Shown piece by piece: positions 1 to 64,000 of a DNA stretch of 64,000 bases (the first letter of the stretch is position 1; each line of letters begins with the position of its first letter). Source of the stretch: Iocasia fonsfrigidae (GTDB lineage: Bacteria > Bacillota > Halanaerobiia > Halanaerobiales > DTU029); NCBI RefSeq assembly GCF_017751145.1, contig NZ_CP046640.1, positions 372,001 through 436,000 of the forward strand. The letters run 5' to 3'. The notes beneath the pieces were generated by a model. That model worked only from the letters and a program-made list of their open reading frames with translations, was not told the DNA's origin and did no database searches. Position numbers and translations under genes: made by a program.

Positions 1-2
1 AA

Positions 3-2159
3 ATAAATAATGATATAAAAATAATACCGATTATGGATCAGGCAGAATATATTGAGGATTCTATCAGTAATGTGACCACCAGTGCTATTTATGGGGGAGT
101 GCTGGCTGTACTGGTTTTGTTCCTCTTTCTGAGGAATATCAGGAGTACCTTAATTATCGCCACAGCAATTCCGGTTTCAGTAATTACTACCTTTATGCTG
201 CTTTATTTTAATGACTTAACTTTAAATATGATGACCTTGGGTGGATTGGCCCTGGGGGTAGGAATGTTGGTTGATAATTCTATTGTAGTTCTGGAGAATA
301 TCTTTCGCTATCGGGTAGAGGGTTTATCCAGGAAAGAGGCAGCTCATAAAGGGAGTCTGGAAGTTGGTATGGCTATACTGGCTTCTACCTTGACTACTGT
401 GATTGTTTTTCTTCCGGTCTTTTTCGTGGAAGGTATGGCTTCACAGTTGTTTAGAGAGCTGTCACTGACAGTCGCTTTTTCTCTCCTGGCTTCGCTGCTG
501 GTATCTTTAACACTAATACCAGTTATGTCTTCCAAGATACTCAAGGTTAAGAAAGTAGAGGTTGAACGGCATCAGAATTCTTCCAGAATGGGAAGGGTAA
601 AATCGTTTTACCGTTCTACACTAGATTGGAGTCTGTCACACCGCTGGTTGATAGTAGTTATTACCTTGGTAGCTTTTATTGGTAGTATTTCATTATTTCC
701 TATGATCGGGACGGAGTTTATCCCTGAATCTGATACAGGAGAGATAAATATAAGTGCTGAATTACCCCTTGGTTCTTCCCTGGAGAGTACTGATCGGGTT
801 GCCAGGGAGATTGAAAAAGTTGTCCTGGATACTCCTGAAGTCAAAAATTTGCTGGTAAATGTAGGTTCTTCAGGTATGATGGGTATGGAAGGTAGTGAAA
901 GTGAAACAGCCAGTTTTTATCTTCAATTAGTAGACCTAAATGAAAGAGAGCGCTCAACCCAGGAAATTATTGAGGCCTTAAGAAATGATTTATCAATCCC
1001 TGGAGTTGAAATCAATATTGAGACTGAAGGTATGTCAATGGGAGGCAGTGGAAAACCGATATCTATCATGGTCAAAGGTGATGACTTAGTCGTTCTAGAG
1101 AGATTAGCTCGACAAATAAGTGATGAAATAAGAAATCTTGAGGGTGTAAGAGAGGTTGAAGACAGTCTTTCTGAAGGAAGGCCTGAGATGCAGGTTGAGA
1201 TAAATAGAACCCTTGCCTCTAAATATGGACTCAGGGTTAGTCAGATAGGTGAGGCAATTAATACAGCAATCAGTGGGAGTGTTGCTACCCAGTATGAGAT
1301 TGGTGGAGAAGAGTATGATATAACTGTTAAATTGGCCGAAGAGGATATTGATAGTCCGGCTCAGGTCAGGGAATTATTGCTATCTTCATCAACTGGTGCT
1401 CTGGTTCCTCTAGAAGACATTGCTTCTTTTAAGGTAGAAGAAGGTCCTAAAGAAATCCTGCGGGAAAATCAGGTTAGATATGCTCAGATTGGTGCCTCTT
1501 TATATGGTAGGAGTTTGGGAGAGGTAATGGGTGAAATACAGGGTAGATTGTCTGAGAATCTTCAGCTGCCCTCAGGCTATGAACTGGACTATGGTGGTGA
1601 ATTCGAGCAAATGCAGGAATCTTTCACCAGTCTGGCCCTTGCCTTATTGCTGGCCCTGGTACTAGTATATATGGTAATGGCATCACAGTTTGAATCACTA
1701 TTACATCCACTGGTAATAATGTTTACCGTACCGATGGCTGCTATTGGTGTTATGCTCGGCCTAGTTATTACAGGAAATAATATTTCAGTGGTGACTATAA
1801 TTGGTATTATTATGCTGGCAGGTATTGTAGTAAACAATGCTATTGTACTGGTAGATTATATTAATCATTTACGCAGTACTGGTATGACTGTCAGGGAGGC
1901 CATCCTGGAGGCAGGACCAATTCGTCTGCGGCCTATCTTTATGACTGCCCTGACAACAATACTGGCTATGCTGCCGATGGCTATTGGACTGGGTGAGGGC
2001 TCTGAAGTACAGTCCCCAATGGCTATTGTGGTAATCGGTGGTCTGTCAGTAGCTACTCTCCTGACGCTCTATGTAGTGCCTAGTATATATTCACTATTAA
2101 CAGGTTTTAGCAGGAGGGTAAAGAATAGGTTTAGTGGTGGAAAGAAATTGAGTTCGTAA
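3..2159 (+). CDS. RND-family efflux transporter, 3' part (5' end outside window)
   Basis: Inner-membrane proton-coupled exporter of the AcrB/SwrC-like hydrophobe efflux type. The frame is open to the left edge, so the ATG at 33 is internal and roughly the first 300 residues of a protein of about 1,020 are missing. The visible part starts just before TM2. It contains the TM4 motif with VDNSIVVLEN, where the Asp is the proton-relay residue, then a second periplasmic loop of about 300 residues, then the C-terminal membrane half with NNAIVLVDYI, equivalent to the AcrB TM10 region. The single VDN pattern fits Firmicutes multidrug RND pumps better than metal pumps of the CzcA type; substrate unknown. 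A strong terminator follows at 2192. In a cell with an outer membrane it would work with a membrane-fusion protein and TolC, probably encoded upstream. Confidence 0.93.
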   Translation: MNNDIKIIPIMDQAEYIEDSISNVTTSAIYGGVLAVLVLFLFLRNIRSTLIIATAIPVSVITTFMLLYFNDLTLNMMTLGGLALGVGMLVDNSIVVLENIFRYRVEGLSRKEAAHKGSLEVGMAILASTLTTVIVFLPVFFVEGMASQLFRELSLTVAFSLLASLLVSLTLIPVMSSKILKVKKVEVERHQNSSRMGRVKSFYRSTLDWSLSHRWLIVVITLVAFIGSISLFPMIGTEFIPESDTGEINISAELPLGSSLESTDRVAREIEKVVLDTPEVKNLLVNVGSSGMMGMEGSESETASFYLQLVDLNERERSTQEIIEALRNDLSIPGVEINIETEGMSMGGSGKPISIMVKGDDLVVLERLARQISDEIRNLEGVREVEDSLSEGRPEMQVEINRTLASKYGLRVSQIGEAINTAISGSVATQYEIGGEEYDITVKLAEEDIDSPAQVRELLLSSSTGALVPLEDIASFKVEEGPKEILRENQVRYAQIGASLYGRSLGEVMGEIQGRLSENLQLPSGYELDYGGEFEQMQESFTSLALALLLALVLVYMVMASQFESLLHPLVIMFTVPMAAIGVMLGLVITGNNISVVTIIGIIMLAGIVVNNAIVLVDYINHLRSTGMTVREAILEAGPIRLRPIFMTALTTILAMLPMAIGLGEGSEVQSPMAIVVIGGLSVATLLTLYVVPSIYSLLTGFSRRVKNRFSGGKKLSS

Positions 2160-2191
2160 TTTGAGTTTAAGTTAATAAAAATTAATCAGTG

Positions 2192-2225
2192 GGTAAGGGT
2201 TCTGGGAAAAGCCCTTACCTTTTTC
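2192..2225 (+). terminator. Rho-independent terminator after the RND gene
   Basis: Perfect 8-bp stem, GGTAAGGG (2192-2199) with CCCTTACC (2212-2219), a 12-nt loop and a run of T. It separates the efflux gene from the binding-protein gene. Confidence 0.85.
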
Positions 2226-2342
2226 GTTATTTAAATCTGGATGGTGTAGTCACTTTGATTAAGTCCAGGTGGCAAAGCTGTCTTCTTACTGTTATAATAT
2301 AAGAAGGGATAGATATTTAACTGACTGGAGGTGGGGTTTATT

Positions 2343-3281
2343 ATGCTGAATTTTAGATATACTATAGCTGTGGTCCTGTTTTTACTATTTGTTTTGTTTG
2401 TGCCGGGTTTGATTCTGGCTGAAGAGTTTCCGGTAACTATTGTTGATGATTTGGATAAGGAGATAAGAATAGATAAAAAACCGGAGAGGATTATTTCGCT
2501 GGCCCCCAGTATGACAGAACTCTTATTTGCCCTTGGTTTAGAAGATGAGGTTGTGGGGGTAACTACTCTGGCTGATTATCCGGCCGAGGCTATACTTAAA
2601 GAAAAGATAGGCACTATTGTTGACCCCAGTGTGGAAAAGATAATTTCCCTAAAACCCGATCTGGTTCTTGCTGTAGCCATAAATAAAAAAGAAACTATAA
2701 CACAGCTGAGACGACTAGGGATTAAGGTCGCTGGTTTTGATCCCCATAATATTAAGGAATCTATTGAATTGATCAAAAAGGTGGGGTTGTTAACTGGCCA
2801 GCAGGAGACTGCCTGGGTTATCACTACTGAACTGACGGATTCTCTTGCCCAGATAGAGCAGCTTGTGGCAAAGGAACTCCAGGATAGGCAGAGACCGAAG
2901 GTTTTTTATGAGATCTGGAGTAATCCTTTATATACAGCAGGGAGTGATACTTTTATTGATGATATTATAAATATAGCTGGAGGAATTAATATTGGCAGTA
3001 AGGCTGATGGAGCCTGGCCGCAGTATAGTCTGGAGGTATTAATTCTTGAGGACCCTGATGTATATATAGCCAGCCCCCATAGTTCGGCCCATAAAGTAAC
3101 AGTGGAAAAGATTAAAAATAGAGACAATTATCAGGGTATAAAAGCCGTTAGAAATGGTAGAGTATATATAGTAGATCAGGATATAGTAAGCCGGCCTTCC
3201 CCCAGGATAATTGATGCTATCATGGAGTTTCTCAGGGCTATTCTACCTGAAGTGGCTGAGAAGGTGGGGTCTGGTAAATAG
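2343..3281 (+). CDS. Periplasmic substrate-binding protein, BtuF/FepB (cobalamin/iron-siderophore) type
   Basis: Exported helical-backbone binding protein of the class III ABC-importer type. An N-terminal hydrophobic segment ending in LILAEE looks like a signal peptide; no lipobox Cys is visible, so it is probably free in the periplasm of this diderm cell. The mature part opens with a TIVDDLDKEIRI strand and the PERIISLAPSMTELLFALG signature seen in BtuF and FepB, followed by two Rossmann-like lobes. GGAGGTG at 2327-2333 lies 9 nt before ATG 2343, so this start is preferred over the GTG at 2331 that overlaps the Shine-Dalgarno. No permease or ATPase gene adjoins it, so it is an orphan component. 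The ligand could be cobalamin, haem or a ferric siderophore; sequence alone cannot decide. Confidence 0.88.
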   Translation: MLNFRYTIAVVLFLLFVLFVPGLILAEEFPVTIVDDLDKEIRIDKKPERIISLAPSMTELLFALGLEDEVVGVTTLADYPAEAILKEKIGTIVDPSVEKIISLKPDLVLAVAINKKETITQLRRLGIKVAGFDPHNIKESIELIKKVGLLTGQQETAWVITTELTDSLAQIEQLVAKELQDRQRPKVFYEIWSNPLYTAGSDTFIDDIINIAGGINIGSKADGAWPQYSLEVLILEDPDVYIASPHSSAHKVTVEKIKNRDNYQGIKAVRNGRVYIVDQDIVSRPSPRIIDAIMEFLRAILPEVAEKVGSGK

Positions 3282-3366
3282 TTTTTTAAATATTTGCAGG
3301 AAAATTTACTTTTTTGTTGAATATTATAAAAGTTAAGTCTAATCCTGTACAAATAAGGGAATATTC

Positions 3367-3393
3367 TTGACACCGGCCTCTGTTATCTATAAG
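3367..3393 (+). promoter_or_regulatory. Possible sigma-A promoter for the hutP-like gene
   Basis: A perfect -35 hexamer TTGACA (3367-3372) is followed by TATAAG (3388-3393) with a short 15-nt spacer. It lies 35 nt upstream of the GTG start at 3428 and could drive the HutP-like gene and the LPS operon behind it. The short spacing lowers confidence. Confidence 0.4.
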
Positions 3394-3427
3394 GGCTTAA
3401 ATAAATAAGTTATAAGGAGTGAGTTAA

Positions 3428-3898
3428 GTGGATTTATCAGATTTCAAGATTAGTGACTTTATTAATATTGAAGGGGAACAATCTCTGGGAAAGGTGGCTT
3501 CTATTCTATCTATTATTGATGATAAATATGATGTTCAGATTATTAATGTACTGAAAAAAGAGGGTTATAAACCTGTTATTACCAGGGCTGGTGGTAAAGG
3601 TGAGGATTTTAAAAATAAGATATTGAGAAATTGCCTTGGCGCTGCTATTAAAGGTAAAGTAATTAGTGAGACTATTCAGGATCAGCGTGTTTTGACCCGT
3701 TGTGTTGAAAGGGCTATGGTTGATTTCAACAGCCCGATGACCAGTATATCTGGTGCTGGTATTAAGATAGGAATTGTCAGTAAGGGGAAACACCTGGCAG
3801 TGGCTTTATATGGTAAACTTGGTATCCCAGGACTTGATGTGGATCATGAGATCTCTGGCATGGGTATTCATTATTATGGATTAATAGATAATAATTAA
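3428..3898 (+). CDS. HutP-like RNA-binding regulator
   Basis: 156-residue protein resembling the Bacillus HutP antiterminator, which binds RNA with L-histidine and Mg2+. The best match is the C-terminal strand-turn region (HLAVALYGKLGIPGLDVDHE then GMGIHYY), which parallels the HutP AVSLYGTIGAP...HETFGVGINH block and keeps the His before Glu. In the helix where HutP has its other two metal-binding histidines, this protein has RVLTRCVERA, so the ligand may differ. The GTG start is supported by AAGGAGTGAG a few bases upstream. No histidine-utilisation genes are nearby. It stands alone at the head of the LPS cluster, 40 nt before msbA, suggesting a role in controlling that operon or a leftover position. 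Family assignment fairly sure; function inferred. Confidence 0.75.
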   Translation: MDLSDFKISDFINIEGEQSLGKVASILSIIDDKYDVQIINVLKKEGYKPVITRAGGKGEDFKNKILRNCLGAAIKGKVISETIQDQRVLTRCVERAMVDFNSPMTSISGAGIKIGIVSKGKHLAVALYGKLGIPGLDVDHEISGMGIHYYGLIDNN

Positions 3899-3938
3899 AC
3901 TTTAATAAATACAGTATTAATAGTAGGAGTGACTTATT

Positions 3939-5676
3939 TTGTCATTAATAAAAAGGATCTTGAGGTATTTATCACCTTATAAAACAAGATTATCAGCCGG
4001 GCTTGTGTCAATGGTATTCCATTCTTTTTTACAATATTCTTTGTTAAGGTTTTTCAGGATCTAATTGAAACAATTATAACGGATATTTCAGCCGGGGGGA
4101 CAGGCTTACAGAAATTAAACTGGATAGCCCTTTCCATGATCTTAATCTATTTTCTTAAAGGTATTTCTTATTATGGACAGAAATATTTGATTTCTTATGT
4201 CTCTCAGAAAGCAGTTAAAGATATAAGGGAAGAGTTGTATTCCCATCTTCAGGGATTATCACTTAGTTTTTATAATAAAAATAAGACTGGCGAGATTATA
4301 TCACGGGTTACCAATGATGTAGGAAAACTACAAAATTCAATAGTGAGTAGTGCTATTACCCTGGTTGAGCAGACACTCACCTTGCTGGGTGGTATCGCTT
4401 ATCTCTTTTATTTAAATGTAAGGTTAACATTACTCCTGGTAGTTATGATTCCTTTAATGACCTATGTGTTAGCCAAATTCAACAGAAAGATCAGGCGGGT
4501 TAGTAAAAATGTTCAGATCAGAATAGCTGATATTTCGGATATACTGCAGGAAACTCTTTCAGCTGTAAGGGTTGTTAAGTCTTTTGGGCGAGAGGATTAT
4601 GAGCTCTCCCGGTTTCAGGAGAAAAATGATTCGAATTTCCGGGCTAAGGTAAAAACAGCCCAGTATGGAGCTGTTTTAACACCGATTATTGAATTGATAG
4701 CAGCTATGGCTTTTACTGCTATATTGTGGTATGGTGGTTATGAGGTTTTCCGGGGCAGAATGCAACCGTCAGCCTTAATAGCCTATTTTACACTGCTTTT
4801 AACAATTACTTCACCATTACGTTCCATGAGTAAACTCAGTAGTACAGTGCAGAAGGCTCTAGCTGCTGCTGAGAGGGTATTTGAAACAATGGATATTCAT
4901 AATCACCTTAAAGAAGAGGTAAAAGATGCTGAAGTATTAAGCAGTGTAGAAGGACATGTGGAGTTTGTAGATGTTAGTTTTTCGTATAATAAGGGGAAGA
5001 GGTTTTAAGTGATATTAATTTACAGGCCTTACCCGGGGAGATTGTAGCCCTGGTTGGACCTAGTGGGGCCGGCAAAACAACCCTGGTTGATTTGATCCCT
5101 AAGTTTTACCAGCCTGATTCAGGGGTTATTTACCTTGATGGTAAGGATATTAACAAGGTCAATCTTGCTTCACTACGTAAGTTTATCGGTATAGTACCGC
5201 AGGAAACTGTACTTTTTAGTGGAACAATCAAGGATAATATTAGATATGGTAATTTAGAGGCATCTGATGAGGAGATAATTGTTGCTGCCAGGGCAGCTAA
5301 TGCTCATGATTTTATCATGAAATTCCCCAGGGAGTATGAATCATTAGTAGGTGAAAGGGGTGTAGGCTTATCAGGTGGTCAGCGGCAGAGAATTGCTATT
5401 GCCCGGGCAATACTAAAAAATCCCAGGATATTGATTCTTGATGAGGCCACTTCAGCCTTGGATGCCGAGTCAGAATCCCTGGTACAGGAGGCCCTTGATA
5501 GATTAATGCAGAATAGGACTACCTTTGTCATAGCCCATCGTTTAACAACTATCAAAAATGCGGATAAGATTATTGTGGTTTCAGGTGGGAGTATTAAAGA
5601 AAAAGGAACTCATGATGAATTAATAGCCCGTGGTGGGGTTTATTCCCGTTTATATCAAGGACAGTTTACAGAATAG
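3939..5676 (+). pseudogene. msbA: MsbA-like lipid A/LPS ABC exporter, reading frame broken twice
   Basis: Homodimeric lipid A flippase type: an N-terminal six-helix membrane domain fused to an ABC ATPase. TTG 3939 follows AGGAG with a 9-nt gap and opens with an RILRYLSPYKTRL head typical of MsbA. The frame shifts -1 in the T6 run at 4025-4030, continues to a stop at 5006-5008, and shifts -1 again in the T4 run at 5003-5006. Joining the three frames gives one full-length protein of about 578 residues. Walker A (GPSGAGKTT) lies just after the second break; signature LSGGQRQR and Walker B ILILDEATSALD follow. Each break equals one missing T. All protein motifs are intact, and the gene heads an otherwise healthy LPS operon, so assembly or homopolymer error is as likely as real decay. 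Confidence 0.85.
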
Positions 5677-5690
5677 AGGAAGTAGGTATA

Positions 5691-6347
5691 ATGAGAAATT
5701 TATGGAAGAGATTTCGGTTCTGGATTATACCAGTATTAGCATACATCTTTAATATTATTTCCAGCCGCTGGACAAGGCTGGATGTTTACGGCAGGGAGAA
5801 TGCAGAAAAATGTACTGACCAGTCTATTTTATTTGCTTTCTGGCATGGTAAGCTTTGGCTTCCTGCCTATTTTTTTAGAGATAGTGATTATCTGGTTTTA
5901 TCCAGCCTCAGCCGTGATGGTGAATACATGACCCGTATTTTAAAGAGATATCATTACCGGGTTATAAGGGGTTCTTCCTCACGGGGAGGCAGCCGTGCTT
6001 TACTCAAATTGATTAAGGAGATTAAAAAGGGATATTCAGGTTTTATAACACCTGACGGACCTACGGGTCCTATCCATAAAGTAAAGCCAGGGATAGTATA
6101 TCTCCAGGAAAAAGGTGGTGCAGTGATTATTCCGATTGGTGTAGCTGTAAGGTGGAAAATAACTGTTAACAGCTGGGATCGGCTTGTTTTACCATTACCT
6201 GGTACAAGAGCAGTAATGGCTTTCGGCGCCCCTGTCTATTTACCTGAAGATGAAACAATAGAAAAAAGGGCTGAAATACTGGAAGATAGTATTAATCTGG
6301 CCCAGGAAAAGGCTGAAAGAATTCTAAAAACAGGGGCTGGTGATTGA
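5691..6347 (+). CDS. DUF374 lysophospholipid acyltransferase-like protein
   Basis: 218-residue membrane-associated protein of the DUF374 family, related to PlsC/LPLAT acyltransferases. One N-terminal hydrophobic segment, then AFWHGKLWLP, which carries the catalytic-type His, SRDGEYMTRIL, RGSSSRGG, and the diagnostic ITPDGPTGP block. DUF374 genes are commonly found among lipid A and Kdo genes, and this one lies 14 nt after msbA and 3 nt before lpxK. A role in acylating a lipid A precursor or another envelope lipid is an inference from fold and context; the exact substrate is not known to me. GAGGAAGTAGG precedes the ATG. Length is typical of the family. Confidence 0.85.
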   Translation: MRNLWKRFRFWIIPVLAYIFNIISSRWTRLDVYGRENAEKCTDQSILFAFWHGKLWLPAYFFRDSDYLVLSSLSRDGEYMTRILKRYHYRVIRGSSSRGGSRALLKLIKEIKKGYSGFITPDGPTGPIHKVKPGIVYLQEKGGAVIIPIGVAVRWKITVNSWDRLVLPLPGTRAVMAFGAPVYLPEDETIEKRAEILEDSINLAQEKAERILKTGAGD

Positions 6348-6350
6348 ACC

Positions 6351-7487
6351 TTGTTTGCTGTAAAACTTGAAAATTATTTAAAAGAGTTAGTAGATGGAAA
6401 AAGGAATAAGCTGTTGGACAAGTTGTTACTGTTGATTCTTAATTTTCTGGAACAGGTCTATAAATTACTGCTCTTTTTTCGTAAAATATTATATAGCTCT
6501 GGACTTATTAAAAAGACTAAACTTGCGCCAGTGCTTATCAGTATAGGTAATATTACTGCTGGTGGAACAGGTAAAACCCCTGTGGTTAAATATCTGGCCG
6601 AGGGTCTGAATAATAAGGGGATAAATACAGCAGTGGTCAGTCGGGGTTATGGTTCAGAAACAGAAGGACCACTTCTTGTCTCAGACGGCTGTGTTGAAAC
6701 TGCTTCCTATGAGGAGGCTGGTGATGAGGCCTTAATGCTCAGCAGACTAATGGAGGGATTTCCAGTAGCAATCGGCAAAAAAAGGGCAGCTGCAGGCCGC
6801 CTGGTTCAGGAGAGATTTAAGCTTGATCTTATCCTGCTGGATGATGCTTTTCAGCACTGGCAGTTAGCCAGAGATATAGATATTGTGGTCATAGATGGTT
6901 TAAATCCCTTTGCTAACCGTCACCTTTTACCCCGTGGATATTTAAGGGAACCTCTGACAGCATTAAATCGAGGGGATATCTTTATCATTACCAGGGCTGA
7001 TTTGATAGCTGAAAGTCAGCTGCAAAAAATAAAAGAAGAAATTAGTAAGTATAATAAAACTTCTTTAATTTATACGGCAGTCTATAAATCGGTTTATCTG
7101 CGTTTCCTGGATATAGCAGGCAAAAGCAGTGTTGAACCAGTTGTTTCCCATACAGCCAGGAAGATACTTGCCTTTTCAGGTCTCGGTAACCCTGCTTCCT
7201 TTTATCAGACTCTCAATAAGAATGGGTTTAATGTGGCTGAAATGATAGAATATCCCGACCACTATCGCTACCAGGAGGATGATTTTGATTATATAGGCCG
7301 TAAGGCTTCTGAAGAGGGTATAAAACTAGTGTTGACAACTGAAAAGGATGCTGTTAAATTTAAGGATAAGATGATTAGCAGCTTGAAACTTCAGGGTATT
7401 TCTTTAGCTGTTCTGGGTATAGAATTAGAGATTAATAATGGAGCTGATTTATTAGATAAGTTGGCTGTTCAGGTAGGCAGCGTCTAA
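6351..7487 (+). CDS. lpxK: Tetraacyldisaccharide 4'-kinase (lipid A 4'-kinase)
   Basis: Phosphorylates the 4' position of the tetra-acylated glucosamine disaccharide, giving lipid IVA at the inner membrane. The P-loop GNITAGGTGKTPVV appears at about residue 65, preceded by an N-terminal membrane-anchoring helix, and the LLDDAFQHWQLARD segment supplies the DDxFQH motif of the family. Length 378 residues, slightly longer than E. coli LpxK because of an N-terminal extension. The TTG start lies 3 nt after the DUF374 stop and reuses the GGGGCTGGTG stretch at the end of that gene as a ribosome site. Its presence is firm evidence that the organism makes lipid A. Confidence 0.95.
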   Translation: MFAVKLENYLKELVDGKRNKLLDKLLLLILNFLEQVYKLLLFFRKILYSSGLIKKTKLAPVLISIGNITAGGTGKTPVVKYLAEGLNNKGINTAVVSRGYGSETEGPLLVSDGCVETASYEEAGDEALMLSRLMEGFPVAIGKKRAAAGRLVQERFKLDLILLDDAFQHWQLARDIDIVVIDGLNPFANRHLLPRGYLREPLTALNRGDIFIITRADLIAESQLQKIKEEISKYNKTSLIYTAVYKSVYLRFLDIAGKSSVEPVVSHTARKILAFSGLGNPASFYQTLNKNGFNVAEMIEYPDHYRYQEDDFDYIGRKASEEGIKLVLTTEKDAVKFKDKMISSLKLQGISLAVLGIELEINNGADLLDKLAVQVGSV

Positions 7488-7505
7488 TTAAAGGGGGATT
7501 AATAT

Positions 7506-8234
7506 ATGAAAATAATAGCAGTAATCCCGGCCAGGTATAGTTCTAGCCGTTTTCCAGGTAAAGCCCTGATTGATATTAAGGGTAAAAGCATGATTCAGCG
7601 GGTTTATGACAGGGTCAAACTGTTGGGAGAATTATTAATTGATATTATAGTAGCAACAGATGATGAGAGAATTTATAATGAAGTTAAAAACTTTGGTGGA
7701 AAGCCAGTTATGACACCATCAGACTGTCAGTCAGGTACAGACAGAATTGCTTTTGTTGCTAAAGACCTGTCCTGTGATCTGATAGTTAATGTTCAGGGGG
7801 ATGAACCTTTGTTAGAACCGGAAATGGTCAGGGCTGCAGTCAGGCCTTTTCTGGAAGATAACAGCCTGGAAATGAGCACAGTAAAAAAAGAGATTACAGC
7901 CAGGGAAGAAATAGATAACCCTAATATTGTTAAGGTAATAACTGACTTAAAGGGCGATGCCCTTTATTTTTCACGTTATCCAGTACCCTACCAGAGAAAT
8001 GAAGCAGCAAAGTATTATAAACATATTGGGCTTTATGTTTATAAAAGGGATTTTCTCTTAAAATATACCAGTCTGGAGCCTGCGCCACTTGAAAAAAGTG
8101 AATCTCTAGAACAGCTCAGGGCTCTGGAAAATGGCTATAGGATCCGGGTAGTTGAAACAGAGTATAACTCAATCGGGGTAGATGTCCCGGATGACCTGGA
8201 CAAGGTAGTGAGTATAATAGAGGGAGAGGAATAG
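7506..8234 (+). CDS. kdsB: CMP-Kdo synthetase (3-deoxy-manno-octulosonate cytidylyltransferase)
   Basis: Activates Kdo with CTP to CMP-Kdo in the cytoplasm, supplying WaaA encoded further along. The nucleotide-binding head [15 protein letters not shown] is classical for KdsB, followed by [20 protein letters not shown] (metal and CTP site) and FSRYPVPY. Length 242 residues is typical. ATG 7506 is preceded by AAAGGGGG. It is the fourth gene of the LPS operon, 18 nt after lpxK and 1 nt before kdsA. Confidence 0.96.
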
Positions 8235-8235
8235 T

Positions 8236-9075
8236 ATGTCATTTTCTATTAATAAGGTAAAATTAAATGAGGATATAATCTTTGGTGATTTACAAAAACC
8301 CCTGATCTTAATTGCTGGCCCCTGTGTTCTTGAGGGATATGAAAGGTCTTTAAAGATCGCAAGTAGAGTTAAAGAAATAGCAGATGCTCTAAGTATCCCC
8401 TATGTCTTTAAGGCTTCATTTGATAAGGCTAATCGTTCTTCAATCAATTCTTATAGGGGGCCTGGTCTGGAAAAAGGACTAAAACAGCTAAAAAAGATAA
8501 AAGAAGAGTTGCAAGTACCAGTTTTAACAGATATACATCAGGTAGAACAGGTTGAACCAGCTGCTGAAGTTGTTGATATTCTACAAATACCGGCCTTTCT
8601 CTGCCGGCAGACTGACCTTTTACTGGCTGCTGCCCGGACAGATTTGATAGTAAATATAAAAAAGGGTCAGTTTATGGCACCATGGGATATGGCTAAGGCT
8701 GTTGATAAAGTAGTTAGTACAGGCAGTAAGAGGATATTACTTACTGAACGTGGGGTTAGTTTTGGTTATAATAATCTGCTTGCTGATATGACTTCACTGC
8801 CGAAGATGAGGGAAATAGGATATCCTGTTGTTTTTGATGCTACCCATAGTGTACAGCGTCCTGCTGCACAAGGGGAGGTTTCAGGTGGTGATAGAGAAAT
8901 GGTTCCCTATCTGGCCCGGGCAGCTGCGGCAGTGGGGATTGATGGCCTTTTTATGGAAGTACATGATAATCCGGCAGAGGCCTTAAGTGATGGCCCTAAT
9001 ATGGTATACTTGGATGATTTAGAGGATATTTTACAACAGGTTCAGGCGATTAATAGAATTGTAAAGGATAGGTGA
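8236..9075 (+). CDS. kdsA: Kdo-8-phosphate synthase, metal-dependent class
   Basis: Condenses arabinose-5-phosphate with phosphoenolpyruvate to Kdo-8-phosphate. Conserved blocks in order: [77 protein letters not shown] and FMEVHDNP. Cys30 in AGPC occupies the metal-ligand position of the Aquifex-type enzyme, where E. coli KdsA has Asn, so this should be the metal-dependent class. 279 residues, normal length. The start is 1 nt after kdsB, and the end overlaps the possible GTG start of kdsD by 4 nt. Confidence 0.96.
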
Positions 9076-10076
9076 TTATTTTGAATGATTTTCCTACTGT
9101 AGACCAGAGACAGGTTGAGCATATTTCTGCTGAGGCCCGGGAAGTTTTGGCTGTAGAGGCAAAATCGATACTAAAGCTGCAGGAGGCTATTGATGATGAA
9201 TTTGTCTGTCTGGTAAAATTAATCTTGAAAAGTCAGGGGCGTATTATTCTTATCGGAGTTGGTAAATCAGGATTGATTGCCCGTAAAATAGCAGCTACCC
9301 TTTCCAGCACAGGGTCACCATCATTTTTTGTACATGCCGGGGAGGCATCACATGGGGATCTGGGCATGATTACTGAGGAAGATATTGTTATAGCTATATC
9401 TAATAGTGGGGAAACAGAAGAAGTATTGGCACTGCTGTCATCGATCAAAAGGATCGGTGCTCATCTGGTTGCACTGACTGGTCAAAGAGACTCCACCCTG
9501 GCTAAGTATTCTGATATAGTTATTTTTTCTGGTGTTGAGGAAGAGGCCTGTCCACATGGACTGGCTCCTACTGCCAGCACTACAGCAGCTATGGCTCTAG
9601 GTGATGCCCTGGCTATTGCCCTGTCCAGTCTTAGGGGTTTTACACCTGAAGACTTTGCTCTTTATCATCCCGGTGGTAATCTTGGCAGGAGGTTATTAAC
9701 CAGAGTAAAAGATGTGCTGGAGATTAGAGGGCAAAACCCGGTTGTAGGTTCTAATACTACTGTTAAGGAAACATTATTTACGATGACAGATTCCAAGATG
9801 GGTTCAGCCTCTGTGGTAGATCAAGGGGGTTTATTAATAGGGATTATTACCGATGGTGATATACGACGTCATCTGGAGAAATCAAGTAGTTTTCTGGAAA
9901 GACCGGTTGCTGAGGTAATGACCAGTAATCCGACCACTATTAGTGGAGATAAGCTGGCCAGTGAAGCCCTTAGGGTAATGGAAGAAAAAGAAATAAATGA
10001 CCTTCCTGTAGTTGAAGAAGGTAGGCCTGTGGGGATGCTGAACTTTCAGGATTTACTCAGGGCGAAAATATTTTGA
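9072..10076 (+). CDS. kdsD: Arabinose-5-phosphate isomerase (KdsD/KpsF/GutQ family)
   Basis: Makes D-arabinose-5-phosphate from ribulose-5-phosphate, the precursor used by KdsA. An N-terminal SIS domain (residues about 40-170, with [20 protein letters not shown] and [10 protein letters not shown]) is followed by two CBS domains (about 205-330). The [14 protein letters not shown] link between them is characteristic of KdsD. GTG 9072 overlaps the kdsA stop; TTG 9081, with GGTG 6 nt before it, is an equally plausible start and changes only three residues. With kdsA and kdsB it completes the Kdo pathway except for the KdsC phosphatase, which is not seen in this window. Confidence 0.94.
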
Positions 10077-10091
10077 TTAAGGTGATATAGT

Positions 10092-10958
10092 ATGAAAGAA
10101 TCGGTTCTTTACAGCTTATTTATGGTGTTTTACTATATAATTTGTTTTGTCCCTGATAAAATTGATTATTATATAGGTATAGGTCTGGGAAAACTAATAT
10201 ATTTTTTGTTAAAAAGCAGAAGAGAGGTAACCTTAGCTAATCTTAGAAGGGCTTTAGGGAGTAATTATTCAGAAGAAGATTTAGTTTCCCTGTGTAAAAA
10301 GGTTTATCAGCAGATGGGTTTAACTTTTGTAGAATTTATTATATCAGGTAACTTAAATAAGGATTTAATTACATCTTCTATTGAGATAGAAGGGCTGGAT
10401 TACTTAAAAGATGCTTATCGACAGGGAAAAGGTATTATTATGTATACAGCACATTTTGGCAACTGGGAATGGCTGGGTTCTGTGATATCACAGCTGGGGT
10501 ATCCAGTTAATGCTATTGCCCGGACACAGGATAATGTTTATTTTGATAGAAAAATAAATAAAATCAGGAGTTCTCAGGGGATAAATATTATACCTAAAGG
10601 AATATCTGTACGTAAGGTGTATAAAGTATTAAAAGGCGGAGAATTACTATTTATACTTGGAGATCAAAATGCCCGTAAAAAAGGATGGCAGATAGATTTT
10701 TTTGGTACCCCGGCCTCGACTTATCCAGGGGTAGTACAGTTAGCCCGTCGGACAGGGTCAGTAATTCTTCCGGCCTTTTTGCTTAGAGAGGAATGGGGCA
10801 AACACAGGCTTGTTATTAAAAAACCCTACTCTATTTCTAAAGATGCTTCTAAAGATGCACAGCGGGAGTTATTACAGGAATTAACAGGGGTAATTGAAGA
10901 AGAGATAAGGAAAGAACCGATACAGTGGTTTTGGCCTCACCGCAGGTGGAAGAGATAA
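10092..10958 (+). CDS. Lipid A late acyltransferase (LpxL/HtrB family)
   Basis: Adds a secondary acyl chain to Kdo-lipid IVA at the inner membrane. One N-terminal membrane helix is followed by the HX4E catalytic motif of the family (His121 to Glu126 in AHFGNWEWLG), the R-rich acyl-donor block, GDQNARKKG and FFGTPASTYPG. 288 residues, about the usual length. AAGGTGAT lies before ATG 10092. It sits between kdsD and the WaaA fusion, the expected neighbourhood because LpxL acts on Kdo-carrying lipid A. LpxL and LpxM cannot be told apart by eye; only one such gene is present here. Confidence 0.9.
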   Translation: MKESVLYSLFMVFYYIICFVPDKIDYYIGIGLGKLIYFLLKSRREVTLANLRRALGSNYSEEDLVSLCKKVYQQMGLTFVEFIISGNLNKDLITSSIEIEGLDYLKDAYRQGKGIIMYTAHFGNWEWLGSVISQLGYPVNAIARTQDNVYFDRKINKIRSSQGINIIPKGISVRKVYKVLKGGELLFILGDQNARKKGWQIDFFGTPASTYPGVVQLARRTGSVILPAFLLREEWGKHRLVIKKPYSISKDASKDAQRELLQELTGVIEEEIRKEPIQWFWPHRRWKR

Positions 10959-10971
10959 GGGGTTGAAGTAT

Positions 10972-13314
10972 TTGTATATTATCTATAATATTATTATTTT
11001 TTTAGCATTTATATTATATTTACCTGTCTTATTATTTAAATTCATCAGAGGTAGATACCGGGAGGGGTTCCTGGAACGTCTGGGCTTTCTGCCTTCAGAG
11101 CTTATTAATAAAGCCTGGGGAGATAGAGTAATCTGGCTCCATGCCGCTTCAATGGGAGAAACAATAGCAGCCGGGGTTTTAATTAAAAGAATCAGGGAAG
11201 AATATCCAGCAGCCACTTTGTTTGTCTCCACTATATCATATACCGGGCGTTCTATGGCAAAGAAAAATGAGATGATAGATGGTGTTTTCTATTTTCCGCT
11301 GGATATATCCTGGATAGCAGGCAGGGTTATAGAAAAAATAAATCCGGCTTTGATTATAATGATGGAAACAGAGTTATGGCCCAATCTAATTAAAAAAGCC
11401 AGTAAAGCAGGTTGTAAATTGATGGTAGCCAGTGGGAGGATTGGTGACAGCAGTATTAAAAACTATCGTTATATCAAGCCTCTTATCCGGGATGTACTAA
11501 AAAAGATTGACATTTTTAGTATGCAGTCCAGTATAGACTATGAAAGGGTTATATCACTGGGTGCCCCGGAGGAAAGGGTTTATTGTACTGGCAATATTAA
11601 GTTTGATAGATTTGATGGTCTTAATCTGGATGTTAATCAGGACGAGCTCTTAAAGGAGTTTAAGATGGATAATTTAGGCCCCATCATTGTGGCTGGCAGT
11701 ACCCATGAGGGTGAAGAAGAAAAATTATTAACTGTTTTTAAAGAGGTAAAAGGGGAATATCCTAAAGCAGTTTTGATGATAGCCCCCAGATATATTGAAA
11801 GGGCTGAGCAGTTATTAAAGGATTTTAAAGAACGGGGTTTTAATACGGTTCTGAGGACCAGGATAGTTAATTATGACCCTGGTAGGGATTCTATTATTCT
11901 GGTAGATACTATTGGGGAATTAGTTAAGCTCTATAGTATAGCTGATCTGGTATTTGTAGGTGGCAGTTTAATCCCGCGGGGGGGGCACAATATTTTAGAA
12001 CCGGCTGCTCTGGGTAAACCAGTTTTCTTCGGCCCCCATATGTTTAATTTTGCGGCCGATACCAGGGACATTCTTGCTGCCGGGGCAGGGGTGCAGGTTA
12101 ATGATGAAAAAGAACTGGCAGCTGAAATACTGACCTATCTGTCTGATAGGGATAGCTTGCATAAAATGGGGAAGCAGGGTCGTGAGATAATAAATCAAAA
12201 CAGGGGTGCTGTAGACAAAAACCTAGAGTTTCTTAACAGACTGCTCCCTGAAAAAAAGACAGAAAAGATATTAATAGTCAGGTTAAGTGCTATTGGTGAT
12301 GTTATTCATTCCCTACCGGTAGCATATGCCCTGAGAAAGGCCTATCCTGATGCTGAGATAAGCTGGCTGGTAGAGGAAAAGGCCAGCGAACTGGTTCTGG
12401 CTAATTCCTATCTGGACCAGGTATTTGTTATGCCTAAAAGGGAGTGGTTGGCTGTATTTAAGAAAAATAAAATTCAGGCTTTGAAAATGTTTCGCAGTTT
12501 TTTTAAAAAGGTTAAAAGCCGTGATTTTGACCTTGTTCTGGATATTCACGGTCTTTTCAAAAGCGGTTTGAGCACTTATTTGAGTGCTTCTTCACTCAGG
12601 TATGGACCGGCAGATGGTCGGGAAGGTAGTACTCTTTTTTACAATAGGAAGATTAAAGTTCCTGAGCAGAAGATACATGTTATTGAGAAAAGGCTGGCTC
12701 TAGCGGCAGCAGTCGGCGCCGAGACAGCAGAGGTAGAATTTGATATAGTAAGCAGCCGGGCTGATAGGGAAAGAGTCTCCAGCTTATTACAGGCCTGTGG
12801 GTCAAAGAAAATAATAGCCCTTAATCCCTATACTACCTGGGAATCGAAGAACTGGCCTCCTGAGTATTTTGCTAGACTGGCTGACCTTATAAAAAATAAA
12901 TTGAACTATGCTGTGGTTTTTACTGGTGGGTCTGGTGATAGAGAGGGAATAGCTGGAATTATAAATTTAATGCAGACAGAGGCACTTAACCTGGCAGGAA
13001 AAACCAATCTACGAGAGTTGGCAGAACTATACCGCAGGGTTGAGCTCTTTATTGGTGGGGATACCGGCCCAATGCACCTGGCAGCAGCTGTAGGAACCAG
13101 GGTGATTGCCCTGATGGGACCTACAGACCCTGTTACACACGGCCCTTATGGTGAGGGCCATCTGGTAATTCAGGATGATATTGACTGTAAATTATGCTGG
13201 AAACGCAGTTGTCCGGCTGGACATAATAAGTGTATGAAAAATATAGGAGTTGACAGGGTATTTAATAAAACATGTGAGATCTTAGGGGTGGAAAGGTATG
13301 AATCAGGTAATTAA
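10972..13314 (+). CDS. waaA: Bifunctional Kdo transferase (WaaA)-heptosyltransferase (GT9) fusion
   Basis: A single reading frame of about 780 residues joins two LPS-core enzymes. Residues 1 to about 420 are WaaA: a membrane anchor, the WLHAASMGE motif, ETELWPNL, AGSTHEGEE and the GGSLIPRGGHNILEPAALG donor site. Residues from about 430 are a GT9 heptosyltransferase I-like domain: LIVRLSAIGDVIHSLPVAY, DIHGLFKSG, GGDTGPMHLAAAVGT and MGPTDPVTHGP. There is no stop or clear internal ribosome site at the junction, so a true fusion is likely. TTG 10972 is chosen because AAGGGG (10957-10962) is 9 nt before it, whereas it abuts the alternative TTG 10963. Coupling would add Kdo and the next core sugar in one protein. 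Confidence 0.9.
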   Translation: MYIIYNIIIFLAFILYLPVLLFKFIRGRYREGFLERLGFLPSELINKAWGDRVIWLHAASMGETIAAGVLIKRIREEYPAATLFVSTISYTGRSMAKKNEMIDGVFYFPLDISWIAGRVIEKINPALIIMMETELWPNLIKKASKAGCKLMVASGRIGDSSIKNYRYIKPLIRDVLKKIDIFSMQSSIDYERVISLGAPEERVYCTGNIKFDRFDGLNLDVNQDELLKEFKMDNLGPIIVAGSTHEGEEEKLLTVFKEVKGEYPKAVLMIAPRYIERAEQLLKDFKERGFNTVLRTRIVNYDPGRDSIILVDTIGELVKLYSIADLVFVGGSLIPRGGHNILEPAALGKPVFFGPHMFNFAADTRDILAAGAGVQVNDEKELAAEILTYLSDRDSLHKMGKQGREIINQNRGAVDKNLEFLNRLLPEKKTEKILIVRLSAIGDVIHSLPVAYALRKAYPDAEISWLVEEKASELVLANSYLDQVFVMPKREWLAVFKKNKIQALKMFRSFFKKVKSRDFDLVLDIHGLFKSGLSTYLSASSLRYGPADGREGSTLFYNRKIKVPEQKIHVIEKRLALAAAVGAETAEVEFDIVSSRADRERVSSLLQACGSKKIIALNPYTTWESKNWPPEYFARLADLIKNKLNYAVVFTGGSGDREGIAGIINLMQTEALNLAGKTNLRELAELYRRVELFIGGDTGPMHLAAAVGTRVIALMGPTDPVTHGPYGEGHLVIQDDIDCKLCWKRSCPAGHNKCMKNIGVDRVFNKTCEILGVERYESGN

Positions 13315-14320
13315 TGCTAAAAGTGTAATAATTATTGACCTACTTTATCTGGGTGATTTGATGTTTGCCACACCATTTATTAAAAATCTACGTATGAATT
13401 TACCAGATAAAAGGATAGATATGATTGTTAATAGTAATTTCTATGACCTGATTAAAACCAATCCAGACCTTGATAATGTCTATGCATATAATAAGAAATG
13501 GGGATTAAGGCAGGGTATATCCTTTGCCCGGAAACTATCTCAAAACAACTATGACCTGGGCTTAAATATCCACGGTAACTGGCGGACAGCTATTTTATTA
13601 AAATTAGTCAACCCGGTTTATAGTCTTGGTTATGGGGGTAAAGGTAGGGGGATTTTCCTTGACCAGGAAATAAAGCGTTCTGAGGGTATGCATATGACAG
13701 AGGCCTATCTTGCTTTTTTAGAGGAAATAGGGTTTAAATCTCTGACAGATAATATACCACAATTAAGTGTTTCTCCTGAAGCCAGTCAAGGGATAAAGGC
13801 TTTTTTGGAGGGGGAAGGGGTAATTCCTGGTGATAGATTAGTAGCCTTAAATACAGGTGGTACCTGGCCAACCAAGCGCTGGCCTATAGCTAGATTTGCT
13901 GAACTGGCAGATGCTTTAGTAAACAACTATGATGTCAGGCCTGTTTTAACAGGGGGTAAAAGTGACCTCGGACGGGTAGATGAAATAGTATCCCTGATGG
14001 CCAGTGAGCCTATTGTTGCTGCCGGCAGGACGTCTCTGGAAGAGCTGGCAGCCTTGATGGAATGCTGTGAACTGGTAATCAGTAATGACAGTGGACCGGT
14101 TCATGTCGCTGATGCAGTTGGTACAGCAAGTATTACTATCTTTGGTCCATCTGATGAATTAAAATACCGTCCCTCCAGAAAGGGGAGTAGAATAATTACA
14201 GCGGGTCTTGACTGTCAGCCTTGTGGGGAACATGAATGTCCTTTACACCATCACAGGTGTATGACAGAGATTAAAGTTAGTGATATAATAAGAATAATTG
14301 ATGAGAGTGGGTTGTTATAA
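13298..14320 (+). CDS. LPS heptosyltransferase II-like glycosyltransferase (GT9)
   Basis: Second GT9 enzyme, 340 residues, with GDLMFATPFIKNLR near the N terminus, NIHGNWRTA, ALNTGGTWPTKRWP, and the C-terminal SNDSGPVHVADAVGT, FGPSDELKYRP donor-binding region, plus a Cys-rich tail. It overlaps the 3' end of the WaaA fusion by 17 nt, indicating translational coupling, and GGGGTGGAAAGG supplies the ribosome site. It probably adds the second heptose (or another hexose) to the inner core. No ADP-heptose synthesis genes are in this window, so the donor sugar is not proven. Confidence 0.87.
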   Translation: MNQVINAKSVIIIDLLYLGDLMFATPFIKNLRMNLPDKRIDMIVNSNFYDLIKTNPDLDNVYAYNKKWGLRQGISFARKLSQNNYDLGLNIHGNWRTAILLKLVNPVYSLGYGGKGRGIFLDQEIKRSEGMHMTEAYLAFLEEIGFKSLTDNIPQLSVSPEASQGIKAFLEGEGVIPGDRLVALNTGGTWPTKRWPIARFAELADALVNNYDVRPVLTGGKSDLGRVDEIVSLMASEPIVAAGRTSLEELAALMECCELVISNDSGPVHVADAVGTASITIFGPSDELKYRPSRKGSRIITAGLDCQPCGEHECPLHHHRCMTEIKVSDIIRIIDESGLL

Positions 14321-15061
14321 ATGCCTGGTATTGGTATACTGGTTTTAACATATAATGAAGAGGATAATATCAGGGACTGTCTAGAGAGTGTAGACTGGGC
14401 AGATGAAATAGTTGTGATTGACTCCTATAGTACAGACCGTACTATAGAAATAAGTAAAGAATTTACTGATAAAGTTTATAAACGAGAATTTGACAATTTT
14501 GCATCTCAGAGGAATTACGGACTGGATAAAATAGAATCAGACTGGGTGCTGGCTGTTGATGCTGATGAAAGGGTTACTGTAGAACTAAGGGATGAGATTT
14601 TGGAGATTCTGACTGCCCCTGATATGGTTGCTTATGAAATCCCCCGGAAAAATTATTTTTTAGGTAAATGGATCAAATACTGTGGTTGGTACCCTGATTA
14701 TACCTTGAGGTTATTCCAAAATAAAGGTGTAAGTTTTAGCGGCCTGGTTCATGAAGGCATTAATCCGAAAGGGGAAACAGGGAAACTTAATCATGACTTA
14801 ATACACTATACCTATAATAATCTCCACCATTATCTTGAGAAAATAAACCAGTATACTTCTCTATCTGCGGAAGATATGTTTTATAAGGGAAAGAATAAAG
14901 GACTGGCCTATATCTTAATCAGGCCTTTGGTGGAGTTTATTAAGAAGTATATTTTAAAGAAGGGTTTTTTACTGGGGAAACAGGGACTATTTCTATCAAT
15001 TATTTCTGCATTTTATCAGTTTTTAAGGTATATTAAGTTATGGGAGAAGAACAACTTATAG
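14321..15061 (+). CDS. Glycosyltransferase family 2, WaaE/KdtX-like
   Basis: LOS/LPS-core glucosyltransferase type. The GT2 head ILVLTYNEEDNIRDCL is followed by DSYSTDRT, the VDADERV metal site (DxD) and EIPRKNYFLGKWIKY, GWYPDYTLRLF, VHEGI; these are hallmarks of the WaaE/KdtX group that adds beta-1,4-glucose to inner-core heptose. A C-terminal hydrophobic stretch suggests membrane association. It starts at the base after the preceding stop codon, so it is the last gene of the LPS operon. Repeat element A1 follows 15 nt downstream. Confidence 0.87.
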   Translation: MPGIGILVLTYNEEDNIRDCLESVDWADEIVVIDSYSTDRTIEISKEFTDKVYKREFDNFASQRNYGLDKIESDWVLAVDADERVTVELRDEILEILTAPDMVAYEIPRKNYFLGKWIKYCGWYPDYTLRLFQNKGVSFSGLVHEGINPKGETGKLNHDLIHYTYNNLHHYLEKINQYTSLSAEDMFYKGKNKGLAYILIRPLVEFIKKYILKKGFLLGKQGLFLSIISAFYQFLRYIKLWEKNNL

Positions 15062-15075
15062 ATATATAAGCGTCC

Positions 15076-15258
15076 GGACTTTTTGACATATACTTACTCA
15101 CTAAAAAAAGCTAATTCCCATCTCCGCCTTAAGCCAATTAGTGCAAAATAAACTCACTTCACTACGTTTCGTTCAAACAGTATTTTGCAAAACACTTGTT
15201 GTCTTAAGTGCGGGGATGGAGCTTTTTAAACGTTCCTTCGTATATGACAAAAAAGTCC
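15076..15258. repeat. Intergenic structured repeat, family A, copy 1
   Basis: 183-bp element with nested imperfect inverted repeats. The outer arms GGACTTTTTGACATATAC (15076-15093) and GTATATGACAAAAAAGTCC (15240-15258) pair. The next arms are AAAAAGCTAATTCCCATC with CTTAAGTGCGGGGATGGA further in, and an inner pair GCAAAATA/TATTTTGC flanks the apex. The apex (15148-15190, starting AAATAAACTCACTTCACTAC) is nearly identical in copy 2 at 29595-29777. No coding potential is seen. It lies between the LPS operon and the GT4 gene. Confidence 0.85.
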
Positions 15259-15323
15259 TAAGTTAATTTATTATTTAATTTAATAGTAAACAATATATAA
15301 AATAAAGAGGAGAGTTGAAATAG

Positions 15324-16433
15324 ATGAGAAAGATATTTTTTCTTAATAGTTGTAGGGAATGGGGTGGGGGTGAGAAGTGGACCTTTGAAACTGCCCAGGA
15401 ACTGGCTGAACGGGGATATGAGGTAGTAGTGGGAAGTGTCAAAGAAAGCGAATTATTTCAGAGGGCTAAGGCAGCAGGATTGGAAACAAAGGCTGTGTCG
15501 GTTAAAAATAGTCTATCAGTACTTAACCCTGTGAAATTGTTTTCTTTTGTAAATTATTTAAGAGATGAGACTATTGAGGTATTATTTATGAACCTCTCCC
15601 AGGATTTAAAGTTTGGGGGGATAGTTGGTAAAATTGCCGGGGTGGAAAGAATAATTTATAGGAGGGGTTTAGCAATACCGATAAGAGATAGATTTTATAC
15701 AAGGTTTTTATTAAATAATTGCATTACTGATATAATAGCTAATTCTTATACCATAAAAAAAACTATTTTACAAAATACTGCTAATTGGTTAAATGAGAAT
15801 AAAATTAAAGTAATTTATAATGGAATAAAAATAAAGGAGATAGAAGATAAAATTAATTATCAATCGAATATTAGGAAAGAATTTAATATAAAGGCTGATA
15901 CATTATTGATAGCAAGTATTGGGAGGTTAAATAAACAAAAAGGGCATTATTATTTAATAAAAGCTGTAAAGCTTATAAAAAAAGAAATTGAGAATTTTAA
16001 AGTATTAATAATTGGTAAAGGTGATTTAGAGTTTGAATTAAAAAAGCAGGTGGAAGATTTAGGTTTATCTGATTATGTTATTTTTACTGGTTTTAGGGAA
16101 GATGTATTTACTATTTTGCATCAGATTGATTTTTTAGTTCATACTGCTTTATGGGAAGGTTGTCCAAATATAATATTAGAAACGATGGCTATGGCGACTC
16201 CTATTGTTGCTACAGGTATACCTTCTGTAAGTGAAATTATGATAGATAAAGAAACTGGTTATCTTACTGAAAGTGAAAATGTTGAGGATATTGCTAAAAT
16301 GGTTATTAAAATGATTAGAAATTTTGATAAGAAACAGTTTGGACAGAAGGCAAGAGAACTTATTGAAAGAGAATTTGATTTTAAGGAAAAATTAAATCAA
16401 TTAGAGAAATTGATTGAAGAAAATAATTATTAA
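15324..16433 (+). CDS. Glycosyltransferase family 4 protein
   Basis: Retaining glycosyltransferase with the GT-B fold, 369 residues. N-terminal domain: FLNSCREWGGGEKWTF, where the Gly-rich loop binds acceptor or donor. C-terminal domain: SIGRLNKQKGHYYLIKA, IIGKGDLE, FTGFREDV, and the ALWEGCPNIILETMAMATPIV stretch with the E-x7-E donor motif. Acceptor unknown; probably envelope polysaccharide or LPS outer core, given the neighbours. Composition changes inside the gene: the first third matches the surrounding genes, whereas from about 15700 it is clearly AT-richer, with long A/T runs and ATA/AAA-rich codons. GAGGAG precedes ATG 15324. Confidence 0.88.
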   Translation: MRKIFFLNSCREWGGGEKWTFETAQELAERGYEVVVGSVKESELFQRAKAAGLETKAVSVKNSLSVLNPVKLFSFVNYLRDETIEVLFMNLSQDLKFGGIVGKIAGVERIIYRRGLAIPIRDRFYTRFLLNNCITDIIANSYTIKKTILQNTANWLNENKIKVIYNGIKIKEIEDKINYQSNIRKEFNIKADTLLIASIGRLNKQKGHYYLIKAVKLIKKEIENFKVLIIGKGDLEFELKKQVEDLGLSDYVIFTGFREDVFTILHQIDFLVHTALWEGCPNIILETMAMATPIVATGIPSVSEIMIDKETGYLTESENVEDIAKMVIKMIRNFDKKQFGQKARELIEREFDFKEKLNQLEKLIEENNY

Positions 16434-16514
16434 TAAAAGCTATATTATAAAAAAGTTATCATTTAAAGTTTTTTAAAATTTACTATTTATATAATTAAAT
16501 TGTTGTCCAGATGA

Positions 16515-16652
16515 TTAAAGCAGATTGCTGCAAGTACTCCGTATCTAACTGAACCAAAGGAGAGAATTGAGGTTGCAGAATTTAGTAAAAAAAATTATGC
16601 AAGATGTTTATTTATTAGAAAACATATTATATATAGTTTAATCGATTATTGA
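16515..16652 (+). pseudogene. Gene remnant, C-terminal fragment of unidentified protein
   Basis: An open stretch of 45 codons without a start codon begins after an in-frame TGA (16512) and ends at TGA 16650. Its translation (ASTPYLTEPKERIEVAEF, then KNYARCLFIRK) looks like real protein rather than random AT-rich sequence, with ordered charged and hydrophobic positions. I do not recognise the family. It lies in an AT-rich 300-nt gap between a GT4 gene and an epimerase, as expected for debris from a polysaccharide locus rearrangement. No other gene is visible in 16434-16733. Confidence 0.3.
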
Positions 16653-16733
16653 ACAATGAAGAGAGTTATAGGATTTTTAATTATTATTAATACAAAAACT
16701 GTTAAGGAAAAATAAATAAGGAGTTGAAAATAA

Positions 16734-17678
16734 ATGATGCATCTGGTAACCGGTGTGGCCGGTTTTATAGGTTCTAACCTGGCGAAAGAACTCCTGAAGA
16801 GGGGGGATCAGGTAATTGGGGTTGACTGTTTTACTGATTACTATGCCCGGGGATTAAAGGAAGAAAACCTTGCAGCTATAAAAGGGGATGATAACTTTGA
16901 GTTTCTTGAGGCAGATTTACTGGAACTGGATTTAATAGAGCTATTAGATGGTGTGGATTATGTCTATCACCAGGCAGCCCAGGCTGGGGTCAGGGCCAGC
17001 TGGGGGAAGACTTTTGATATCTATACAGATAATAATATCAGGGCAACACAGCAGCTTTTAGAGGCTGCCAGGGAATCTACTGTTAAAAAGATTGTCTATG
17101 CCTCCTCGTCATCTGTCTATGGTGATACTGACCAGTTGCCGATGAAAGAAGGTAATTACCTTCAGCCGGTATCACCTTATGGTGTATCCAAACTGGCAGC
17201 TGAGCATTTGTGTTATCTTTACTGGAAGAACTTTAATGTTCCAACCGTTTCCCTGAGGTATTTCACGGTTTATGGGGAAAGACAACGCCCTGACATGGCT
17301 TTTCATATCTTTATCAAGGCTATCCTGACTGGTTCCGCTATAACTGTCTTCGGTGATGGCCGGCAGTCGCGTAATTTTACCCATGTAAGTGATATAGTAC
17401 AGGCCAATATCCTGGCTGCAGAGAATAGTATCTCAGGAGAGGTGTTTAATATTGGTGGTGATGGGGAAGGGATTATCCTTAATGATAGTATTAAAATGAT
17501 GGCTGATATTATTGGTAAGAAAGCGGAGATTGTATATCAGGCTGCTGCTAAAGGTGATGTAAAACATACCTCTGCTGATTGTCAAAAAGCCAGAGAGTTG
17601 CTTGGCTATGAACCGGAGATGGATTTTAAAGAAGGCTTGATACGGGAGATAGCTTATCTGAAAAAAATATATTCTTGA
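16734..17678 (+). CDS. NAD-dependent nucleotide-sugar epimerase (UDP-glucuronate 4-epimerase-like)
   Basis: Extended short-chain dehydrogenase, 314 residues. The Rossmann motif GVAGFIGSNL gives the GxxGxxG NAD site, followed by DYVYHQAAQAGVRASW, the catalytic SSSSVYGD and YGVSK (Tyr-x3-Lys), and RYFTVYGERQRPDMA typical of UDP-GlcA 4-epimerase/GalE-like sugar epimerases. It likely provides a nucleotide sugar for LPS or capsule. The GTTGAAAATAA leader with GGAG precedes ATG 16734; ATG 16737 would serve as well. Codon use returns to the genome norm here, after the AT-rich segment. The next gene is separated by 85 nt. Confidence 0.88.
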   Translation: MMHLVTGVAGFIGSNLAKELLKRGDQVIGVDCFTDYYARGLKEENLAAIKGDDNFEFLEADLLELDLIELLDGVDYVYHQAAQAGVRASWGKTFDIYTDNNIRATQQLLEAARESTVKKIVYASSSSVYGDTDQLPMKEGNYLQPVSPYGVSKLAAEHLCYLYWKNFNVPTVSLRYFTVYGERQRPDMAFHIFIKAILTGSAITVFGDGRQSRNFTHVSDIVQANILAAENSISGEVFNIGGDGEGIILNDSIKMMADIIGKKAEIVYQAAAKGDVKHTSADCQKARELLGYEPEMDFKEGLIREIAYLKKIYS

Positions 17679-17763
17679 GTAATAATACAATTTTTTATTT
17701 ATATTGTAGAATAATTTGGTCCCCTTTACACAAAATAATAAAAAGTATTTAAGGGGGCTTACT

Positions 17764-18525
17764 ATGAAATCAAATTATTCTAAAGGTGTTTTACTGATAA
17801 CATTAACTTTCTTTCTTATTATAGTCAGTGCTGGTTGTGAAAGACAGGAAGAGGCAGCACCAGAGCCAGTTAAAAATGAGTTTGTTGATGGTACATATAC
17901 TGGGTTTTCAGATGCTACTGATAATGGATATGCCTGGGCCAGAGTAACTATAGAAGGTGATAAAATTACAGATGTGAAACTAATGGAAATAACCTCAAAA
18001 GGCAATGAAAAAGACTATGAAACATATAGTTATGAGGCCTCAGTTGAGGCCCAGCAGGAGATGCCTGATAGGTTTATAGAGGCAAATTCTGCCGAAGTAG
18101 ATAACTATACCGGTGCTACACATAGTAGTGAAAAATATAAAGAGGCTGTTTCACGTGCATTAGACTATGCCAGGGGAGAAGAGGAAGACGGTAAATATTA
18201 TGATGGGAAGTTTCAAGGTGAGTCTGAGAGGACTGAATATGGTTATGCAGTTGCCCTGGTAACTATTGTTGATGACAAAATGAATAATGTTGAGTTAAAG
18301 GAACTAGATGGGGAGGGTGAATGGAAGGACTTTGATAATTACGACTATGAACCTGCTGTTGAAGCCAATGAGGAAATGGCTGAGAGGTTTGTAGAAGAGA
18401 ACTCTGTTGCTGTAGATTTATATACAGAGGCTACCCAATCTAGTATAAGATATAAAGAGGCTGTAGAAAATGCCCTGAGACATGCCAGACGTGACCCAGC
18501 TATGGATGTAGGAGAAGCGGAATAG
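17764..18525 (+). CDS. Lipoprotein with two tandem FMN-binding-like domains
   Basis: 253-residue exported lipoprotein. The signal sequence ends in IIVSAGC, with Cys25 as the lipidation site. Two repeats of about 100 residues follow (about 38-140 and 148-248). Each runs DGxYxGxS...GYAxAxVTI...VELxE, then DR/ERFxExNS and a threonine-rich turn. Repeat 1 has DNYTGATHSS, close to the D-x2-[ST]GAT-x-[ST] motif that ApbE flavinylates in RnfG/NqrC-type FMN_bind domains. Repeat 2 has DLYTEATQSS, with Gly replaced by Glu, so it has probably lost cofactor attachment. AAGGGGG before ATG 17764 fixes the start. Role in extracytoplasmic electron transfer is inferred. A terminator follows. Confidence 0.75.
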   Translation: MKSNYSKGVLLITLTFFLIIVSAGCERQEEAAPEPVKNEFVDGTYTGFSDATDNGYAWARVTIEGDKITDVKLMEITSKGNEKDYETYSYEASVEAQQEMPDRFIEANSAEVDNYTGATHSSEKYKEAVSRALDYARGEEEDGKYYDGKFQGESERTEYGYAVALVTIVDDKMNNVELKELDGEGEWKDFDNYDYEPAVEANEEMAERFVEENSVAVDLYTEATQSSIRYKEAVENALRHARRDPAMDVGEAE

Positions 18526-18537
18526 ATATTTTAGCCC

Positions 18538-18580
18538 GACAAAACCAGCAGGGGTTCTGCTTGCTGGTTTTGTCTTATGT
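18538..18580 (+). terminator. Terminator after the FMN-binding-like lipoprotein gene
   Basis: A 13-bp perfect stem (GACAAAACCAGCA, 18538-18550, with TGCTGGTTTTGTC, 18562-18574), an 11-nt loop, then a modest T-rich tail. Confidence 0.75.
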
Positions 18581-18696
18581 TTAAAGAGAGCAGCTAGAGA
18601 AAAGATAAAAAACGACAAAAAATTGTTGCAATTATTTTAAAAATCAAATAAAATCAAGATAGACCAATAATTATTATTTTTCAGGGATGTGATGAA

Positions 18697-19779
18697 GTGA
18701 ATGATATTAATGAAGATAGATTACCAGCATATATTACTGATGAATGGCAGAAAATTGTCGAGCTATTGACAGAGATTACAGGGCTTCCAACTGCCTTTAT
18801 TGCCAGAATAAAAAGCGATAGACTGCTTATTTTAAATTATTGTGATAAAAGAGATAATCTGCTTGACGGGGAAAAAATTGCTCATGAAGAGATAAATTTG
18901 GCTGTAGACAGGGCTATAAATAAGATTCTATGTGATAAATATAACTTTCGTTCTTTACTATCCTATCCCTTAAAAGACAGCAGGGATAAAACCTTTGGTC
19001 GAATATGTCTTGCTGATAATAAGGAAAATAACTTCTCTGGTATTAATAAGAAAATAATCCTTGAATTTAAGGGTTTTATAGAAAATCATTTAGAGGTATA
19101 TGACTTACATAATAAATTAGCAGAAAATAGACAGGAGCTTAAGAAAAGCAAGAAAGAACTTGAGAATACTGTTCACGAGTTACATAATGTTGTTGAGGAG
19201 ACAGTTGATGCCCTGGGTTCAGCCGTTGGAGCAAGGGATGCCTATACCTCACAACACCAGGAGAGGGTTGCCAGGTTATCTTTTGAGATAGCCAGGGAAT
19301 TAGATTTACCAGGGGATTGCTGTAAGGGGATTTACCTGGCAGCACTTATTCATGATATTGGTAAAATTAAAATACCAATTGATATACTATCCAAGCCTTC
19401 TATTCTCTCTGAACTGGAGTTTGAGTTAATAAAGACCCATAGTGAAGCAGGTTATATGATATTAAATAAAATTGAGTTTCCCTGGCCGATAGCAGATATA
19501 GTGATGCAACATCATGAAAGGCTTGATGGTTCTGGTTATCCTGAAGGTCGGAGTGGTGATGATATCCTTCTTCAATCAAGGATAATTGCTGTAGCTGATG
19601 TGGTAGAGGCTATGACCTCACATAGGCCCTACCGGCCTGCTCTGGGACTGGCCAACGCCTTAAATGAGGTTGAAAAAAATAAGGGTATCTTATATGATAA
19701 AGAAGTAGTAGATTCGTGTCTAGATGTTTTCAGGAAGAATAATACGCAAGTAATTACCTGGATGGGAGGGAATAATTAA
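18697..19779 (+). CDS. GAF-like sensor with HD-GYP cyclic-di-GMP phosphodiesterase domain
   Basis: Cytoplasmic signalling protein, 360 residues. Residues about 10-135 resemble a GAF sensor; a helical linker (about 140-175, many Lys/Glu/Leu) follows; then an HD-GYP domain (about 180-355). Diagnostic motifs: AGARD-type VGARDAYTSQH, HDIGKIKIP (the HD metal pair), HHERLDGSGYPEG (the GYP motif as SGYP) and AVADVVEAMTSHRPYRPA. These predict hydrolysis of c-di-GMP. The start is GTG 18697, with GGATGTGATGAA upstream. It is followed 1 nt later by a DUF6485 gene, suggesting co-transcription. Confidence 0.9.
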   Translation: MNDINEDRLPAYITDEWQKIVELLTEITGLPTAFIARIKSDRLLILNYCDKRDNLLDGEKIAHEEINLAVDRAINKILCDKYNFRSLLSYPLKDSRDKTFGRICLADNKENNFSGINKKIILEFKGFIENHLEVYDLHNKLAENRQELKKSKKELENTVHELHNVVEETVDALGSAVGARDAYTSQHQERVARLSFEIARELDLPGDCCKGIYLAALIHDIGKIKIPIDILSKPSILSELEFELIKTHSEAGYMILNKIEFPWPIADIVMQHHERLDGSGYPEGRSGDDILLQSRIIAVADVVEAMTSHRPYRPALGLANALNEVEKNKGILYDKEVVDSCLDVFRKNNTQVITWMGGNN

Positions 19780-19780
19780 A

Positions 19781-19975
19781 ATGGATTGTCCACAACACGA
19801 AAAAAACTCAAAGAACTGTACCTGTACCTATACATCATGTTCCCGTTATGGGAATTGTTGTGCTTGTATTGCCTATCATAGGGAGCTTAATGAGCTGCCA
19901 GGCTGCTTGTTCCCGCCTGAGGTTGAAAAGACATATGATCGTTCTGTGAAAAAATATATAGAATCACAAAGTTAG
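19781..19975 (+). CDS. DUF6485 small cysteine-rich protein
   Basis: 64-residue protein with eight cysteines (C3, C13, C15, C20, C26, C27, C29, C42) and the conserved tail LPGCLFPPEVEKTYDRS that marks the DUF6485 family of anaerobes. The cysteine pattern suggests metal binding, probably Zn or an Fe-S cluster, but no function is established to my knowledge. It begins 1 nt after the HD-GYP stop and shares its transcript. Length is normal for the family. Confidence 0.82.
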   Translation: MDCPQHEKNSKNCTCTYTSCSRYGNCCACIAYHRELNELPGCLFPPEVEKTYDRSVKKYIESQS

Positions 19976-19984
19976 TAATATAAA

Positions 19985-20003
19985 AAACCCCTTAACAGGG
20001 TTT
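19985..20003 (-). terminator. Terminator for the minus-strand gltX/tRNA-Gln transcript
   Basis: Short stem AAACCC/GGGTTT (19985-19990 with 19998-20003). Read on the minus strand it is followed by TTTTTTATA, so it ends transcription arriving from gltX and tRNA-Gln. Confidence 0.6.
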
Positions 20004-20021
20004 ATATAGGCATAAAAATAT

Positions 20022-20043
20022 CCCGGGGACCCCGGGGTTTTTC
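20022..20043 (+). terminator. Terminator for the plus-strand HD-GYP/DUF6485 transcript
   Basis: GC-rich hairpin CCCGG/CCGGG around a GGACC loop (20022-20036), followed by G and TTTTT on the plus strand. Together with the hairpin at 19985 it forms a compact pair of convergent terminators. Confidence 0.7.
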
Positions 20044-20108
20044 TATTGCAGTAATTTATATTATCATTTTATAATTGTAGATTGCTTGTAAGGCTTTAAA
20101 TAAGTAAA

Positions 20109-20182
20109 TGGCTGCCGGACCAGGGCTCGAACCTGGACAACATGATCCAGAATCATGCGTGCTACCATTACACAATCCGGCA
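20109..20182 (-). tRNA. tRNA-Gln (anticodon CUG)
   Basis: Read on the minus strand it folds as a complete cloverleaf. The acceptor is TGCCGGA paired with TCCGGCA, then the discriminator G and an encoded CCA. The D arm contains TAATGGTAGCAC, the anticodon stem is CATGA/TCATG with loop TTCTGGA (anticodon CTG), and the T arm is CCAGG TTCGAGC CCTGG. It lies 56 nt after gltX on the same strand and is probably co-transcribed with it. Confidence 0.95.
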
Positions 20183-20238
20183 ACAACTTAACTGCATAAA
20201 ACATAATACCACAGTTAAGTCAAATCGTCAAGGATTTT

Positions 20239-21711
20239 TTACTTTTTTACGTATGCAAGAGCTTTTTCAAGACGTTTTATAGATTTATCTCTACCCATTA
20301 ATTCAACCAGGGTAAAGAGACCAGGGCCGAATGTCTTTCCCGAGAGGGCTAGCCTGGTAGTATGGATCATTCTGGCTGCCTGCACTCCTAATTCTTCACT
20401 CCTCTGGCGGTAGATTTCCTCAATTTTTTCTCTATTAAAGGGAGTAACCTTTTTGAGGCAGTCAATATTATTTTTCAGAATAGCTATAGTATCTTCTTTA
20501 GTAAAATGTTTCTTAAATCCTTTTTCATCATAGCTATTTATTTCATTATAAAAATAGCCCATACGATCAATAAGTTCAGTAATTGTCTTACTTTTTTCTC
20601 TGACAACATCAATAATCTTAAAAAGGCGTTCTTTTTTAGCTGTATTATTGAACAGTTCATCACTATAGAAATCAGCCCTTTTGATAAATGGTATAGCCCT
20701 GTCAATAATTTTATTCAGAGGGAGGCTGTTCATATATTGACCGTTTATCCAGGTGAGTTTTTTTGTATCATAGACAGCGGGGGTTCTGGAGACATCAGCC
20801 AGGTTGAATTTCTTTATAGCTGTTTCAAGGGAGATAATTTCCTCATTATTTCCTGGAGACCAGCCAAGTAAGAGCAGATAGTTTATTAATGCTTCAGGTA
20901 GATAGCCTTCTTCTTTAAATTCATCAACAGAGGTAGCCCCATGCCGTTTGCTCAATTTACTTCTATCCGGGGCAAGGATCATTGGTACATGGGCAAATTC
21001 AGGGACTTTATAATTCAGGGCCTGATATAGCATAAGCTGTTTAGGGGTATTGGACAGGTGTTCCTCAGCCCTTATTATATGGGTGATACCCATTTGAAAA
21101 TCATCAACAACACAGGCAAAATTATAGGTCGGCTTACCATCAGACTTAACAATGATCAAGTCTTCCTGCAGGCTGTTATCAAAACTCACTTTTCCCCTAA
21201 CAATATCTTTGACAATAGTATATCCTGTATCAGGTGTTCTGAGCCTGACAACCGGTTTCCTGCCTTCCTCTTTAAATTTCTTTTTTTCATTAAGGGATAG
21301 TTCCCTGCATCCACCGGGATAAAGGGGTTGTCCACCTTTTTTTTCGGCCTCTTTTTTGAGTTTCTCGACTTCTTCAGGGGTGCAGTAGCAATAATAGGCC
21401 CTGTTGTTTTCTAATAAATATTCCAGGGCTTTTTGATAGTAATCATCCCTTTTTGACTGGAAATAGGGGCCTCTATCTCCGCCTATCCGGGGACCTTCAT
21501 CCCAGTTAAGTCCAACCCATTCCAGGGCTTTAAGTATTTGTTTAGTAGATGCCTCTGTAGACCTGGCACTATCAGTATCTTCAATACGCAGGATGAATTG
21601 TCCGTTATTATGTCTGGCATAGAGCCAGTTAAATAAAGCTGTCCTTACACCACCAATATGTAAATCCCCTGTAGGGCTGGGTGCAAATCTTACTCTTATA
21701 TTATCTGTCAT
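20239..21711 (-). CDS. gltX: Glutamyl-tRNA synthetase
   Basis: Charges tRNA-Glu, and in bacteria that use the GatCAB amidotransferase also tRNA-Gln, with glutamate. HIGH-type motif in APSPTGDLHIGGVRTALFNW; KMSKS-type motif in DRSKLSKRHG. About 490 residues, normal for a class I GluRS with a C-terminal helical anticodon-binding region. ATG 21711 is preferred over the TTG two codons earlier, since AAGGAGGAA is too close to that TTG. A -35/-10 pair with a 17-nt spacer lies upstream on this strand (21740-21768). Its position just before a tRNA-Gln gene fits, but does not prove, a non-discriminating GluRS. Confidence 0.97.
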   Translation of the reverse strand: MTDNIRVRFAPSPTGDLHIGGVRTALFNWLYARHNNGQFILRIEDTDSARSTEASTKQILKALEWVGLNWDEGPRIGGDRGPYFQSKRDDYYQKALEYLLENNRAYYCYCTPEEVEKLKKEAEKKGGQPLYPGGCRELSLNEKKKFKEEGRKPVVRLRTPDTGYTIVKDIVRGKVSFDNSLQEDLIIVKSDGKPTYNFACVVDDFQMGITHIIRAEEHLSNTPKQLMLYQALNYKVPEFAHVPMILAPDRSKLSKRHGATSVDEFKEEGYLPEALINYLLLLGWSPGNNEEIISLETAIKKFNLADVSRTPAVYDTKKLTWINGQYMNSLPLNKIIDRAIPFIKRADFYSDELFNNTAKKERLFKIIDVVREKSKTITELIDRMGYFYNEINSYDEKGFKKHFTKEDTIAILKNNIDCLKKVTPFNREKIEEIYRQRSEELGVQAARMIHTTRLALSGKTFGPGLFTLVELMGRDKSIKRLEKALAYVKK

Positions 21712-21739
21712 TGTCAAATTCCTCCTTTATATATCTGTT

Positions 21740-21768
21740 ATTATATCAAAAGGGGTGATTTTAGACAA
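21740..21768 (-). promoter_or_regulatory. Sigma-A promoter for gltX
   Basis: On the minus strand, TTGTCT (21768-21763) and TATAAT (21745-21740) are separated by 17 nt, about 30 nt upstream of the gltX start. Confidence 0.75.
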
Positions 21769-21800
21769 GGTAGGTAGATAGGTAGATAACTTTCATATTT

Positions 21801-21829
21801 TTGACATATGACAGTAATAGTGCTATAAT
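21801..21829 (+). promoter_or_regulatory. Consensus sigma-A promoter for the mrp gene
   Basis: TTGACA (21801-21806) and TATAAT (21824-21829) are both perfect hexamers with a 17-nt spacer and a TGC extended element. This is the strongest promoter seen by eye in the window. Confidence 0.85.
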
Positions 21830-21911
21830 TATTTATTGTTTAGTAATTTATAACTACAGGGTAATAATATTTTGTTTTCTTTAACAATATATTAATAATG
21901 GAGGCGAGATT

Positions 21912-22745
21912 ATGTATAGTCTTGAAAATGGCCGGATAGAGTTGGAACACGGGTCGATTAAAGAAGGGTTAATAGCTATAGCCAGTGGTAAGGGTGGAGT
22001 TGGTAAATCTACTGTAACAGTAAACCTGGCTGTTGCTTTAAAGGCGCTAGGTAAAGAAGTTGCTATAATTGATGCTGATATACACGGTTTTAGTATTCCA
22101 AGGATTATTGGATTAAGTGATAACCCGGCTGCCCTGAGTGAAAAGGAGATTGTTCCACCAGAAAAGAATGGGATAAAGGTAATGTCAATGGGTTCATTTG
22201 TGGATGAAGACAAACCTATAATCTGGCGGGCCCCGCTTCTATTAGGAGCCTTACAGCAATTCATGGAAGATGTACACTGGGGTGAGCTGGACTACCTCCT
22301 GTTGGATTTACCCCCGGGAACAGGTGATATGGCCCTAAACATTATGCAGCAATTACCCCATGCAGAACTATTACTGGTAACTACACCCCAGATTACAGCC
22401 ACAAATGTAGCCGGGCGTATTGCTGGGGCTGCTGATAAACTCAATGTAGAATTAATAGGTATTATTGAAAATATGTCTTACTATCAGTGTGTTGAATGTG
22501 ATCATAAAGAATACATATTTGGTAGTGGTGGTGGTAAAGAGCTGGCCAGGAAACTATCTACCGAATTGCTTGGAGAATTACCCCTGATCCCCCTGATTAG
22601 AGAGGGTGGGGATAAAGGTCAACCACTAGTAAGCTCTAAACCAGACTCTAAGGCAGCCAGAGAGTACCTTTCTATTGGGAAAAAGATAATAGACAGACAA
22701 AAAGGTTTTGACCCTGATAAAAAGCCGATGTCTTTAAAAAAGTAG
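21912..22745 (+). CDS. Mrp/NBP35-family iron-sulfur cluster carrier ATPase
   Basis: Cytoplasmic P-loop ATPase (ApbC/Mrp) that carries and delivers Fe-S clusters. Deviant Walker A ASGKGGVGKST near residue 24, then DADIHGFSIPRI and DLPPGTGDM (Walker B). The CVEC motif in SYYQCVECDHKEYIFGSGGG is the CxxC that bridges a cluster at the dimer interface. 277 residues, a short form without the N-terminal MIP18-like domain. GGAGGCGAG lies before the ATG. It has its own consensus promoter and terminator and is followed by a DUF134 gene, a pairing also seen in other anaerobes. Confidence 0.92.
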   Translation: MYSLENGRIELEHGSIKEGLIAIASGKGGVGKSTVTVNLAVALKALGKEVAIIDADIHGFSIPRIIGLSDNPAALSEKEIVPPEKNGIKVMSMGSFVDEDKPIIWRAPLLLGALQQFMEDVHWGELDYLLLDLPPGTGDMALNIMQQLPHAELLLVTTPQITATNVAGRIAGAADKLNVELIGIIENMSYYQCVECDHKEYIFGSGGGKELARKLSTELLGELPLIPLIREGGDKGQPLVSSKPDSKAAREYLSIGKKIIDRQKGFDPDKKPMSLKK

Positions 22746-22780
22746 GCTAAAAACTAAGAAAAACCAAATAAAATCTCTCA

Positions 22781-22808
22781 AAGGTCGGGATTACCCGGCC
22801 TTTTTCTT
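22781..22808 (+). terminator. Terminator after mrp
   Basis: Stem AAGGTCGGG (22781-22789) with CCCGGCCTT (22794-22802), including one G-U pair, an ATTA loop, then TTTTCTT. Confidence 0.85.
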
Positions 22809-22869
22809 ATACTAAAAACATACCGGAAATGTTCAATTTTTTCAACTTTATAAGTTTAATGTTCTTTGA

Positions 22870-22886
22870 TATAATTATGATATAAT
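22870..22886 (+). promoter_or_regulatory. Tandem extended -10 elements before the DUF134 gene
   Basis: Two TGA-TATAAT extended -10 sequences sit 11 bp apart (TATAAT at 22870-22875 and 22881-22886). The first has TTTATA 17 nt upstream as a weak -35. The pair could give two start sites for the DUF134 gene. Confidence 0.5.
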
Positions 22887-22951
22887 GGTTATAAATCATG
22901 TTGAGGAATTTATAATTTTACTTTAAAGTATTATGAGGAGAGGGTTTAATT

Positions 22952-23356
22952 ATGGCAAGGCCTACCAAGGAACGGCGTATAGAATTTATTCCTGAAAATA
23001 AATATTTCAAACCAGCCGGTATTCCAATGCGCGATATAGAAGAAGTTAGTCTTACACTGGAGGAAGTAGAGGCAGTTAGGTTAAAGGATATGGAAGAATT
23101 AAACCAGGAGGAATGTGCCAGTAGAATGAATGTCTCCCGCCCTACTTTCCAAAGGGTTCTAATAGAGGCCCGCAGGAAGATTGCTGATGCCCTGATTACT
23201 GGTAAAGCCATTCGTTTCCATGGCGGGGACTATAAGCTGGCAGATAAGTATTTTCATTGTTCAAGGTGTGGGGAGAGGTATAATAAGGTTTATCAGAACA
23301 GGAGGAGGCGGGGAAAGATATATCAGAAATACCTCTGCCCCGAATGTGATGATTGA
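22952..23356 (+). CDS. DUF134 family HTH/zinc-ribbon DNA-binding protein
   Basis: 134-residue probable transcription regulator. The family head MARPTKERRIEFIPENKYFKP is followed by LTLEEVEAVRLKDMEELNQE, then a sigma-70 region-4-like helix-turn-helix (CASRMNVSRPTFQRVLIEAR). A C-terminal CSRCGERY...CPECDD zinc ribbon closes the protein. In anaerobes DUF134 genes often adjoin Mrp and NifX/NifB-like genes; here mrp lies just upstream behind a terminator. Targets are unknown. GAGGAGAGGG precedes the ATG. Confidence 0.88.
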   Translation: MARPTKERRIEFIPENKYFKPAGIPMRDIEEVSLTLEEVEAVRLKDMEELNQEECASRMNVSRPTFQRVLIEARRKIADALITGKAIRFHGGDYKLADKYFHCSRCGERYNKVYQNRRRRGKIYQKYLCPECDD

Positions 23357-23360
23357 GGCC

Positions 23361-23876
23361 CTATTCAATTCTTAAGAGTTCCAGCATCTTCTGGTAACTT
23401 AAAGCCCCAGTGTGTTTGTTCATGATCACACCATTTTCATCAATAAAATAGCTGGTAGGTATACCGCGAACCAGGTATTTGTTACTGACCTCAGCTGAGG
23501 TATCAAGGGCTACTCTGAAATTGTAGGAGTTTTTCATCAGGTATTCTGAGACAGTATCTCTGTTTTCTCTGAGGTCAACTGCCAGTATTTCTATGGAATC
23601 ATGATGATCATTTAATTTCTGGATGGCAGGCATTTCAATCTGACAGGGGGGACACCAGGTAGCCCAGAAATTAAGAAATACCTTCTTACCTCTTAAATTA
23701 CTCAGCGAAATTTCTTCATTGTTAATTAGAGGGAGAGTAAAATCAGGGGCCTTTTCACCGATTTCTGTGCCGACCTGTATATTTTCCTCATTCCTACCCA
23801 TATAAAACAAAATGCCAGTAGTAACTGAGATAATAAGTAATATTAAGACAATACCAAGATAGTATTTGTTTTTCAT
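23361..23876 (-). CDS. Thiol-disulfide oxidoreductase, ResA/TlpA-like
   Basis: Membrane-anchored extracytoplasmic thioredoxin-like protein, 171 residues. A single N-terminal membrane helix is followed by KAPDFTLPLINNEEISLSNL, the active site NFWATWCPPCQIEMP (CPPC), and the cis-Pro segment RGIPTSYFID. It receives electrons from CcdA, encoded 40 nt upstream on the same strand, and keeps exported cysteines reduced. Its stop faces the DUF134 stop only 4 nt away, with no visible shared terminator. Confidence 0.9.
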   Translation of the reverse strand: MKNKYYLGIVLILLIISVTTGILFYMGRNEENIQVGTEIGEKAPDFTLPLINNEEISLSNLRGKKVFLNFWATWCPPCQIEMPAIQKLNDHHDSIEILAVDLRENRDTVSEYLMKNSYNFRVALDTSAEVSNKYLVRGIPTSYFIDENGVIMNKHTGALSYQKMLELLRIE

Positions 23877-23916
23877 GTTTTTTTACTCCTTTCTATATTT
23901 TACAGGATCTTCAAAT

Positions 23917-24576
23917 TTACAGATGACCAAAATAGATTAAGATACCAAGTATTATTATTAGACCACCGGAGATTTTTTGAATTAGTGGGAGATAGGGGTT
24001 TATCTTTTTAAAGTATGGTAATAGTCTGTTGATAAAAACGGCTGCCAGGAAAAAGGGTAAGGCTAGCCCACTGGCATAAAAAGTAAGTAAAACTCCTCCC
24101 TGCATAACTGTCTGGCCTGTTCCAGCATAAATTAGTATAGATGAAAGTATTGGGCCTATACAGGGAGTCCAGGCAAAAGCCAGGGCAAACCCCATGACAA
24201 GCCCCCTAAGGTATCTGTTGGTTTCCGCTGGTATCTGCAGGTCTTTATTCTGCTGTAAAAAACTGAGATTTATAATACCTGTCAGATGTACCCCCAGTAT
24301 AAGGACAATAATACCACTCAATTTACGAAAGAAACTGAGGTTCTTTAAGAGTAATTTACCCAGTAATGAAACAGACAATCCCAGGATAATAAAAGTAATA
24401 GTAAAACCAGTAATAAAGAATAGTGCAGGTAATATACTGGTTTTTCTGTTGTCCTGTTCAGCATAGTTTCCCAGTAAGAGGGTTAGGTATGATGGTATTA
24501 AAGGGAGGATACAGGGCGAGAAAAAGGAAACAAGACCTGCTCCAAAGGCTATAAATATCGAAACATTAGAACTCAC
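23917..24576 (-). CDS. ccdA: Cytochrome c biogenesis protein CcdA (DsbD-like transmembrane electron carrier)
   Basis: Six-helix membrane protein of about 219 residues that moves electrons from cytoplasmic thioredoxin to extracytoplasmic thiol proteins. GAGLVSFFSPCILPLIPSYL carries the first conserved Cys with Pro, and FAWTPCIGPILSSI the second. GTG 24576 is chosen because AAAGG is about 10 nt before it, whereas it directly abuts GTG 24585. It is the first gene of a two-gene operon with the ResA-like protein. Confidence 0.92.
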   Translation of the reverse strand: MSSNVSIFIAFGAGLVSFFSPCILPLIPSYLTLLLGNYAEQDNRKTSILPALFFITGFTITFIILGLSVSLLGKLLLKNLSFFRKLSGIIVLILGVHLTGIINLSFLQQNKDLQIPAETNRYLRGLVMGFALAFAWTPCIGPILSSILIYAGTGQTVMQGGVLLTFYASGLALPFFLAAVFINRLLPYFKKINPYLPLIQKISGGLIIILGILIYFGHL

Positions 24577-24689
24577 CGCTTTCACCCCTTTAGAGTTATT
24601 TATTATATTATAACAGGTTTAGTTTGGCTATATTGTAGTCTATTTAACATTAAAGAATTAAAGAAATCACTATTTTCCTATAATACTAT

Positions 24690-24718
24690 TTTATAGTCCT
24701 TTAGAACCATGATATAAT
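24690..24718 (+). promoter_or_regulatory. Extended -10 promoter for the cyclase operon
   Basis: TTTATA (24690-24695), 17-nt spacer, TATAAT (24713-24718) with a TGA extension, 21 nt before the cyclase ATG. Confidence 0.55.
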
Positions 24719-24738
24719 AAAAATAGGAGGGGGTACTG

Positions 24739-26463
24739 ATGACTGTTCTCTTTAAAAGGGTTTTTGTAATAGTATTAAGTCTTATTGCCTTATGTTTATT
24801 TTATTTTACCCCTCTTAGTTATATAGAAAATAAGGTCTATGACTGCCTGATGATTTTGCGCCAGGTTTTTTTCCCAGATAATGTAGAAAAAATTATCATT
24901 ATTATTATTGATGATCATTCTGTTCAGGAGGCAGGGGGTTGGCCTTTATCCCGTGACTATTATCATAAAATGCTCAATAGACTACAGGAAGAAGGGGCTG
25001 CTGTCATCGGCCTTGATGTTATTCTATCGGCCAGGTTTAATAAAGGAGATGAAGAACTGGCCGGGCTGTTTGCTGATTATAATAATATAGTCTTACCTAG
25101 TGTACTGGAGTTTAAGATAACAAGAGGGTTGAGCGAAGAGATTGAGGTCATAGATATTGAAAAGCCACCTGCCCTATTTAATGCTCAGGTTGAGACCGGG
25201 CATATTAATTTTATCCCTGATAGAGATGGGATTATCAGGTCATTATATCCATTAATAGAGGCAGAGGAAGGCAGTTATCCAGCCTTTACTGTCAGAATGG
25301 CTGAGTTAGCAGGTGTGGATCTGAGTGCATTATCTAAGCAGAGCAGAATTTACCCAAACTTCATAGGTTCCGGTCATCAGATTTTTCCAGAGATTTCAAT
25401 GACTGACCTTTTACATGGGAATTATCAGGAGGACTATTTTACTGATAAATTTGTTTTAATTGGTACCCATCTTGCTGGTCTTGGGGACCTCTATATGACT
25501 CCTTTTTCAGCATATGGCTATCTCTATGGTGTAGAGATACACGGACAGGTTTTACATAGTCTTTTACAAAAAAACTATTTAAGTTTTATGCCAGTTCAGG
25601 GCAATTTTTTTATTCTTGTTTTTCTGATATTAATATCATTAACAACTTTTTTTAGAAAGAAACCGGCTGAGTCCAGATTTTATTTCTTTATATTCATAGG
25701 GGTTTATCTCATTACTGCTCTCTATTTATTTTACCAGCATTACTTTTATATTAATATATTAATACCGTTATTACTGATAAGTCTAGTATATGCTGGGAGT
25801 TTTCTATACTGGTATTTATTTAGTGAACGTTATGGTAAAGAGCTTGTTAAGCTTTTCAGTAGATACCTATCACCTGCTGTTCTGCAGGAGATACAGCAGA
25901 ACCCTGAAAAGGTTAAACTGGGTGGGGTAAAGGCAAATGTTACAGTGTTATTTATTGATATCCGTAAATTTACTGCCTATACTGAGGGTAGGGGTTCAGT
26001 TGAAGTCGTAGACGAGCTTAATGACTTTTTTTCCGAAGTATGTGATGTTATTTTCCAATATCAGGGGACCCTTGATAAATATCTGGGTGATGGTTTAATG
26101 GCCTTTTTTGGTTCACCTTTAGCTGTTCCAGAACACAGTACAGCGGCTGTCAGGGCTGCTAGAGAAATTATGAACCTGTCATTTTCCTTTAAACTGGGGA
26201 TAGGGATCAATACCGGGTCGGTTATAGCAGGTAATATAGGTTCAAGTAAAAGAATGGATTATACCATCATAGGTGATGCGGTTAACCTGGCGGCCCGTTT
26301 TGTTGATATTGCAGCAGCAGGAGAAATAATAATTGGCCAGAATAGTTTCCGAATCCTAAACAGTCAGGAAAAGGAAGGGTTTATAAGAAACGAGATGGAG
26401 ATCAGGGGATTAAAGGAAAAAGTAATTATCTATAAACTGCTTAATGGGGGGCATAAGCAATGA
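24739..26463 (+). CDS. CHASE2 sensor adenylate cyclase (class III)
   Basis: 574-residue membrane sensor enzyme. An N-terminal helix, then an extracytoplasmic CHASE2 domain (about 35-285, with GWPLSRDYYHKML, GLDVILS, GHINFIPDRDGIIRSLYP, and FVLIGTHLAGLGDLYMTPF), three membrane helices (about 290-365), and a C-terminal class III cyclase domain (about 395-570). Metal-binding Asp residues lie in VLFIDIRKFT and KYLGDGLMAFFG. The Lys in LDKYLGDG and the Asp in RMDYTIIGDAVNLAAR are the residues that favour ATP over GTP, and Asn and Arg of VNLAAR are the transition-state pair. The product should therefore be cAMP. It overlaps the FecR gene by 4 nt. Confidence 0.92.
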   Translation: MTVLFKRVFVIVLSLIALCLFYFTPLSYIENKVYDCLMILRQVFFPDNVEKIIIIIIDDHSVQEAGGWPLSRDYYHKMLNRLQEEGAAVIGLDVILSARFNKGDEELAGLFADYNNIVLPSVLEFKITRGLSEEIEVIDIEKPPALFNAQVETGHINFIPDRDGIIRSLYPLIEAEEGSYPAFTVRMAELAGVDLSALSKQSRIYPNFIGSGHQIFPEISMTDLLHGNYQEDYFTDKFVLIGTHLAGLGDLYMTPFSAYGYLYGVEIHGQVLHSLLQKNYLSFMPVQGNFFILVFLILISLTTFFRKKPAESRFYFFIFIGVYLITALYLFYQHYFYINILIPLLLISLVYAGSFLYWYLFSERYGKELVKLFSRYLSPAVLQEIQQNPEKVKLGGVKANVTVLFIDIRKFTAYTEGRGSVEVVDELNDFFSEVCDVIFQYQGTLDKYLGDGLMAFFGSPLAVPEHSTAAVRAAREIMNLSFSFKLGIGINTGSVIAGNIGSSKRMDYTIIGDAVNLAARFVDIAAAGEIIIGQNSFRILNSQEKEGFIRNEMEIRGLKEKVIIYKLLNGGHKQ

Positions 26464-27356
26464 AGAAAATAATACTAATAATATCTTGTATACTTATTCT
26501 TGGAGGAATAATATCTGTTAAGGCAGGGGAGGATTCTGTTGTTATCACACAGCTTTCAGGAAGGGTAGAAAAAAAGATTGTCAGGAAACTCTTATTTTTC
26601 AAGATAAACGGTTGGAGGCAATTAGAGAAGGGAGAACAATTAGAGACTGGTGAGCAGATCAGAGTAGGAAAAAATGCTGAATTAGAATTGTATTTTGATA
26701 ATCAAACCTTTGTTAAGATTGACCGGAACAGCAGGATTATAATCGGTGACAATAAACTAACTGAATATGGGAAGGCATCTTCAATAAAACTTGAAATTGG
26801 CCGGGTCTGGGTCAGAGTAAAAGAAGCCTGGAAGGGGTTAACTAAATTCGAGGTCAATACCCCATCAGCTGTTGCCGGGGTTAGAGGTACTTTGTTTTCG
26901 GTGGCCTATATTGATGGAAAAACAAGCTTATTGGTTAGAGAAGGTAGTGTTGAGTTAAGTACTGGAGAGAAAAAGAACAGTAAAATTGTTGAAAAAGGGG
27001 AAATAGGAGAGGTTAGTAAAAACAAAATTACGGTTAAGAAAACGAAGAAAGAAGATTCTATAGAATGGAGCAAAGCAGGTATTGATAAGTGGATAAATGA
27101 TACTGCTAAACAGGCCCCCCCTGGTTTAGTAAATAAAGCCAAAGGCAAAGAGAAAGATAATCCTTCTTTAAATAATAATTCTAATAACAGTTCTAATAAT
27201 AATCCCAGTAATAATTCTAAAAATAAATCTAATAACTCAAGTAACAGTTCAAAAAATAAATCTAATAGCTCTAACAATAGTTCTAACAATAACTCCAGTA
27301 ATAGTTCCAGCAATGCTAATAAAAACAAGCCATCAAGTAAGGGTAAGCCTAATTAA
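26460..27356 (+). CDS. FecR-domain secreted protein with Asn/Ser/Lys-rich tail
   Basis: 298-residue exported protein. The signal peptide spans about residues 1-22. A FecR domain (about 28-180) shows VVITQLSGRVEKK, QLETGEQIRVGKNAELELYF, and the family core FEVNTPSAVAGVRGTLFSVAY. A basic linker is followed by a low-complexity tail (about 232-298) of repeated Asn, Ser and Lys runs. It overlaps the CHASE2-cyclase gene (ATGA), a pairing found in many bacteria; FecR may present or modulate the signal sensed by CHASE2 outside the membrane. That functional link is inference. The tail could bind peptidoglycan or LPS. Confidence 0.87.
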   Translation: MKKIILIISCILILGGIISVKAGEDSVVITQLSGRVEKKIVRKLLFFKINGWRQLEKGEQLETGEQIRVGKNAELELYFDNQTFVKIDRNSRIIIGDNKLTEYGKASSIKLEIGRVWVRVKEAWKGLTKFEVNTPSAVAGVRGTLFSVAYIDGKTSLLVREGSVELSTGEKKNSKIVEKGEIGEVSKNKITVKKTKKEDSIEWSKAGIDKWINDTAKQAPPGLVNKAKGKEKDNPSLNNNSNNSSNNNPSNNSKNKSNNSSNSSKNKSNSSNNSSNNNSSNSSSNANKNKPSSKGKPN

Positions 27357-27422
27357 TTTTGGAAGCAGATGAAATCATTGTAATTTGTCTTATTAATAAA
27401 CAAATTTTATGAGGGGTTGATT

Positions 27423-28073
27423 ATGAAAGAACTTAAAGAAATTCCTCTTTTTTCAGGACTTACTGAAAAACAGTTACTCTTATTAAAAGAAATAGTACAT
27501 ATCAGGCAATTTAAAGAAGGAGAATTGTTATTTTTAGAAGGGGAGTCCCCTGATGCCTTTTATATTGTGAAAACAGGTGGGGTTGATATTATCAGGGGTG
27601 CCCCCGGGGGTAAAGAAATAATTTTGGAGAGGATGAAAGCAGGGGACTTTTTTGGTGAGATGGCTATTATAGAAGAAAATAAAAGGTCAGCTACTGCCAG
27701 AATAGCCAAAGATGTCCGTCTTTTTGTAATTGAAAAAAGGCTTTTCATCAAATTCATCAAAGATAACCCAGAGATTGTTATTAAGATGATAGCTGAGCTC
27801 AGCCGTCGTTTGCGTATAGCCAATCAGGATATTGAAGACTTAGCTTTTTATGATGTTGAGAAAAGGTTAAAGAGACTATTATTGCGTTTAGCTGATGTTG
27901 ATGCCAAAAAGGGTGAGGGAATAATACATAATAAGGTGACACACCGTGAGATGGCCAAATATATAGGGACATCCAGGGAAACAGTTACCCGCCTGCTTCA
28001 TAAGCTGAAAAAAAATAAGATGATTAAACTGGCTGGGAATAAGATAATACTATATTCACCGGAGAAGTGGTAG
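27423..28073 (+). CDS. Crp/Fnr-family cyclic-nucleotide-binding transcription regulator
   Basis: 216 residues. N-terminal cyclic-nucleotide-binding domain with LFLEGESPDAFYIVKTGGVDI and the phosphate-binding cassette FFGEMAIIEENKRSATA; the Arg and Ser-Ala-Thr pattern matches true cAMP binders, unlike Fnr-type proteins. No N-terminal cysteine cluster. C-terminal winged helix: VTHREMAKYIGTSRETVTRLLHKL. ATG 27423 follows GAGGGG with good spacing; TTG 27417 abuts it. It sits 66 nt behind a predicted adenylate cyclase and FecR gene, so it is a likely cAMP receptor for that cyclase. Confidence 0.9.
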   Translation: MKELKEIPLFSGLTEKQLLLLKEIVHIRQFKEGELLFLEGESPDAFYIVKTGGVDIIRGAPGGKEIILERMKAGDFFGEMAIIEENKRSATARIAKDVRLFVIEKRLFIKFIKDNPEIVIKMIAELSRRLRIANQDIEDLAFYDVEKRLKRLLLRLADVDAKKGEGIIHNKVTHREMAKYIGTSRETVTRLLHKLKKNKMIKLAGNKIILYSPEKW

Positions 28074-28105
28074 TGTAATATGATAAGCTGGATGGGTTGC
28101 TTAAA

Positions 28106-28134
28106 TTGATAAAATACAAGATAAGGGATATAAT
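28106..28134 (+). promoter_or_regulatory. Sigma-A promoter for the M18 aminopeptidase gene
   Basis: TTGATA (28106-28111) and TATAAT (28129-28134) with a 17-nt spacer, 37 nt upstream of the GTG start. Confidence 0.75.
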
Positions 28135-28170
28135 GTAAAAGGAAGAATTAAAAGAAAGGGGGAATTTTTT

Positions 28171-29562
28171 GTGTCAAACAAAGAATTCAAAACAAAAAGT
28201 GCCTGGTTAGAGATGGAAGATGTTGAAGTAGAAGAGGTATTTGAATTTAATAAGGAGTATGCCCAGTTTTTGACAGAGAATAAAACCGAGCGTGAATTTG
28301 TTAAAACTGCTGTAGAATTATTAGAAAAAGAGGGTTTTAATAACCTTAAGGAAGTAAAATCCCTGAATAAAGGGGATAGGGTATATACAGTAAATAGAGA
28401 TAAAGCTATTATTGCTGTAGTTGTAGGTGAAAACCCTCTGAGTACAGGGCTACGTATTGTCGGAGCTCACCTGGATTCACCCCGGATTGACTTAAAACCG
28501 AATCCATTATTTGAGGATAGTGAACTTGCTTTTTTTAATACCCATTATTATGGTGGTATCAAAAAATATCAGTGGGTAACCTTCCCACTGGCCCTTCATG
28601 GTGTAGTAGTTAAAGATGATGGTAGTAAAGTAGAGGTAAATATCGGTGAAGATGATGATGACCCTATTTTTTATATTAGTGATCTGCTGCCGCATTTAGG
28701 TAAGGACCAATTGGAAAAGAAGATGAGTGAGGGGATAAGTGGAGAGCATCTGAATTTACTTATCGGGAGTATTCCTGTTAAAAAAGATGATGACAAGGAA
28801 GAAAATAGTGTCAAAGATGCTGTTCTGGATATCCTTTTTGAAAAATATAATATCATAGGGGAGGACCTCGTTAGTGCTGAACTGCAGATTGTACCTGCGG
28901 TTAAAGCTAGAGATGTTGGTTTTGACAGGGGATTACTGGCTGCTTATGGTCATGATGATCGGGTGTGCAGTTATACTGCTTTACGGGCTTTAATCGACCT
29001 TGAGCGGCCCCTGAATACTGCTATGGCCCTCCTGGTGGATAAAGAAGAGATTGGTAGTATGGGGAGTACAGGTATGCAGTCTCATTTCTTTGAAAATACT
29101 ATAGCAGAAATGGTCAATCTCCTGGATGAAGACTATTCTGATTTAACTGTGAGGAGGGTTATTGAAAATTCTAGTGCTCTATCTGCTGATGTAAATGCAG
29201 CTTATGACCCAACCTTTGCTGATGTCTACGAAAAAAGCAATTCTGCTTTTATGGGCAAAGGGGTTGTGATAACAAAATATACTGGTGCCAGAGGGAAGGC
29301 CGGGGCATCAGAAGCTACAGCTGAGTTTGTAGCTGAGGTTCGTTCATTATTTAATAGGGCAGGTGTATTATGGCAGATAGGTGAACTTGGGAAGGTTGAT
29401 AAGGGTGGTGGTGGAACCATTGCCCAGTTCCTGGCCAATTATAATATGGATGTACTGGACTGTGGCCCAGGTTTGTTGTCAATGCATGCCCCTTATGAGC
29501 TGGTCAGTAAAGTAGATGTTTATCACAGTTATCTGGCCTATAATGTTTTTATGGAAAAGTGA
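28171..29562 (+). CDS. M18-family zinc aminopeptidase
   Basis: Cytoplasmic dodecameric-type aminopeptidase, 463 residues. Zinc-site elements in order: VGAHLDSPRIDLKPNP (His and Asp), DKEEIGSMGSTG (general base and ligand Glu), SADVNAAYDP (Asp) and LSMHAPYELVSK (C-terminal His). These match the M18 (aspartyl aminopeptidase/Ape) arrangement. A likely role is release of N-terminal acidic or neutral residues in peptide turnover. The GTG start is supported by AAAGGGGGAA. A sigma-A promoter lies just upstream. Substrate preference cannot be read by eye. Confidence 0.92.
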   Translation: MSNKEFKTKSAWLEMEDVEVEEVFEFNKEYAQFLTENKTEREFVKTAVELLEKEGFNNLKEVKSLNKGDRVYTVNRDKAIIAVVVGENPLSTGLRIVGAHLDSPRIDLKPNPLFEDSELAFFNTHYYGGIKKYQWVTFPLALHGVVVKDDGSKVEVNIGEDDDDPIFYISDLLPHLGKDQLEKKMSEGISGEHLNLLIGSIPVKKDDDKEENSVKDAVLDILFEKYNIIGEDLVSAELQIVPAVKARDVGFDRGLLAAYGHDDRVCSYTALRALIDLERPLNTAMALLVDKEEIGSMGSTGMQSHFFENTIAEMVNLLDEDYSDLTVRRVIENSSALSADVNAAYDPTFADVYEKSNSAFMGKGVVITKYTGARGKAGASEATAEFVAEVRSLFNRAGVLWQIGELGKVDKGGGGTIAQFLANYNMDVLDCGPGLLSMHAPYELVSKVDVYHSYLAYNVFMEK

Positions 29563-29594
29563 GGAAATTTCAAGTAAAGTTATAAATATCTTCG

Positions 29595-29777
29595 GCCTGT
29601 TTTGTAATATGCTTATTCACTAAAAAAGTTAATTCTCCATCTCCTACTTAAGGCAATTAGCAACAAAATAAACTCACTTCACTACGTTTTGTTCAAACAG
29701 TATTTTGTAAACCGCTAATTGTCTTAAGTGCGGGGATGGAACTTTTTTAAGTTCATTCACATATTACAAAAACAGGC
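29595..29777. repeat. Intergenic structured repeat, family A, copy 2
   Basis: 183 bp, the same length as copy 1 at 15076-15258. Outer arms GCCTGTTTTGTAATATG (29595-29611) and CATATTACAAAAACAGGC (29760-29777) pair with each other although their sequence differs from copy 1. The apex AAAATAAACTCACTTCACTA and the TTAAGTGCGGGGATGGA arm are conserved. It fills most of the 334-nt gap between the M18 gene and thioredoxin; no gene is visible in that gap. Confidence 0.85.
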
Positions 29778-29896
29778 TAGGATTAATTTTTTTTTGGAGT
29801 ATTTGAGATTTTGTAATATAGTTAACATTATTTTTTTAAAAATGATTTATAATAGAAGAAAAGACAAGAAAATTAAAATAGAAGGAGTGATTTTTA

Positions 29897-30214
29897 ATGG
29901 CCAATACTAAGGAAGTAAATAATAATAATTTCAACAAAGAAGTGCTTAATGCGGATAAACCTGTGCTGGTTGATTTCTGGGCAGAGTGGTGTGGACCGTG
30001 TAGGATGGTAGGTCCGGTTGTTGAAGAAATTGCTAAGGAACATGATGAACTTAAGGTTTGTAAGCTGAATGTTGATGATAATCAGGCGTTGGCTGCCAAT
30101 TATGGGGTAATGAGTATACCTACTATTATATTATTTGAAAATGGTGAGGTTAAGAATAAAGTTACTGGTTATATGCCTAAGAGCAGTCTGGTCAGTAAAC
30201 TTGGTTTAAGTTAA
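29897..30214 (+). CDS. trxA: Thioredoxin
   Basis: 105-residue cytoplasmic disulfide reductase. Active site VDFWAEWCGPCRM (CGPC), cis-Pro segment VMSIPTIILFENGE, and the usual C-terminal helix. It is the likely electron donor for ribonucleotide reductase, and for CcdA encoded elsewhere in the window. GAAGGAGTGA lies before the ATG. It is a single-gene unit: TATAAT at 29848 upstream and a clear terminator at 30247. Confidence 0.96.
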   Translation: MANTKEVNNNNFNKEVLNADKPVLVDFWAEWCGPCRMVGPVVEEIAKEHDELKVCKLNVDDNQALAANYGVMSIPTIILFENGEVKNKVTGYMPKSSLVSKLGLS

Positions 30215-30246
30215 TGATATCGTTAATATAAAAAATAAGCTTACTG

Positions 30247-30274
30247 GCAGGGGATAAAACCCCTGCTCTTTTGT
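30247..30274 (+). terminator. Terminator after trxA
   Basis: Stem GCAGGGG (30247-30253) with CCCCTGC (30260-30266), loop ATAAAA, then TCTTTTGTT. Confidence 0.85.
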
Positions 30275-30280
30275 TATCTA

Positions 30281-30309
30281 TTGTAATTTATGGCTGATTC
30301 ATTTATAAT
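30281..30309 (+). promoter_or_regulatory. Sigma-A promoter for smsCB
   Basis: TTGTAA (30281-30286), 17-nt spacer, TATAAT (30304-30309), 44 nt before the smsC ATG. Confidence 0.7.
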
Positions 30310-30352
30310 ATATTTCAGGTAGATATATAAGACCAGAGGGTGGGTGTAAATA

Positions 30353-31078
30353 ATGCTGATCGTAGACAATGTTTATTTAACCCTGGGACATAAGGAGGTT
30401 TTTCGGGGGTTAAACCTTGAATTTAACGAGGGGAATATATATGGGTTATTAGGACAGAATGGTGCAGGAAAGAGTACAGTGGGTTATTTATTAATGGGGA
30501 TTGAAAACTATTTTCCGGAAAAAGGGCAGATAATTTTTGATAAGCAGGATATTACAGGACTGGATATCCAGGGGAGGGCCCGGAAGGGCATTACCCTTGC
30601 CTGGCAGGAGCCTGCCCGTTTTGAAGGCATTACTGTCCATGACTTCCTAACACTTGGTGGGCGTTATTCAGCTAAAAAAGCCGTTGATCTATTGGAATTA
30701 GTCGGCCTCCCTGCTGAAAGGTACTTAAAAAGAGAATTGAATGACAGTTTGAGTGGTGGGGAAAGGAAACGCATTGAGATGGCTTCTGTAATGATGATAG
30801 AACCCAGGGTTGTAATTCTTGATGAGCCTGATTCTGGAATTGACTATGGTTCATATGAAAAGGTATTGGATGTTGCCAGGTATCTAAGAGATAAAGGGAG
30901 TATAGTCATTATGATAACCCATAATGTAAATATATTTGATAATCTAGATTATGTCTATTTGATTTGTAATGGTGTGGCTTATCGTGAAGGAGAACCTGAT
31001 GATGTGCGTTATTTCTATGAACATCAGTGTGATAGGTGTGAATATTTGAAAACCGGGGGTGATAGCCTTGCTTACTAA
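30353..31078 (+). CDS. SmsC/SufC-like Fe-S assembly ATPase
   Basis: 241-residue ABC-type ATPase of the SUF family, not a membrane transporter component. Walker A LLGQNGAGKSTVGYLLMG, SufC-like Q-loop LAWQEPARFEGIT, signature DSLSGGERKRIEMASVMM and Walker B VVILDEPDSGIDYGS. A C-terminal EHQCDRCEYLKTGG adds a CxxC not found in E. coli SufC. It overlaps the SmsB gene. With no sufS, sufU, sufD or sufE nearby, this two-gene set fits the SUF-like minimal system (SmsCB) described in anaerobes and archaea; I base that on gene content. Confidence 0.87.
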   Translation: MLIVDNVYLTLGHKEVFRGLNLEFNEGNIYGLLGQNGAGKSTVGYLLMGIENYFPEKGQIIFDKQDITGLDIQGRARKGITLAWQEPARFEGITVHDFLTLGGRYSAKKAVDLLELVGLPAERYLKRELNDSLSGGERKRIEMASVMMIEPRVVILDEPDSGIDYGSYEKVLDVARYLRDKGSIVIMITHNVNIFDNLDYVYLICNGVAYREGEPDDVRYFYEHQCDRCEYLKTGGDSLAY

Positions 31079-32018
31079 TCATAGTGAAGATTTTGAACTG
31101 TTGGTTGATGCCTATGAAGAAAGTGGTGGTGCTGCTTCGGTTTTTGATGATGATAGTGCTGCCTTTTTATTGATAAATAAAGACCAGGTTGTTGGTATTA
31201 ACCAGGTTAAGGGCCTGACAATTGAGACCGAAGAGATTGAAGATGGTATTAAGGCCAGAATAACCATTAGTAAAGGGACAAAATTAAAGAAACCGATGCA
31301 TATGTGTTTTGGTGTTACACACAGCAGTGGTATTCAAAATATAGTATCAGAGTATATTCTGGAAGAAGGGGCTGAAGCCAGCTTAAAAGCACACTGCAGT
31401 TTCCCAAAAGCTGAGGATGTGGTACATAAGATGGATTCAGTCATAAGATTGGGTAGGAATGCTATTTTAAATTATGAAGAGGTTCACTACCACGGTCCTG
31501 ATGCCGGGATAGAAGTGCTCCCCAGGGCAAAGGCCTATCTGTCTGAAGGTGCTTATTATTTCAATGAATTTAAACTGGTTAAGGGCAGGGTCGGTAAACT
31601 TGATGTTGATTTTGAGGTTGAGTTAGCTAAAGAGGCTGTAACCGAGTTTGTCAGTAAGGTATATGGTAAAAAAAATGATCAAATCAGGATAAAAGAAACA
31701 ATCCATCTCAATGGCAGAGGAAGTAGAGGACTAGCCAAGACCAGGGTTTTTGCCTCAGATAAGACAGTTAGTGAGGTTATTGGAGAGGCTTACGGTAATG
31801 CCCCTTATGTCAAGGGACATATAGATTGTGTTGAGGCTGTAAAAGGTGAGGCTGAAGTCAGTGCTGTCCCCATTATCAGGGTAAACAATGACCTGGCTGA
31901 ATTATCCCATGAGGCAAGTATAGGGAGAATAAACCAGAAACAGCTGGAAACTTTGATAGCCAGGGGCTTAAATGAAGAAGAGGCTACAGATTTGATTGTA
32001 AATGGTATGTTAAAATAA
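31068..32018 (+). CDS. SmsB/SufB-like Fe-S cluster scaffold protein
   Basis: About 316 residues; partner of the ATPase encoded immediately upstream. It is recognisable by the SufBD beta-helix core: GAEASLKAHCSFPKAEDVVH, RLGRNAILNYEEVHYHG, GRGSRGLAKTRVFA, SAVPIIRVNNDLAELSHEASIGRI, and the terminal QLETLIARGLNEEEATDLIV. Cys in AHCSF and a second Cys in IDCVEAV are candidate cluster ligands. It is shorter than E. coli SufB, as expected for the minimal form. TTG 31068 is preferred since GGGGGTG is about 7 nt before it; GTG 31059 abuts that sequence. The start overlaps smsC by 11 nt. Confidence 0.85.
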   Translation: MLTNHSEDFELLVDAYEESGGAASVFDDDSAAFLLINKDQVVGINQVKGLTIETEEIEDGIKARITISKGTKLKKPMHMCFGVTHSSGIQNIVSEYILEEGAEASLKAHCSFPKAEDVVHKMDSVIRLGRNAILNYEEVHYHGPDAGIEVLPRAKAYLSEGAYYFNEFKLVKGRVGKLDVDFEVELAKEAVTEFVSKVYGKKNDQIRIKETIHLNGRGSRGLAKTRVFASDKTVSEVIGEAYGNAPYVKGHIDCVEAVKGEAEVSAVPIIRVNNDLAELSHEASIGRINQKQLETLIARGLNEEEATDLIVNGMLK

Positions 32019-32030
32019 GGCCTTCCCTAT

Positions 32031-32059
32031 TTGCCTGGCAATATTTTATATGATACAAT
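32031..32059 (+). promoter_or_regulatory. Sigma-A promoter for the flavodoxin-like gene
   Basis: TTGCCT (32031-32036), 17-nt spacer, TACAAT (32054-32059) with TGA extension; 36 nt before ATG 32095. Confidence 0.65.
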
Positions 32060-32094
32060 ATCTGTAAAGATTTACTGTTTGGGAGAGTGGGAAT

Positions 32095-32493
32095 ATGAAG
32101 GTATTAGTCATTCATGCTCAGGATGATAAAATTACTAAAATTGCTAAAGCTATGGTTGAAGGTATTGTTAATAATGGTAATCAGGCAGATCGAATTAGTA
32201 CCAGTGATACCGGGGGATTAGTTAATTTCCACAGTTATGACCTGGTTTTAGTCGGTAGTCCAACAAAGGGTTTTTTTAAAGGAAAGATTGATGAAAATAT
32301 TAAACCCTTTTTAGGGCAGTGTAAGAGGACAGTTGGTAAAGAGGCTGTTGCTTTTGTGACCCCGAGGGGATTTGCTACTACCAAAGCCTTAAAATTAGTA
32401 ATGGCTGTTCTGGAGAGTCTGGGGTGTATTGTCAAAGATTTTGTAAGCCTTAGTACAGTAAAAGAAGCAAGGGTATTTGGTGGGAAGCTGTAA
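32095..32493 (+). CDS. Flavodoxin-like protein
   Basis: 132-residue small alpha/beta protein with a flavodoxin fold: VLVIHAQDDKITKIAKAM at the N-terminal strand-loop-helix, SYDLVLVGSPTKGFFKGK in the 50s-60s loop, and AFVTPRGFATTKALK. The phosphate loop lacks the usual T/S-x-T-G-x-T, so FMN binding is not certain. It may be a redox carrier or a flavin-free relative. It has its own promoter and a terminator at 32574. Confidence 0.7.
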   Translation: MKVLVIHAQDDKITKIAKAMVEGIVNNGNQADRISTSDTGGLVNFHSYDLVLVGSPTKGFFKGKIDENIKPFLGQCKRTVGKEAVAFVTPRGFATTKALKLVMAVLESLGCIVKDFVSLSTVKEARVFGGKL

Positions 32494-32573
32494 TATTTAT
32501 TCATGGTTTTATTTATTTGAGCAGGGAAATATCCTTGTAATATTTTTATGCCTATTATATAATGTATAAGGTG

Positions 32574-32608
32574 CCACAGAGTGGGTAGACACCATCTGTG
32601 GTTTTTTC
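32574..32608 (+). terminator. Terminator after the flavodoxin-like gene
   Basis: Stem CCACAG (32574-32579) with CTGTGG (32596-32601), inner pairs around the loop, then TTTTTTCTT. Confidence 0.85.
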
Positions 32609-32625
32609 TTATGTTATATGAAATT

Positions 32626-32822
32626 GTGGATAACTTTAAAGACCGACCAATATATTTACTTACCTTGTCGTGCACTATGGCGTCCTGCCTTCGTTTACTG
32701 TCGAGAAATTGTCTTCCGGTGTCCTACCTCCAGCCAATTTCTAGAGTCGTCCAGTAAATATATTGGTCTGGTTTATTATGATGAGTAGTTAACTTTGAGT
32801 GAAAAGTGGTTCTAAGTAAAAA
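32626..32822. repeat. Intergenic structured repeat, family B, copy 1
   Basis: About 195 bp, matched by copy 2 at 62587-62779. Starts GTGGATAACTTTAAAGACCG; contains perfect 16-bp arms GACCAATATATTTACT (32645-32660) and AGTAAATATATTGGTC (32753-32768), a GCGTCCTGC block, inner arms GAGAAATTG/CAATTTCT, then TCTAGAGTCGTCC; ends near GTTAACTT and AAGTAAAA. Noncoding. It fills most of the 397-nt gap before the DUF1934 gene; apart from this element and the terminator at 32574 I see nothing else in that gap. Confidence 0.85.
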
Positions 32823-32890
32823 TAAATAATTATTGATTAAGTTTGGGTGGCGAAGCCATTTTGTTCGATAGAAAGTACAGGGGTTTTAAT

Positions 32891-33313
32891 ATGAGTAGGA
32901 AGATTGAATTAACTATTAAGAGTTGTCAGAAATACCCAGATGATGGCAGAGTAGAGGAGATTAATAGTTCGACAGAGGGGTTAATTTATCGCAAAAACAG
33001 GTTACATTATCTGGTATATAATGATTATTCAGCAGGTTTATCAGGGGTCAGGACGACTATAAAGATTGACCAGGCCTGTGAAAGGGTCCTTATTATTAGG
33101 GCTAAGCCCTATGAGTATCAGCAAACATTTGTCAATGGAAAGAAAGAAAAAGGTAGTTATCAAACAAATTATGGTAGGATTAAGACAGCTGTTTTAACTG
33201 AAGAATTAAAGATAGATCTCAGGGATAAAAAAGGTAGTATTTTAATAGACTATAAATTGTATTTCAATGGACAATATACCAGTAGAAACAATTTATTAAT
33301 TAACTGGGTTTAA
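32891..33313 (+). CDS. DUF1934 (YwiB-like) beta-barrel protein
   Basis: About 140 residues after choosing ATG 32891 (ACAGGGG is upstream; the GTG at 32843 lies inside a repeated noncoding motif). A strand-rich protein with STEGLIYRKNRLHYLVYNDY, RVLIIRAKPYEYQQTFVNGKK and TNYGRIKTAVLTEELKIDL, the pattern of the DUF1934/YwiB calycin-like family. In Bacillus, ywiB lies near argS and close to rpoE and pyrG; here the next gene is pyrG, 50 nt away, so the context matches. No established function to my knowledge. Confidence 0.75.
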   Translation: MSRKIELTIKSCQKYPDDGRVEEINSSTEGLIYRKNRLHYLVYNDYSAGLSGVRTTIKIDQACERVLIIRAKPYEYQQTFVNGKKEKGSYQTNYGRIKTAVLTEELKIDLRDKKGSILIDYKLYFNGQYTSRNNLLINWV

Positions 33314-33330
33314 TTTCACTTAAAATCTAG

Positions 33331-34977
<1,647 letters not shown>

Positions 34978-35026
34978 AGTCATCTCAAGGCAGTAAAAAA
35001 ATAAAAATATTATTTTATGGCAAATA

Positions 35027-35055
35027 TTGTATATCGATTCCAGATATGATATAAT
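35027..35055 (+). promoter_or_regulatory. Extended -10 promoter for the Spo0E-like/HAD pair
   Basis: TTGTAT (35027-35032), 17-nt spacer, TATAAT (35050-35055) with TGA extension; 33 nt before ATG 35088. Confidence 0.65.
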
Positions 35056-35087
35056 TTACAGGAACTTTTTAGTGAGGTTGGTGAAAA

Positions 35088-35261
35088 ATGATGATAACAA
35101 GGGTTTCTGGAGGAAAATTATATCATGAAATGGAATTGCTGAGGGAAAGTTTGGTGGAGAAGTATGAAGAGACAAGAAATTTCAGGGATAAAGATGTCTA
35201 CAATTTGAGCGAAGAGATGGACAGCTATATTATCCAGTATATGAGAGATATTAAGAGGTGA
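35088..35261 (+). CDS. Spo0E-like small protein (possible aspartyl-phosphate phosphatase)
   Basis: 57-residue protein not obvious in ORF surveys because of its size. Two predicted helices: GGKLYHEMELLRESLVEKYE and DVYNLSEEMDSYIIQYMRD. The second carries the Spo0E family signature S-x-x-[LM]-D-x-x-I (SEEMDSYI), used to dephosphorylate Spo0A~P in sporulating Firmicutes. A promoter lies just upstream, GAGGTTGGTGAAAA provides a ribosome site, and the HAD gene starts 5 nt after its stop. If Spo0A exists in this organism it would be the target; that is inference. Confidence 0.75.
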   Translation: MMITRVSGGKLYHEMELLRESLVEKYEETRNFRDKDVYNLSEEMDSYIIQYMRDIKR

Positions 35262-35265
35262 TTAT

Positions 35266-35973
35266 TTGGAAAGGGATGTAGTTTTTTTTGACCTTGATGG
35301 GACACTTTTGCCGATAGATATTGATGATTTTTTAAGGAAATATTTTAAGGCTTTAACCAGGGAGTTTTCAGATACTTTTGATCCTGATTACTTTATTAAG
35401 TCATTACTCAAGGCTACCAATGCTATGATTGAAAACAATGGGGAAAGATTAAATATTGATGTCTTTATTGATTCTTTTCTGAATTTAATGGGTGTTGATA
35501 ATCAAAGTGATATGATGAACAGGTTTGATAAATTTTATCAGGAGAAGTTTCCCCGCTTAGGGGCAGACATAAGGGCAGGTAAGGTGCCAGCTAATTTAAT
35601 TAAACACTTAAAAGAGTCAGGGTATCAATTGGTACTGGCCACAAATCCAGTCTTTCCATTACAGGCCATCAAGGAAAGAATGAACTGGGCTAATGTTGAC
35701 CCAGGAGATTTTGCATATATAAGCTGTTATGAAAACATGCATTACTGCAAACCCAATCCGGGATTTTATCAGGAAATTTTACAGAAAATTGATGTTGAGC
35801 CTGAAAGGGCAATGATGATAGGAAATGATGTCCAGGAAGATATGATAGCGGCTACCCTGGGAATGGAGACATATCTATTGACTGATTTTTTAATTGACAG
35901 AAGGACAGATAATTCCAGGATAGACTGGAAAGGGACTATGGAGGAACTTTTTGCTTATTTAACAAATAAATAA
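35266..35973 (+). CDS. HAD-superfamily phosphatase
   Basis: 235-residue hydrolase with a C1-type cap. Motif I VVFFDLDGTLLP (nucleophile Asp and acid-base Asp), motif II LVLATNPVFP, motif III Lys in CKPNPGFY, and motif IV MIGNDVQEDMIAA. A small-molecule phosphatase is likely; the substrate is unknown. TTG 35266 has GAGGTGAT 7 nt before it, overlapping the end of the Spo0E-like gene, so the two are translationally linked. It ends 15 nt before a hairpin that also carries the next gene's ribosome site. Confidence 0.87.
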   Translation: MERDVVFFDLDGTLLPIDIDDFLRKYFKALTREFSDTFDPDYFIKSLLKATNAMIENNGERLNIDVFIDSFLNLMGVDNQSDMMNRFDKFYQEKFPRLGADIRAGKVPANLIKHLKESGYQLVLATNPVFPLQAIKERMNWANVDPGDFAYISCYENMHYCKPNPGFYQEILQKIDVEPERAMMIGNDVQEDMIAATLGMETYLLTDFLIDRRTDNSRIDWKGTMEELFAYLTNK

Positions 35974-35988
35974 TTTCAGCTTGTATAA

Positions 35989-36036
35989 AACCCCTTAGCT
36001 CAGGTAATAATGGTAATGAACTAAGGGGGGTTTTTT
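35989..36036 (+). terminator. Terminator overlapping the ribosome site of the next gene
   Basis: Stem CCCCTTAG (35991-35998) with CTAAGGGG (36021-36028), loop of 22 nt, then GGTTTTTT. The 3' arm AAGGGGGG (36023-36030) is also the only Shine-Dalgarno for ATG 36037, six T residues away. Hairpin formation would both end transcription and hide the ribosome site. Confidence 0.75.
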
Positions 36037-36540
36037 ATGTTTAAGAAAACTATTCTTTTAATTTTTATTTTCTTCTTTATAACAGGCCTATTTACTAGCA
36101 GATTAGAGGCCGTTCAGGAGACTCCAGGATATATAAAAGCTGTTGATCTAGCAAAAAATGCTGTTTTGATAAATGATAGTTGGTACCATTTATCAGACAG
36201 TTCAGAGGTATTCAGGAATGGCCAGGAGAGCAGTTTGCAGGCTGCTTTACCTATTGAGGGTAGTTTTTTCCAGTGGGGCAAAGTAGAACTAAATAACAGG
36301 GGGAAGGTTGCAAAATTACAGGTTTATTATCAGGTTTATGAGGGTAAAATTACTGAGCTTTCTCTTTCAGACAGGATAATTAGACTTTCAATATTTAAGG
36401 GTGATGGATTGGCCCCTGAAAGTGAATATTTCTACTGGAGTAATGATATAATTAATAAAGAGATGGATTTACTGAAAAAAGGGGAGCACCTTGTATTAAT
36501 TGCCGCCCAAAATATTGTTATTCATTTCCCGTCTCTGTAA
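36037..36540 (+). CDS. Secreted protein of unknown function
   Basis: 167 residues with a clear signal peptide (FKKTILLIFIFFFITGLF, cleavage near LEAVQ). The mature part is strand-rich: GYIKAVDLAKNAVLINDSWYHLS, then GSFFQWGKVELNNRGKVAKLQV, then YEGKITELSLSDRIIRLSI. This could form a small beta-barrel or OB-like domain. I do not recognise the family. It is probably periplasmic in this diderm cell. Its ribosome site is embedded in a terminator hairpin. The next gene is 96 nt away. Confidence 0.7.
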   Translation: MFKKTILLIFIFFFITGLFTSRLEAVQETPGYIKAVDLAKNAVLINDSWYHLSDSSEVFRNGQESSLQAALPIEGSFFQWGKVELNNRGKVAKLQVYYQVYEGKITELSLSDRIIRLSIFKGDGLAPESEYFYWSNDIINKEMDLLKKGEHLVLIAAQNIVIHFPSL

Positions 36541-36594
36541 AATATTTATGTTTTAAAAAAGGATTTTTCATTATTATGGAGAATATTATGGTTG

Positions 36595-36639
36595 AGGAGG
36601 TGAATACCTGATTAGGTCTTAATCAGGTAACTAGTCATG
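36595..36639 (+). promoter_or_regulatory. Shine-Dalgarno - hairpin - start codon arrangement
   Basis: AGGAGGTG (36595-36602) is a near-perfect Shine-Dalgarno, but no usable start codon in frame follows it at normal distance. A perfect 10-bp stem TACCTGATTA (36605-36614)/TAATCAGGTA (36620-36629) with a 5-nt loop lies between it and ATG 36637. Folding the hairpin would reduce the effective spacing to 9 nt. Confidence 0.65.
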
Positions 36640-37281
36640 GTTGTTGAGATATCCACTGCGTTTGCTATGCGCTGTCCGGCCTGTGGGCGGTTAGAAGTAC
36701 ATCAACTAAATATATTCCAGTTATCTGGAGAAAAGGAGCTTGACTTTTATTGTGAATGTGGGAAACATAAGGCTGCCGTTAAAAGAAAGGGTTCCAGGTA
36801 TATCTCTATAAAGTATTACTGTATTATCTGTGACCTGGAGCATACTAAAGTTATGCCGTCCAATATTTTCTGGTCAAAGAGACACCTTAATTCTCTAGTA
36901 TGCCTGGATACTGACCTCAATCTTGGTTATTTTGGTTCATACCGTTTAATCAGAGAGGAGCTGGACCGTCAACAGGAGGAACTTAACTCTATGGCTAATG
37001 AACTGGGGTTTGATGAATTTGCCGATCCGGAAATAATGCTGGAGATACTTGATTATCTTCACGATATAGCAGCTACTGGGGGTCTTTATTGTGAATGCGG
37101 GAGTCATGATATAAATATTGAACTGTTTTCTAATAAACTGGAACTCTGCTGTTCAAATTGCAATTCAGCAAAACAGATATCTGCCTCCAGCAAGGAAGAC
37201 CTGACAAGGCTTAAAACCCTTGATGAGGTTGTTATTAAATTAGCTGCCGGTAAATCAAAAAATTCAAAGACCCATAGATAA
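36637..37281 (+). CDS. Protein with several CxxC zinc-ribbon-like motifs, function unknown
   Basis: 214 residues. N-terminal MRCPACGRLEVHQL, CECGKHK and YYCIICDLEH give three Cys pairs arranged like two zinc ribbons. A helical middle section (about 105-150, EELDRQQEELNSMANELGF) follows, then a further CECGSH and CCSNCNS pair. No recognised enzymatic motif. It precedes fructose-bisphosphate aldolase by 33 nt, and similar genes occur there in related Firmicutes as far as I recall. The ATG is reached through a hairpin after a distant ribosome site. A nucleic-acid or metal-binding role is only a guess. Confidence 0.7.
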   Translation: MVVEISTAFAMRCPACGRLEVHQLNIFQLSGEKELDFYCECGKHKAAVKRKGSRYISIKYYCIICDLEHTKVMPSNIFWSKRHLNSLVCLDTDLNLGYFGSYRLIREELDRQQEELNSMANELGFDEFADPEIMLEILDYLHDIAATGGLYCECGSHDINIELFSNKLELCCSNCNSAKQISASSKEDLTRLKTLDEVVIKLAAGKSKNSKTHR

Positions 37282-37314
37282 ATTATATAAAATTATAAGG
37301 GGGTATACATAAAG

Positions 37315-38169
37315 ATGAACTTAGTTCCAATGGCTGAAATTTTAAATAAGGCACACAAGGAAAACTATGCTGTAGGTGGTTTTAATATTAATAACATGGA
37401 GTTTCTCCAGGGGATAATCTGGGCTGCTGAGGAAATGGATTCACCACTTATTTTACAGACAAGTGAAGGGGCAGCTAAATATATCGGTATGGATTATGTT
37501 ATTGGTATGGTTGATGCGGCTACTAAAAACACCCATATACCTGTGGCACTACACCTTGATCACGGTGGGAGCTTTGAATTCTGTATGAAATGTATCCGAA
37601 ATGGTTATTCTTCTGTAATGTTTGATGGTTCCCATTATCAACTGGAAGAAAACATTAAACTTACTAAAGAAGTGGTTAAAGCTGCACATGCAGTTGGTGT
37701 TAGTGTTGAAGCAGAACTGGGTAAATTAGGTGGCACAGAAGACAATGTATCAGTTGAGGCTAAAGACGCTACGTTTACTGACCCAGAAGAAGCTGTGAGA
37801 TTTGTTGAAGAAACAGGGGTGGATGCCCTGGCTATTGCGATTGGTACTGCCCATGGTGTTTATAGTGGTGATCCAGAACTTGATTTTGAAAGGTTAAAGA
37901 CTATCAAGGGAAAAATTGACATGCCGGTAGTATTACACGGTGCCTCTGGTGTACCAGAAGCAGATGTCAAAAAAGCTGTTTCCCTGGGTATTAATAAAGT
38001 TAATGTAAATACAGATTTCCAACAGGCCTTTACAGGTAAGATTAGAGAGATATTTGTTGAGGATTCAGGGGTTTATGACCCACGGAAATACTGTGGACCG
38101 GGGAGAGAAGCCATTAAAGATAAAGTTATCGAAAAGATAACCTTCCTGGGAAGTAACGGTAAAGCCTAG
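37315..38169 (+). CDS. fba: Class II fructose-1,6-bisphosphate aldolase
   Basis: 284 residues. Zinc-dependent aldolase of glycolysis and gluconeogenesis. AVGGFNINNMEFLQGI, LQTSEGAAKYIG, then zinc-site histidines in VALHLDHGGSFE, VEAELGKLGG, AIGTAHGVYSG and VLHGASGVPE, and the Gly-rich phosphate loop through NKVNVNTDFQ. AAGGGGG lies before the ATG. A good terminator follows. Confidence 0.96.
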   Translation: MNLVPMAEILNKAHKENYAVGGFNINNMEFLQGIIWAAEEMDSPLILQTSEGAAKYIGMDYVIGMVDAATKNTHIPVALHLDHGGSFEFCMKCIRNGYSSVMFDGSHYQLEENIKLTKEVVKAAHAVGVSVEAELGKLGGTEDNVSVEAKDATFTDPEEAVRFVEETGVDALAIAIGTAHGVYSGDPELDFERLKTIKGKIDMPVVLHGASGVPEADVKKAVSLGINKVNVNTDFQQAFTGKIREIFVEDSGVYDPRKYCGPGREAIKDKVIEKITFLGSNGKA

Positions 38170-38187
38170 TTCATTATAGACAACAGG

Positions 38188-38215
38188 GACTCCTGTCTCC
38201 TGCAGGGGTCTTTTT
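38188..38215 (+). terminator. Terminator after fba
   Basis: Stem GACTCCTG (38188-38195) with CAGGGGTC (38203-38210), one G-U pair, loop of 7 nt, then TTTTTC. Confidence 0.85.
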
Positions 38216-38368
38216 CTTTTCTTTAAATATTCTCTTCGAAAAACTATCATAATTAAGCCAGTCTTCATAATATTATTCTGTCAAATCTTAATTTAAATTT
38301 CATTTATATAAATAACAAATTTTTACTTATTGGGATGATTTTATATCTCCCGGGAAGGTGGTTTTAAA

Positions 38369-39622
38369 TTGAATATTAGTGATTTAGAAAAACAAACAAT
38401 CCCAGAGCTGCATAAGCTTGCCCGCAAGCTAAACCTGAGTGATTATTCGAAAATGAGAAAAAAAGACTTGATCTTTGCCCTGTTAAAAAAAGAAACAGAA
38501 AAAGGGGGTAATATCTTTGCAGAAGGTGTTCTGGAGGTAGTAAATGGTGAAGGATACGGTTTCCTTCGTCCTTCAAAATATATCCCCTCTGGTGATGATA
38601 TTTATATTTCAGCCTCACAGATACGTCGCTTTGATCTAAGGACAGGTGATGTTGTATCTGGTCAGGTTAGAGAGCCTAAAGACAATGAACGGTATTTTGC
38701 TTTGCTACGCATAGAGGCAGTTAATTTTCAGGACCCGGAAAAGGCTAAAGACAGGGCCTATTTTGAAGACCTGACACCATTATATCCTCAGGAAAGGCTG
38801 TACCTGGAAAATGACCCTGGTGAAGTATCCAGTCGTTTAATCGATCTGGTCTCACCTGTAGGGAAAGGACAGAGGGGATTAATAGTATCTCCCCCTAAAG
38901 CTGGTAAGACCGTTCTTTTACAGAAGATAGCTAATAGTATTGCAGCAAATCACCCTGATGTGAAACTTATGATCTTATTGATCGATGAGCGGCCAGAAGA
39001 AGTAACAGATATGAAGAGGTCAGTTGATGCTGAGGTAATCAGTTCTACTTTTGATGAACCCCCGGAAAACCATCTTCAGGTAGCAAAACTATTACTGGAA
39101 AAAGCCAAAAGACTGGTCGAGCACAAATATGATGTAGTCATCTTGTTGGATAGTATTACCCGTCTGGCCCGGGCCTCTAATGTAACTGTACCTCCGAGTG
39201 GTAGGACACTATCAGGGGGGCTTGACCCGACTGCTATGCATTTCCCTAAAAAATTCTATGGGGCTGCGCGTAATATCGAAGAAGGGGGGAGTCTAACAAT
39301 ACTGGCCACCTCACTAGTTGATACAGGCAGTAGGATGGATGATGTTATCTATGAAGAATTCAAGGGAACAGGTAATATGGAACTACACCTGGACAGGCAG
39401 CTGGCTGAACAAAGGATATTCCCGGCGATAGATATAAAGAAATCAGGAACCAGGAAAGAGGAACTCTTACTCTCAGAAGGTGAGTTAAAGACCATGTGGA
39501 ATTTCAGGAAAGGAATAAACAGGTCTGATTCGGCCGATGTTATGAACTCTATGCTTAAGCAACTAAATAATAATAAAGAAAATGAAGAACTATTAAAAAG
39601 CCTGGATAAGATATTTAAATAG
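38369..39622 (+). CDS. rho: Transcription termination factor Rho
   Basis: 417-residue hexameric RNA helicase. N-terminal Rho-N domain with [16 protein letters not shown], a cold-shock RNA-binding domain with [20 protein letters not shown], then the ATPase core: Walker [25 protein letters not shown], Walker [15 protein letters not shown] and [17 protein letters not shown] 38369 is preceded by GGGAAGGTGG. Length is typical. Confidence 0.98.
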
Positions 39623-39654
39623 AGTGGGATATGATAATAGGGGTGGCGAGTAAA

Positions 39655-41508
39655 ATGATTATAAAAAAGCAGTTATTAATAGAGAAAATAGTAATTATCA
39701 TGATGTTACTAATTATCTTATCACTCCCTGTATTAGCCAACTCTGAAAATTCCCTTACAGTAATTGAGGAGGCTGGTGAGACCTATCTTGTAGAAGATAT
39801 TAACCGCTTTAATAATCTGGAAAGACCAGTAGTTGCCCTGGCTCTTTCCGGTGGCGGTGCCAGGGCTTTGTTCAACATTGGGGTGATAAAGGCCTTAGTT
39901 GAGGAAGGGGTGCCAATTGATATTGTGGTGGGGACCAGTATGGGCTCTATTGTTGGTAGTCTATATGGTAGTGGTTTAGCAATAGAGCAGATTGAAGAGA
40001 TAGTTACCAGGACCCCGTTCTCCCGTTTGCTGGAAATTAATGTTGCTGATAGTCAATCACTTCTGAAGACTGCCAAAGTAAACCGTTTTATAGAAGACAT
40101 ATCTCCTTATAAACGCCTGGAGGAATACCCAGTACCTACTGCTCTGCTAAGCTATGACTTAACAGATGGCAGCAAGTATTTGACTACTACTGGTAGGATT
40201 TCTGAGGAAATTCAAAGTTCCTATGCTATCCCTTTTTATTTTCCAATCTATCAGAAAAATGGCAGGTTTTTAATAGATCCTGGTACTGTAGAGATCAGCC
40301 CTGCTAAAGCCGCTTCTGTTCTCGGGGGAGACCTGATAATCGCCACTATGTCCTCTGACCAAAAAACCCCTCCACAACTCTATGATACACCCCTTAAATC
40401 AACTAAGAGGTTTCTGGATTTGATACAGGATAAAAATGCTAAACGTATTCTAGAAAATTATGCAGATATAGTTATTGAAACTGATGTAAGTAAATATTCT
40501 TTTATGGACTTTAATAAAGCTGAAGAGTTGATTGAACTTGGTTACAGGAGTGCCCGGAAGAAAATGCCGCAGTTAAGAAGGCTTTTACAGGAGAGAGAAA
40601 TACTACTTGATGATTATCAACCGCGTCCTTTTATCAATGTTGAACAGGAGTTTGTCGATCTTAAATACGATAGAATTATTGTTGATTCCCGGGATATTAT
40701 ACCGGTCTTTCATTATGGTAAAGACCATTCCTTTTTTAATCAGGGTTTAATCAGGACCATCAGAGCTAAGGCCCAGTATGGGCTGGAATATACTAAAGGG
40801 CAGCTCCATTTAAATGGATTATACACAAATAATAAGACTGATGATATTGAAATTAAAGGGCGCTGGTGTAAATTGACAAACAGTACGGATTTTATTTTAA
40901 AATCTAGCTTTAGTTCTAATAGTGATCTACAAGATTATGAAATAGGGATTAAATATTACCAATATGCCTACACAATTGGCTTTGGCCGAGGTGAAATTGC
41001 AGAACAGGATTATCTTTATCTTGATAATAGTTATGAGCTTACTTTTGGTGAGAATTTGATAACTGGTGAGACTGATTTGCTTTTTCCCTTTGGTATTAAT
41101 CAGGCCAAGATTTTGACCAGCCAGCAGGCCAGCTACATGATAAGCAGCAAGTGGAGGATAAATTCTACATTTGTTTATAATAATAGCAAATTGATGGAAT
41201 CCCCTATTATTTACAGGGGCCAAAAACCTGATCCTTTTGTAGAAAAGCAATCTTCCCTTGAACTAGAGTACACATATCGATTTCTTGACTCAATAAAGAT
41301 AATGAGTGTATTTCAGTTAACAGACATAGGGACATATCTTTTTGCAGATTATCATAATCAGGAGAAAGACCATTTGGCCTATGGGATAGGAACTCGTTCT
41401 AAGTTTAATCTACTAGGTTTTAAACCAGTCGACTTGAATTTCTATTATGCCTATGACCAGGAAGAAGAAAACTATCATTTAGGTATGGCTTTTGATTATT
41501 TATTTTGA
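39655..41508 (+). CDS. Patatin phospholipase fused to an outer-membrane beta-barrel (PlpD-like, type Vd autotransporter)
   Basis: 617 residues. Signal peptide (IIMMLLIILSLPVLA). Patatin lipase domain (about 45-300): ALSGGGARALFNIGVIKALV supplies the oxyanion loop, VVGTSMGSIVG the GxSxG serine, and FLIDPGTVEISP the catalytic Asp. A linker of about 80 residues may be a POTRA-like domain. The remaining 250 residues alternate polar and hydrophobic residues in beta-strand pattern and end in FDYLF, with a terminal aromatic residue as in outer-membrane proteins. This layout matches PlpD-type self-secreting lipases. ATG 39655 is chosen since AGGGGTGG is 9 nt upstream. It needs BamA and an outer membrane. 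Confidence 0.82.
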   Translation: MIIKKQLLIEKIVIIMMLLIILSLPVLANSENSLTVIEEAGETYLVEDINRFNNLERPVVALALSGGGARALFNIGVIKALVEEGVPIDIVVGTSMGSIVGSLYGSGLAIEQIEEIVTRTPFSRLLEINVADSQSLLKTAKVNRFIEDISPYKRLEEYPVPTALLSYDLTDGSKYLTTTGRISEEIQSSYAIPFYFPIYQKNGRFLIDPGTVEISPAKAASVLGGDLIIATMSSDQKTPPQLYDTPLKSTKRFLDLIQDKNAKRILENYADIVIETDVSKYSFMDFNKAEELIELGYRSARKKMPQLRRLLQEREILLDDYQPRPFINVEQEFVDLKYDRIIVDSRDIIPVFHYGKDHSFFNQGLIRTIRAKAQYGLEYTKGQLHLNGLYTNNKTDDIEIKGRWCKLTNSTDFILKSSFSSNSDLQDYEIGIKYYQYAYTIGFGRGEIAEQDYLYLDNSYELTFGENLITGETDLLFPFGINQAKILTSQQASYMISSKWRINSTFVYNNSKLMESPIIYRGQKPDPFVEKQSSLELEYTYRFLDSIKIMSVFQLTDIGTYLFADYHNQEKDHLAYGIGTRSKFNLLGFKPVDLNFYYAYDQEEENYHLGMAFDYLF

Positions 41509-41549
41509 CTAATTGAGAGAAAAGATTAATATTATTATAGAGCTAGCCC

Positions 41550-41581
41550 CTTTATATTTAGATGCGGATTTAAATATAAAG
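41550..41581 (+). other. AT-rich inverted repeat downstream of the patatin gene
   Basis: CTTTATATTTA (41550-41560) and TAAATATAAAG (41571-41581) form a perfect 11-bp stem, followed by AGTCTTTTG. It may act as a weak terminator or mark an island boundary. In the gap 41509-41799 I otherwise see only the operator-like palindrome at 41598. Confidence 0.5.
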
Positions 41582-41597
41582 AGTCTTTTGATTAATT

Positions 41598-41613
41598 ATG
41601 AAATTATAATTTC
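41598..41613. promoter_or_regulatory. Perfect 16-bp palindrome, candidate IclR-family operator
   Basis: TGAAATTATAATTTCA reads the same on both strands and resembles IclR/KdgR-type boxes (TGAAAT...ATTTCA). A degenerate copy, TTGAAATTATATTTTA, lies at about 41721-41736, before the IclR gene. TTGACT (41646) with TTAATC (41668) between the two could be the promoter. Confidence 0.5.
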
Positions 41614-41799
41614 AATATAATATATAAAAAAACAAAAATTAAAACTTGACTTTTAATAATTCCTGTGTTAATCTATATTTAAAGTTAAATTTAGGTGGTT
41701 ATTTTAAGGAATCGTTTTATATTGAAATTATATTTTAATAAATCTACTTATAAGAAATGTAAACTGATACTATTTTTTAAAAAAGGTGTGTGATTAATA

Positions 41800-42582
41800 A
41801 TGGCAAATGAAGATTACATTAACCAGGCTGTAGTAAATGCTTTTAAAATACTTGAACTATTCAATGAAAACAATATTCAGTATACCTCACAGGAAATAAC
41901 TGACTTATTAGATATTAGCTCCAGTTCTGGATGGCGCCTGGTTCAAACATTAGAGCATATTGGTTATCTGAGAAAAGATGAAGATGATAAATACTTCCTA
42001 GGTTTTAAAGGTCTGAATTTTGCCAAAATAATTCTTAATTCTCTAGACGTGAGAAGAGTTGCTTTACCACATTTAAGGGAGCTGGCTGAGGATTTAAAAC
42101 TTAATGTAAGTCTTGGAATATTAGGGAAAAGTGAGGCCATCTATATTGTTCGAATTCCCAGTCCGGAAATCCCTGATACCAATTTTCATGTTGGACGGCG
42201 GGTACCACTTCATTGTACAGGATTAGGTAAGGTACTATTAGCCTATCAGAAAGAAGAAGTTAAAAATTCAATCATTGAAAATATAGAGATAAAAAAACTA
42301 ACCCAAAATACTATTGCCACTAAAGATGAATTAAAAAGCAACTTAGAAGAAGTTCGAAAGAATGGTTATGCTTTTGATGAAGAAGAATTCATGGAAAACA
42401 CGAGTTGTCTGGCAATGCCTATCTGGAATAATTCAGGAGAGATAGAAGCAAGTATTAGTGTTTCCAATAGGAAGTTATTCAGGAAACAGAAAATGAATTT
42501 AGAGGAGAATTTAGAGCGGTTGTCTCAGACAGCTAATAAGATTTCGCATAGTTTGGGGTATAGCTTATATAATCCAGTTTAG
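41800..42582 (+). CDS. IclR-family transcription regulator
   Basis: 260 residues. N-terminal winged helix (about 8-70): NAFKILELFNENNIQYTSQE, DLLDISSSSGWRLVQTLEHIGYL. C-terminal IclR effector domain (about 85-250): VRRVALPHLRELAEDLKLNVSLGI, VGRRVPLHCTGLGKVLLAY and GYAFDEEEFMENTSCLAMPIWN. It stands at the head of the TRAP transporter/glucarate operon and most likely controls it, with a sugar acid or a pathway keto-acid as ligand. Palindromes resembling IclR operators lie upstream. AAGGTGTGTG precedes the ATG. Confidence 0.92.
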   Translation: MANEDYINQAVVNAFKILELFNENNIQYTSQEITDLLDISSSSGWRLVQTLEHIGYLRKDEDDKYFLGFKGLNFAKIILNSLDVRRVALPHLRELAEDLKLNVSLGILGKSEAIYIVRIPSPEIPDTNFHVGRRVPLHCTGLGKVLLAYQKEEVKNSIIENIEIKKLTQNTIATKDELKSNLEEVRKNGYAFDEEEFMENTSCLAMPIWNNSGEIEASISVSNRKLFRKQKMNLEENLERLSQTANKISHSLGYSLYNPV

Positions 42583-42889
42583 ATATTGTAGTATTTAACT
42601 TGAATAAGTTGCTTGGCAATTACATTAAACATAATATTAATCTTAAATAACTATATTGGAAAGGTTAAATATGATTTTCAAAATATTATAGACTAGTATT
42701 TCTCAATGTAAATTAACTAACTCTTCGAACAAATACTTACAAAAGGTATATATTACTAATATTATTTATTCATAAAAAACTGCAGGATTTTCAAATAAAT
42801 TATACTTAATATAGGAGGTGATTAATTTAATAAAAAAAAGTATTTTGTTTTTGAAGTGGTTTTCAAAAAATGAAGGGGGATTTAATTAA
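42583..42889 (+). other. 307-nt intergenic region before dctP, with a possible leader ORF
   Basis: AT-rich and without an annotated-size gene. Near the end a strong Shine-Dalgarno GGAGGTG (42814-42820) precedes an open frame (AAA AAA AGT ATT ...) of about 19 codons from ATA 42830 to TAA 42887, which abuts the dctP ATG. No ATG, GTG or TTG lies at proper spacing. Within it, TTTTTGAA and TTCAAAAA form an 8-bp stem. It could be a leader, or decayed sequence. Confidence 0.35.
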
Positions 42890-43888
42890 ATGAAAAGATT
42901 TTTTGTGATTGCTTTGCTAATGGTTATGGTTTTTGGTATGGTTTCTATATCTGCTGCTAAGGATTATCAAATGATTGTGGCTTTAAGTGAGCCCTTAGAT
43001 TCGGAACAAGGGGAAGGAGCTAAAGAATTTAAAAGGCTAATTGAAGAAAGAACTGATGGTCAAATTGAAGTAAAGTTATTTCCTAATGAACAATTAGGTA
43101 AAGAGGTAGATGCAATTACAGCAATGCAGATGGGTACTGTTGATATGGGTATTTTTGGAACTACTATTTTTAAGCAGGCTGCTCCCAAATATAACATTTG
43201 GAGTGCATATTATATTTTTAACAGCCCTGAAGAACTTATGTATGTATTAAATGGGTCAATTGGTGAAGAAATGAATCAGGCTATGATTAAAAATAAAGAT
43301 ATCAGGATAATTGGTTATGGTTTGCGAGGACCACGTAATTTAACTACAAATTATCCAGTAAGAAAACCATCAGATGTTAAAGGCTTAGATATAAGGGTTC
43401 CTTTACAGCCTATCTATGTTGAAAGTTGGAAGGCTTTAGGTGCACAACCACAAACGATTGCTTATAGTGAACTTTATACGGCAATTAAACAAGGTGTAGT
43501 TGATGCACAGGAAAATCCCTTAGCAAATATTGAGGCCTCTGCCTTATATGAAGTTAATGATTATGTAAATGTTACAGAACATCAGCGTGCATTTTATACT
43601 TATGCAGTAAGTCAAAAGTTCTTCAATAAATTAACACCTAAATTACAGGGAATTATAACAAAAACAGGTAAAGATGTAACAGAATTTCACACCAAACTTC
43701 AACAGTCTAATGAAGCAAAATTAAGGAAACAATTGGAAGAGAAAGGCATGGAATTTATTGAAGTTGATCAAGCTGCCTTTAAAGAAGCTTTAAGCCATAT
43801 TCCAGATCGATTTGCAAACAAATGGGTTCCTGGTTTATATCAAAGAATTCAGGAAAAAGTAGAGGAGTTTCATGCACAACAAAATTAG
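42890..43888 (+). CDS. dctP: TRAP transporter substrate-binding protein, DctP type
   Basis: 332 residues, exported (signal peptide ending VSISAAKD). Mature protein: QMIVALSEPLDSEQGEGAKEF, QLGKEVDAITAMQMGTVDMG, then GYGLRGPRNLTTNYPVRKPSDVKGLDIRVP with the Arg that grips the ligand carboxylate, and QGVVDAQENPLANI. The DctP family binds C4-dicarboxylates and sugar acids; the downstream glucarate genes point to glucarate or galactarate. GAAGGGGGATTT supplies the ribosome site. A long hairpin separates it from dctQ. Confidence 0.93.
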   Translation: MKRFFVIALLMVMVFGMVSISAAKDYQMIVALSEPLDSEQGEGAKEFKRLIEERTDGQIEVKLFPNEQLGKEVDAITAMQMGTVDMGIFGTTIFKQAAPKYNIWSAYYIFNSPEELMYVLNGSIGEEMNQAMIKNKDIRIIGYGLRGPRNLTTNYPVRKPSDVKGLDIRVPLQPIYVESWKALGAQPQTIAYSELYTAIKQGVVDAQENPLANIEASALYEVNDYVNVTEHQRAFYTYAVSQKFFNKLTPKLQGIITKTGKDVTEFHTKLQQSNEAKLRKQLEEKGMEFIEVDQAAFKEALSHIPDRFANKWVPGLYQRIQEKVEEFHAQQN

Positions 43889-43911
43889 TCTTAAGGCTGA
43901 ATTATAAAATA

Positions 43912-43958
43912 TTAAGGAGTCTTGGAAAGTTAGATTGTAACTCTCCAAGGCTTCTTAA
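43912..43958 (+). other. Intercistronic hairpin between dctP and dctQ
   Basis: TTAAGGAGTCTTGGA (43912-43926) pairs with TCCAAGGCTTCTTAA (43944-43958), with a further AGTTA/TAACT inner stem. It is followed by TTAAAAAAGG rather than a T run. It likely protects dctP mRNA or partially terminates, so that more binding protein than membrane protein is made. Confidence 0.65.
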
Positions 43959-43976
43959 TTAAAAAAGGAGAGTAAA

Positions 43977-44444
43977 ATGGGAAAGAAGCTAGAATTAATA
44001 GTAGAAAAAACTGTTGGGATATTACTTGCGGTTTTAGTGTTATTGCTATTTGCTCAGGTTATAACCAGGTTTGTTTTTGTGGGGAGTATGTTATGGGCGA
44101 GTGAAATGGCAGTGTGGATTTTTGTTTGGATAACTTTTCTTGGAGCATCATTATTACTTAAAAAAAAGGAGCATATGACTGTAAATGTACTGGAAATCCT
44201 TCTGCCTGAGTATTTATATAATAAAATTAAAGTGTTTTTAGATATTATTATACAAATCATTATATATGTATTCTTAGCTATTGTTTTTTATAATGCACTT
44301 CCAGTAGTTAGTTCTGTAAGCAATCAATATGCAACCTCTGTTGAAATATCAAAAGTGTTCTTATATTCTTCTTTACCACTTTCGATAATTATGATGTTCA
44401 TATTTTTGATTGTATCGCTAATTGAAAGAATAAGGGGGAAATAA
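43977..44444 (+). CDS. dctQ: TRAP transporter small membrane subunit, DctQ type
   Basis: 155 residues with four predicted membrane helices. Conserved DctQ features: a first helix GILLAVLVLLLFAQVITRF, then WASEMAVWIFVWITFLGASLLLKKKEHMTV, which carries the family's E-x-x-R/K-type boundary residues. It couples DctP and DctM in Na+-dependent uptake. AAAAGGAGAG lies before the ATG. It is separated by only 1 nt from dctM. Confidence 0.92.
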   Translation: MGKKLELIVEKTVGILLAVLVLLLFAQVITRFVFVGSMLWASEMAVWIFVWITFLGASLLLKKKEHMTVNVLEILLPEYLYNKIKVFLDIIIQIIIYVFLAIVFYNALPVVSSVSNQYATSVEISKVFLYSSLPLSIIMMFIFLIVSLIERIRGK

Positions 44445-44445
44445 T

Positions 44446-45726
44446 ATGCTGATTTTAGTATTAGTTATAATGGCAGTTGGATTTATAATAGGTCTTCCGG
44501 TAGCATTTACTCTGGGATCAGCTGCTTTGGCATATTTTTTAGCTGATCCATTTTTACCCAATGTAATGGTGCCGATGCGTTTAGTTGTAGGTGCACAGTC
44601 TCATGGCTTAATGGCTATACCTTTGTATATGTTAGCAGGGAATTTGATGAATAGTACGGGGCTTACTGATAGGATTTTTAGATTTACTAAGGCTTTAGTG
44701 GGGCATTTTGCCGGAGGTACAGCTTATGTAAATATAATTGCAAGTTTTATTTTTTCTGGTATGTCTGGTTCAGAGCTGGCAGATGCGAGTGGATTAGGTT
44801 CTGTCTTGATTCCTTCGATGGTTGATGAAGGTTATGACTGTGAATTTTCAACTGCGGTAACTGCTGCCTCTTCCACAATTGGTCCTATTTTTCCACCTAG
44901 TATACCATTAGTATTAATTGGTGGAGTAACAGGTATATCAGTTGGGCGTTTATTTATGGGTGGTGTTGTGCCAGGTATTTTACTTGCAATTTATATGATG
45001 GTACTTGTTTATTTTATATCTAAAAAACGAAACTATCCTAAAAATACCGGGTTTTCAGGTAAAGAATTATTCAAATCTTTTATTCATGCTTTTCCAGCAT
45101 TAACAACACCTGTTGTTATTATAGGCGGTATACTTGGTGGATTTTTTACACCGACTGAAGCAGGCGTTGTGGCCGTAGTTTATGCACTTTTTATTGCTGG
45201 TGTTGTTTACCGTGATATAAAAAGTTTTTCAATTATTTTTGAACAGCTTGTTAAGACAGCAATCTACTCAGCTAAGATTATGTTTATTGTTGGTTCGGCT
45301 TATGCTTTAGCCTGGGTATTGGCTAGAGTGCAGGTTGGTAGCATTTTAACTAATTATTTAACAGATGTTTCAACAAATCCACTTATTGTTTTAAGCATAA
45401 TATGTCTTGCTTTTTTATTGTTTGGCTGTTTTTTGAATCCATCAGCGATAATAATTATTTTTGTTCCCCTTCTTATGCCTGTAATTAATGCTGTTGGTAT
45501 TGATCCAGTTCATTTTGGCGTTGTAGCAACATTAGTTTTAATGATAGGATTAGCTACTCCTCCATTTGGTTTGGCTATGTTTATTGTTTGTGATATTGGT
45601 AATTTATCTATTGGTAAATTTACTAAAGGAATGATACCTTTTTATATAGCATTAATAGTAGCAGTTATTACAATGATTTTAATACCACAGGTAGTAACAT
45701 ATGTTCCTAATGTGTTTTTTGGTTGA
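44446..45726 (+). CDS. dctM: TRAP transporter large membrane subunit, DctM type
   Basis: 426 residues, about 12 membrane helices, the ion-coupled channel of the TRAP system. Typical segments: PVAFTLGSAALAYFLAD, IPLYMLAGNLMNSTG, FSGMSGSELADASGLGSVLIP, ASSTIGPIFPPSIPLVLIGGV, GILGGFFTPTEAGVVAVVYA and ATPPFGLAMFIVCDI. The direct neighbour dctQ and binding protein dctP form one uptake unit. Energised by Na+ in known members, which suits a halophile. Confidence 0.95.
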   Translation: MLILVLVIMAVGFIIGLPVAFTLGSAALAYFLADPFLPNVMVPMRLVVGAQSHGLMAIPLYMLAGNLMNSTGLTDRIFRFTKALVGHFAGGTAYVNIIASFIFSGMSGSELADASGLGSVLIPSMVDEGYDCEFSTAVTAASSTIGPIFPPSIPLVLIGGVTGISVGRLFMGGVVPGILLAIYMMVLVYFISKKRNYPKNTGFSGKELFKSFIHAFPALTTPVVIIGGILGGFFTPTEAGVVAVVYALFIAGVVYRDIKSFSIIFEQLVKTAIYSAKIMFIVGSAYALAWVLARVQVGSILTNYLTDVSTNPLIVLSIICLAFLLFGCFLNPSAIIIIFVPLLMPVINAVGIDPVHFGVVATLVLMIGLATPPFGLAMFIVCDIGNLSIGKFTKGMIPFYIALIVAVITMILIPQVVTYVPNVFFG

Positions 45727-45786
45727 AGTAGTATTGACAATATGAGTATAGATAAAGTAATTTGTTTTTGATAAGGAGGGGTTATA

Positions 45787-47118
45787 ATGGGAAAAACACC
45801 TGAAATTGTAAAAATGGAAGTTTTCCCTGTGGCAGGCAGGGATAGTATGTTATTAAATTTAAGTGGCGCTCATGCCCCTTATTTTACTCGAAATATTGTT
45901 ATTTTGACAGATAGTAGTGGTAACAGAGGAGTTGGCGAGGTTCCTGGTGGGGAAAAGATTTGTCAAACACTAAAGGATTCAGCAGACTATCTAATAGGCC
46001 AATTTATTGGCAGTTATAAAAACATATTAAATGAAGTTCGAAAAGCATTTAATGACAGGGATGTCAGGGGTCGTGGTTTACAAACCTTTGATTTAAGAAC
46101 TACTGTTCATGTTATCACAGCATTAGAAGCAGCTTTTTTAGATTTACTGGGTAAACATCTTAATGTTCCAGTTGTTGCATTGTTGGGGGAAGGCCAACAG
46201 AGAGAGACAGTTAAAATTTTAGGTTATTTGTTTTATGTTGGTACTCCTGATAAAACAGATCTTCCTTATTATCGTGAAGCAAATGCAGAAAATGAATGGT
46301 ATAAACTCCGTCATGAAGAAGCCATGACTCCAGAAGCTATAGTTAGACTGGCAGAAACCTCTAAAGAATTGTATGGATTTAAAGACTTTAAACTTAAAGG
46401 TGGCGTTCTGGATGGGAAAGAAGAAATAAAAGCTATTAAGGCTTTAAAGAAGAGATTTCCCGAGGCTAGAATTACGTTGGACCCTAATGGCTGCTGGTCT
46501 TTAAATGAGGCTATTGAATTATGTAAAGATATGCATGGCATTTTAACATATTGTGAAGATCCCTGTGGAGCTGAAAAAGGTTTTTCGGGTAGAGAAATCT
46601 TGGCTGAATTTAGAAAAGCCACCGGGCTTTCTACGGCCACAAATATGATTGCAACTGATTGGAGACAGATGCAGCATTCAATAGCTTTAAATTCAGTAGA
46701 TATTCCATTAGCTGATCCCCATTTCTGGACCCTGTCTGGTTCGGTTCGAGTTGGTCAGATGTGTAATGATTTTGGCTTGACCTGGGGTTCACACTCTAAT
46801 AATCACTTTGATATTTCTTTAGCTATGTTCAGTCATGTTGCAGCAGCTGTTCCTGGTGAGATTACAGCAATTGATACCCACTGGATCTGGCAGGAAGGAA
46901 CAGAGAGATTAACAAAAGAACCCTTAATGATAGAAAATGGATATATACAAATTCCCCGGAAGCCAGGATTAGGGGTTGAGATAGATATGGAACAGGTACA
47001 AAAAGCCCATGAGTTATATTTGCAAGAAAATTTAGGTGCCCGCGATGATGCCAGGGCAATGCAGTATTTAATACCGGGTTGGGAATTTGATAATAAAAGG
47101 CCTTGCCTACTTAGATAA
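45787..47118 (+). CDS. gudD: Glucarate dehydratase
   Basis: 443-residue enolase-superfamily enzyme converting D-glucarate to 5-keto-4-deoxy-glucarate. It follows E. coli GudD closely from end to end. Catalytic residues by alignment: Lys202 and Lys204 in FKLKGG, metal ligands Asp232, Glu263 and Asn286, His336 in SHSNNH, and Asp363 in AIDTHW. The conserved C terminus [19 protein letters not shown] is intact. AAGGAGGGG precedes the ATG. It is the first enzyme gene after the TRAP transporter and defines the substrate class of the operon. Confidence 0.96.
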
Positions 47119-47180
47119 GTAATCAGATATTTAGAATTCTAATTTACAATTGATAATTGAGTTCAAAGGATGTGTTAATA

Positions 47181-48065
47181 ATGAGTTTTGAAGTTAAGGG
47201 TATTATACCAGCTATGGTTACGCCTATGGATAAAGATGATAATATAAACAAAAAGGCCTTAAGACAACTTACTAATTATTTGATAGCAGGAGGTGTTCAT
47301 GGTTTATTTCCGGCAGGGAGTACAGGGGAGTATTATGGTTTAACTATAGCACAAAAAAAAGAGGTAATAGAGACTGTTATAGATGAAGCAAATGGTAGAG
47401 TACCTATTTATGCTGGTGCAGGGATGATTACTACTAAAGATACTATTGAAGTAACCAAAATGGCAGAAGATATAGGTGTTGATGCTGTCTCGATACTTAC
47501 GCCGATGTTTATTAGACCTAGTGAAGATGAGCTTTATAATCATTATAAAACGATTGCTAACAGTGTAGATATTCCTGTTCTGTTATATAATAATCCTGCA
47601 CGTACTGGTGTTAATGTTAGTGCTCGATTAATAGAAAGAGTAAGTAAAATAGAAAACATAGTAGGGATAAAGGATAGTAGTGGGGATATGACCCTAACAG
47701 GTGAATTTATTCGTAGGACAGGTGATGACTTTAATGTATTGATTGGAAAAGATACCTTAATTTTAAGTGGACTTGTATATGGTGGGAAAGGTGCAATCAG
47801 TTCAACAGCTAATTTGGTTCCAGAATTGATTGTCAAAATATATGAAGAATACGTTAAAGGTAACTTGGAAGAAGCTTTAAAAGCTCAATATGAATTAGCT
47901 CCACTTCGTTTAGCCTTTAATATGGGTACTTTCCCAATAGTGATGAAAGAAGGATTAAAACTTATGGGAATTGATGTAGGCAATACTTTAGAACCTGTAG
48001 AAGCTCTGGATGAAAATAAACTAAGTAAATTAAAAAAAATCTTAGAAGATATAGGTGTCCTTTGA
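47181..48065 (+). CDS. DapA-family (NAL) aldolase/dehydratase acting in the glucarate pathway
   Basis: 294-residue TIM-barrel Schiff-base lyase. FPAGSTGEYYGLT at the active-site entrance, the proton-relay Tyr in VLLYNNPARTGV, and the Schiff-base Lys in IVGIKDSSGD. AAAGGATGTG supports ATG 47181. The family includes 5-keto-4-deoxyglucarate dehydratase (KdgD) and several 2-keto-3-deoxy-acid aldolases. Because the next gene is a GarR-type tartronate semialdehyde reductase, the more consistent role is retro-aldol cleavage of ketodeoxyglucarate to pyruvate and tartronate semialdehyde, the step done by the unrelated GarL in E. coli. That role is inferred from context. Confidence 0.85.
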   Translation: MSFEVKGIIPAMVTPMDKDDNINKKALRQLTNYLIAGGVHGLFPAGSTGEYYGLTIAQKKEVIETVIDEANGRVPIYAGAGMITTKDTIEVTKMAEDIGVDAVSILTPMFIRPSEDELYNHYKTIANSVDIPVLLYNNPARTGVNVSARLIERVSKIENIVGIKDSSGDMTLTGEFIRRTGDDFNVLIGKDTLILSGLVYGGKGAISSTANLVPELIVKIYEEYVKGNLEEALKAQYELAPLRLAFNMGTFPIVMKEGLKLMGIDVGNTLEPVEALDENKLSKLKKILEDIGVL

Positions 48066-48164
48066 TAGTATAAACTAAGGATTGGTTTTGATGATTAAGT
48101 ATAGGTGTTCTTATGCCTATTTCATTATATTAAATTAATAATCTATAAGGAGAGGATATTTATT

Positions 48165-49058
48165 ATGAAGAAAAAGATAGGTTTTATTGGATTAGGAATT
48201 ATGGGTAAACCCATGGCCAAGAATTTAATCGATGCTGGTTATGACCTGATAGCTTATGATCTTAATGAAGATGCAGTCAATGAAATGGTAGACTATGGTG
48301 CAGAAAAAGCTAGTTCTCCCAAAAATATAGCAGAAAATAGTGAGGTTATTATTACCATGCTGCCTAATTCACCACATGTTAAAGCAGTAGTCTTAGGTGA
48401 AAATGGGGTAATAGAAGGGGTTAAAAAAGGACAGGTATTAATAGATATGAGTTCAATAGCTCCACTGGTCTCTCAGGAAGTGGCTGCAGAGCTGGAGAAA
48501 AAGGGAGTCGAGATGCTAGATGCCCCAGTTAGTGGTGGTCAGGAAGGTGCTGAAGCTGGAACAGTAGCTTTTATGGTAGGCGGCAAAGAAGAGGTATTTG
48601 AAGCAAACAAAGCAATTTTAGAAGTAATGGGTGGTAGTGTTACCCTGGTAGGAAGTATAGGTGCCGGGGAGACAACAAAATTAGCCAATCAGGTAATTGT
48701 TGGTATCAATATAGCAGCAGTAGCAGAGGCTTTAAGTCTGGGTAAAAAAGCAGGAGTTGATCCTGAAAATATCTTTAATGCCATTAGAGGGGGTCTTGCT
48801 GGCAGTCAATGCCTAAATGATAAGGCACCCCGGATGATAGCAGGGAATTATGACCCAGGATTCAAGATGAAATTACATGTTAAGGACCTGACAAATGCCT
48901 TTGAAACCAGTAGAGAACTACATTCATATATGCCTTTAACAGCACAGGTTATGGAAATGATGCAGAAATTATTAAATGACGGCCATACAGAAGTAGACCA
49001 TGGCGGTTTAGGATTATTCTATGAGCAACTTAATAATATTTCTTTGAAAAAGGATTAA
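48165..49058 (+). CDS. garR: Tartronate semialdehyde reductase (2-hydroxy-3-oxopropionate reductase)
   Basis: 297 residues, beta-hydroxyacid dehydrogenase family. Rossmann head KKIGFIGLGIMGKPMAKNLI, IITMLPNSPHVKAVVLGENG, substrate loop DAPVSGGQEGAEAGTVAFMV, and catalytic Lys in GAGETTKLANQVIVGINIAA; IRGGLAGSQCLNDKAPRM is close to E. coli GarR. Reduces tartronate semialdehyde to D-glycerate with NADH. AAGGAGAGG precedes ATG 48165, so upstream in-frame codons are not used. A stem-loop at 49093 follows. Confidence 0.93.
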   Translation: MKKKIGFIGLGIMGKPMAKNLIDAGYDLIAYDLNEDAVNEMVDYGAEKASSPKNIAENSEVIITMLPNSPHVKAVVLGENGVIEGVKKGQVLIDMSSIAPLVSQEVAAELEKKGVEMLDAPVSGGQEGAEAGTVAFMVGGKEEVFEANKAILEVMGGSVTLVGSIGAGETTKLANQVIVGINIAAVAEALSLGKKAGVDPENIFNAIRGGLAGSQCLNDKAPRMIAGNYDPGFKMKLHVKDLTNAFETSRELHSYMPLTAQVMEMMQKLLNDGHTEVDHGGLGLFYEQLNNISLKKD

Positions 49059-49092
49059 ATAGAATAAGCTAGAAGGGATAACATATAAGTTG

Positions 49093-49136
49093 CGTAGTCT
49101 TAGTATTTAATATATATAATAAGACTACGTAATTTT
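49093..49136 (+). terminator. Stem-loop between garR and the second dehydratase gene
   Basis: CGTAGTCTTA (49093-49102) with TAAGACTACG (49120-49129), 17-nt A/T loop, then TAATTTTAATT. Probably a partial terminator or attenuator within the sugar-acid operon. Confidence 0.55.
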
Positions 49137-49184
49137 AATTCTATATAAATATAAAATACTATTTAAAAAGCTAGGGTGATAGTT

Positions 49185-50528
49185 ATGAAAAAGAATGGAA
49201 CACCTGTTATTACGGATATGAAAGTTATACCTGTTGCTGGCTATGACAGTATGTTATTATCCTTGAGCGGTTGCCATAGCCCGTTTTTTACCAGAAATAT
49301 TGTTATTTTGGAGGATAACTCCGGAAATATTGGTTTAGGGGAAGTACACGGGAGTGATGATATTGTTAAGGTATTAGAATCATATAAACCCTATGTTGTA
49401 GGTGAGGAGATTGGAAAATACAGAAATATTATATATAATTTAAGAACTACTGGAAAAAAAGATGGTAATAATGGTGAAGGCTTGCAGAGCTTAGATTTAG
49501 ATAACTTAAAATTTGTTGTCCATGCAGAAATTGCAGTTGAAGCTGCTTTGTTAGATCTATTAGGTCAATTTATGAATTTGCCTGTAGCTGCTTTACTTGG
49601 CGATGGTATGCAGAGGGATAAGGTGTTGACATTAGGTTATCTATTTTATATACATGATAAAAATAAAGTTGATCTACCATATATAGATGAAAGTAATAGT
49701 AAAGACCCTTGGTTTAAAAGAAGGAGGAATGTGGCCCTAACAAAAGAAGCAATAGTTGAAGAGGCCCAGGCTGCAAAAGAACGCTATGGATTTAAAGATT
49801 TTAAATTAAAAGGTGGGGTTTTAGAAGGTGAGCAAGAAATTGAAACTGTTTGTGCCTTAAAAAAAGCCTTTCCAGAGGCGCGGATTAATATAGACCCTAA
49901 TGGTGCCTGGTCATTAAAGGAAGCTGTCAATCTGTGTAAAGACATGAAAGGTATTTTGTCATATGCAGAAGATCCATGTGGACCAGAAAAGGGATTTTCA
50001 GGTAGAGAAGTAATGTCTGAATTTAAAATGGCAACTGGTTTGCAGACAGCAACAAATATGATTGCAACAGATTGGCGTCAATTCCATCATTCTATTGTTT
50101 CGAAAGCAGTAGATATTCCCCTGGCAGACCCTCACTTCTGGACAATGAATGGTTCTGTAAGGGTTGCCCAGCTTTGTAATGATTGGGGTTTAACCTGGGG
50201 TTCACATTCAAATAATCACTTTGATATTTCTCTGGCTATCTTTGCTCATTGTGCGGCTGCAGCTCCAGGAGAGATTACAGCTATGGATACACACTGGATC
50301 TGGCAGGATGGGCAATATCTGACTAAAGACCCACTCGAAATTAAAGATAGTTACATTAAAATACACGATAAACCTGGGTTAGGACTTGAAATTGATATGG
50401 AAAAAGTTATGGAAGCAAATAAACTGTATAAAAAATTAGATTCAGGGGATAGAAATGATGCAATTGCCATGCAGCATATTATTCCGGATTGGAAATTTGA
50501 CAGTAAAAAACCATGTTTAGTAAGGTGA
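49185..50528 (+). CDS. Second glucarate dehydratase paralogue (GudD/GudX-like)
   Basis: 447 residues; clearly paralogous to the gene at 45787. All catalytic and metal motifs are kept: [38 protein letters not shown] and AMDTHW. The N-terminal capping domain diverges: CHSPFF replaces HAPYF, and the region around FDLRTT is replaced by LDLDNLKF with small insertions. The cap sets substrate choice, so it may act on a different epimer (for example idarate) or resemble E. coli GudX, whose activity is low. AGGGTGAT supports ATG 49185. A REP-like palindrome lies directly downstream. Confidence 0.9.
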
Positions 50529-50530
50529 AA

Positions 50531-50600
50531 TATGACAGGGATGACAGGATGACAGGGGGACGTTTCGTTTGTCACGAAACGTCTCCCTGTCATGTCTGAT
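50531..50600. repeat. REP-like palindrome
   Basis: GACAGGGGGACGTTTCGT and ACGAAACGTCTCCCTGTC form an almost perfect 18-bp stem around TTGTC, flanked by TGACAGG repeats and CATGTC. The GGGGACG...GTC style is that of REP sequences linked to RAYT transposases in Firmicutes. No transposase gene is in this window. A related half-site is at 52169-52198. Confidence 0.75.
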
Positions 50601-50661
50601 TTTTTGTATACTATTAATTAATTCACCACATAATAATAAAAAATATTAAGGTGGTGTGATT

Positions 50662-50910
50662 ATGAAAGAGAGAATTGCTATTGAAGATAAGCTATCTGAA
50701 GTTTCACAGGAATTAAAAACCTTTGGTTATGAAGTTGTAGATCTTGATAATACTAATCTAGCTGATGTGAATGCAGTTGTAATCTCTGGTATGGATAAGA
50801 ATACTATGGATATGTCAACAATCCAAACTAATGCACCGATTATAAATGGACGGGGTATGACAGCAGTACAGATTAGAAATGAGATAGATAAGAGGAAAAT
50901 AAAAAACTAG
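50662..50910 (+). CDS. UPF0180 (YkuS-like) protein
   Basis: 82 residues. IAIEDKLSEVSQELKTFGYEVVDL, NAVVISGMDKNTMDM and APIINGRGMTAVQIRNEI follow the YkuS/UPF0180 pattern (VExxLxxVxxxLxxxGYEV ... VITGxDxNxMG ... VINARGLT). AAGGTGGTG precedes ATG 50662. No known function. It ends in a strong hairpin that faces the minus-strand flavoprotein gene. Confidence 0.85.
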   Translation: MKERIAIEDKLSEVSQELKTFGYEVVDLDNTNLADVNAVVISGMDKNTMDMSTIQTNAPIINGRGMTAVQIRNEIDKRKIKN

Positions 50911-50933
50911 GGTTTTTCTAAATGTAATGAATG

Positions 50934-50977
50934 AAGTGGAATTTATCATATTTTTGTATGACGAATTCCACTTTTTT
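50934..50977 (+). terminator. Terminator after the UPF0180 gene
   Basis: AAGTGGAATT (50934-50943) pairs with AATTCCACTT (50964-50973), with ATCATA/TATGA inner pairs, then TTTT. It lies between converging genes. Confidence 0.8.
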
Positions 50978-50988
50978 AAAATTAGTTT

Positions 50989-51918
50989 TTATTCCTTGAT
51001 ATTTTTAAATACTTCTTTTACAGAGATTATATCCTTTATTTTTTCGATGCCTTTTCCAGTAAAGAAGACACCTCTGTTCTGATCGCCATTTCGGGCCCGG
51101 ATCAGGGCCTCTTTGATACAGAACTTTTTATTACAGTGTTTCAGGCAATTAGTACAGTTCTCTGGGGCTGGTGCCTGATTATTAAGGATAAGTTCAGAGA
51201 ATTTACTCTTGATAGCATTAGCAGGGAAACCTGCAGAGCTCATTATTGTGATTACATCTGATTCTTTAGCTTTGACCAGAAGTTCTTTGAAGAAGTCAGA
51301 TACATCAGATTCCAGGGTTGCCAGGAACCTTGTCCCCATCTGGACACCATCTAACCCTTTATCAAACATTTTTTTAATATCATCATTTGAAACTATATCA
51401 CCAGCAGCAATAACCGGGATGCTGAGTTTTTCCTTGATTTTTTTAACAATATCCCAGCTGTCTTTATCTGTTCCCAGATGGCCTCCGGCATTACCCCCTT
51501 CTACAACAACGGCAGCCGCTCCAAGTTTTTCTGATATTCGGGCCAGTTTCATTGATGAGACAATTGGTACAATAGGTACATTGTGCTTTTCTCCTATTGC
51601 AAACATATCTCTGGAGAAACCAGCACCAGATATAACCAGGTCAATGCCTGATTCAATTGAACTTTTTAGTAGGTCAAGAAAACCAGTGAAGGCATACATT
51701 ATATTAACACCCAGTATACCATCTGTTAGCTGACGTGCTCTGGTAATTTCGGTCTTTAATTCATCTATACTCAGGGCTGAACCCCCTATTACCCCGATAC
51801 CACCTTCATTAGCAACAGCACTGGCTAGTTTGGCCATAGATACCTTAATAGCCATACCACCCTGTATAATCGGGTAGTCTGGTTTAAGTCTTCCGATCTT
51901 TAATTTTGGAAAATTCAT
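50989..51918 (-). CDS. Nitronate monooxygenase/FabK-like FMN enzyme with C-terminal Cys cluster
   Basis: 309-residue TIM-barrel flavoprotein. YPIIQGGMAIKVSMAKLASAVANEGGIGVIGG is the NMO/FabK head; VVVEGGNAGGHLG carries the His typical of both; IPVIAAGDIVSNDDI and DGVQMGTRFLATLES bind FMN phosphate. The C terminus has CTNCLKHCNKKFC, a four-Cys cluster absent from FabK of Streptococcus, which could hold a metal or Fe-S cluster. It may be enoyl-ACP reductase II or a nitronate oxygenase; in an anaerobe the former or an unknown reductase is more likely. There are no fab genes nearby. GGAGGATGATT precedes the ATG. Confidence 0.82.
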   Translation of the reverse strand: MNFPKLKIGRLKPDYPIIQGGMAIKVSMAKLASAVANEGGIGVIGGSALSIDELKTEITRARQLTDGILGVNIMYAFTGFLDLLKSSIESGIDLVISGAGFSRDMFAIGEKHNVPIVPIVSSMKLARISEKLGAAAVVVEGGNAGGHLGTDKDSWDIVKKIKEKLSIPVIAAGDIVSNDDIKKMFDKGLDGVQMGTRFLATLESDVSDFFKELLVKAKESDVITIMSSAGFPANAIKSKFSELILNNQAPAPENCTNCLKHCNKKFCIKEALIRARNGDQNRGVFFTGKGIEKIKDIISVKEVFKNIKE

Positions 51919-52308
51919 TAATCATCCTCCTGCAGTAATATTATTTTGAGTTTAATACCTCTTATTACGCTTTATTACGCTGTTTTTCTATTATTTCCGT
52001 TAATAAAGACAACTATAACAAGTTTAACACAAATCTGTGATATTATCTAGTAAATAACTTATTACTATTATAGTTAAAATTTCTGCTTAGCCATTTGCTA
52101 AATGAACGTTAAAAAAGCTCCAGCCTGCATAGAAGGCTATGAATTTGGTTGGGTAACATAAAGTGCAAAATGTGACAGGCGAACCGTCCCTATGTCCGGT
52201 ATTTTTTATTTCTTGCATGAGTTTTTTTCCTGTGATATAATATTGCTAGCTGTGTTAAAATGATTGGATATGTTTTCGGATAACTGTTTTGAGAAAGAGG
52301 TGAAATAA
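51919..52308. other. 390-nt intergenic region with REP-like half-site
   Basis: Between divergent genes. It holds a REP-like half at 52169-52198 (GTGACAGGCGAACCGTCCCT then ATGTCC), matching one arm style of the palindrome at 50531, and the rpmE promoter at 52213. A duplicated TTATTACGCT occurs at 51962-51980. I see no gene or structured RNA otherwise. Confidence 0.5.
52213..52241 (+). promoter_or_regulatory. Extended -10 promoter for rpmE
   Basis: TTGCAT (52213-52218), 17-nt spacer, TATAAT (52236-52241) preceded by TGA. Confidence 0.75.
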
Positions 52309-52518
52309 ATGAATAAAGGGATTCATCCAGAACTCCAGGATACGACTGTTGTTTGTGCATGTGGTGCTGAGTACAAGACTAAATCCACTAAAGAGAATAT
52401 ACATGTTGAGGTATGTTCTAACTGCCATCCTTTTTATACTGGTAAACAGCGTAAAGCTGCTAAGGGTGGTAGGATTGAAAGATTTAATAAAAAATATGGC
52501 CTCTCTGAGGATGAATAG
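52309..52518 (+). CDS. rpmE: 50S ribosomal protein L31 (zinc-binding form)
   Basis: 69 residues. [17 protein letters not shown], then [16 protein letters not shown]. Cys16, Cys18, Cys36 and Cys39 form the zinc site of the C+ type of L31. GAAAGAGGTGAAATAA precedes the ATG. The order rpmE, yqhQ-like, prfA, prmC, ywlC is widespread in Firmicutes. Confidence 0.97.
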
Positions 52519-52607
52519 AGGATCGGCAGGGTTGATGGGCAGGGCTTGATAGAGCTCTGCTTTTTTTATAGAAGGTGTGTAATTGAGATAAATGAGAGGT
52601 GAAAAAA

Positions 52608-53492
52608 ATGAGTAAAACAAATTATGGGGGACAGGCGGTTATTGAAGGTGTTATGATGATGGGCAAGGATAAGATAGGTATTGCTGTCCGCCGTTCACCT
52701 GATGATATAGTAATAGAAGAGAGGGAATTAAAACCTCTTGATAAAAGGTTTTCTTTTCTGAAATGGCCCTTTATCAGGGGTGTTGTTAGTCTCTTCAGGA
52801 CATTAATTATTGGTTTAAAGGCCTTAAATTTCTCTGCAGAACAGGTTATGGAGGAGGAAGGAGAGGAGATTAAACCACTGGAATTGGCTTTAAGTATGCT
52901 GCTGGCCTTTTCTTTTGCTATCTTGCTCTTTGTTGTACTTCCAGCGGGAATTATTCATTTTATACAGGGGTATATTGACAATAATATTATACTAAATCTC
53001 TTTGAGGGTATAATTAAAATTACTACCTTTCTCGGGTATTTATTTATTATATCCCGCTTTAATGATATAAAAAGGGTTTTTCGCTACCATGGTGCTGAAC
53101 ATAAGGTTATCTTCAATTATGAATCAGGCCAGGAGCTTTCTGTTAAAAATGCCCGCAAATTTACGACTTTTCACCCCCGCTGTGGGACTAATTTTTTATT
53201 TATAGTTATTCTATTAAGTATCTTTTTCTTTTCATTCTTTGGACGCCCACCCCTTTTACAGAGAATCCTGTATCATATTATGCTTCTTCCTGTTATTGCC
53301 GGGACATCATATGAGATTATTAAATTATCAGGTAAAGATAGTGTTAACCCACTTATAAAATTAATAGCAACACCTGGGTTGTGGGTACAGAGATTGACTA
53401 CAGCTGAACCAGATGATTCCATGCTGGAGGTAGCTATCCTTGCCTTGAAAACTGTCCTGCCTAATGATGAAAGGGATGAGGAAAATGAATAA
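52608..53492 (+). CDS. yqhQ: DUF1385 (YqhQ-like) membrane protein
   Basis: 294 residues. [25 protein letters not shown] is the diagnostic head; several membrane helices follow (about 100-170, 200-240), separated by [17 protein letters not shown] and [13 protein letters not shown], conserved His/Cys segments of DUF1385. Function unproven to my knowledge. GAGAGGTGAAAAA supports ATG 52608 over the GTG nine bases earlier. It overlaps the prfA start by 8 nt. Confidence 0.9.
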
Positions 53493-54564
53493 TATGGATT
53501 TAATAGAAAAACTCGATAAACTCCAGAATGATTACCAGGAACTGAATAAGAGGATTAGTGACCCGGAGGTTATCAATGATACTAACCGGTATCAAAAACT
53601 ATTAAAAAAACATGCTAAATTAAAGAAGGTAGTAGATAAGTATAAACATTATAAAGAAATCCTGGCTGGTATTAAAGAAGCCCGGGATATATTGGAAGGT
53701 GAGGAAGAAGCAGATGTCTGCGAACTGGCTGAATTGGAACTGGCTGAGCTGGAACCAGAGCAGGAGAAACTGGAAGAAGAACTCCCGGTAATGCTTCTTC
53801 CTGAAGACCCCAATGATGAAAAGAATGTTATTGTGGAAGTCAGGGCCGGAGCCGGTGGGGATGAAGCCGGTCTCTTTGCTGCTGACCTATATCGTATGTA
53901 TTCCCGTTATGCTGAAAAACAGGGCTGGAAGGTTGAAGCAATGAGCTCTAATTCTTCCGGTATCGGTGGTTTTAAAGAAGTGATTTTTACTGTTGAGGGA
54001 ACAGATGTCTTCCGCAGATTAAAATATGAGAGTGGGGTCCACCGTGTTCAACGGGTACCTGCTACGGAATCCAGTGGGAGGATTCATACCTCAACAGCAA
54101 CTGTGGCGGTTCTGCCAGAGGCAGAGGAGGTAGAACTGGAGATAGATCCCAATGAATTAAAAATAGATGTCTATCGTTCAAGTGGACCTGGTGGTCAGAG
54201 TGTTAACACCACAGACTCTGCTGTCAGGATTACCCATGAACCAACTGGGCTGGTTGTTTCCTGCCAGGATGAAAAATCTCAGCATAAGAATAAGGCCAAG
54301 GCTATGAGGGTGTTAAGGGCGCGTTTAAAGGAAAAATATGAACAGGAACAGCAGGCTGAAATAGATGAGGCTCGTAAGAGTCAGGTAGGTACTGGGGAGA
54401 GAAGTGAAAAAATCAGGACATACAACTTTCCACAGGGTCGGGTTAGTGATCATAGAATAAATCTGACTGTCCACAAACTCGAACAGATACTCGGTGGGGA
54501 TTTAGATATTGTTATTGAAGAATTGATCAAAGAGGATACGATGAAAAGGCTGCAGAAGGTGTAA
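53485..54564 (+). CDS. prfA: Peptide chain release factor 1
   Basis: About 359 residues. Recognises UAA and UAG. The PAT tripeptide in [20 protein letters not shown] is the RF1 anticodon-like motif, and [18 protein letters not shown] carries the catalytic GGQ. ATG 53485 is chosen because AAAGGG lies 9 nt upstream and the typical N terminus [10 protein letters not shown] follows; ATG 53494 is also possible. prmC, which methylates this GGQ glutamine, follows 3 nt later. Confidence 0.97.
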
Positions 54565-54567
54565 GTA

Positions 54568-55422
54568 GTGAATATCAAAGAAATATTAACTGCAACCATA
54601 GATTTTTTTAAAAAACACAAGATACCTGATTCCAGACTTGATGCAGAGGTATTACTGGCCCATCTTCTGGATATTGAGCGGATCCAGCTCTATGTTAAAT
54701 ATGACCTACCTTTAGAGCCTCAAGAGGTAGCTGCTTACCGGGAACTAGTAAGAAAAAGGGCAGAACGTGTTCCAGTTGCCTATTTGACCGGAGAAAAGGA
54801 GTTCATGTCACTTCCTTTAGTAGTGAACAAAAATGTCCTGATACCAAGACCAGAGACAGAGCTGTTGGTTGAATATGTTATAGATTATTGCCAGGACAAG
54901 GGGATTGACGGGCCGAATATAGTTGATGTCGGAACAGGCAGCGGGGCTATTGCAGTTAGCCTTGCTCATTATTTACCTGCTGCCAGGGTCCTGGGAATTG
55001 ATCTTTCTGCTGAAGCATTGGCAGTTGCCCGTTTAAATATTGATAAATTGGGATATACTGGACGTGTAAAGGTTATTAAAGGTAATTTGTTGAAACCACT
55101 TCTAAAAATGGAAAAAGATAATGTGGATATTATAGTTTCTAATCCCCCCTATATCCCCAGGAATGAACTGGGAAATCTTTCACCTGAAGTAAGACAGGAG
55201 CCCTGGATGGCACTCGATGGTGGAAAAGATGGACTAGATTATTACCGCCAGTTAATCAAGCAGGCTAAAGCTGTACTGGTCAGGGGAGGTATAATTGTGC
55301 TTGAAATTGCCTATAATCAGGGGAAAAGTGTAGTAGCTCTTTTTGATGATGATTGGGAGGATATTAAAGTAAAAAAGGATTATGCTGGATCTGAGCGGCT
55401 CATTACAGCTGCTTTAGTTTAG
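54568..55422 (+). CDS. prmC: Release factor glutamine methyltransferase
   Basis: 284 residues. SAM-dependent enzyme that N5-methylates the glutamine of the GGQ motif in RF1/RF2. An N-terminal helical domain (about 1-80) is followed by RVPVAYLTGEKEFMSLPL, LIPRPETELLVEYVI, SAM motif VDVGTGSGAIAVSLA, and the catalytic NPPY in DIIVSNPPYIPRNE. GTG start 54568. Its position after prfA is the standard arrangement. Confidence 0.96.
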   Translation: MNIKEILTATIDFFKKHKIPDSRLDAEVLLAHLLDIERIQLYVKYDLPLEPQEVAAYRELVRKRAERVPVAYLTGEKEFMSLPLVVNKNVLIPRPETELLVEYVIDYCQDKGIDGPNIVDVGTGSGAIAVSLAHYLPAARVLGIDLSAEALAVARLNIDKLGYTGRVKVIKGNLLKPLLKMEKDNVDIIVSNPPYIPRNELGNLSPEVRQEPWMALDGGKDGLDYYRQLIKQAKAVLVRGGIIVLEIAYNQGKSVVALFDDDWEDIKVKKDYAGSERLITAALV

Positions 55423-55434
55423 AGGTGTAAGAGA

Positions 55435-56514
55435 ATGGACTATACAACAGTACTGGAAAAAATAGATGAAAGTTTACTGGATATAAATAAGATAGATAGC
55501 TTAAAAAGACACAGGGTTATCAAGATGGCTGCAGCCCTCCTGCAGCAGGGGGAGCTGGTGGCCTTCCCGACAGAGACTGTTTATGGACTGGGGGCAGATG
55601 CAGGCAGTGGAGAAGCTGTGGCCAGGATTTTTCAGGTCAAAGGACGTCCCCAGGATAATCCCCTGATAGTACATATTGCTGGTAAAAAGCAATTAGCTGA
55701 TATTACGGTTAATAACTTATCTGCTACAGCAGAAAAATTGATTGAGCGCTTCTGGCCGGGACCATTAACACTGATTATGGAGAAAAGCCCACTGATAGCA
55801 GCGGAAACAACAGCTGGATTGGCAAGTGTTGCGGTTAGAATGCCTTCCCATCCGGTAGCCCTGGCTTTGATTGAGGAGAGTGGTCTTCCCCTGGCGGCAC
55901 CAAGTGCTAACAGATCAGGGGCTCCAAGTCCAACTCTAGCTGGGCATGTCCTGGATGATTTAAAAGGAAGAATTCCTCTGATAGTAGGTGGTGGGCCCTG
56001 CAGTATAGGTGTTGAATCTACTGTGCTTGATGTCAGGGGGAATCAACCGCTTATTCTACGTCCAGGCGGGATTAGCCGTGAAGAAATTGAAGAAGTCCTC
56101 GGCTATCATATATCTTCAGCAGGGGCTATCAGTAAGGATTCCAATAAAAAACCTGCCTCTCCAGGTATGAAGTACCGACACTATTCGCCAGAAACACCGG
56201 TTTACTTAAAAAAATTAAGTGCTGATACTATGGCTGCTGAGCTGGCTAAGTACCAGGGGGAAGCTGTCGCCTTTCTAATTACCGATGAAACTGCTTGTGG
56301 TCTCACAGCTGTGGCAGAAGAACTGCTGGAAGATAAGGTGTTTATGACAATGGGTTCCAGATATACCCCGGAGAGATATGCCTCACAGGTCTTTGCTGTT
56401 CTACGTAAGCTAGACAGGCTTGGTTTGACCAGGATTATTGCTGAGGAAATACCGGAAAGAGGTTTAGGTGCTGCGGTAATGAACCGTCTACAGAAAGCCA
56501 GTCTTAAGGAATAG
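55435..56514 (+). CDS. L-threonylcarbamoyladenylate synthase (Sua5/YwlC type)
   Basis: 359 residues. Makes threonylcarbamoyl-AMP from Thr, bicarbonate and ATP for the t6A37 modification of tRNA. YrdC domain (about 25-215): LVAFPTETVYGLGADAGSG, VKGRPQDNPLIVHI, RFWPGPLTLIM, VAVRMPSHPVALAL, SANRSGAPSPT and SIGVESTVLDV. C-terminal Sua5 domain (about 240-355) starts with SPGMKYRHYSPETPV. GAGGTGTAAGAGA precedes the ATG. Confidence 0.95.
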   Translation: MDYTTVLEKIDESLLDINKIDSLKRHRVIKMAAALLQQGELVAFPTETVYGLGADAGSGEAVARIFQVKGRPQDNPLIVHIAGKKQLADITVNNLSATAEKLIERFWPGPLTLIMEKSPLIAAETTAGLASVAVRMPSHPVALALIEESGLPLAAPSANRSGAPSPTLAGHVLDDLKGRIPLIVGGGPCSIGVESTVLDVRGNQPLILRPGGISREEIEEVLGYHISSAGAISKDSNKKPASPGMKYRHYSPETPVYLKKLSADTMAAELAKYQGEAVAFLITDETACGLTAVAEELLEDKVFMTMGSRYTPERYASQVFAVLRKLDRLGLTRIIAEEIPERGLGAAVMNRLQKASLKE

Positions 56515-56617
56515 GGAGTACTTAGAATAGAGCCCTGTAAGCTGACATACATATATATTATTTAGATAAAGAAAGATATCGTTGTTTTTAAGATTAATTT
56601 ATAGGGAGCTGAAGGTA

Positions 56618-57193
56618 TTGAGTCTTTTGGAGACGCTTACCCTGGCAATTGCCCTGGGCACAGATGCCTTTTCCGTTGCTATTGTCTGTGGGGTACAACA
56701 ATTTAAGACTAAAAGTATTATTCAGATAAGCCTGATTATAGCTGCTTTTCATATTATAATGCCGCTAACTGGGTTTTATGGAGGGAGATTTATTCAGGAC
56801 CTCTTAATTTCTATTTTTAATTTAAAGGGGAGTATAGACAGGGTTTTTAATATTATTGGTGCAGGTCTGTTATTATTAATAGGTATCTATATGGTTCTTG
56901 AAAAATGGCTTGATACCAGAGATGATATCTGCAATTTTAAGCTGAGCGGCTGGGGAATGATAGTACTGGCTTTCAGTGTCAGTATTGATTCATTATCTAT
57001 TGGTATTAGTCTCGGCATGCTGGGTGATATTACTCTTTTAGTGGTATTGGTAATTGGGAGTACAGCAGGTCTAATGATGGGAACAGGGCTTTATTTTGGT
57101 TCAAAGTTAGGCCATTTTCTAGGTGAAGAGGCTCAGTTTTTAGGCGGGATAGTCCTTATCTTTTTGGGACTGCACTTTGCTGGATTTATTTGA
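56618..57193 (+). CDS. mntP: Manganese efflux pump MntP
   Basis: About 191 residues, six membrane helices with internal twofold repeat: LAIALGTDAFSVAIVCGVQQ in the first half and AFSVSIDSLSIGISLGMLG in the second, each with the Asp of the family. HFAGFI at the end is typical. TTG 56618 has GGGAG 9 nt upstream and gives the usual length, so the longer in-frame reading from 56582 is rejected. I see no manganese riboswitch in the short upstream gap. Confidence 0.9.
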   Translation: MSLLETLTLAIALGTDAFSVAIVCGVQQFKTKSIIQISLIIAAFHIIMPLTGFYGGRFIQDLLISIFNLKGSIDRVFNIIGAGLLLLIGIYMVLEKWLDTRDDICNFKLSGWGMIVLAFSVSIDSLSIGISLGMLGDITLLVVLVIGSTAGLMMGTGLYFGSKLGHFLGEEAQFLGGIVLIFLGLHFAGFI

Positions 57194-57219
57194 AATTAAA
57201 ACAGAAGGAGTGGTAATGC

Positions 57220-58194
57220 TTGCCAGAGTTAGTATTTGTTTGTACAGGTAATACCTGCCGTAGTCCGATGGCAGAATATATCTTTCGCAAATTACTGGCT
57301 GAGGAGGGTTTGAAGAATTGGCAGGTAAGTTCAGCAGGTTTAATGGCCCTCCCAGGTCAGTCTATTAGTGCGATGGCTCGTAAGGTGATGGAAGAAGATG
57401 GGACAAAGGTTGATGGACACTTAAGTCGTTTGCTCAGCAGAAAGATCCTGGAACGGGCTGACGTGGTACTGACTATGACAGATCATCATCGTAAGATGAT
57501 CTTGGACAGCTACCCTGAGTTCAGTAATAAAGTATTTACTATCAGGGGTTTTCTTGGAGAGAAAGGTAAGATAGATATAAGTGATCCATATGGACAGCCT
57601 GAGGAAAGGTATAGAGAAATCAGGGATGAAATAAAAAAAATTTCAAAAATGTTACTGGGTAAATTGAATTATTTTTCTTTAAAAGAAGAAGGTAATTTAA
57701 GAAATCTGGAGAATAATAAGCATAGAGGTGATAAAGTGAATATTGCAATAGGTTCAGATCATGCTGGATATGAATTCAAACAGGAGATTATCAAGTATTT
57801 GGAGGATGAAGGTTATCAGTATAAAGATATGGGTACTGATTCTACAGTGTCTATTGATTACCCTGATTATGGATATAAAGTTGCCTCTGCAGTTGCTGAA
57901 GGTGAATATGATAAGGGTATTTTAATATGTGGGACAGGTATCGGGATGTCCATTACGGCCAATAAGGTAAAAGGAATCAGGGCTGCCCTCTGTCATGATG
58001 TTTTCTCCGCCAGGGCAACCCGCAACCATAATAATTCCAATGTTTTAGCAATGGGGGCCCGTGTAATTGGAATTGGTCTGGCTCTCGAAATTGTTAAGAC
58101 ATGGTTAGGTGAGGATTTTGATGGTGGAAGACATCAGAGGAGAGTAGATAAGATGCATTCCATAGAAAGGGGAGAATATAAAGGAGATGAGTAA
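57220..58194 (+). CDS. rpiB: YwlE protein-arginine phosphatase fused to ribose-5-phosphate isomerase B
   Basis: One frame of 324 residues. Residues 1-155: low-molecular-weight phosphatase, with [18 protein letters not shown] (CX5R loop; the Thr in GNT is the residue linked to phospho-arginine preference in YwlE) and [13 protein letters not shown] (general acid Asp). A linker of about 20 residues follows. Residues from about 173: RpiB with [44 protein letters not shown] and [14 protein letters not shown]. Within the linker AGAGG (57724-57728) lies 7 nt before an in-frame GTG (57736), so RpiB may also be made alone. In Bacillus the two are separate neighbours. Confidence 0.92.
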
Positions 58195-58816
58195 TGCTGT
58201 AGTAATTGACCATCCATTAATTCAACATAAATTGGCTTTATTGAGAGATAAGGATACAGGCCCCAAGGAATTCAGAGAACTGGCTAATGAAATAGCAACA
58301 CTGATGGCATATGAAGTAACTCGTGACCTCCCATTAAAGGAGGTTGAGATTGAAACCCCGATTAAAAAGGCTAAATTCAAGATGATTGAGGGAAAAAAAT
58401 TGGGCATTGTTCCTATTTTGCGGGCAGGCCTGGGTATGCTTGATGGTGTTTTAAAACTTATTCCTACGGCCAGGGTTGGCCATGTTGGCCTCTATCGTGA
58501 CCCGGAGACACTGGAGGCAGTAGAATATTATTGTAAGATGCCTACAGATGTGAGTGAAAGGGATTTGATTGTGGTAGACCCTATGCTGGCAACAGGTGGT
58601 TCTGCTTCAGCGGCAATTAGCTTTGTGAAAGAAAAGGATCCCAGGAGTATTAAGTTAATGTGTCTGGTCTCTGCTCAGGTAGGGATAGATAGGGTGAAGA
58701 AAGACCACCCTGATGTAGAAATTTATACAGCAGCCATTGATGAAAAACTAAATGATCATGCCTATATTGTTCCAGGTCTAGGAGATGCTGGTGACAGATT
58801 ATATGGCACCAGGTAA
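58187..58816 (+). CDS. upp: Uracil phosphoribosyltransferase
   Basis: 209 residues. Salvages uracil to UMP with [24 protein letters not shown] is the usual N terminus; [40 protein letters not shown], and the PRPP loop [16 protein letters not shown] follow, ending [15 protein letters not shown]. The start overlaps rpiB by 8 nt, and AAAGGGGAG is 10 nt upstream. Confidence 0.97.
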
Positions 58817-58883
58817 TCCAGAAATTTCCTTTGAATCACTATACATAGTCTGGTAATATGAATGAAGAAAGAGGGATGTTCTC

Positions 58884-59942
58884 ATGCAGACTTATATAAG
58901 TGTATTTTTATTGGCCTTAATGGCAACTTATATTCTAACACCACTTACTAAACAGATAGCCCTATCTATTGGTGCAGTAGATATCCCCAATAACAGGAGG
59001 ATAAATAAAAAGGCAGTACCAACCCTGGGTGGGATTGCTATCTATCTTGGGTTTTTAATTCCAATTATATTAAATATGTCTTTGAATAAAACTCTGATAG
59101 GAATTCTGCTTGGCGGGACATTTATTTTGCTGGTTGGTATTATAGATGATCTGTATGAACTATCACCAGCATGGAAATTAATAGGACAGATTCTGGCTGC
59201 CTGTATACTCCTATTCTTTGGGATCAAGGTTGAGTTTATTACTAATCCCTTTGGAGGCATGCTATATCTTGGTTACTGGGGTGTTCCGCTGACCCTTTTC
59301 TGGGTTGTCGGGATAACAAATACTGTTAATCTTGTTGATGGTTTAGATGGCCTGGCAGCAGGTATTTCGGCTATTGCGGCCTTTATATTGTTTCTGGTAG
59401 CCCTGCAGGAGGGCCAGACTTTTGCTGCTGTACTGGCACTGACCTTAGCCAGTAGTTCACTGGGCTTTTTGCGTTTTAATTTTAATCCTGCTGATATCTT
59501 TATGGGGGATACTGGTGCTATGTTTTTAGGTTATATGCTGGCCGCTATATCAGTAAGTGGTGCCTTAAAGAGTGCTGCTACTGTAACACTGGTGGTTCCA
59601 GTTCTGGCTCTTGGTGTGCCTATTTTTGATACAATCTTTGCTATAATTAGGCGTCTTCATAATGGTAAACCAATTGGAGAGGCAGATAATGGTCATATAC
59701 ACCACAGATTACTGGCCTTGGGGATGAATCAACGCCAGGCGGTATTAAGTGTCTATGGGATTAGTGTATGTCTGGGTTTGATGGCTTTGATTATCAATGG
59801 GGCTAATCTGCATGATGCCTTTGTAATTCTCGGGATTGTAATAGTGGTTCTCATTTATGGTGCCTGGAAACTGGGTATTTTCTCGGTTGAGGTACCCGCT
59901 AAAGGAAACGGCCTGGAGAAAAGTAATTTTCAGGATATATAA
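58884..59942 (+). CDS. Polyprenyl-phosphate N-acetylglucosamine-1-phosphate transferase (WecA/TagO family)
   Basis: 352 residues, about 11 membrane helices. Transfers a UDP-sugar phosphate to undecaprenyl phosphate, starting O-antigen, enterobacterial-common-antigen-like or teichoic-type polymers. RINKKAVPTLGGIAIYLGF, IIDDLYELSPAWKLIGQ (DD), NLVDGLDGLAAG, FMGDTGAMFLGY and the terminal NGHIHHRLLALG (HIHH) are hallmarks. In this outer-membrane organism it is the likely first step of O-antigen synthesis. GGGATGTTCTC lies before the ATG. Terminator at 59976. Confidence 0.92.
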   Translation: MQTYISVFLLALMATYILTPLTKQIALSIGAVDIPNNRRINKKAVPTLGGIAIYLGFLIPIILNMSLNKTLIGILLGGTFILLVGIIDDLYELSPAWKLIGQILAACILLFFGIKVEFITNPFGGMLYLGYWGVPLTLFWVVGITNTVNLVDGLDGLAAGISAIAAFILFLVALQEGQTFAAVLALTLASSSLGFLRFNFNPADIFMGDTGAMFLGYMLAAISVSGALKSAATVTLVVPVLALGVPIFDTIFAIIRRLHNGKPIGEADNGHIHHRLLALGMNQRQAVLSVYGISVCLGLMALIINGANLHDAFVILGIVIVVLIYGAWKLGIFSVEVPAKGNGLEKSNFQDI

Positions 59943-59975
59943 TTCTTTTATTTAATATGACTGCAAATTATAAAC

Positions 59976-60007
59976 TCCGGTAATCATACCGGGTTTTCTT
60001 TTTTGGG
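59976..60007 (+). terminator. Terminator before the atp operon
   Basis: CCGGTA (59977-59982) with TACCGG (59987-59992), ATCA loop, then GTTTTCTTTTTT. Confidence 0.85.
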
Positions 60008-60360
60008 GCATTGTCATCATTATTAAATCCTTGACAGGAAGGGAAAATTGTGTTAAAGTATTATTGCGAAAATTGAATTATCCCTATTTCGTATGTATTG
60101 TATAAGTAATGATTATATAAGTGCTTACTTGTATCAGGTATAGGCATTAATATTTGACATGTTTTTATACTAATGATATTATTTATGATAAATGAGTCTT
60201 CCTTTTTTAAGTATTGATGACTGTTGACCAATTTTGTTCAGGGAAATTATGTAATTTTAGATAATTTTAAAGACTGATAAATTTTTGATAAAATTAGAGG
60301 ATTTTTAATTTACATATAGAATTAATATAAACTAAAGGTTATGGAGAGAAAGAAGCGAAG
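60008..60360 (+). other. 353-nt upstream region of the atp operon
   Basis: Holds the promoter at 60154-60182 and an untranslated leader of about 170 nt. A stretch at 60258-60285 (GATAATTTTAAAGACTGATA) weakly resembles the left end of repeat family B and may be a decayed copy. No gene seen. Confidence 0.4.
60154..60182 (+). promoter_or_regulatory. Promoter of the atp operon
   Basis: TTGACA (60154-60159), 17-nt spacer, TATTAT (60177-60182) with TGA extension. Confidence 0.75.
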
Positions 60361-60603
60361 ATGAAGAAGGATAATAATTATAGGATGGTTATTCAGGCCC
60401 TGGCACTGCTTACTCAGTTAGGACTGGTTGTGCTGGCCAATATTGCAGTGGGTTTTTTTCTGGGACGTTTACTTGATAATGTATTACATATGGATTCTTT
60501 TTTTAGTATTATAGGTATTATCCTTGGAGTCTTGTCTGGTTTTTATTCTGTATACCGTCTGGTGATTAAGATTTCAGGTGATGAAAATGATGATATTTCA
60601 TAA
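60361..60603 (+). CDS. AtpZ/AtpI-like small membrane protein
   Basis: 80 residues with two membrane helices: ALALLTQLGLVVLANIAVGFFLG and FSIIGIILGVLSGFYSVYRLV. The pattern fits the AtpZ family (a putative Mg2+/Ca2+ transport or assembly helper) found at the start of many Firmicutes ATP synthase operons. First gene of the operon, with GGAGAGAAAGAAG upstream. A separate, larger AtpI is encoded between the two c-subunit genes. Confidence 0.8.
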   Translation: MKKDNNYRMVIQALALLTQLGLVVLANIAVGFFLGRLLDNVLHMDSFFSIIGIILGVLSGFYSVYRLVIKISGDENDDIS

Positions 60604-60761
60604 AAATATGTTTTTATATATTTTAATTTAAAATTGGTAATTTGATTTTGTGATTTTGTTAACAGCATTGACAATTTTATTTTAATAGAAAAATTGCTTG
60701 TTGAGATAATATAAAGATAGCTAGTTCGAAAATCAAATTACATGTAAAAGGAGGGAAAACA

Positions 60762-61427
60762 ATGAATCCAGGTCCAAAGGTTGTTACATATATGTTTGGG
60801 AATGAGAATTTACCGATTACAGATACATTAATTGTCGGCTGGGTTGTTGTCTTGCTGGTTATTATTTTTGCCAGGTATGCTACCAGGAAATTGAGTATGA
60901 AGCCTGATTCGGCTCAGAATGCTGTTGAACTTTTAATTGAAACAATTCATGAACAAATAGAACCAATGCTGCCAGGAGAAGGCTGGAAATTTCTTCCGTT
61001 TATTGCCACTATTTTTATCTATGTAGGTGTCAGCAATTTAATAGGTCTTATCCCTATCCCTGGTAATGTCAGTCCAACCGGTGATTTGAATACTACTCTT
61101 GGTTTAGCACTAATGGTTTTTTTGCTTAGTAATTATCATGGAATGAAGGAAGTGGGTCTATGGGGTTATTTAAAAGGCTTTGCTGAGCCGGTGATATTTC
61201 TGCTGCCTATTAATGTTATAGGGGAGCTGGCTAAACCAATCTCACATTCTTTCAGGCTCTTTGGGAATGTTGTTGGTGGTGGAATAATTATAACCTTGAT
61301 TTATCAGGCTGTACCCTGGCTGATACCTGTTCCACTTCATGCCTGGTTTGACCTCTTTGTAGGGCTAATCCAGACCTTAATTTTTGGTATGGTAGCAATA
61401 GCCTATATTTCTGTAGCTAAGTCTTAA
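60762..61427 (+). CDS. atpB: F-type ATP synthase subunit a
   Basis: 221 residues, five to six membrane helices; forms the ion half-channels beside the c-ring. The essential Arg165 lies in AKPISHSFRLFGNVVGGG, and Gln204 in LIQTLIFGMVAIAYISVA corresponds to E. coli Gln252. The N terminus is short. AAAGGAGGGAAAAC is a strong ribosome site. A 158-nt gap separates it from atpZ, without a clear promoter. Confidence 0.95.
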   Translation: MNPGPKVVTYMFGNENLPITDTLIVGWVVVLLVIIFARYATRKLSMKPDSAQNAVELLIETIHEQIEPMLPGEGWKFLPFIATIFIYVGVSNLIGLIPIPGNVSPTGDLNTTLGLALMVFLLSNYHGMKEVGLWGYLKGFAEPVIFLLPINVIGELAKPISHSFRLFGNVVGGGIIITLIYQAVPWLIPVPLHAWFDLFVGLIQTLIFGMVAIAYISVAKS

Positions 61428-61451
61428 TAAATAATGCTAATGCATTGATGA

Positions 61452-61766
<315 letters not shown>

Positions 61767-61798
61767 TAAGATTAATTAAATCAAAGATAATAGGTGAT

Positions 61799-62212
61799 AT
61801 GGTGAAAAATTACAATGATCCAGTAAAAGTCCAGAAGGAAATATTAAAAAAAACATATTTAATCTCACTTGTTCCGATAATATCAACCCTGGTAATGGGT
61901 GAGTTTTCCTCTCTGCTGGGATTTGTTTTTGGTTTACTAATTAGCACCTTATTACTTAGATTAAAATTTGTACTTATTAACCGTTCTTTAGATATGTCAG
62001 AAGCAAAGGCAAATACCTTTATCAGGAATCGTTATTTTATAGAATATCTTATCTATTTTCTTGTTCTATTTGTTTCAGCCCGCAACCCGACACTGGACTT
62101 TTTAGCAGCAGCTATTGGTCTTTTTATGATAAAATTTACTGTCATAGCCTGGGTTGTACTGGATTTATTTAGAGATAAACTGAAGAAAAAGATAGAGTCT
62201 TATGAGGATTAG
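61799..62212 (+). CDS. atpI: ATP synthase protein I (AtpI)
   Basis: About 137 residues, four membrane helices, AtpI family: KTYLISLVPIISTLVMGEFSSL, FVFGLLISTLLLRLKFVLINRSL, FIRNRYFIEYLIYFLVLFVSA and IGLFMIKFTVIAWVVLDLF. In known cases AtpI helps assemble the c-ring, notably of Na+-type synthases. It lies between the two c-subunit genes, an unusual place, as it normally comes first. ATG 61799 or GTG 61802 (AGG 4 or 7 nt upstream) is preferred over the TTG 61763 that overlaps the c1 stop. Confidence 0.8.
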   Translation: MVKNYNDPVKVQKEILKKTYLISLVPIISTLVMGEFSSLLGFVFGLLISTLLLRLKFVLINRSLDMSEAKANTFIRNRYFIEYLIYFLVLFVSARNPTLDFLAAAIGLFMIKFTVIAWVVLDLFRDKLKKKIESYED

Positions 62213-62231
62213 TATAGTAGTTATTTTATAA

Positions 62232-62513
<282 letters not shown>

Positions 62514-62586
62514 TAAGTTTAATCTGGAGAGGGAAATCCTTCCCTCTCTTTACGCAATTATTTTAGAAATATTTTTTTTTAGATTG

Positions 62587-62779
62587 GTGGATAACTTTTA
62601 AGACCGACAAATATATTTACTTCCCTTGTCGCATGCTACAGCGTCCTGCTTCGCTTGCTGTCAAGAAATTTTCCTTCGGCGTCCTGCCTACGGATAATTT
62701 CTAGAGTCGTCCAGTAAATATATTTGTCTGGTTAATGATAACTAGTTAACTTCGTACAAAAAGTGTTTTTGAGTAAAAG
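62587..62779. repeat. Intergenic structured repeat, family B, copy 2, inside the atp operon
   Basis: About 193 bp, matching copy 1 at 32626-32822. Perfect 16-bp arms GACAAATATATTTACT (62606-62621) and AGTAAATATATTTGTC (62713-62728); relative to copy 1 one C-G pair has changed to A-T in both arms. It shares GCGTCCTGC, TAATTTCTAGAGTCGTCC and GTTAACTT with copy 1. It occupies most of the 330-nt gap between the c2 and b genes; no gene is seen there. Confidence 0.85.
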
Positions 62780-62843
62780 ATTATTACTGTTCTTGTTGAT
62801 GTAGAATACAAAAGGAAAACTTGAATAACATTGCAGGGGGTGA

Positions 62844-63350
62844 ATGATTTTGGTAAATGTCAACACTACTATGTTGTGGCAGGTTATAAATTTCCTGGTG
62901 CTGTTGTGGCTTTTAAAGCGTTATCTCTATGGGCCTATTACAGAGATGTTAAAAAAGAGGGCTGCAAGGATTGAAGGGGATTTAAATGCTGCAGCGGAGG
63001 AAAGAAAAGAGGCTGAGAAATTAAAAGAAGAATATGAGGCACAGTTAAAAACAGCCAGGAGTAAATCCCAGGATATAGTTGAAGATGCTGAAACAAGGGC
63101 TAAGAAGAAGGCCAGGGAGATAATTAAAGAGGCTGAGAAAAAGGCTGAAAATATTAAGAAAAATAAAATGGCAGAGATAGAGCAGGCTAAAAAAGAAGCT
63201 TTGGCTCAGCTGCGTAATGAGGTTGCCTCAATTTCACTTTTGGCAGCCAGTAAATTAATACAGGAAAAGATGGATCAGGAAAAACATAAACAGTTGATAA
63301 AAAGCTATATTGCCAAACTCGATAAAAACAAGTTGGGTGAACTACAATGA
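62844..63350 (+). CDS. atpF: F-type ATP synthase subunit b
   Basis: 168 residues. One N-terminal membrane helix (TMLWQVINFLVLLWLL), then a long charged helix typical of the peripheral stalk (RAARIEGDLNAAAEERKEAE onward to about 150). ATG 62844 lies only 3 nt after AGGGGGTGA; TTG 62850, two codons later, has better spacing and may be the true start. It overlaps atpH by 4 nt. Confidence 0.95.
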   Translation: MILVNVNTTMLWQVINFLVLLWLLKRYLYGPITEMLKKRAARIEGDLNAAAEERKEAEKLKEEYEAQLKTARSKSQDIVEDAETRAKKKAREIIKEAEKKAENIKKNKMAEIEQAKKEALAQLRNEVASISLLAASKLIQEKMDQEKHKQLIKSYIAKLDKNKLGELQ

Positions 63351-63907
63351 TAAACAATGAAGTGGCCTTAAAATATAGTAAGGCCCTATTTGAATTGGGT
63401 AAGGAAAAGGATTCACTGCTCTTATTCCAGAAGGAGTTAAACCAGGTATGGGATTTAATTGAAAACAACGGTGAATTCAGACAGGCTTTTTTTCACAAAC
63501 GAATTCTTCCTACAGATAAAAAAGCCATTATCAAAGAGTTATTTACAGGGGAAACATCAGAATATACCCTGAATTTTATTAATTTATTGATAGATAATAG
63601 GAGAGAAGAAAATATTGAATCAATAATTGATAATTTTAAAACCCTGGTTAATAGAGAGGAAGCAATTGTTGAAGTAGAGGTTATAACTGCTGTTGAATTA
63701 GGTGATGATTTAGAGGCTCAGTTAAAAGATAAGCTAAATCAACTCTTGGATTATGAGGTTGTTGTTTATCCTAAAACAGATCCCAAAATTATTGGTGGAA
63801 TGGTTTTAAAATTTAATGACTTTATAGTTGACGGCAGCATTAAAAGGGGTCTGACTAAATTAGAAGAAGATATAAAAAGTGTTCCGTCAAGTATGTTGGG
63901 GGTGTGA
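63347..63907 (+). CDS. atpH: F-type ATP synthase subunit delta
   Basis: 186 residues. Joins the b stalk to the top of the alpha/beta hexamer. [18 protein letters not shown] is the N-terminal signature, and the C-terminal [26 protein letters not shown] block is conserved in delta/OSCP. ATG overlaps the atpF stop (ATGA). Confidence 0.95.
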
Positions 63908-63912
63908 TTAAG

Positions 63913-64000
63913 ATGAATCTTAGGCCAGAAGAAATCAGTTCGATAATCAAAAAACAGATAGAGAAATATGAAGAAGACCTGGAAACCATTGAGGTCGGTA
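63913..64000 (+). CDS. atpA: F-type ATP synthase subunit alpha, 5' end only
   Basis: The first 29 codons are visible ([20 protein letters not shown], then EDLETIEVG), the standard alpha-subunit N terminus that contacts delta. GGGGGTGTGATT precedes the ATG. The gene continues beyond the window. Confidence 0.9.

Follow-up and report, generated by a model that had tools for sequence, protein, structure and literature searches.

Two intergenic hairpins in Iocasia fonsfrigidae and their relatives are, judged by their sequences, an undescribed family of MITEs of this bacterial order, of which these two copies are decayed members; the mobility of the family is well supported. Both hairpins lie in the window, the whole stretch of 64,000 nucleotides that was analysed (contig NZ_CP046640.1, positions 372,001 to 436,000). 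They are probably old copies of a non-autonomous transposon, whose arms stayed paired mainly by template switching. The active form would have measured about 250 bp, with terminal inverted repeats CTCAAACTTCGCAG and a long imperfect palindrome with a mostly unpaired apex, and would have been inserted in trans by a putative transposase whose target duplications are AT-rich and 7 bp long. During replication, template switching would copy one arm onto the other, so that 'compensatory' changes arise in the DNA. Copies would survive best directly behind genes, oriented with a good intrinsic-terminator stem and an immediate U-run, and those resident today probably terminate transcription of the gene before them, or attenuate it.

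The initial annotation had described two copies of exactly 183 bp each, and both are present, at window positions 15076..15258 (copy 1) and 29595..29777 (copy 2), each on the + strand. Their folding energies are -58.0 kcal/mol (z -6.86) and -70.3 kcal/mol (z -10.44), respectively, with means of about -30 for shuffled sequences, and 0 of 200 shuffles folded as well as copies 1 and 2. The apex is nearly identical in both, as had been noted, and overall identity is 80%. The apical loop of copy 1, AAACTCACTTCACTACGTTTCGTTCAAACAG, was found by pattern match at 15150..15180 (+ strand; genome 387150-387180), and that of copy 2, with one mismatch, at 29670..29700 (+ strand; genome 401670-401700). The copies are intergenic, and no open reading frame of at least 80 amino acids spans copy 1 or copy 2. 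A search of the host genome (3.93 Mb, one contig) adds one more full copy, copy 3, which lies beyond the window and behind lpxD (genome 460066-460276, + strand) and brings the full copies in the genome to three, all inside 73 kb. A truncated half copy at window 52063..52162 (- strand; nhmmer 61.8 bits, E 1.6e-18), which the covariance model also matches, retains only the 3' arm plus a portion of the outer arm. A lack of further copies, or copies with unpaired arms, would have spoken against the earlier reading; what was found is a third full copy, a half copy and paired arms. The outer arms read GGACT/AGTCC, GCCTG/CAGGC and, in the third copy, GCCTA/TAGGC, and their differences are mostly compensated. 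The family also shows insertions and deletions: the 5' arm of copy 3 contains 23 additional bases, some of which (AGGTTGCCA) recur in the sister-genus copy L080. Where the half copy breaks off, window 52174-52190 reads GACAGGCGAACCGTCCC, which we take to resemble REP-like sequences of Firmicutes.

The evidence for mobility comes from related genomes. A check of the kind proposed at the outset used a covariance model, here made with 14 copies; it was searched across 17 genera of the order and gave matches in five (G000, G001, G003, G010, and G027), with about 40 matches in one genome, where the family carries inverted ends and target duplications. In G003, which belongs to the same family and another genus, the apical-loop pattern finds four further copies and a DNA search finds 70 pieces of the element. 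The 18 bounded elements in that genome have the terminal inverted repeats CTCAAACTTCGCAG/CTGCGAAGTTTGAG, and 11 of them are flanked by exact 7-bp target duplications (one more by 6 bp and another by 8 bp), where the chance expectation for 7-bp duplications from flank composition is 0.04. In G010, the ends were read by eye as CTCAACTTTCGG, with a TTAAATAA repeat on either side. All full copies of the host, and its half copy too, are homologous to the G003 MITE profile, the window copies aligning over the whole hairpin with 55-68 bits (62.7 bits for copy 1 and 68.4 bits for copy 2). Copy 1 corresponds to the inner part of the MITE, its outer ends not being recognisable, and neither window copy has recognisable terminal repeats or duplications at its flanks. 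Because profile homology stops at GCCTG/CAGGC, the ends of the window copies are either lost or too decayed to see, and these copies are therefore filed as decayed members by homology. The duplications that the initial annotation had suggested looking for thus exist in the G003 relatives and are lacking at the flanks of copies 1 and 2.

The locus of copy 3 provides an empty-site comparison. In nine relatives that keep lpxD and the following gene adjacent, the lpxD stop codon lies 25-147 nt from a fixed reference residue in that following gene, versus 357 nt in the host. The longer spacing indicates that copy 3 was inserted into the lpxD operon and that the insertion measures roughly 210-330 nt, which suits a complete element (about 250-275 bp) better than it suits the 207-nt hairpin alone. 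The idea of a mobile DNA hairpin, one of two alternatives offered from the sequence, is thereby supported, by relatives with inverted ends and 7-bp duplications as well as by the missing copy at the lpxD locus of nine relatives. At those TIR loci of G003 that were examined, no autonomous, transposase-sized element lies between paired ends, and a search limited to the DDE_Tnp_1 family found one gene there (C2:33036-33733), far from the listed ends. Two further forms occur in G003. Several MITE copies (L013, L081-L083) bear a nested insertion of about 90-100 bp, itself partly palindromic, in their 5' arm, and L117 (G003:C12:5130-5172) is a 43-bp element, barely more than two ends, that retains a 7-bp duplication (TTATTAA).

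Most copies follow a gene and share its orientation. A gene flanks the element on each side in 34 copies, and in 27 of these the gene upstream is co-directional with the element (binomial P 8e-4, copies treated as independent); between co-directional genes, sense copies number 21 and antisense copies 6 (P 0.006, again with copies treated as independent). Copies 1, 2, and 3 are all sense and begin, by profile ends, 22-33 nt past a stop codon. Within copy 1, a terminator-like module (15103..15227, + strand) is laid out as an A-run, a bulge on the 5' side, a stem and then GGATGGAGCTTTTT, the 3' side being free of a bulge; 13 contiguous paired bases stand directly before the T-run (15223-15227) in sense, versus 3 in antisense. 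The corresponding module of copy 2 (29622..29748, + strand) has 11 such pairs before its T-run (29743-29748) in sense and 2 in antisense. Across 14 copies, a run of at least five contiguous paired bases directly precedes the T-run in 11 in sense, while the antisense maximum is 3, because the large bulge sits on the 5' side. The element thus resembles intrinsic (Rho-independent) terminators in its A-run, its GC-containing stem and the immediate T-run in sense, but it differs from their usual form, with a loop of 3-8 bases, in that its stem is capped by a further long hairpin and is carried on a mobile element. A standard terminator scan, restricted to loops of 3-8 bases and consequently blind to a long-capped stem, reported none. 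From this anatomy, the element would have the build of a one-directional intrinsic terminator and a terminator role is plausible; an undescribed MITE family may in this way scatter one-directional terminators.

Pairing despite changed sequence had led the initial annotation to suggest selection on the fold. The pairing itself is as described: 24 of 44 predicted pairs have changed on both sides among 14 family members and still pair. The pairing count covers 40 pairs in 14 related, MAFFT-aligned sequences, and of its 558 cells 498 are Watson-Crick, 12 G-U and 16 A-C, the last two counts being small; 20 of the 40 pairs occur in at least two Watson-Crick types. Selection on an RNA would favour G-U over A-C, and since no such preference is seen, selection on an RNA fold is unsupported. 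Many pair changes are whole-pair transversions without intermediates, and the antisense RNA folds better than the sense RNA in 12 of 14 copies. An insertion of four bases in one arm sets L012 apart from its near twin L011; it is carried by L012 alone and completes the pairing with that copy's own opposite arm, as template switching would leave it. Template switching in hairpins has been argued to be a source of compensatory changes (PMC8794818), and between the arms of these elements it would explain such changes without selection. With G-U pairs not favoured and antisense folding as good as sense, we prefer correction at the DNA level to RNA selection and infer, from small numbers and related sequences, that it is probably DNA copying errors that keep the two arms complementary. 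Strong hairpin 'covariation' can thus have its source in mobile palindromes whose arms are corrected at the DNA level, instead of in RNA selection, and the counts of G-U versus A-C together with sense versus antisense folding are a simple test that can be used in covariation searches.

A structured cis-acting RNA, namely a 3' UTR element that spread by transposition and was later retained for its fold, would account for the strong covariation, for the sense orientation of most copies behind genes and for the asymmetric terminator-like stem. We nevertheless consider it unlikely, as G-U pairs are not preferred over A-C pairs, the antisense strand folds equally well or better, many copies are truncated or interrupted, and the element is missing from orthologous loci of relatives; Rfam, at both gathering and permissive thresholds, gives no credible match. 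Chance or simple local inverted duplication without any mobility agrees with the confinement of the full host copies to three within 73 kb, but is scarcely credible for a family that is found in five genera and has ends and duplications in its sister-genus copies. Spread through a single-stranded DNA hairpin would require an HUH or other hairpin-reading enzyme that recognises the apical loop as a site conserved across phyla. The loop, AACTCACTTC...CGTTCAAACA, is indeed kept in several genera of the order and recurs on palindromes elsewhere (see below), yet most G003 copies bear a different apex with the same ends and duplications, so that mobility does not depend on the loop in that genome, and we set it aside as a requirement. 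IS200/IS605-type single-strand transposition leaves no target duplications, and duplications of 7 bp suggest a DDE-type mechanism instead, making a hairpin-reading enzyme distinctly improbable. Decayed MITE copies with arms corrected at the DNA level are the reading that we retain.

Bacterial MITEs such as RUP, Correia/NEMIS, ERIC, and bcr1 offer the closest comparison. Like them, the element is short, non-coding, palindromic, intergenic, and present in many copies, and in the sister genus it has inverted ends and target duplications; in contrast, the window copies have lost their ends, and the apex loop is common to unrelated palindromes. The initial annotation could not match the hairpin to a named family and none was found here either; we know of no named MITE family with 7-bp AT-rich duplications and CTCAAACTTCGCAG ends. 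REP, BIME, and REPIN sequences, which are mobilised by RAYT proteins, are likewise palindromic, extragenic, and multi-copy. However, judged by size and layout, the element of about 250 bp with its 7-bp duplications is unlike their 20-40 bp units, and no GTAG/CGTC tag arrangement was seen.

The loop AACTCACTTC...CGTTCAAACA also tops long palindromes with unrelated stems in two further phyla. It stands at the apex of a palindrome at 47 loci in Roseateles/Pelomonas/Paucibacter-type Burkholderiales, at one locus in a MAG from a small phylum (46 genomes of that phylum in the collection) and at one locus in a different order of the phylum to which the window belongs. By our own estimate with equal base frequencies, the pattern, which has 21 fixed bases, would occur about 0.1 times by chance in the collection. 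The Roseateles/Pelomonas/Paucibacter palindromes share with the element the 29-30 nt apical loop, long self-pairing arms and genomic repetition, but differ in their unrelated stem, an extra 5' companion hairpin and a high GC content. A 20-30 nt DNA loop recognised by some widespread protein or process may cap palindromes with unrelated stems in three phyla, the stems needing only to pair and being kept so by arm-to-arm copying, in which case the loop and the pairing, and not the stem sequence, would define an ancient class of mobile palindromes; this idea is tentative, and we regard it as rather unlikely. The pattern was unmatched in viral contigs, and a plasmid search with copy 1 and one Burkholderiales element gave no match. 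Weak loop-only matches in plasmids and phages looked like chance and were discarded, three of the phage ones lying off the apex of comparable long palindromes. A literature search by the loop sequences found no description; a paper on triplex repeats (PMC4666352) concerns another motif.

Several of these loci have features of their own. The same-loop long palindromes of the Burkholderiales (L014-L061, L154-L158) come with a 5' companion hairpin (CCTACTTTTTG...CAAAAAGTAGG), and some of them form inverted pairs 250-1000 bp apart. In the small-phylum MAG (G041, L028/L160) the same two-module layout, a ACTTTCTTTTTG hairpin and a long loop-bearing hairpin, is repeated at least five times, and the locus in the other order (G073, L194) is a single long palindrome with a short loop, AACTCACTTCGTTCAAACA. 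Finally, the window contains a second pair of intergenic palindromic repeats, at 32626-32786 and 62587-62746, which are 82-86% identical and have the arms GACCGACCAATATATTTACT / AGTAAATATATTGGTC; one arm change in this pair (C to A) is compensated in the other copy.
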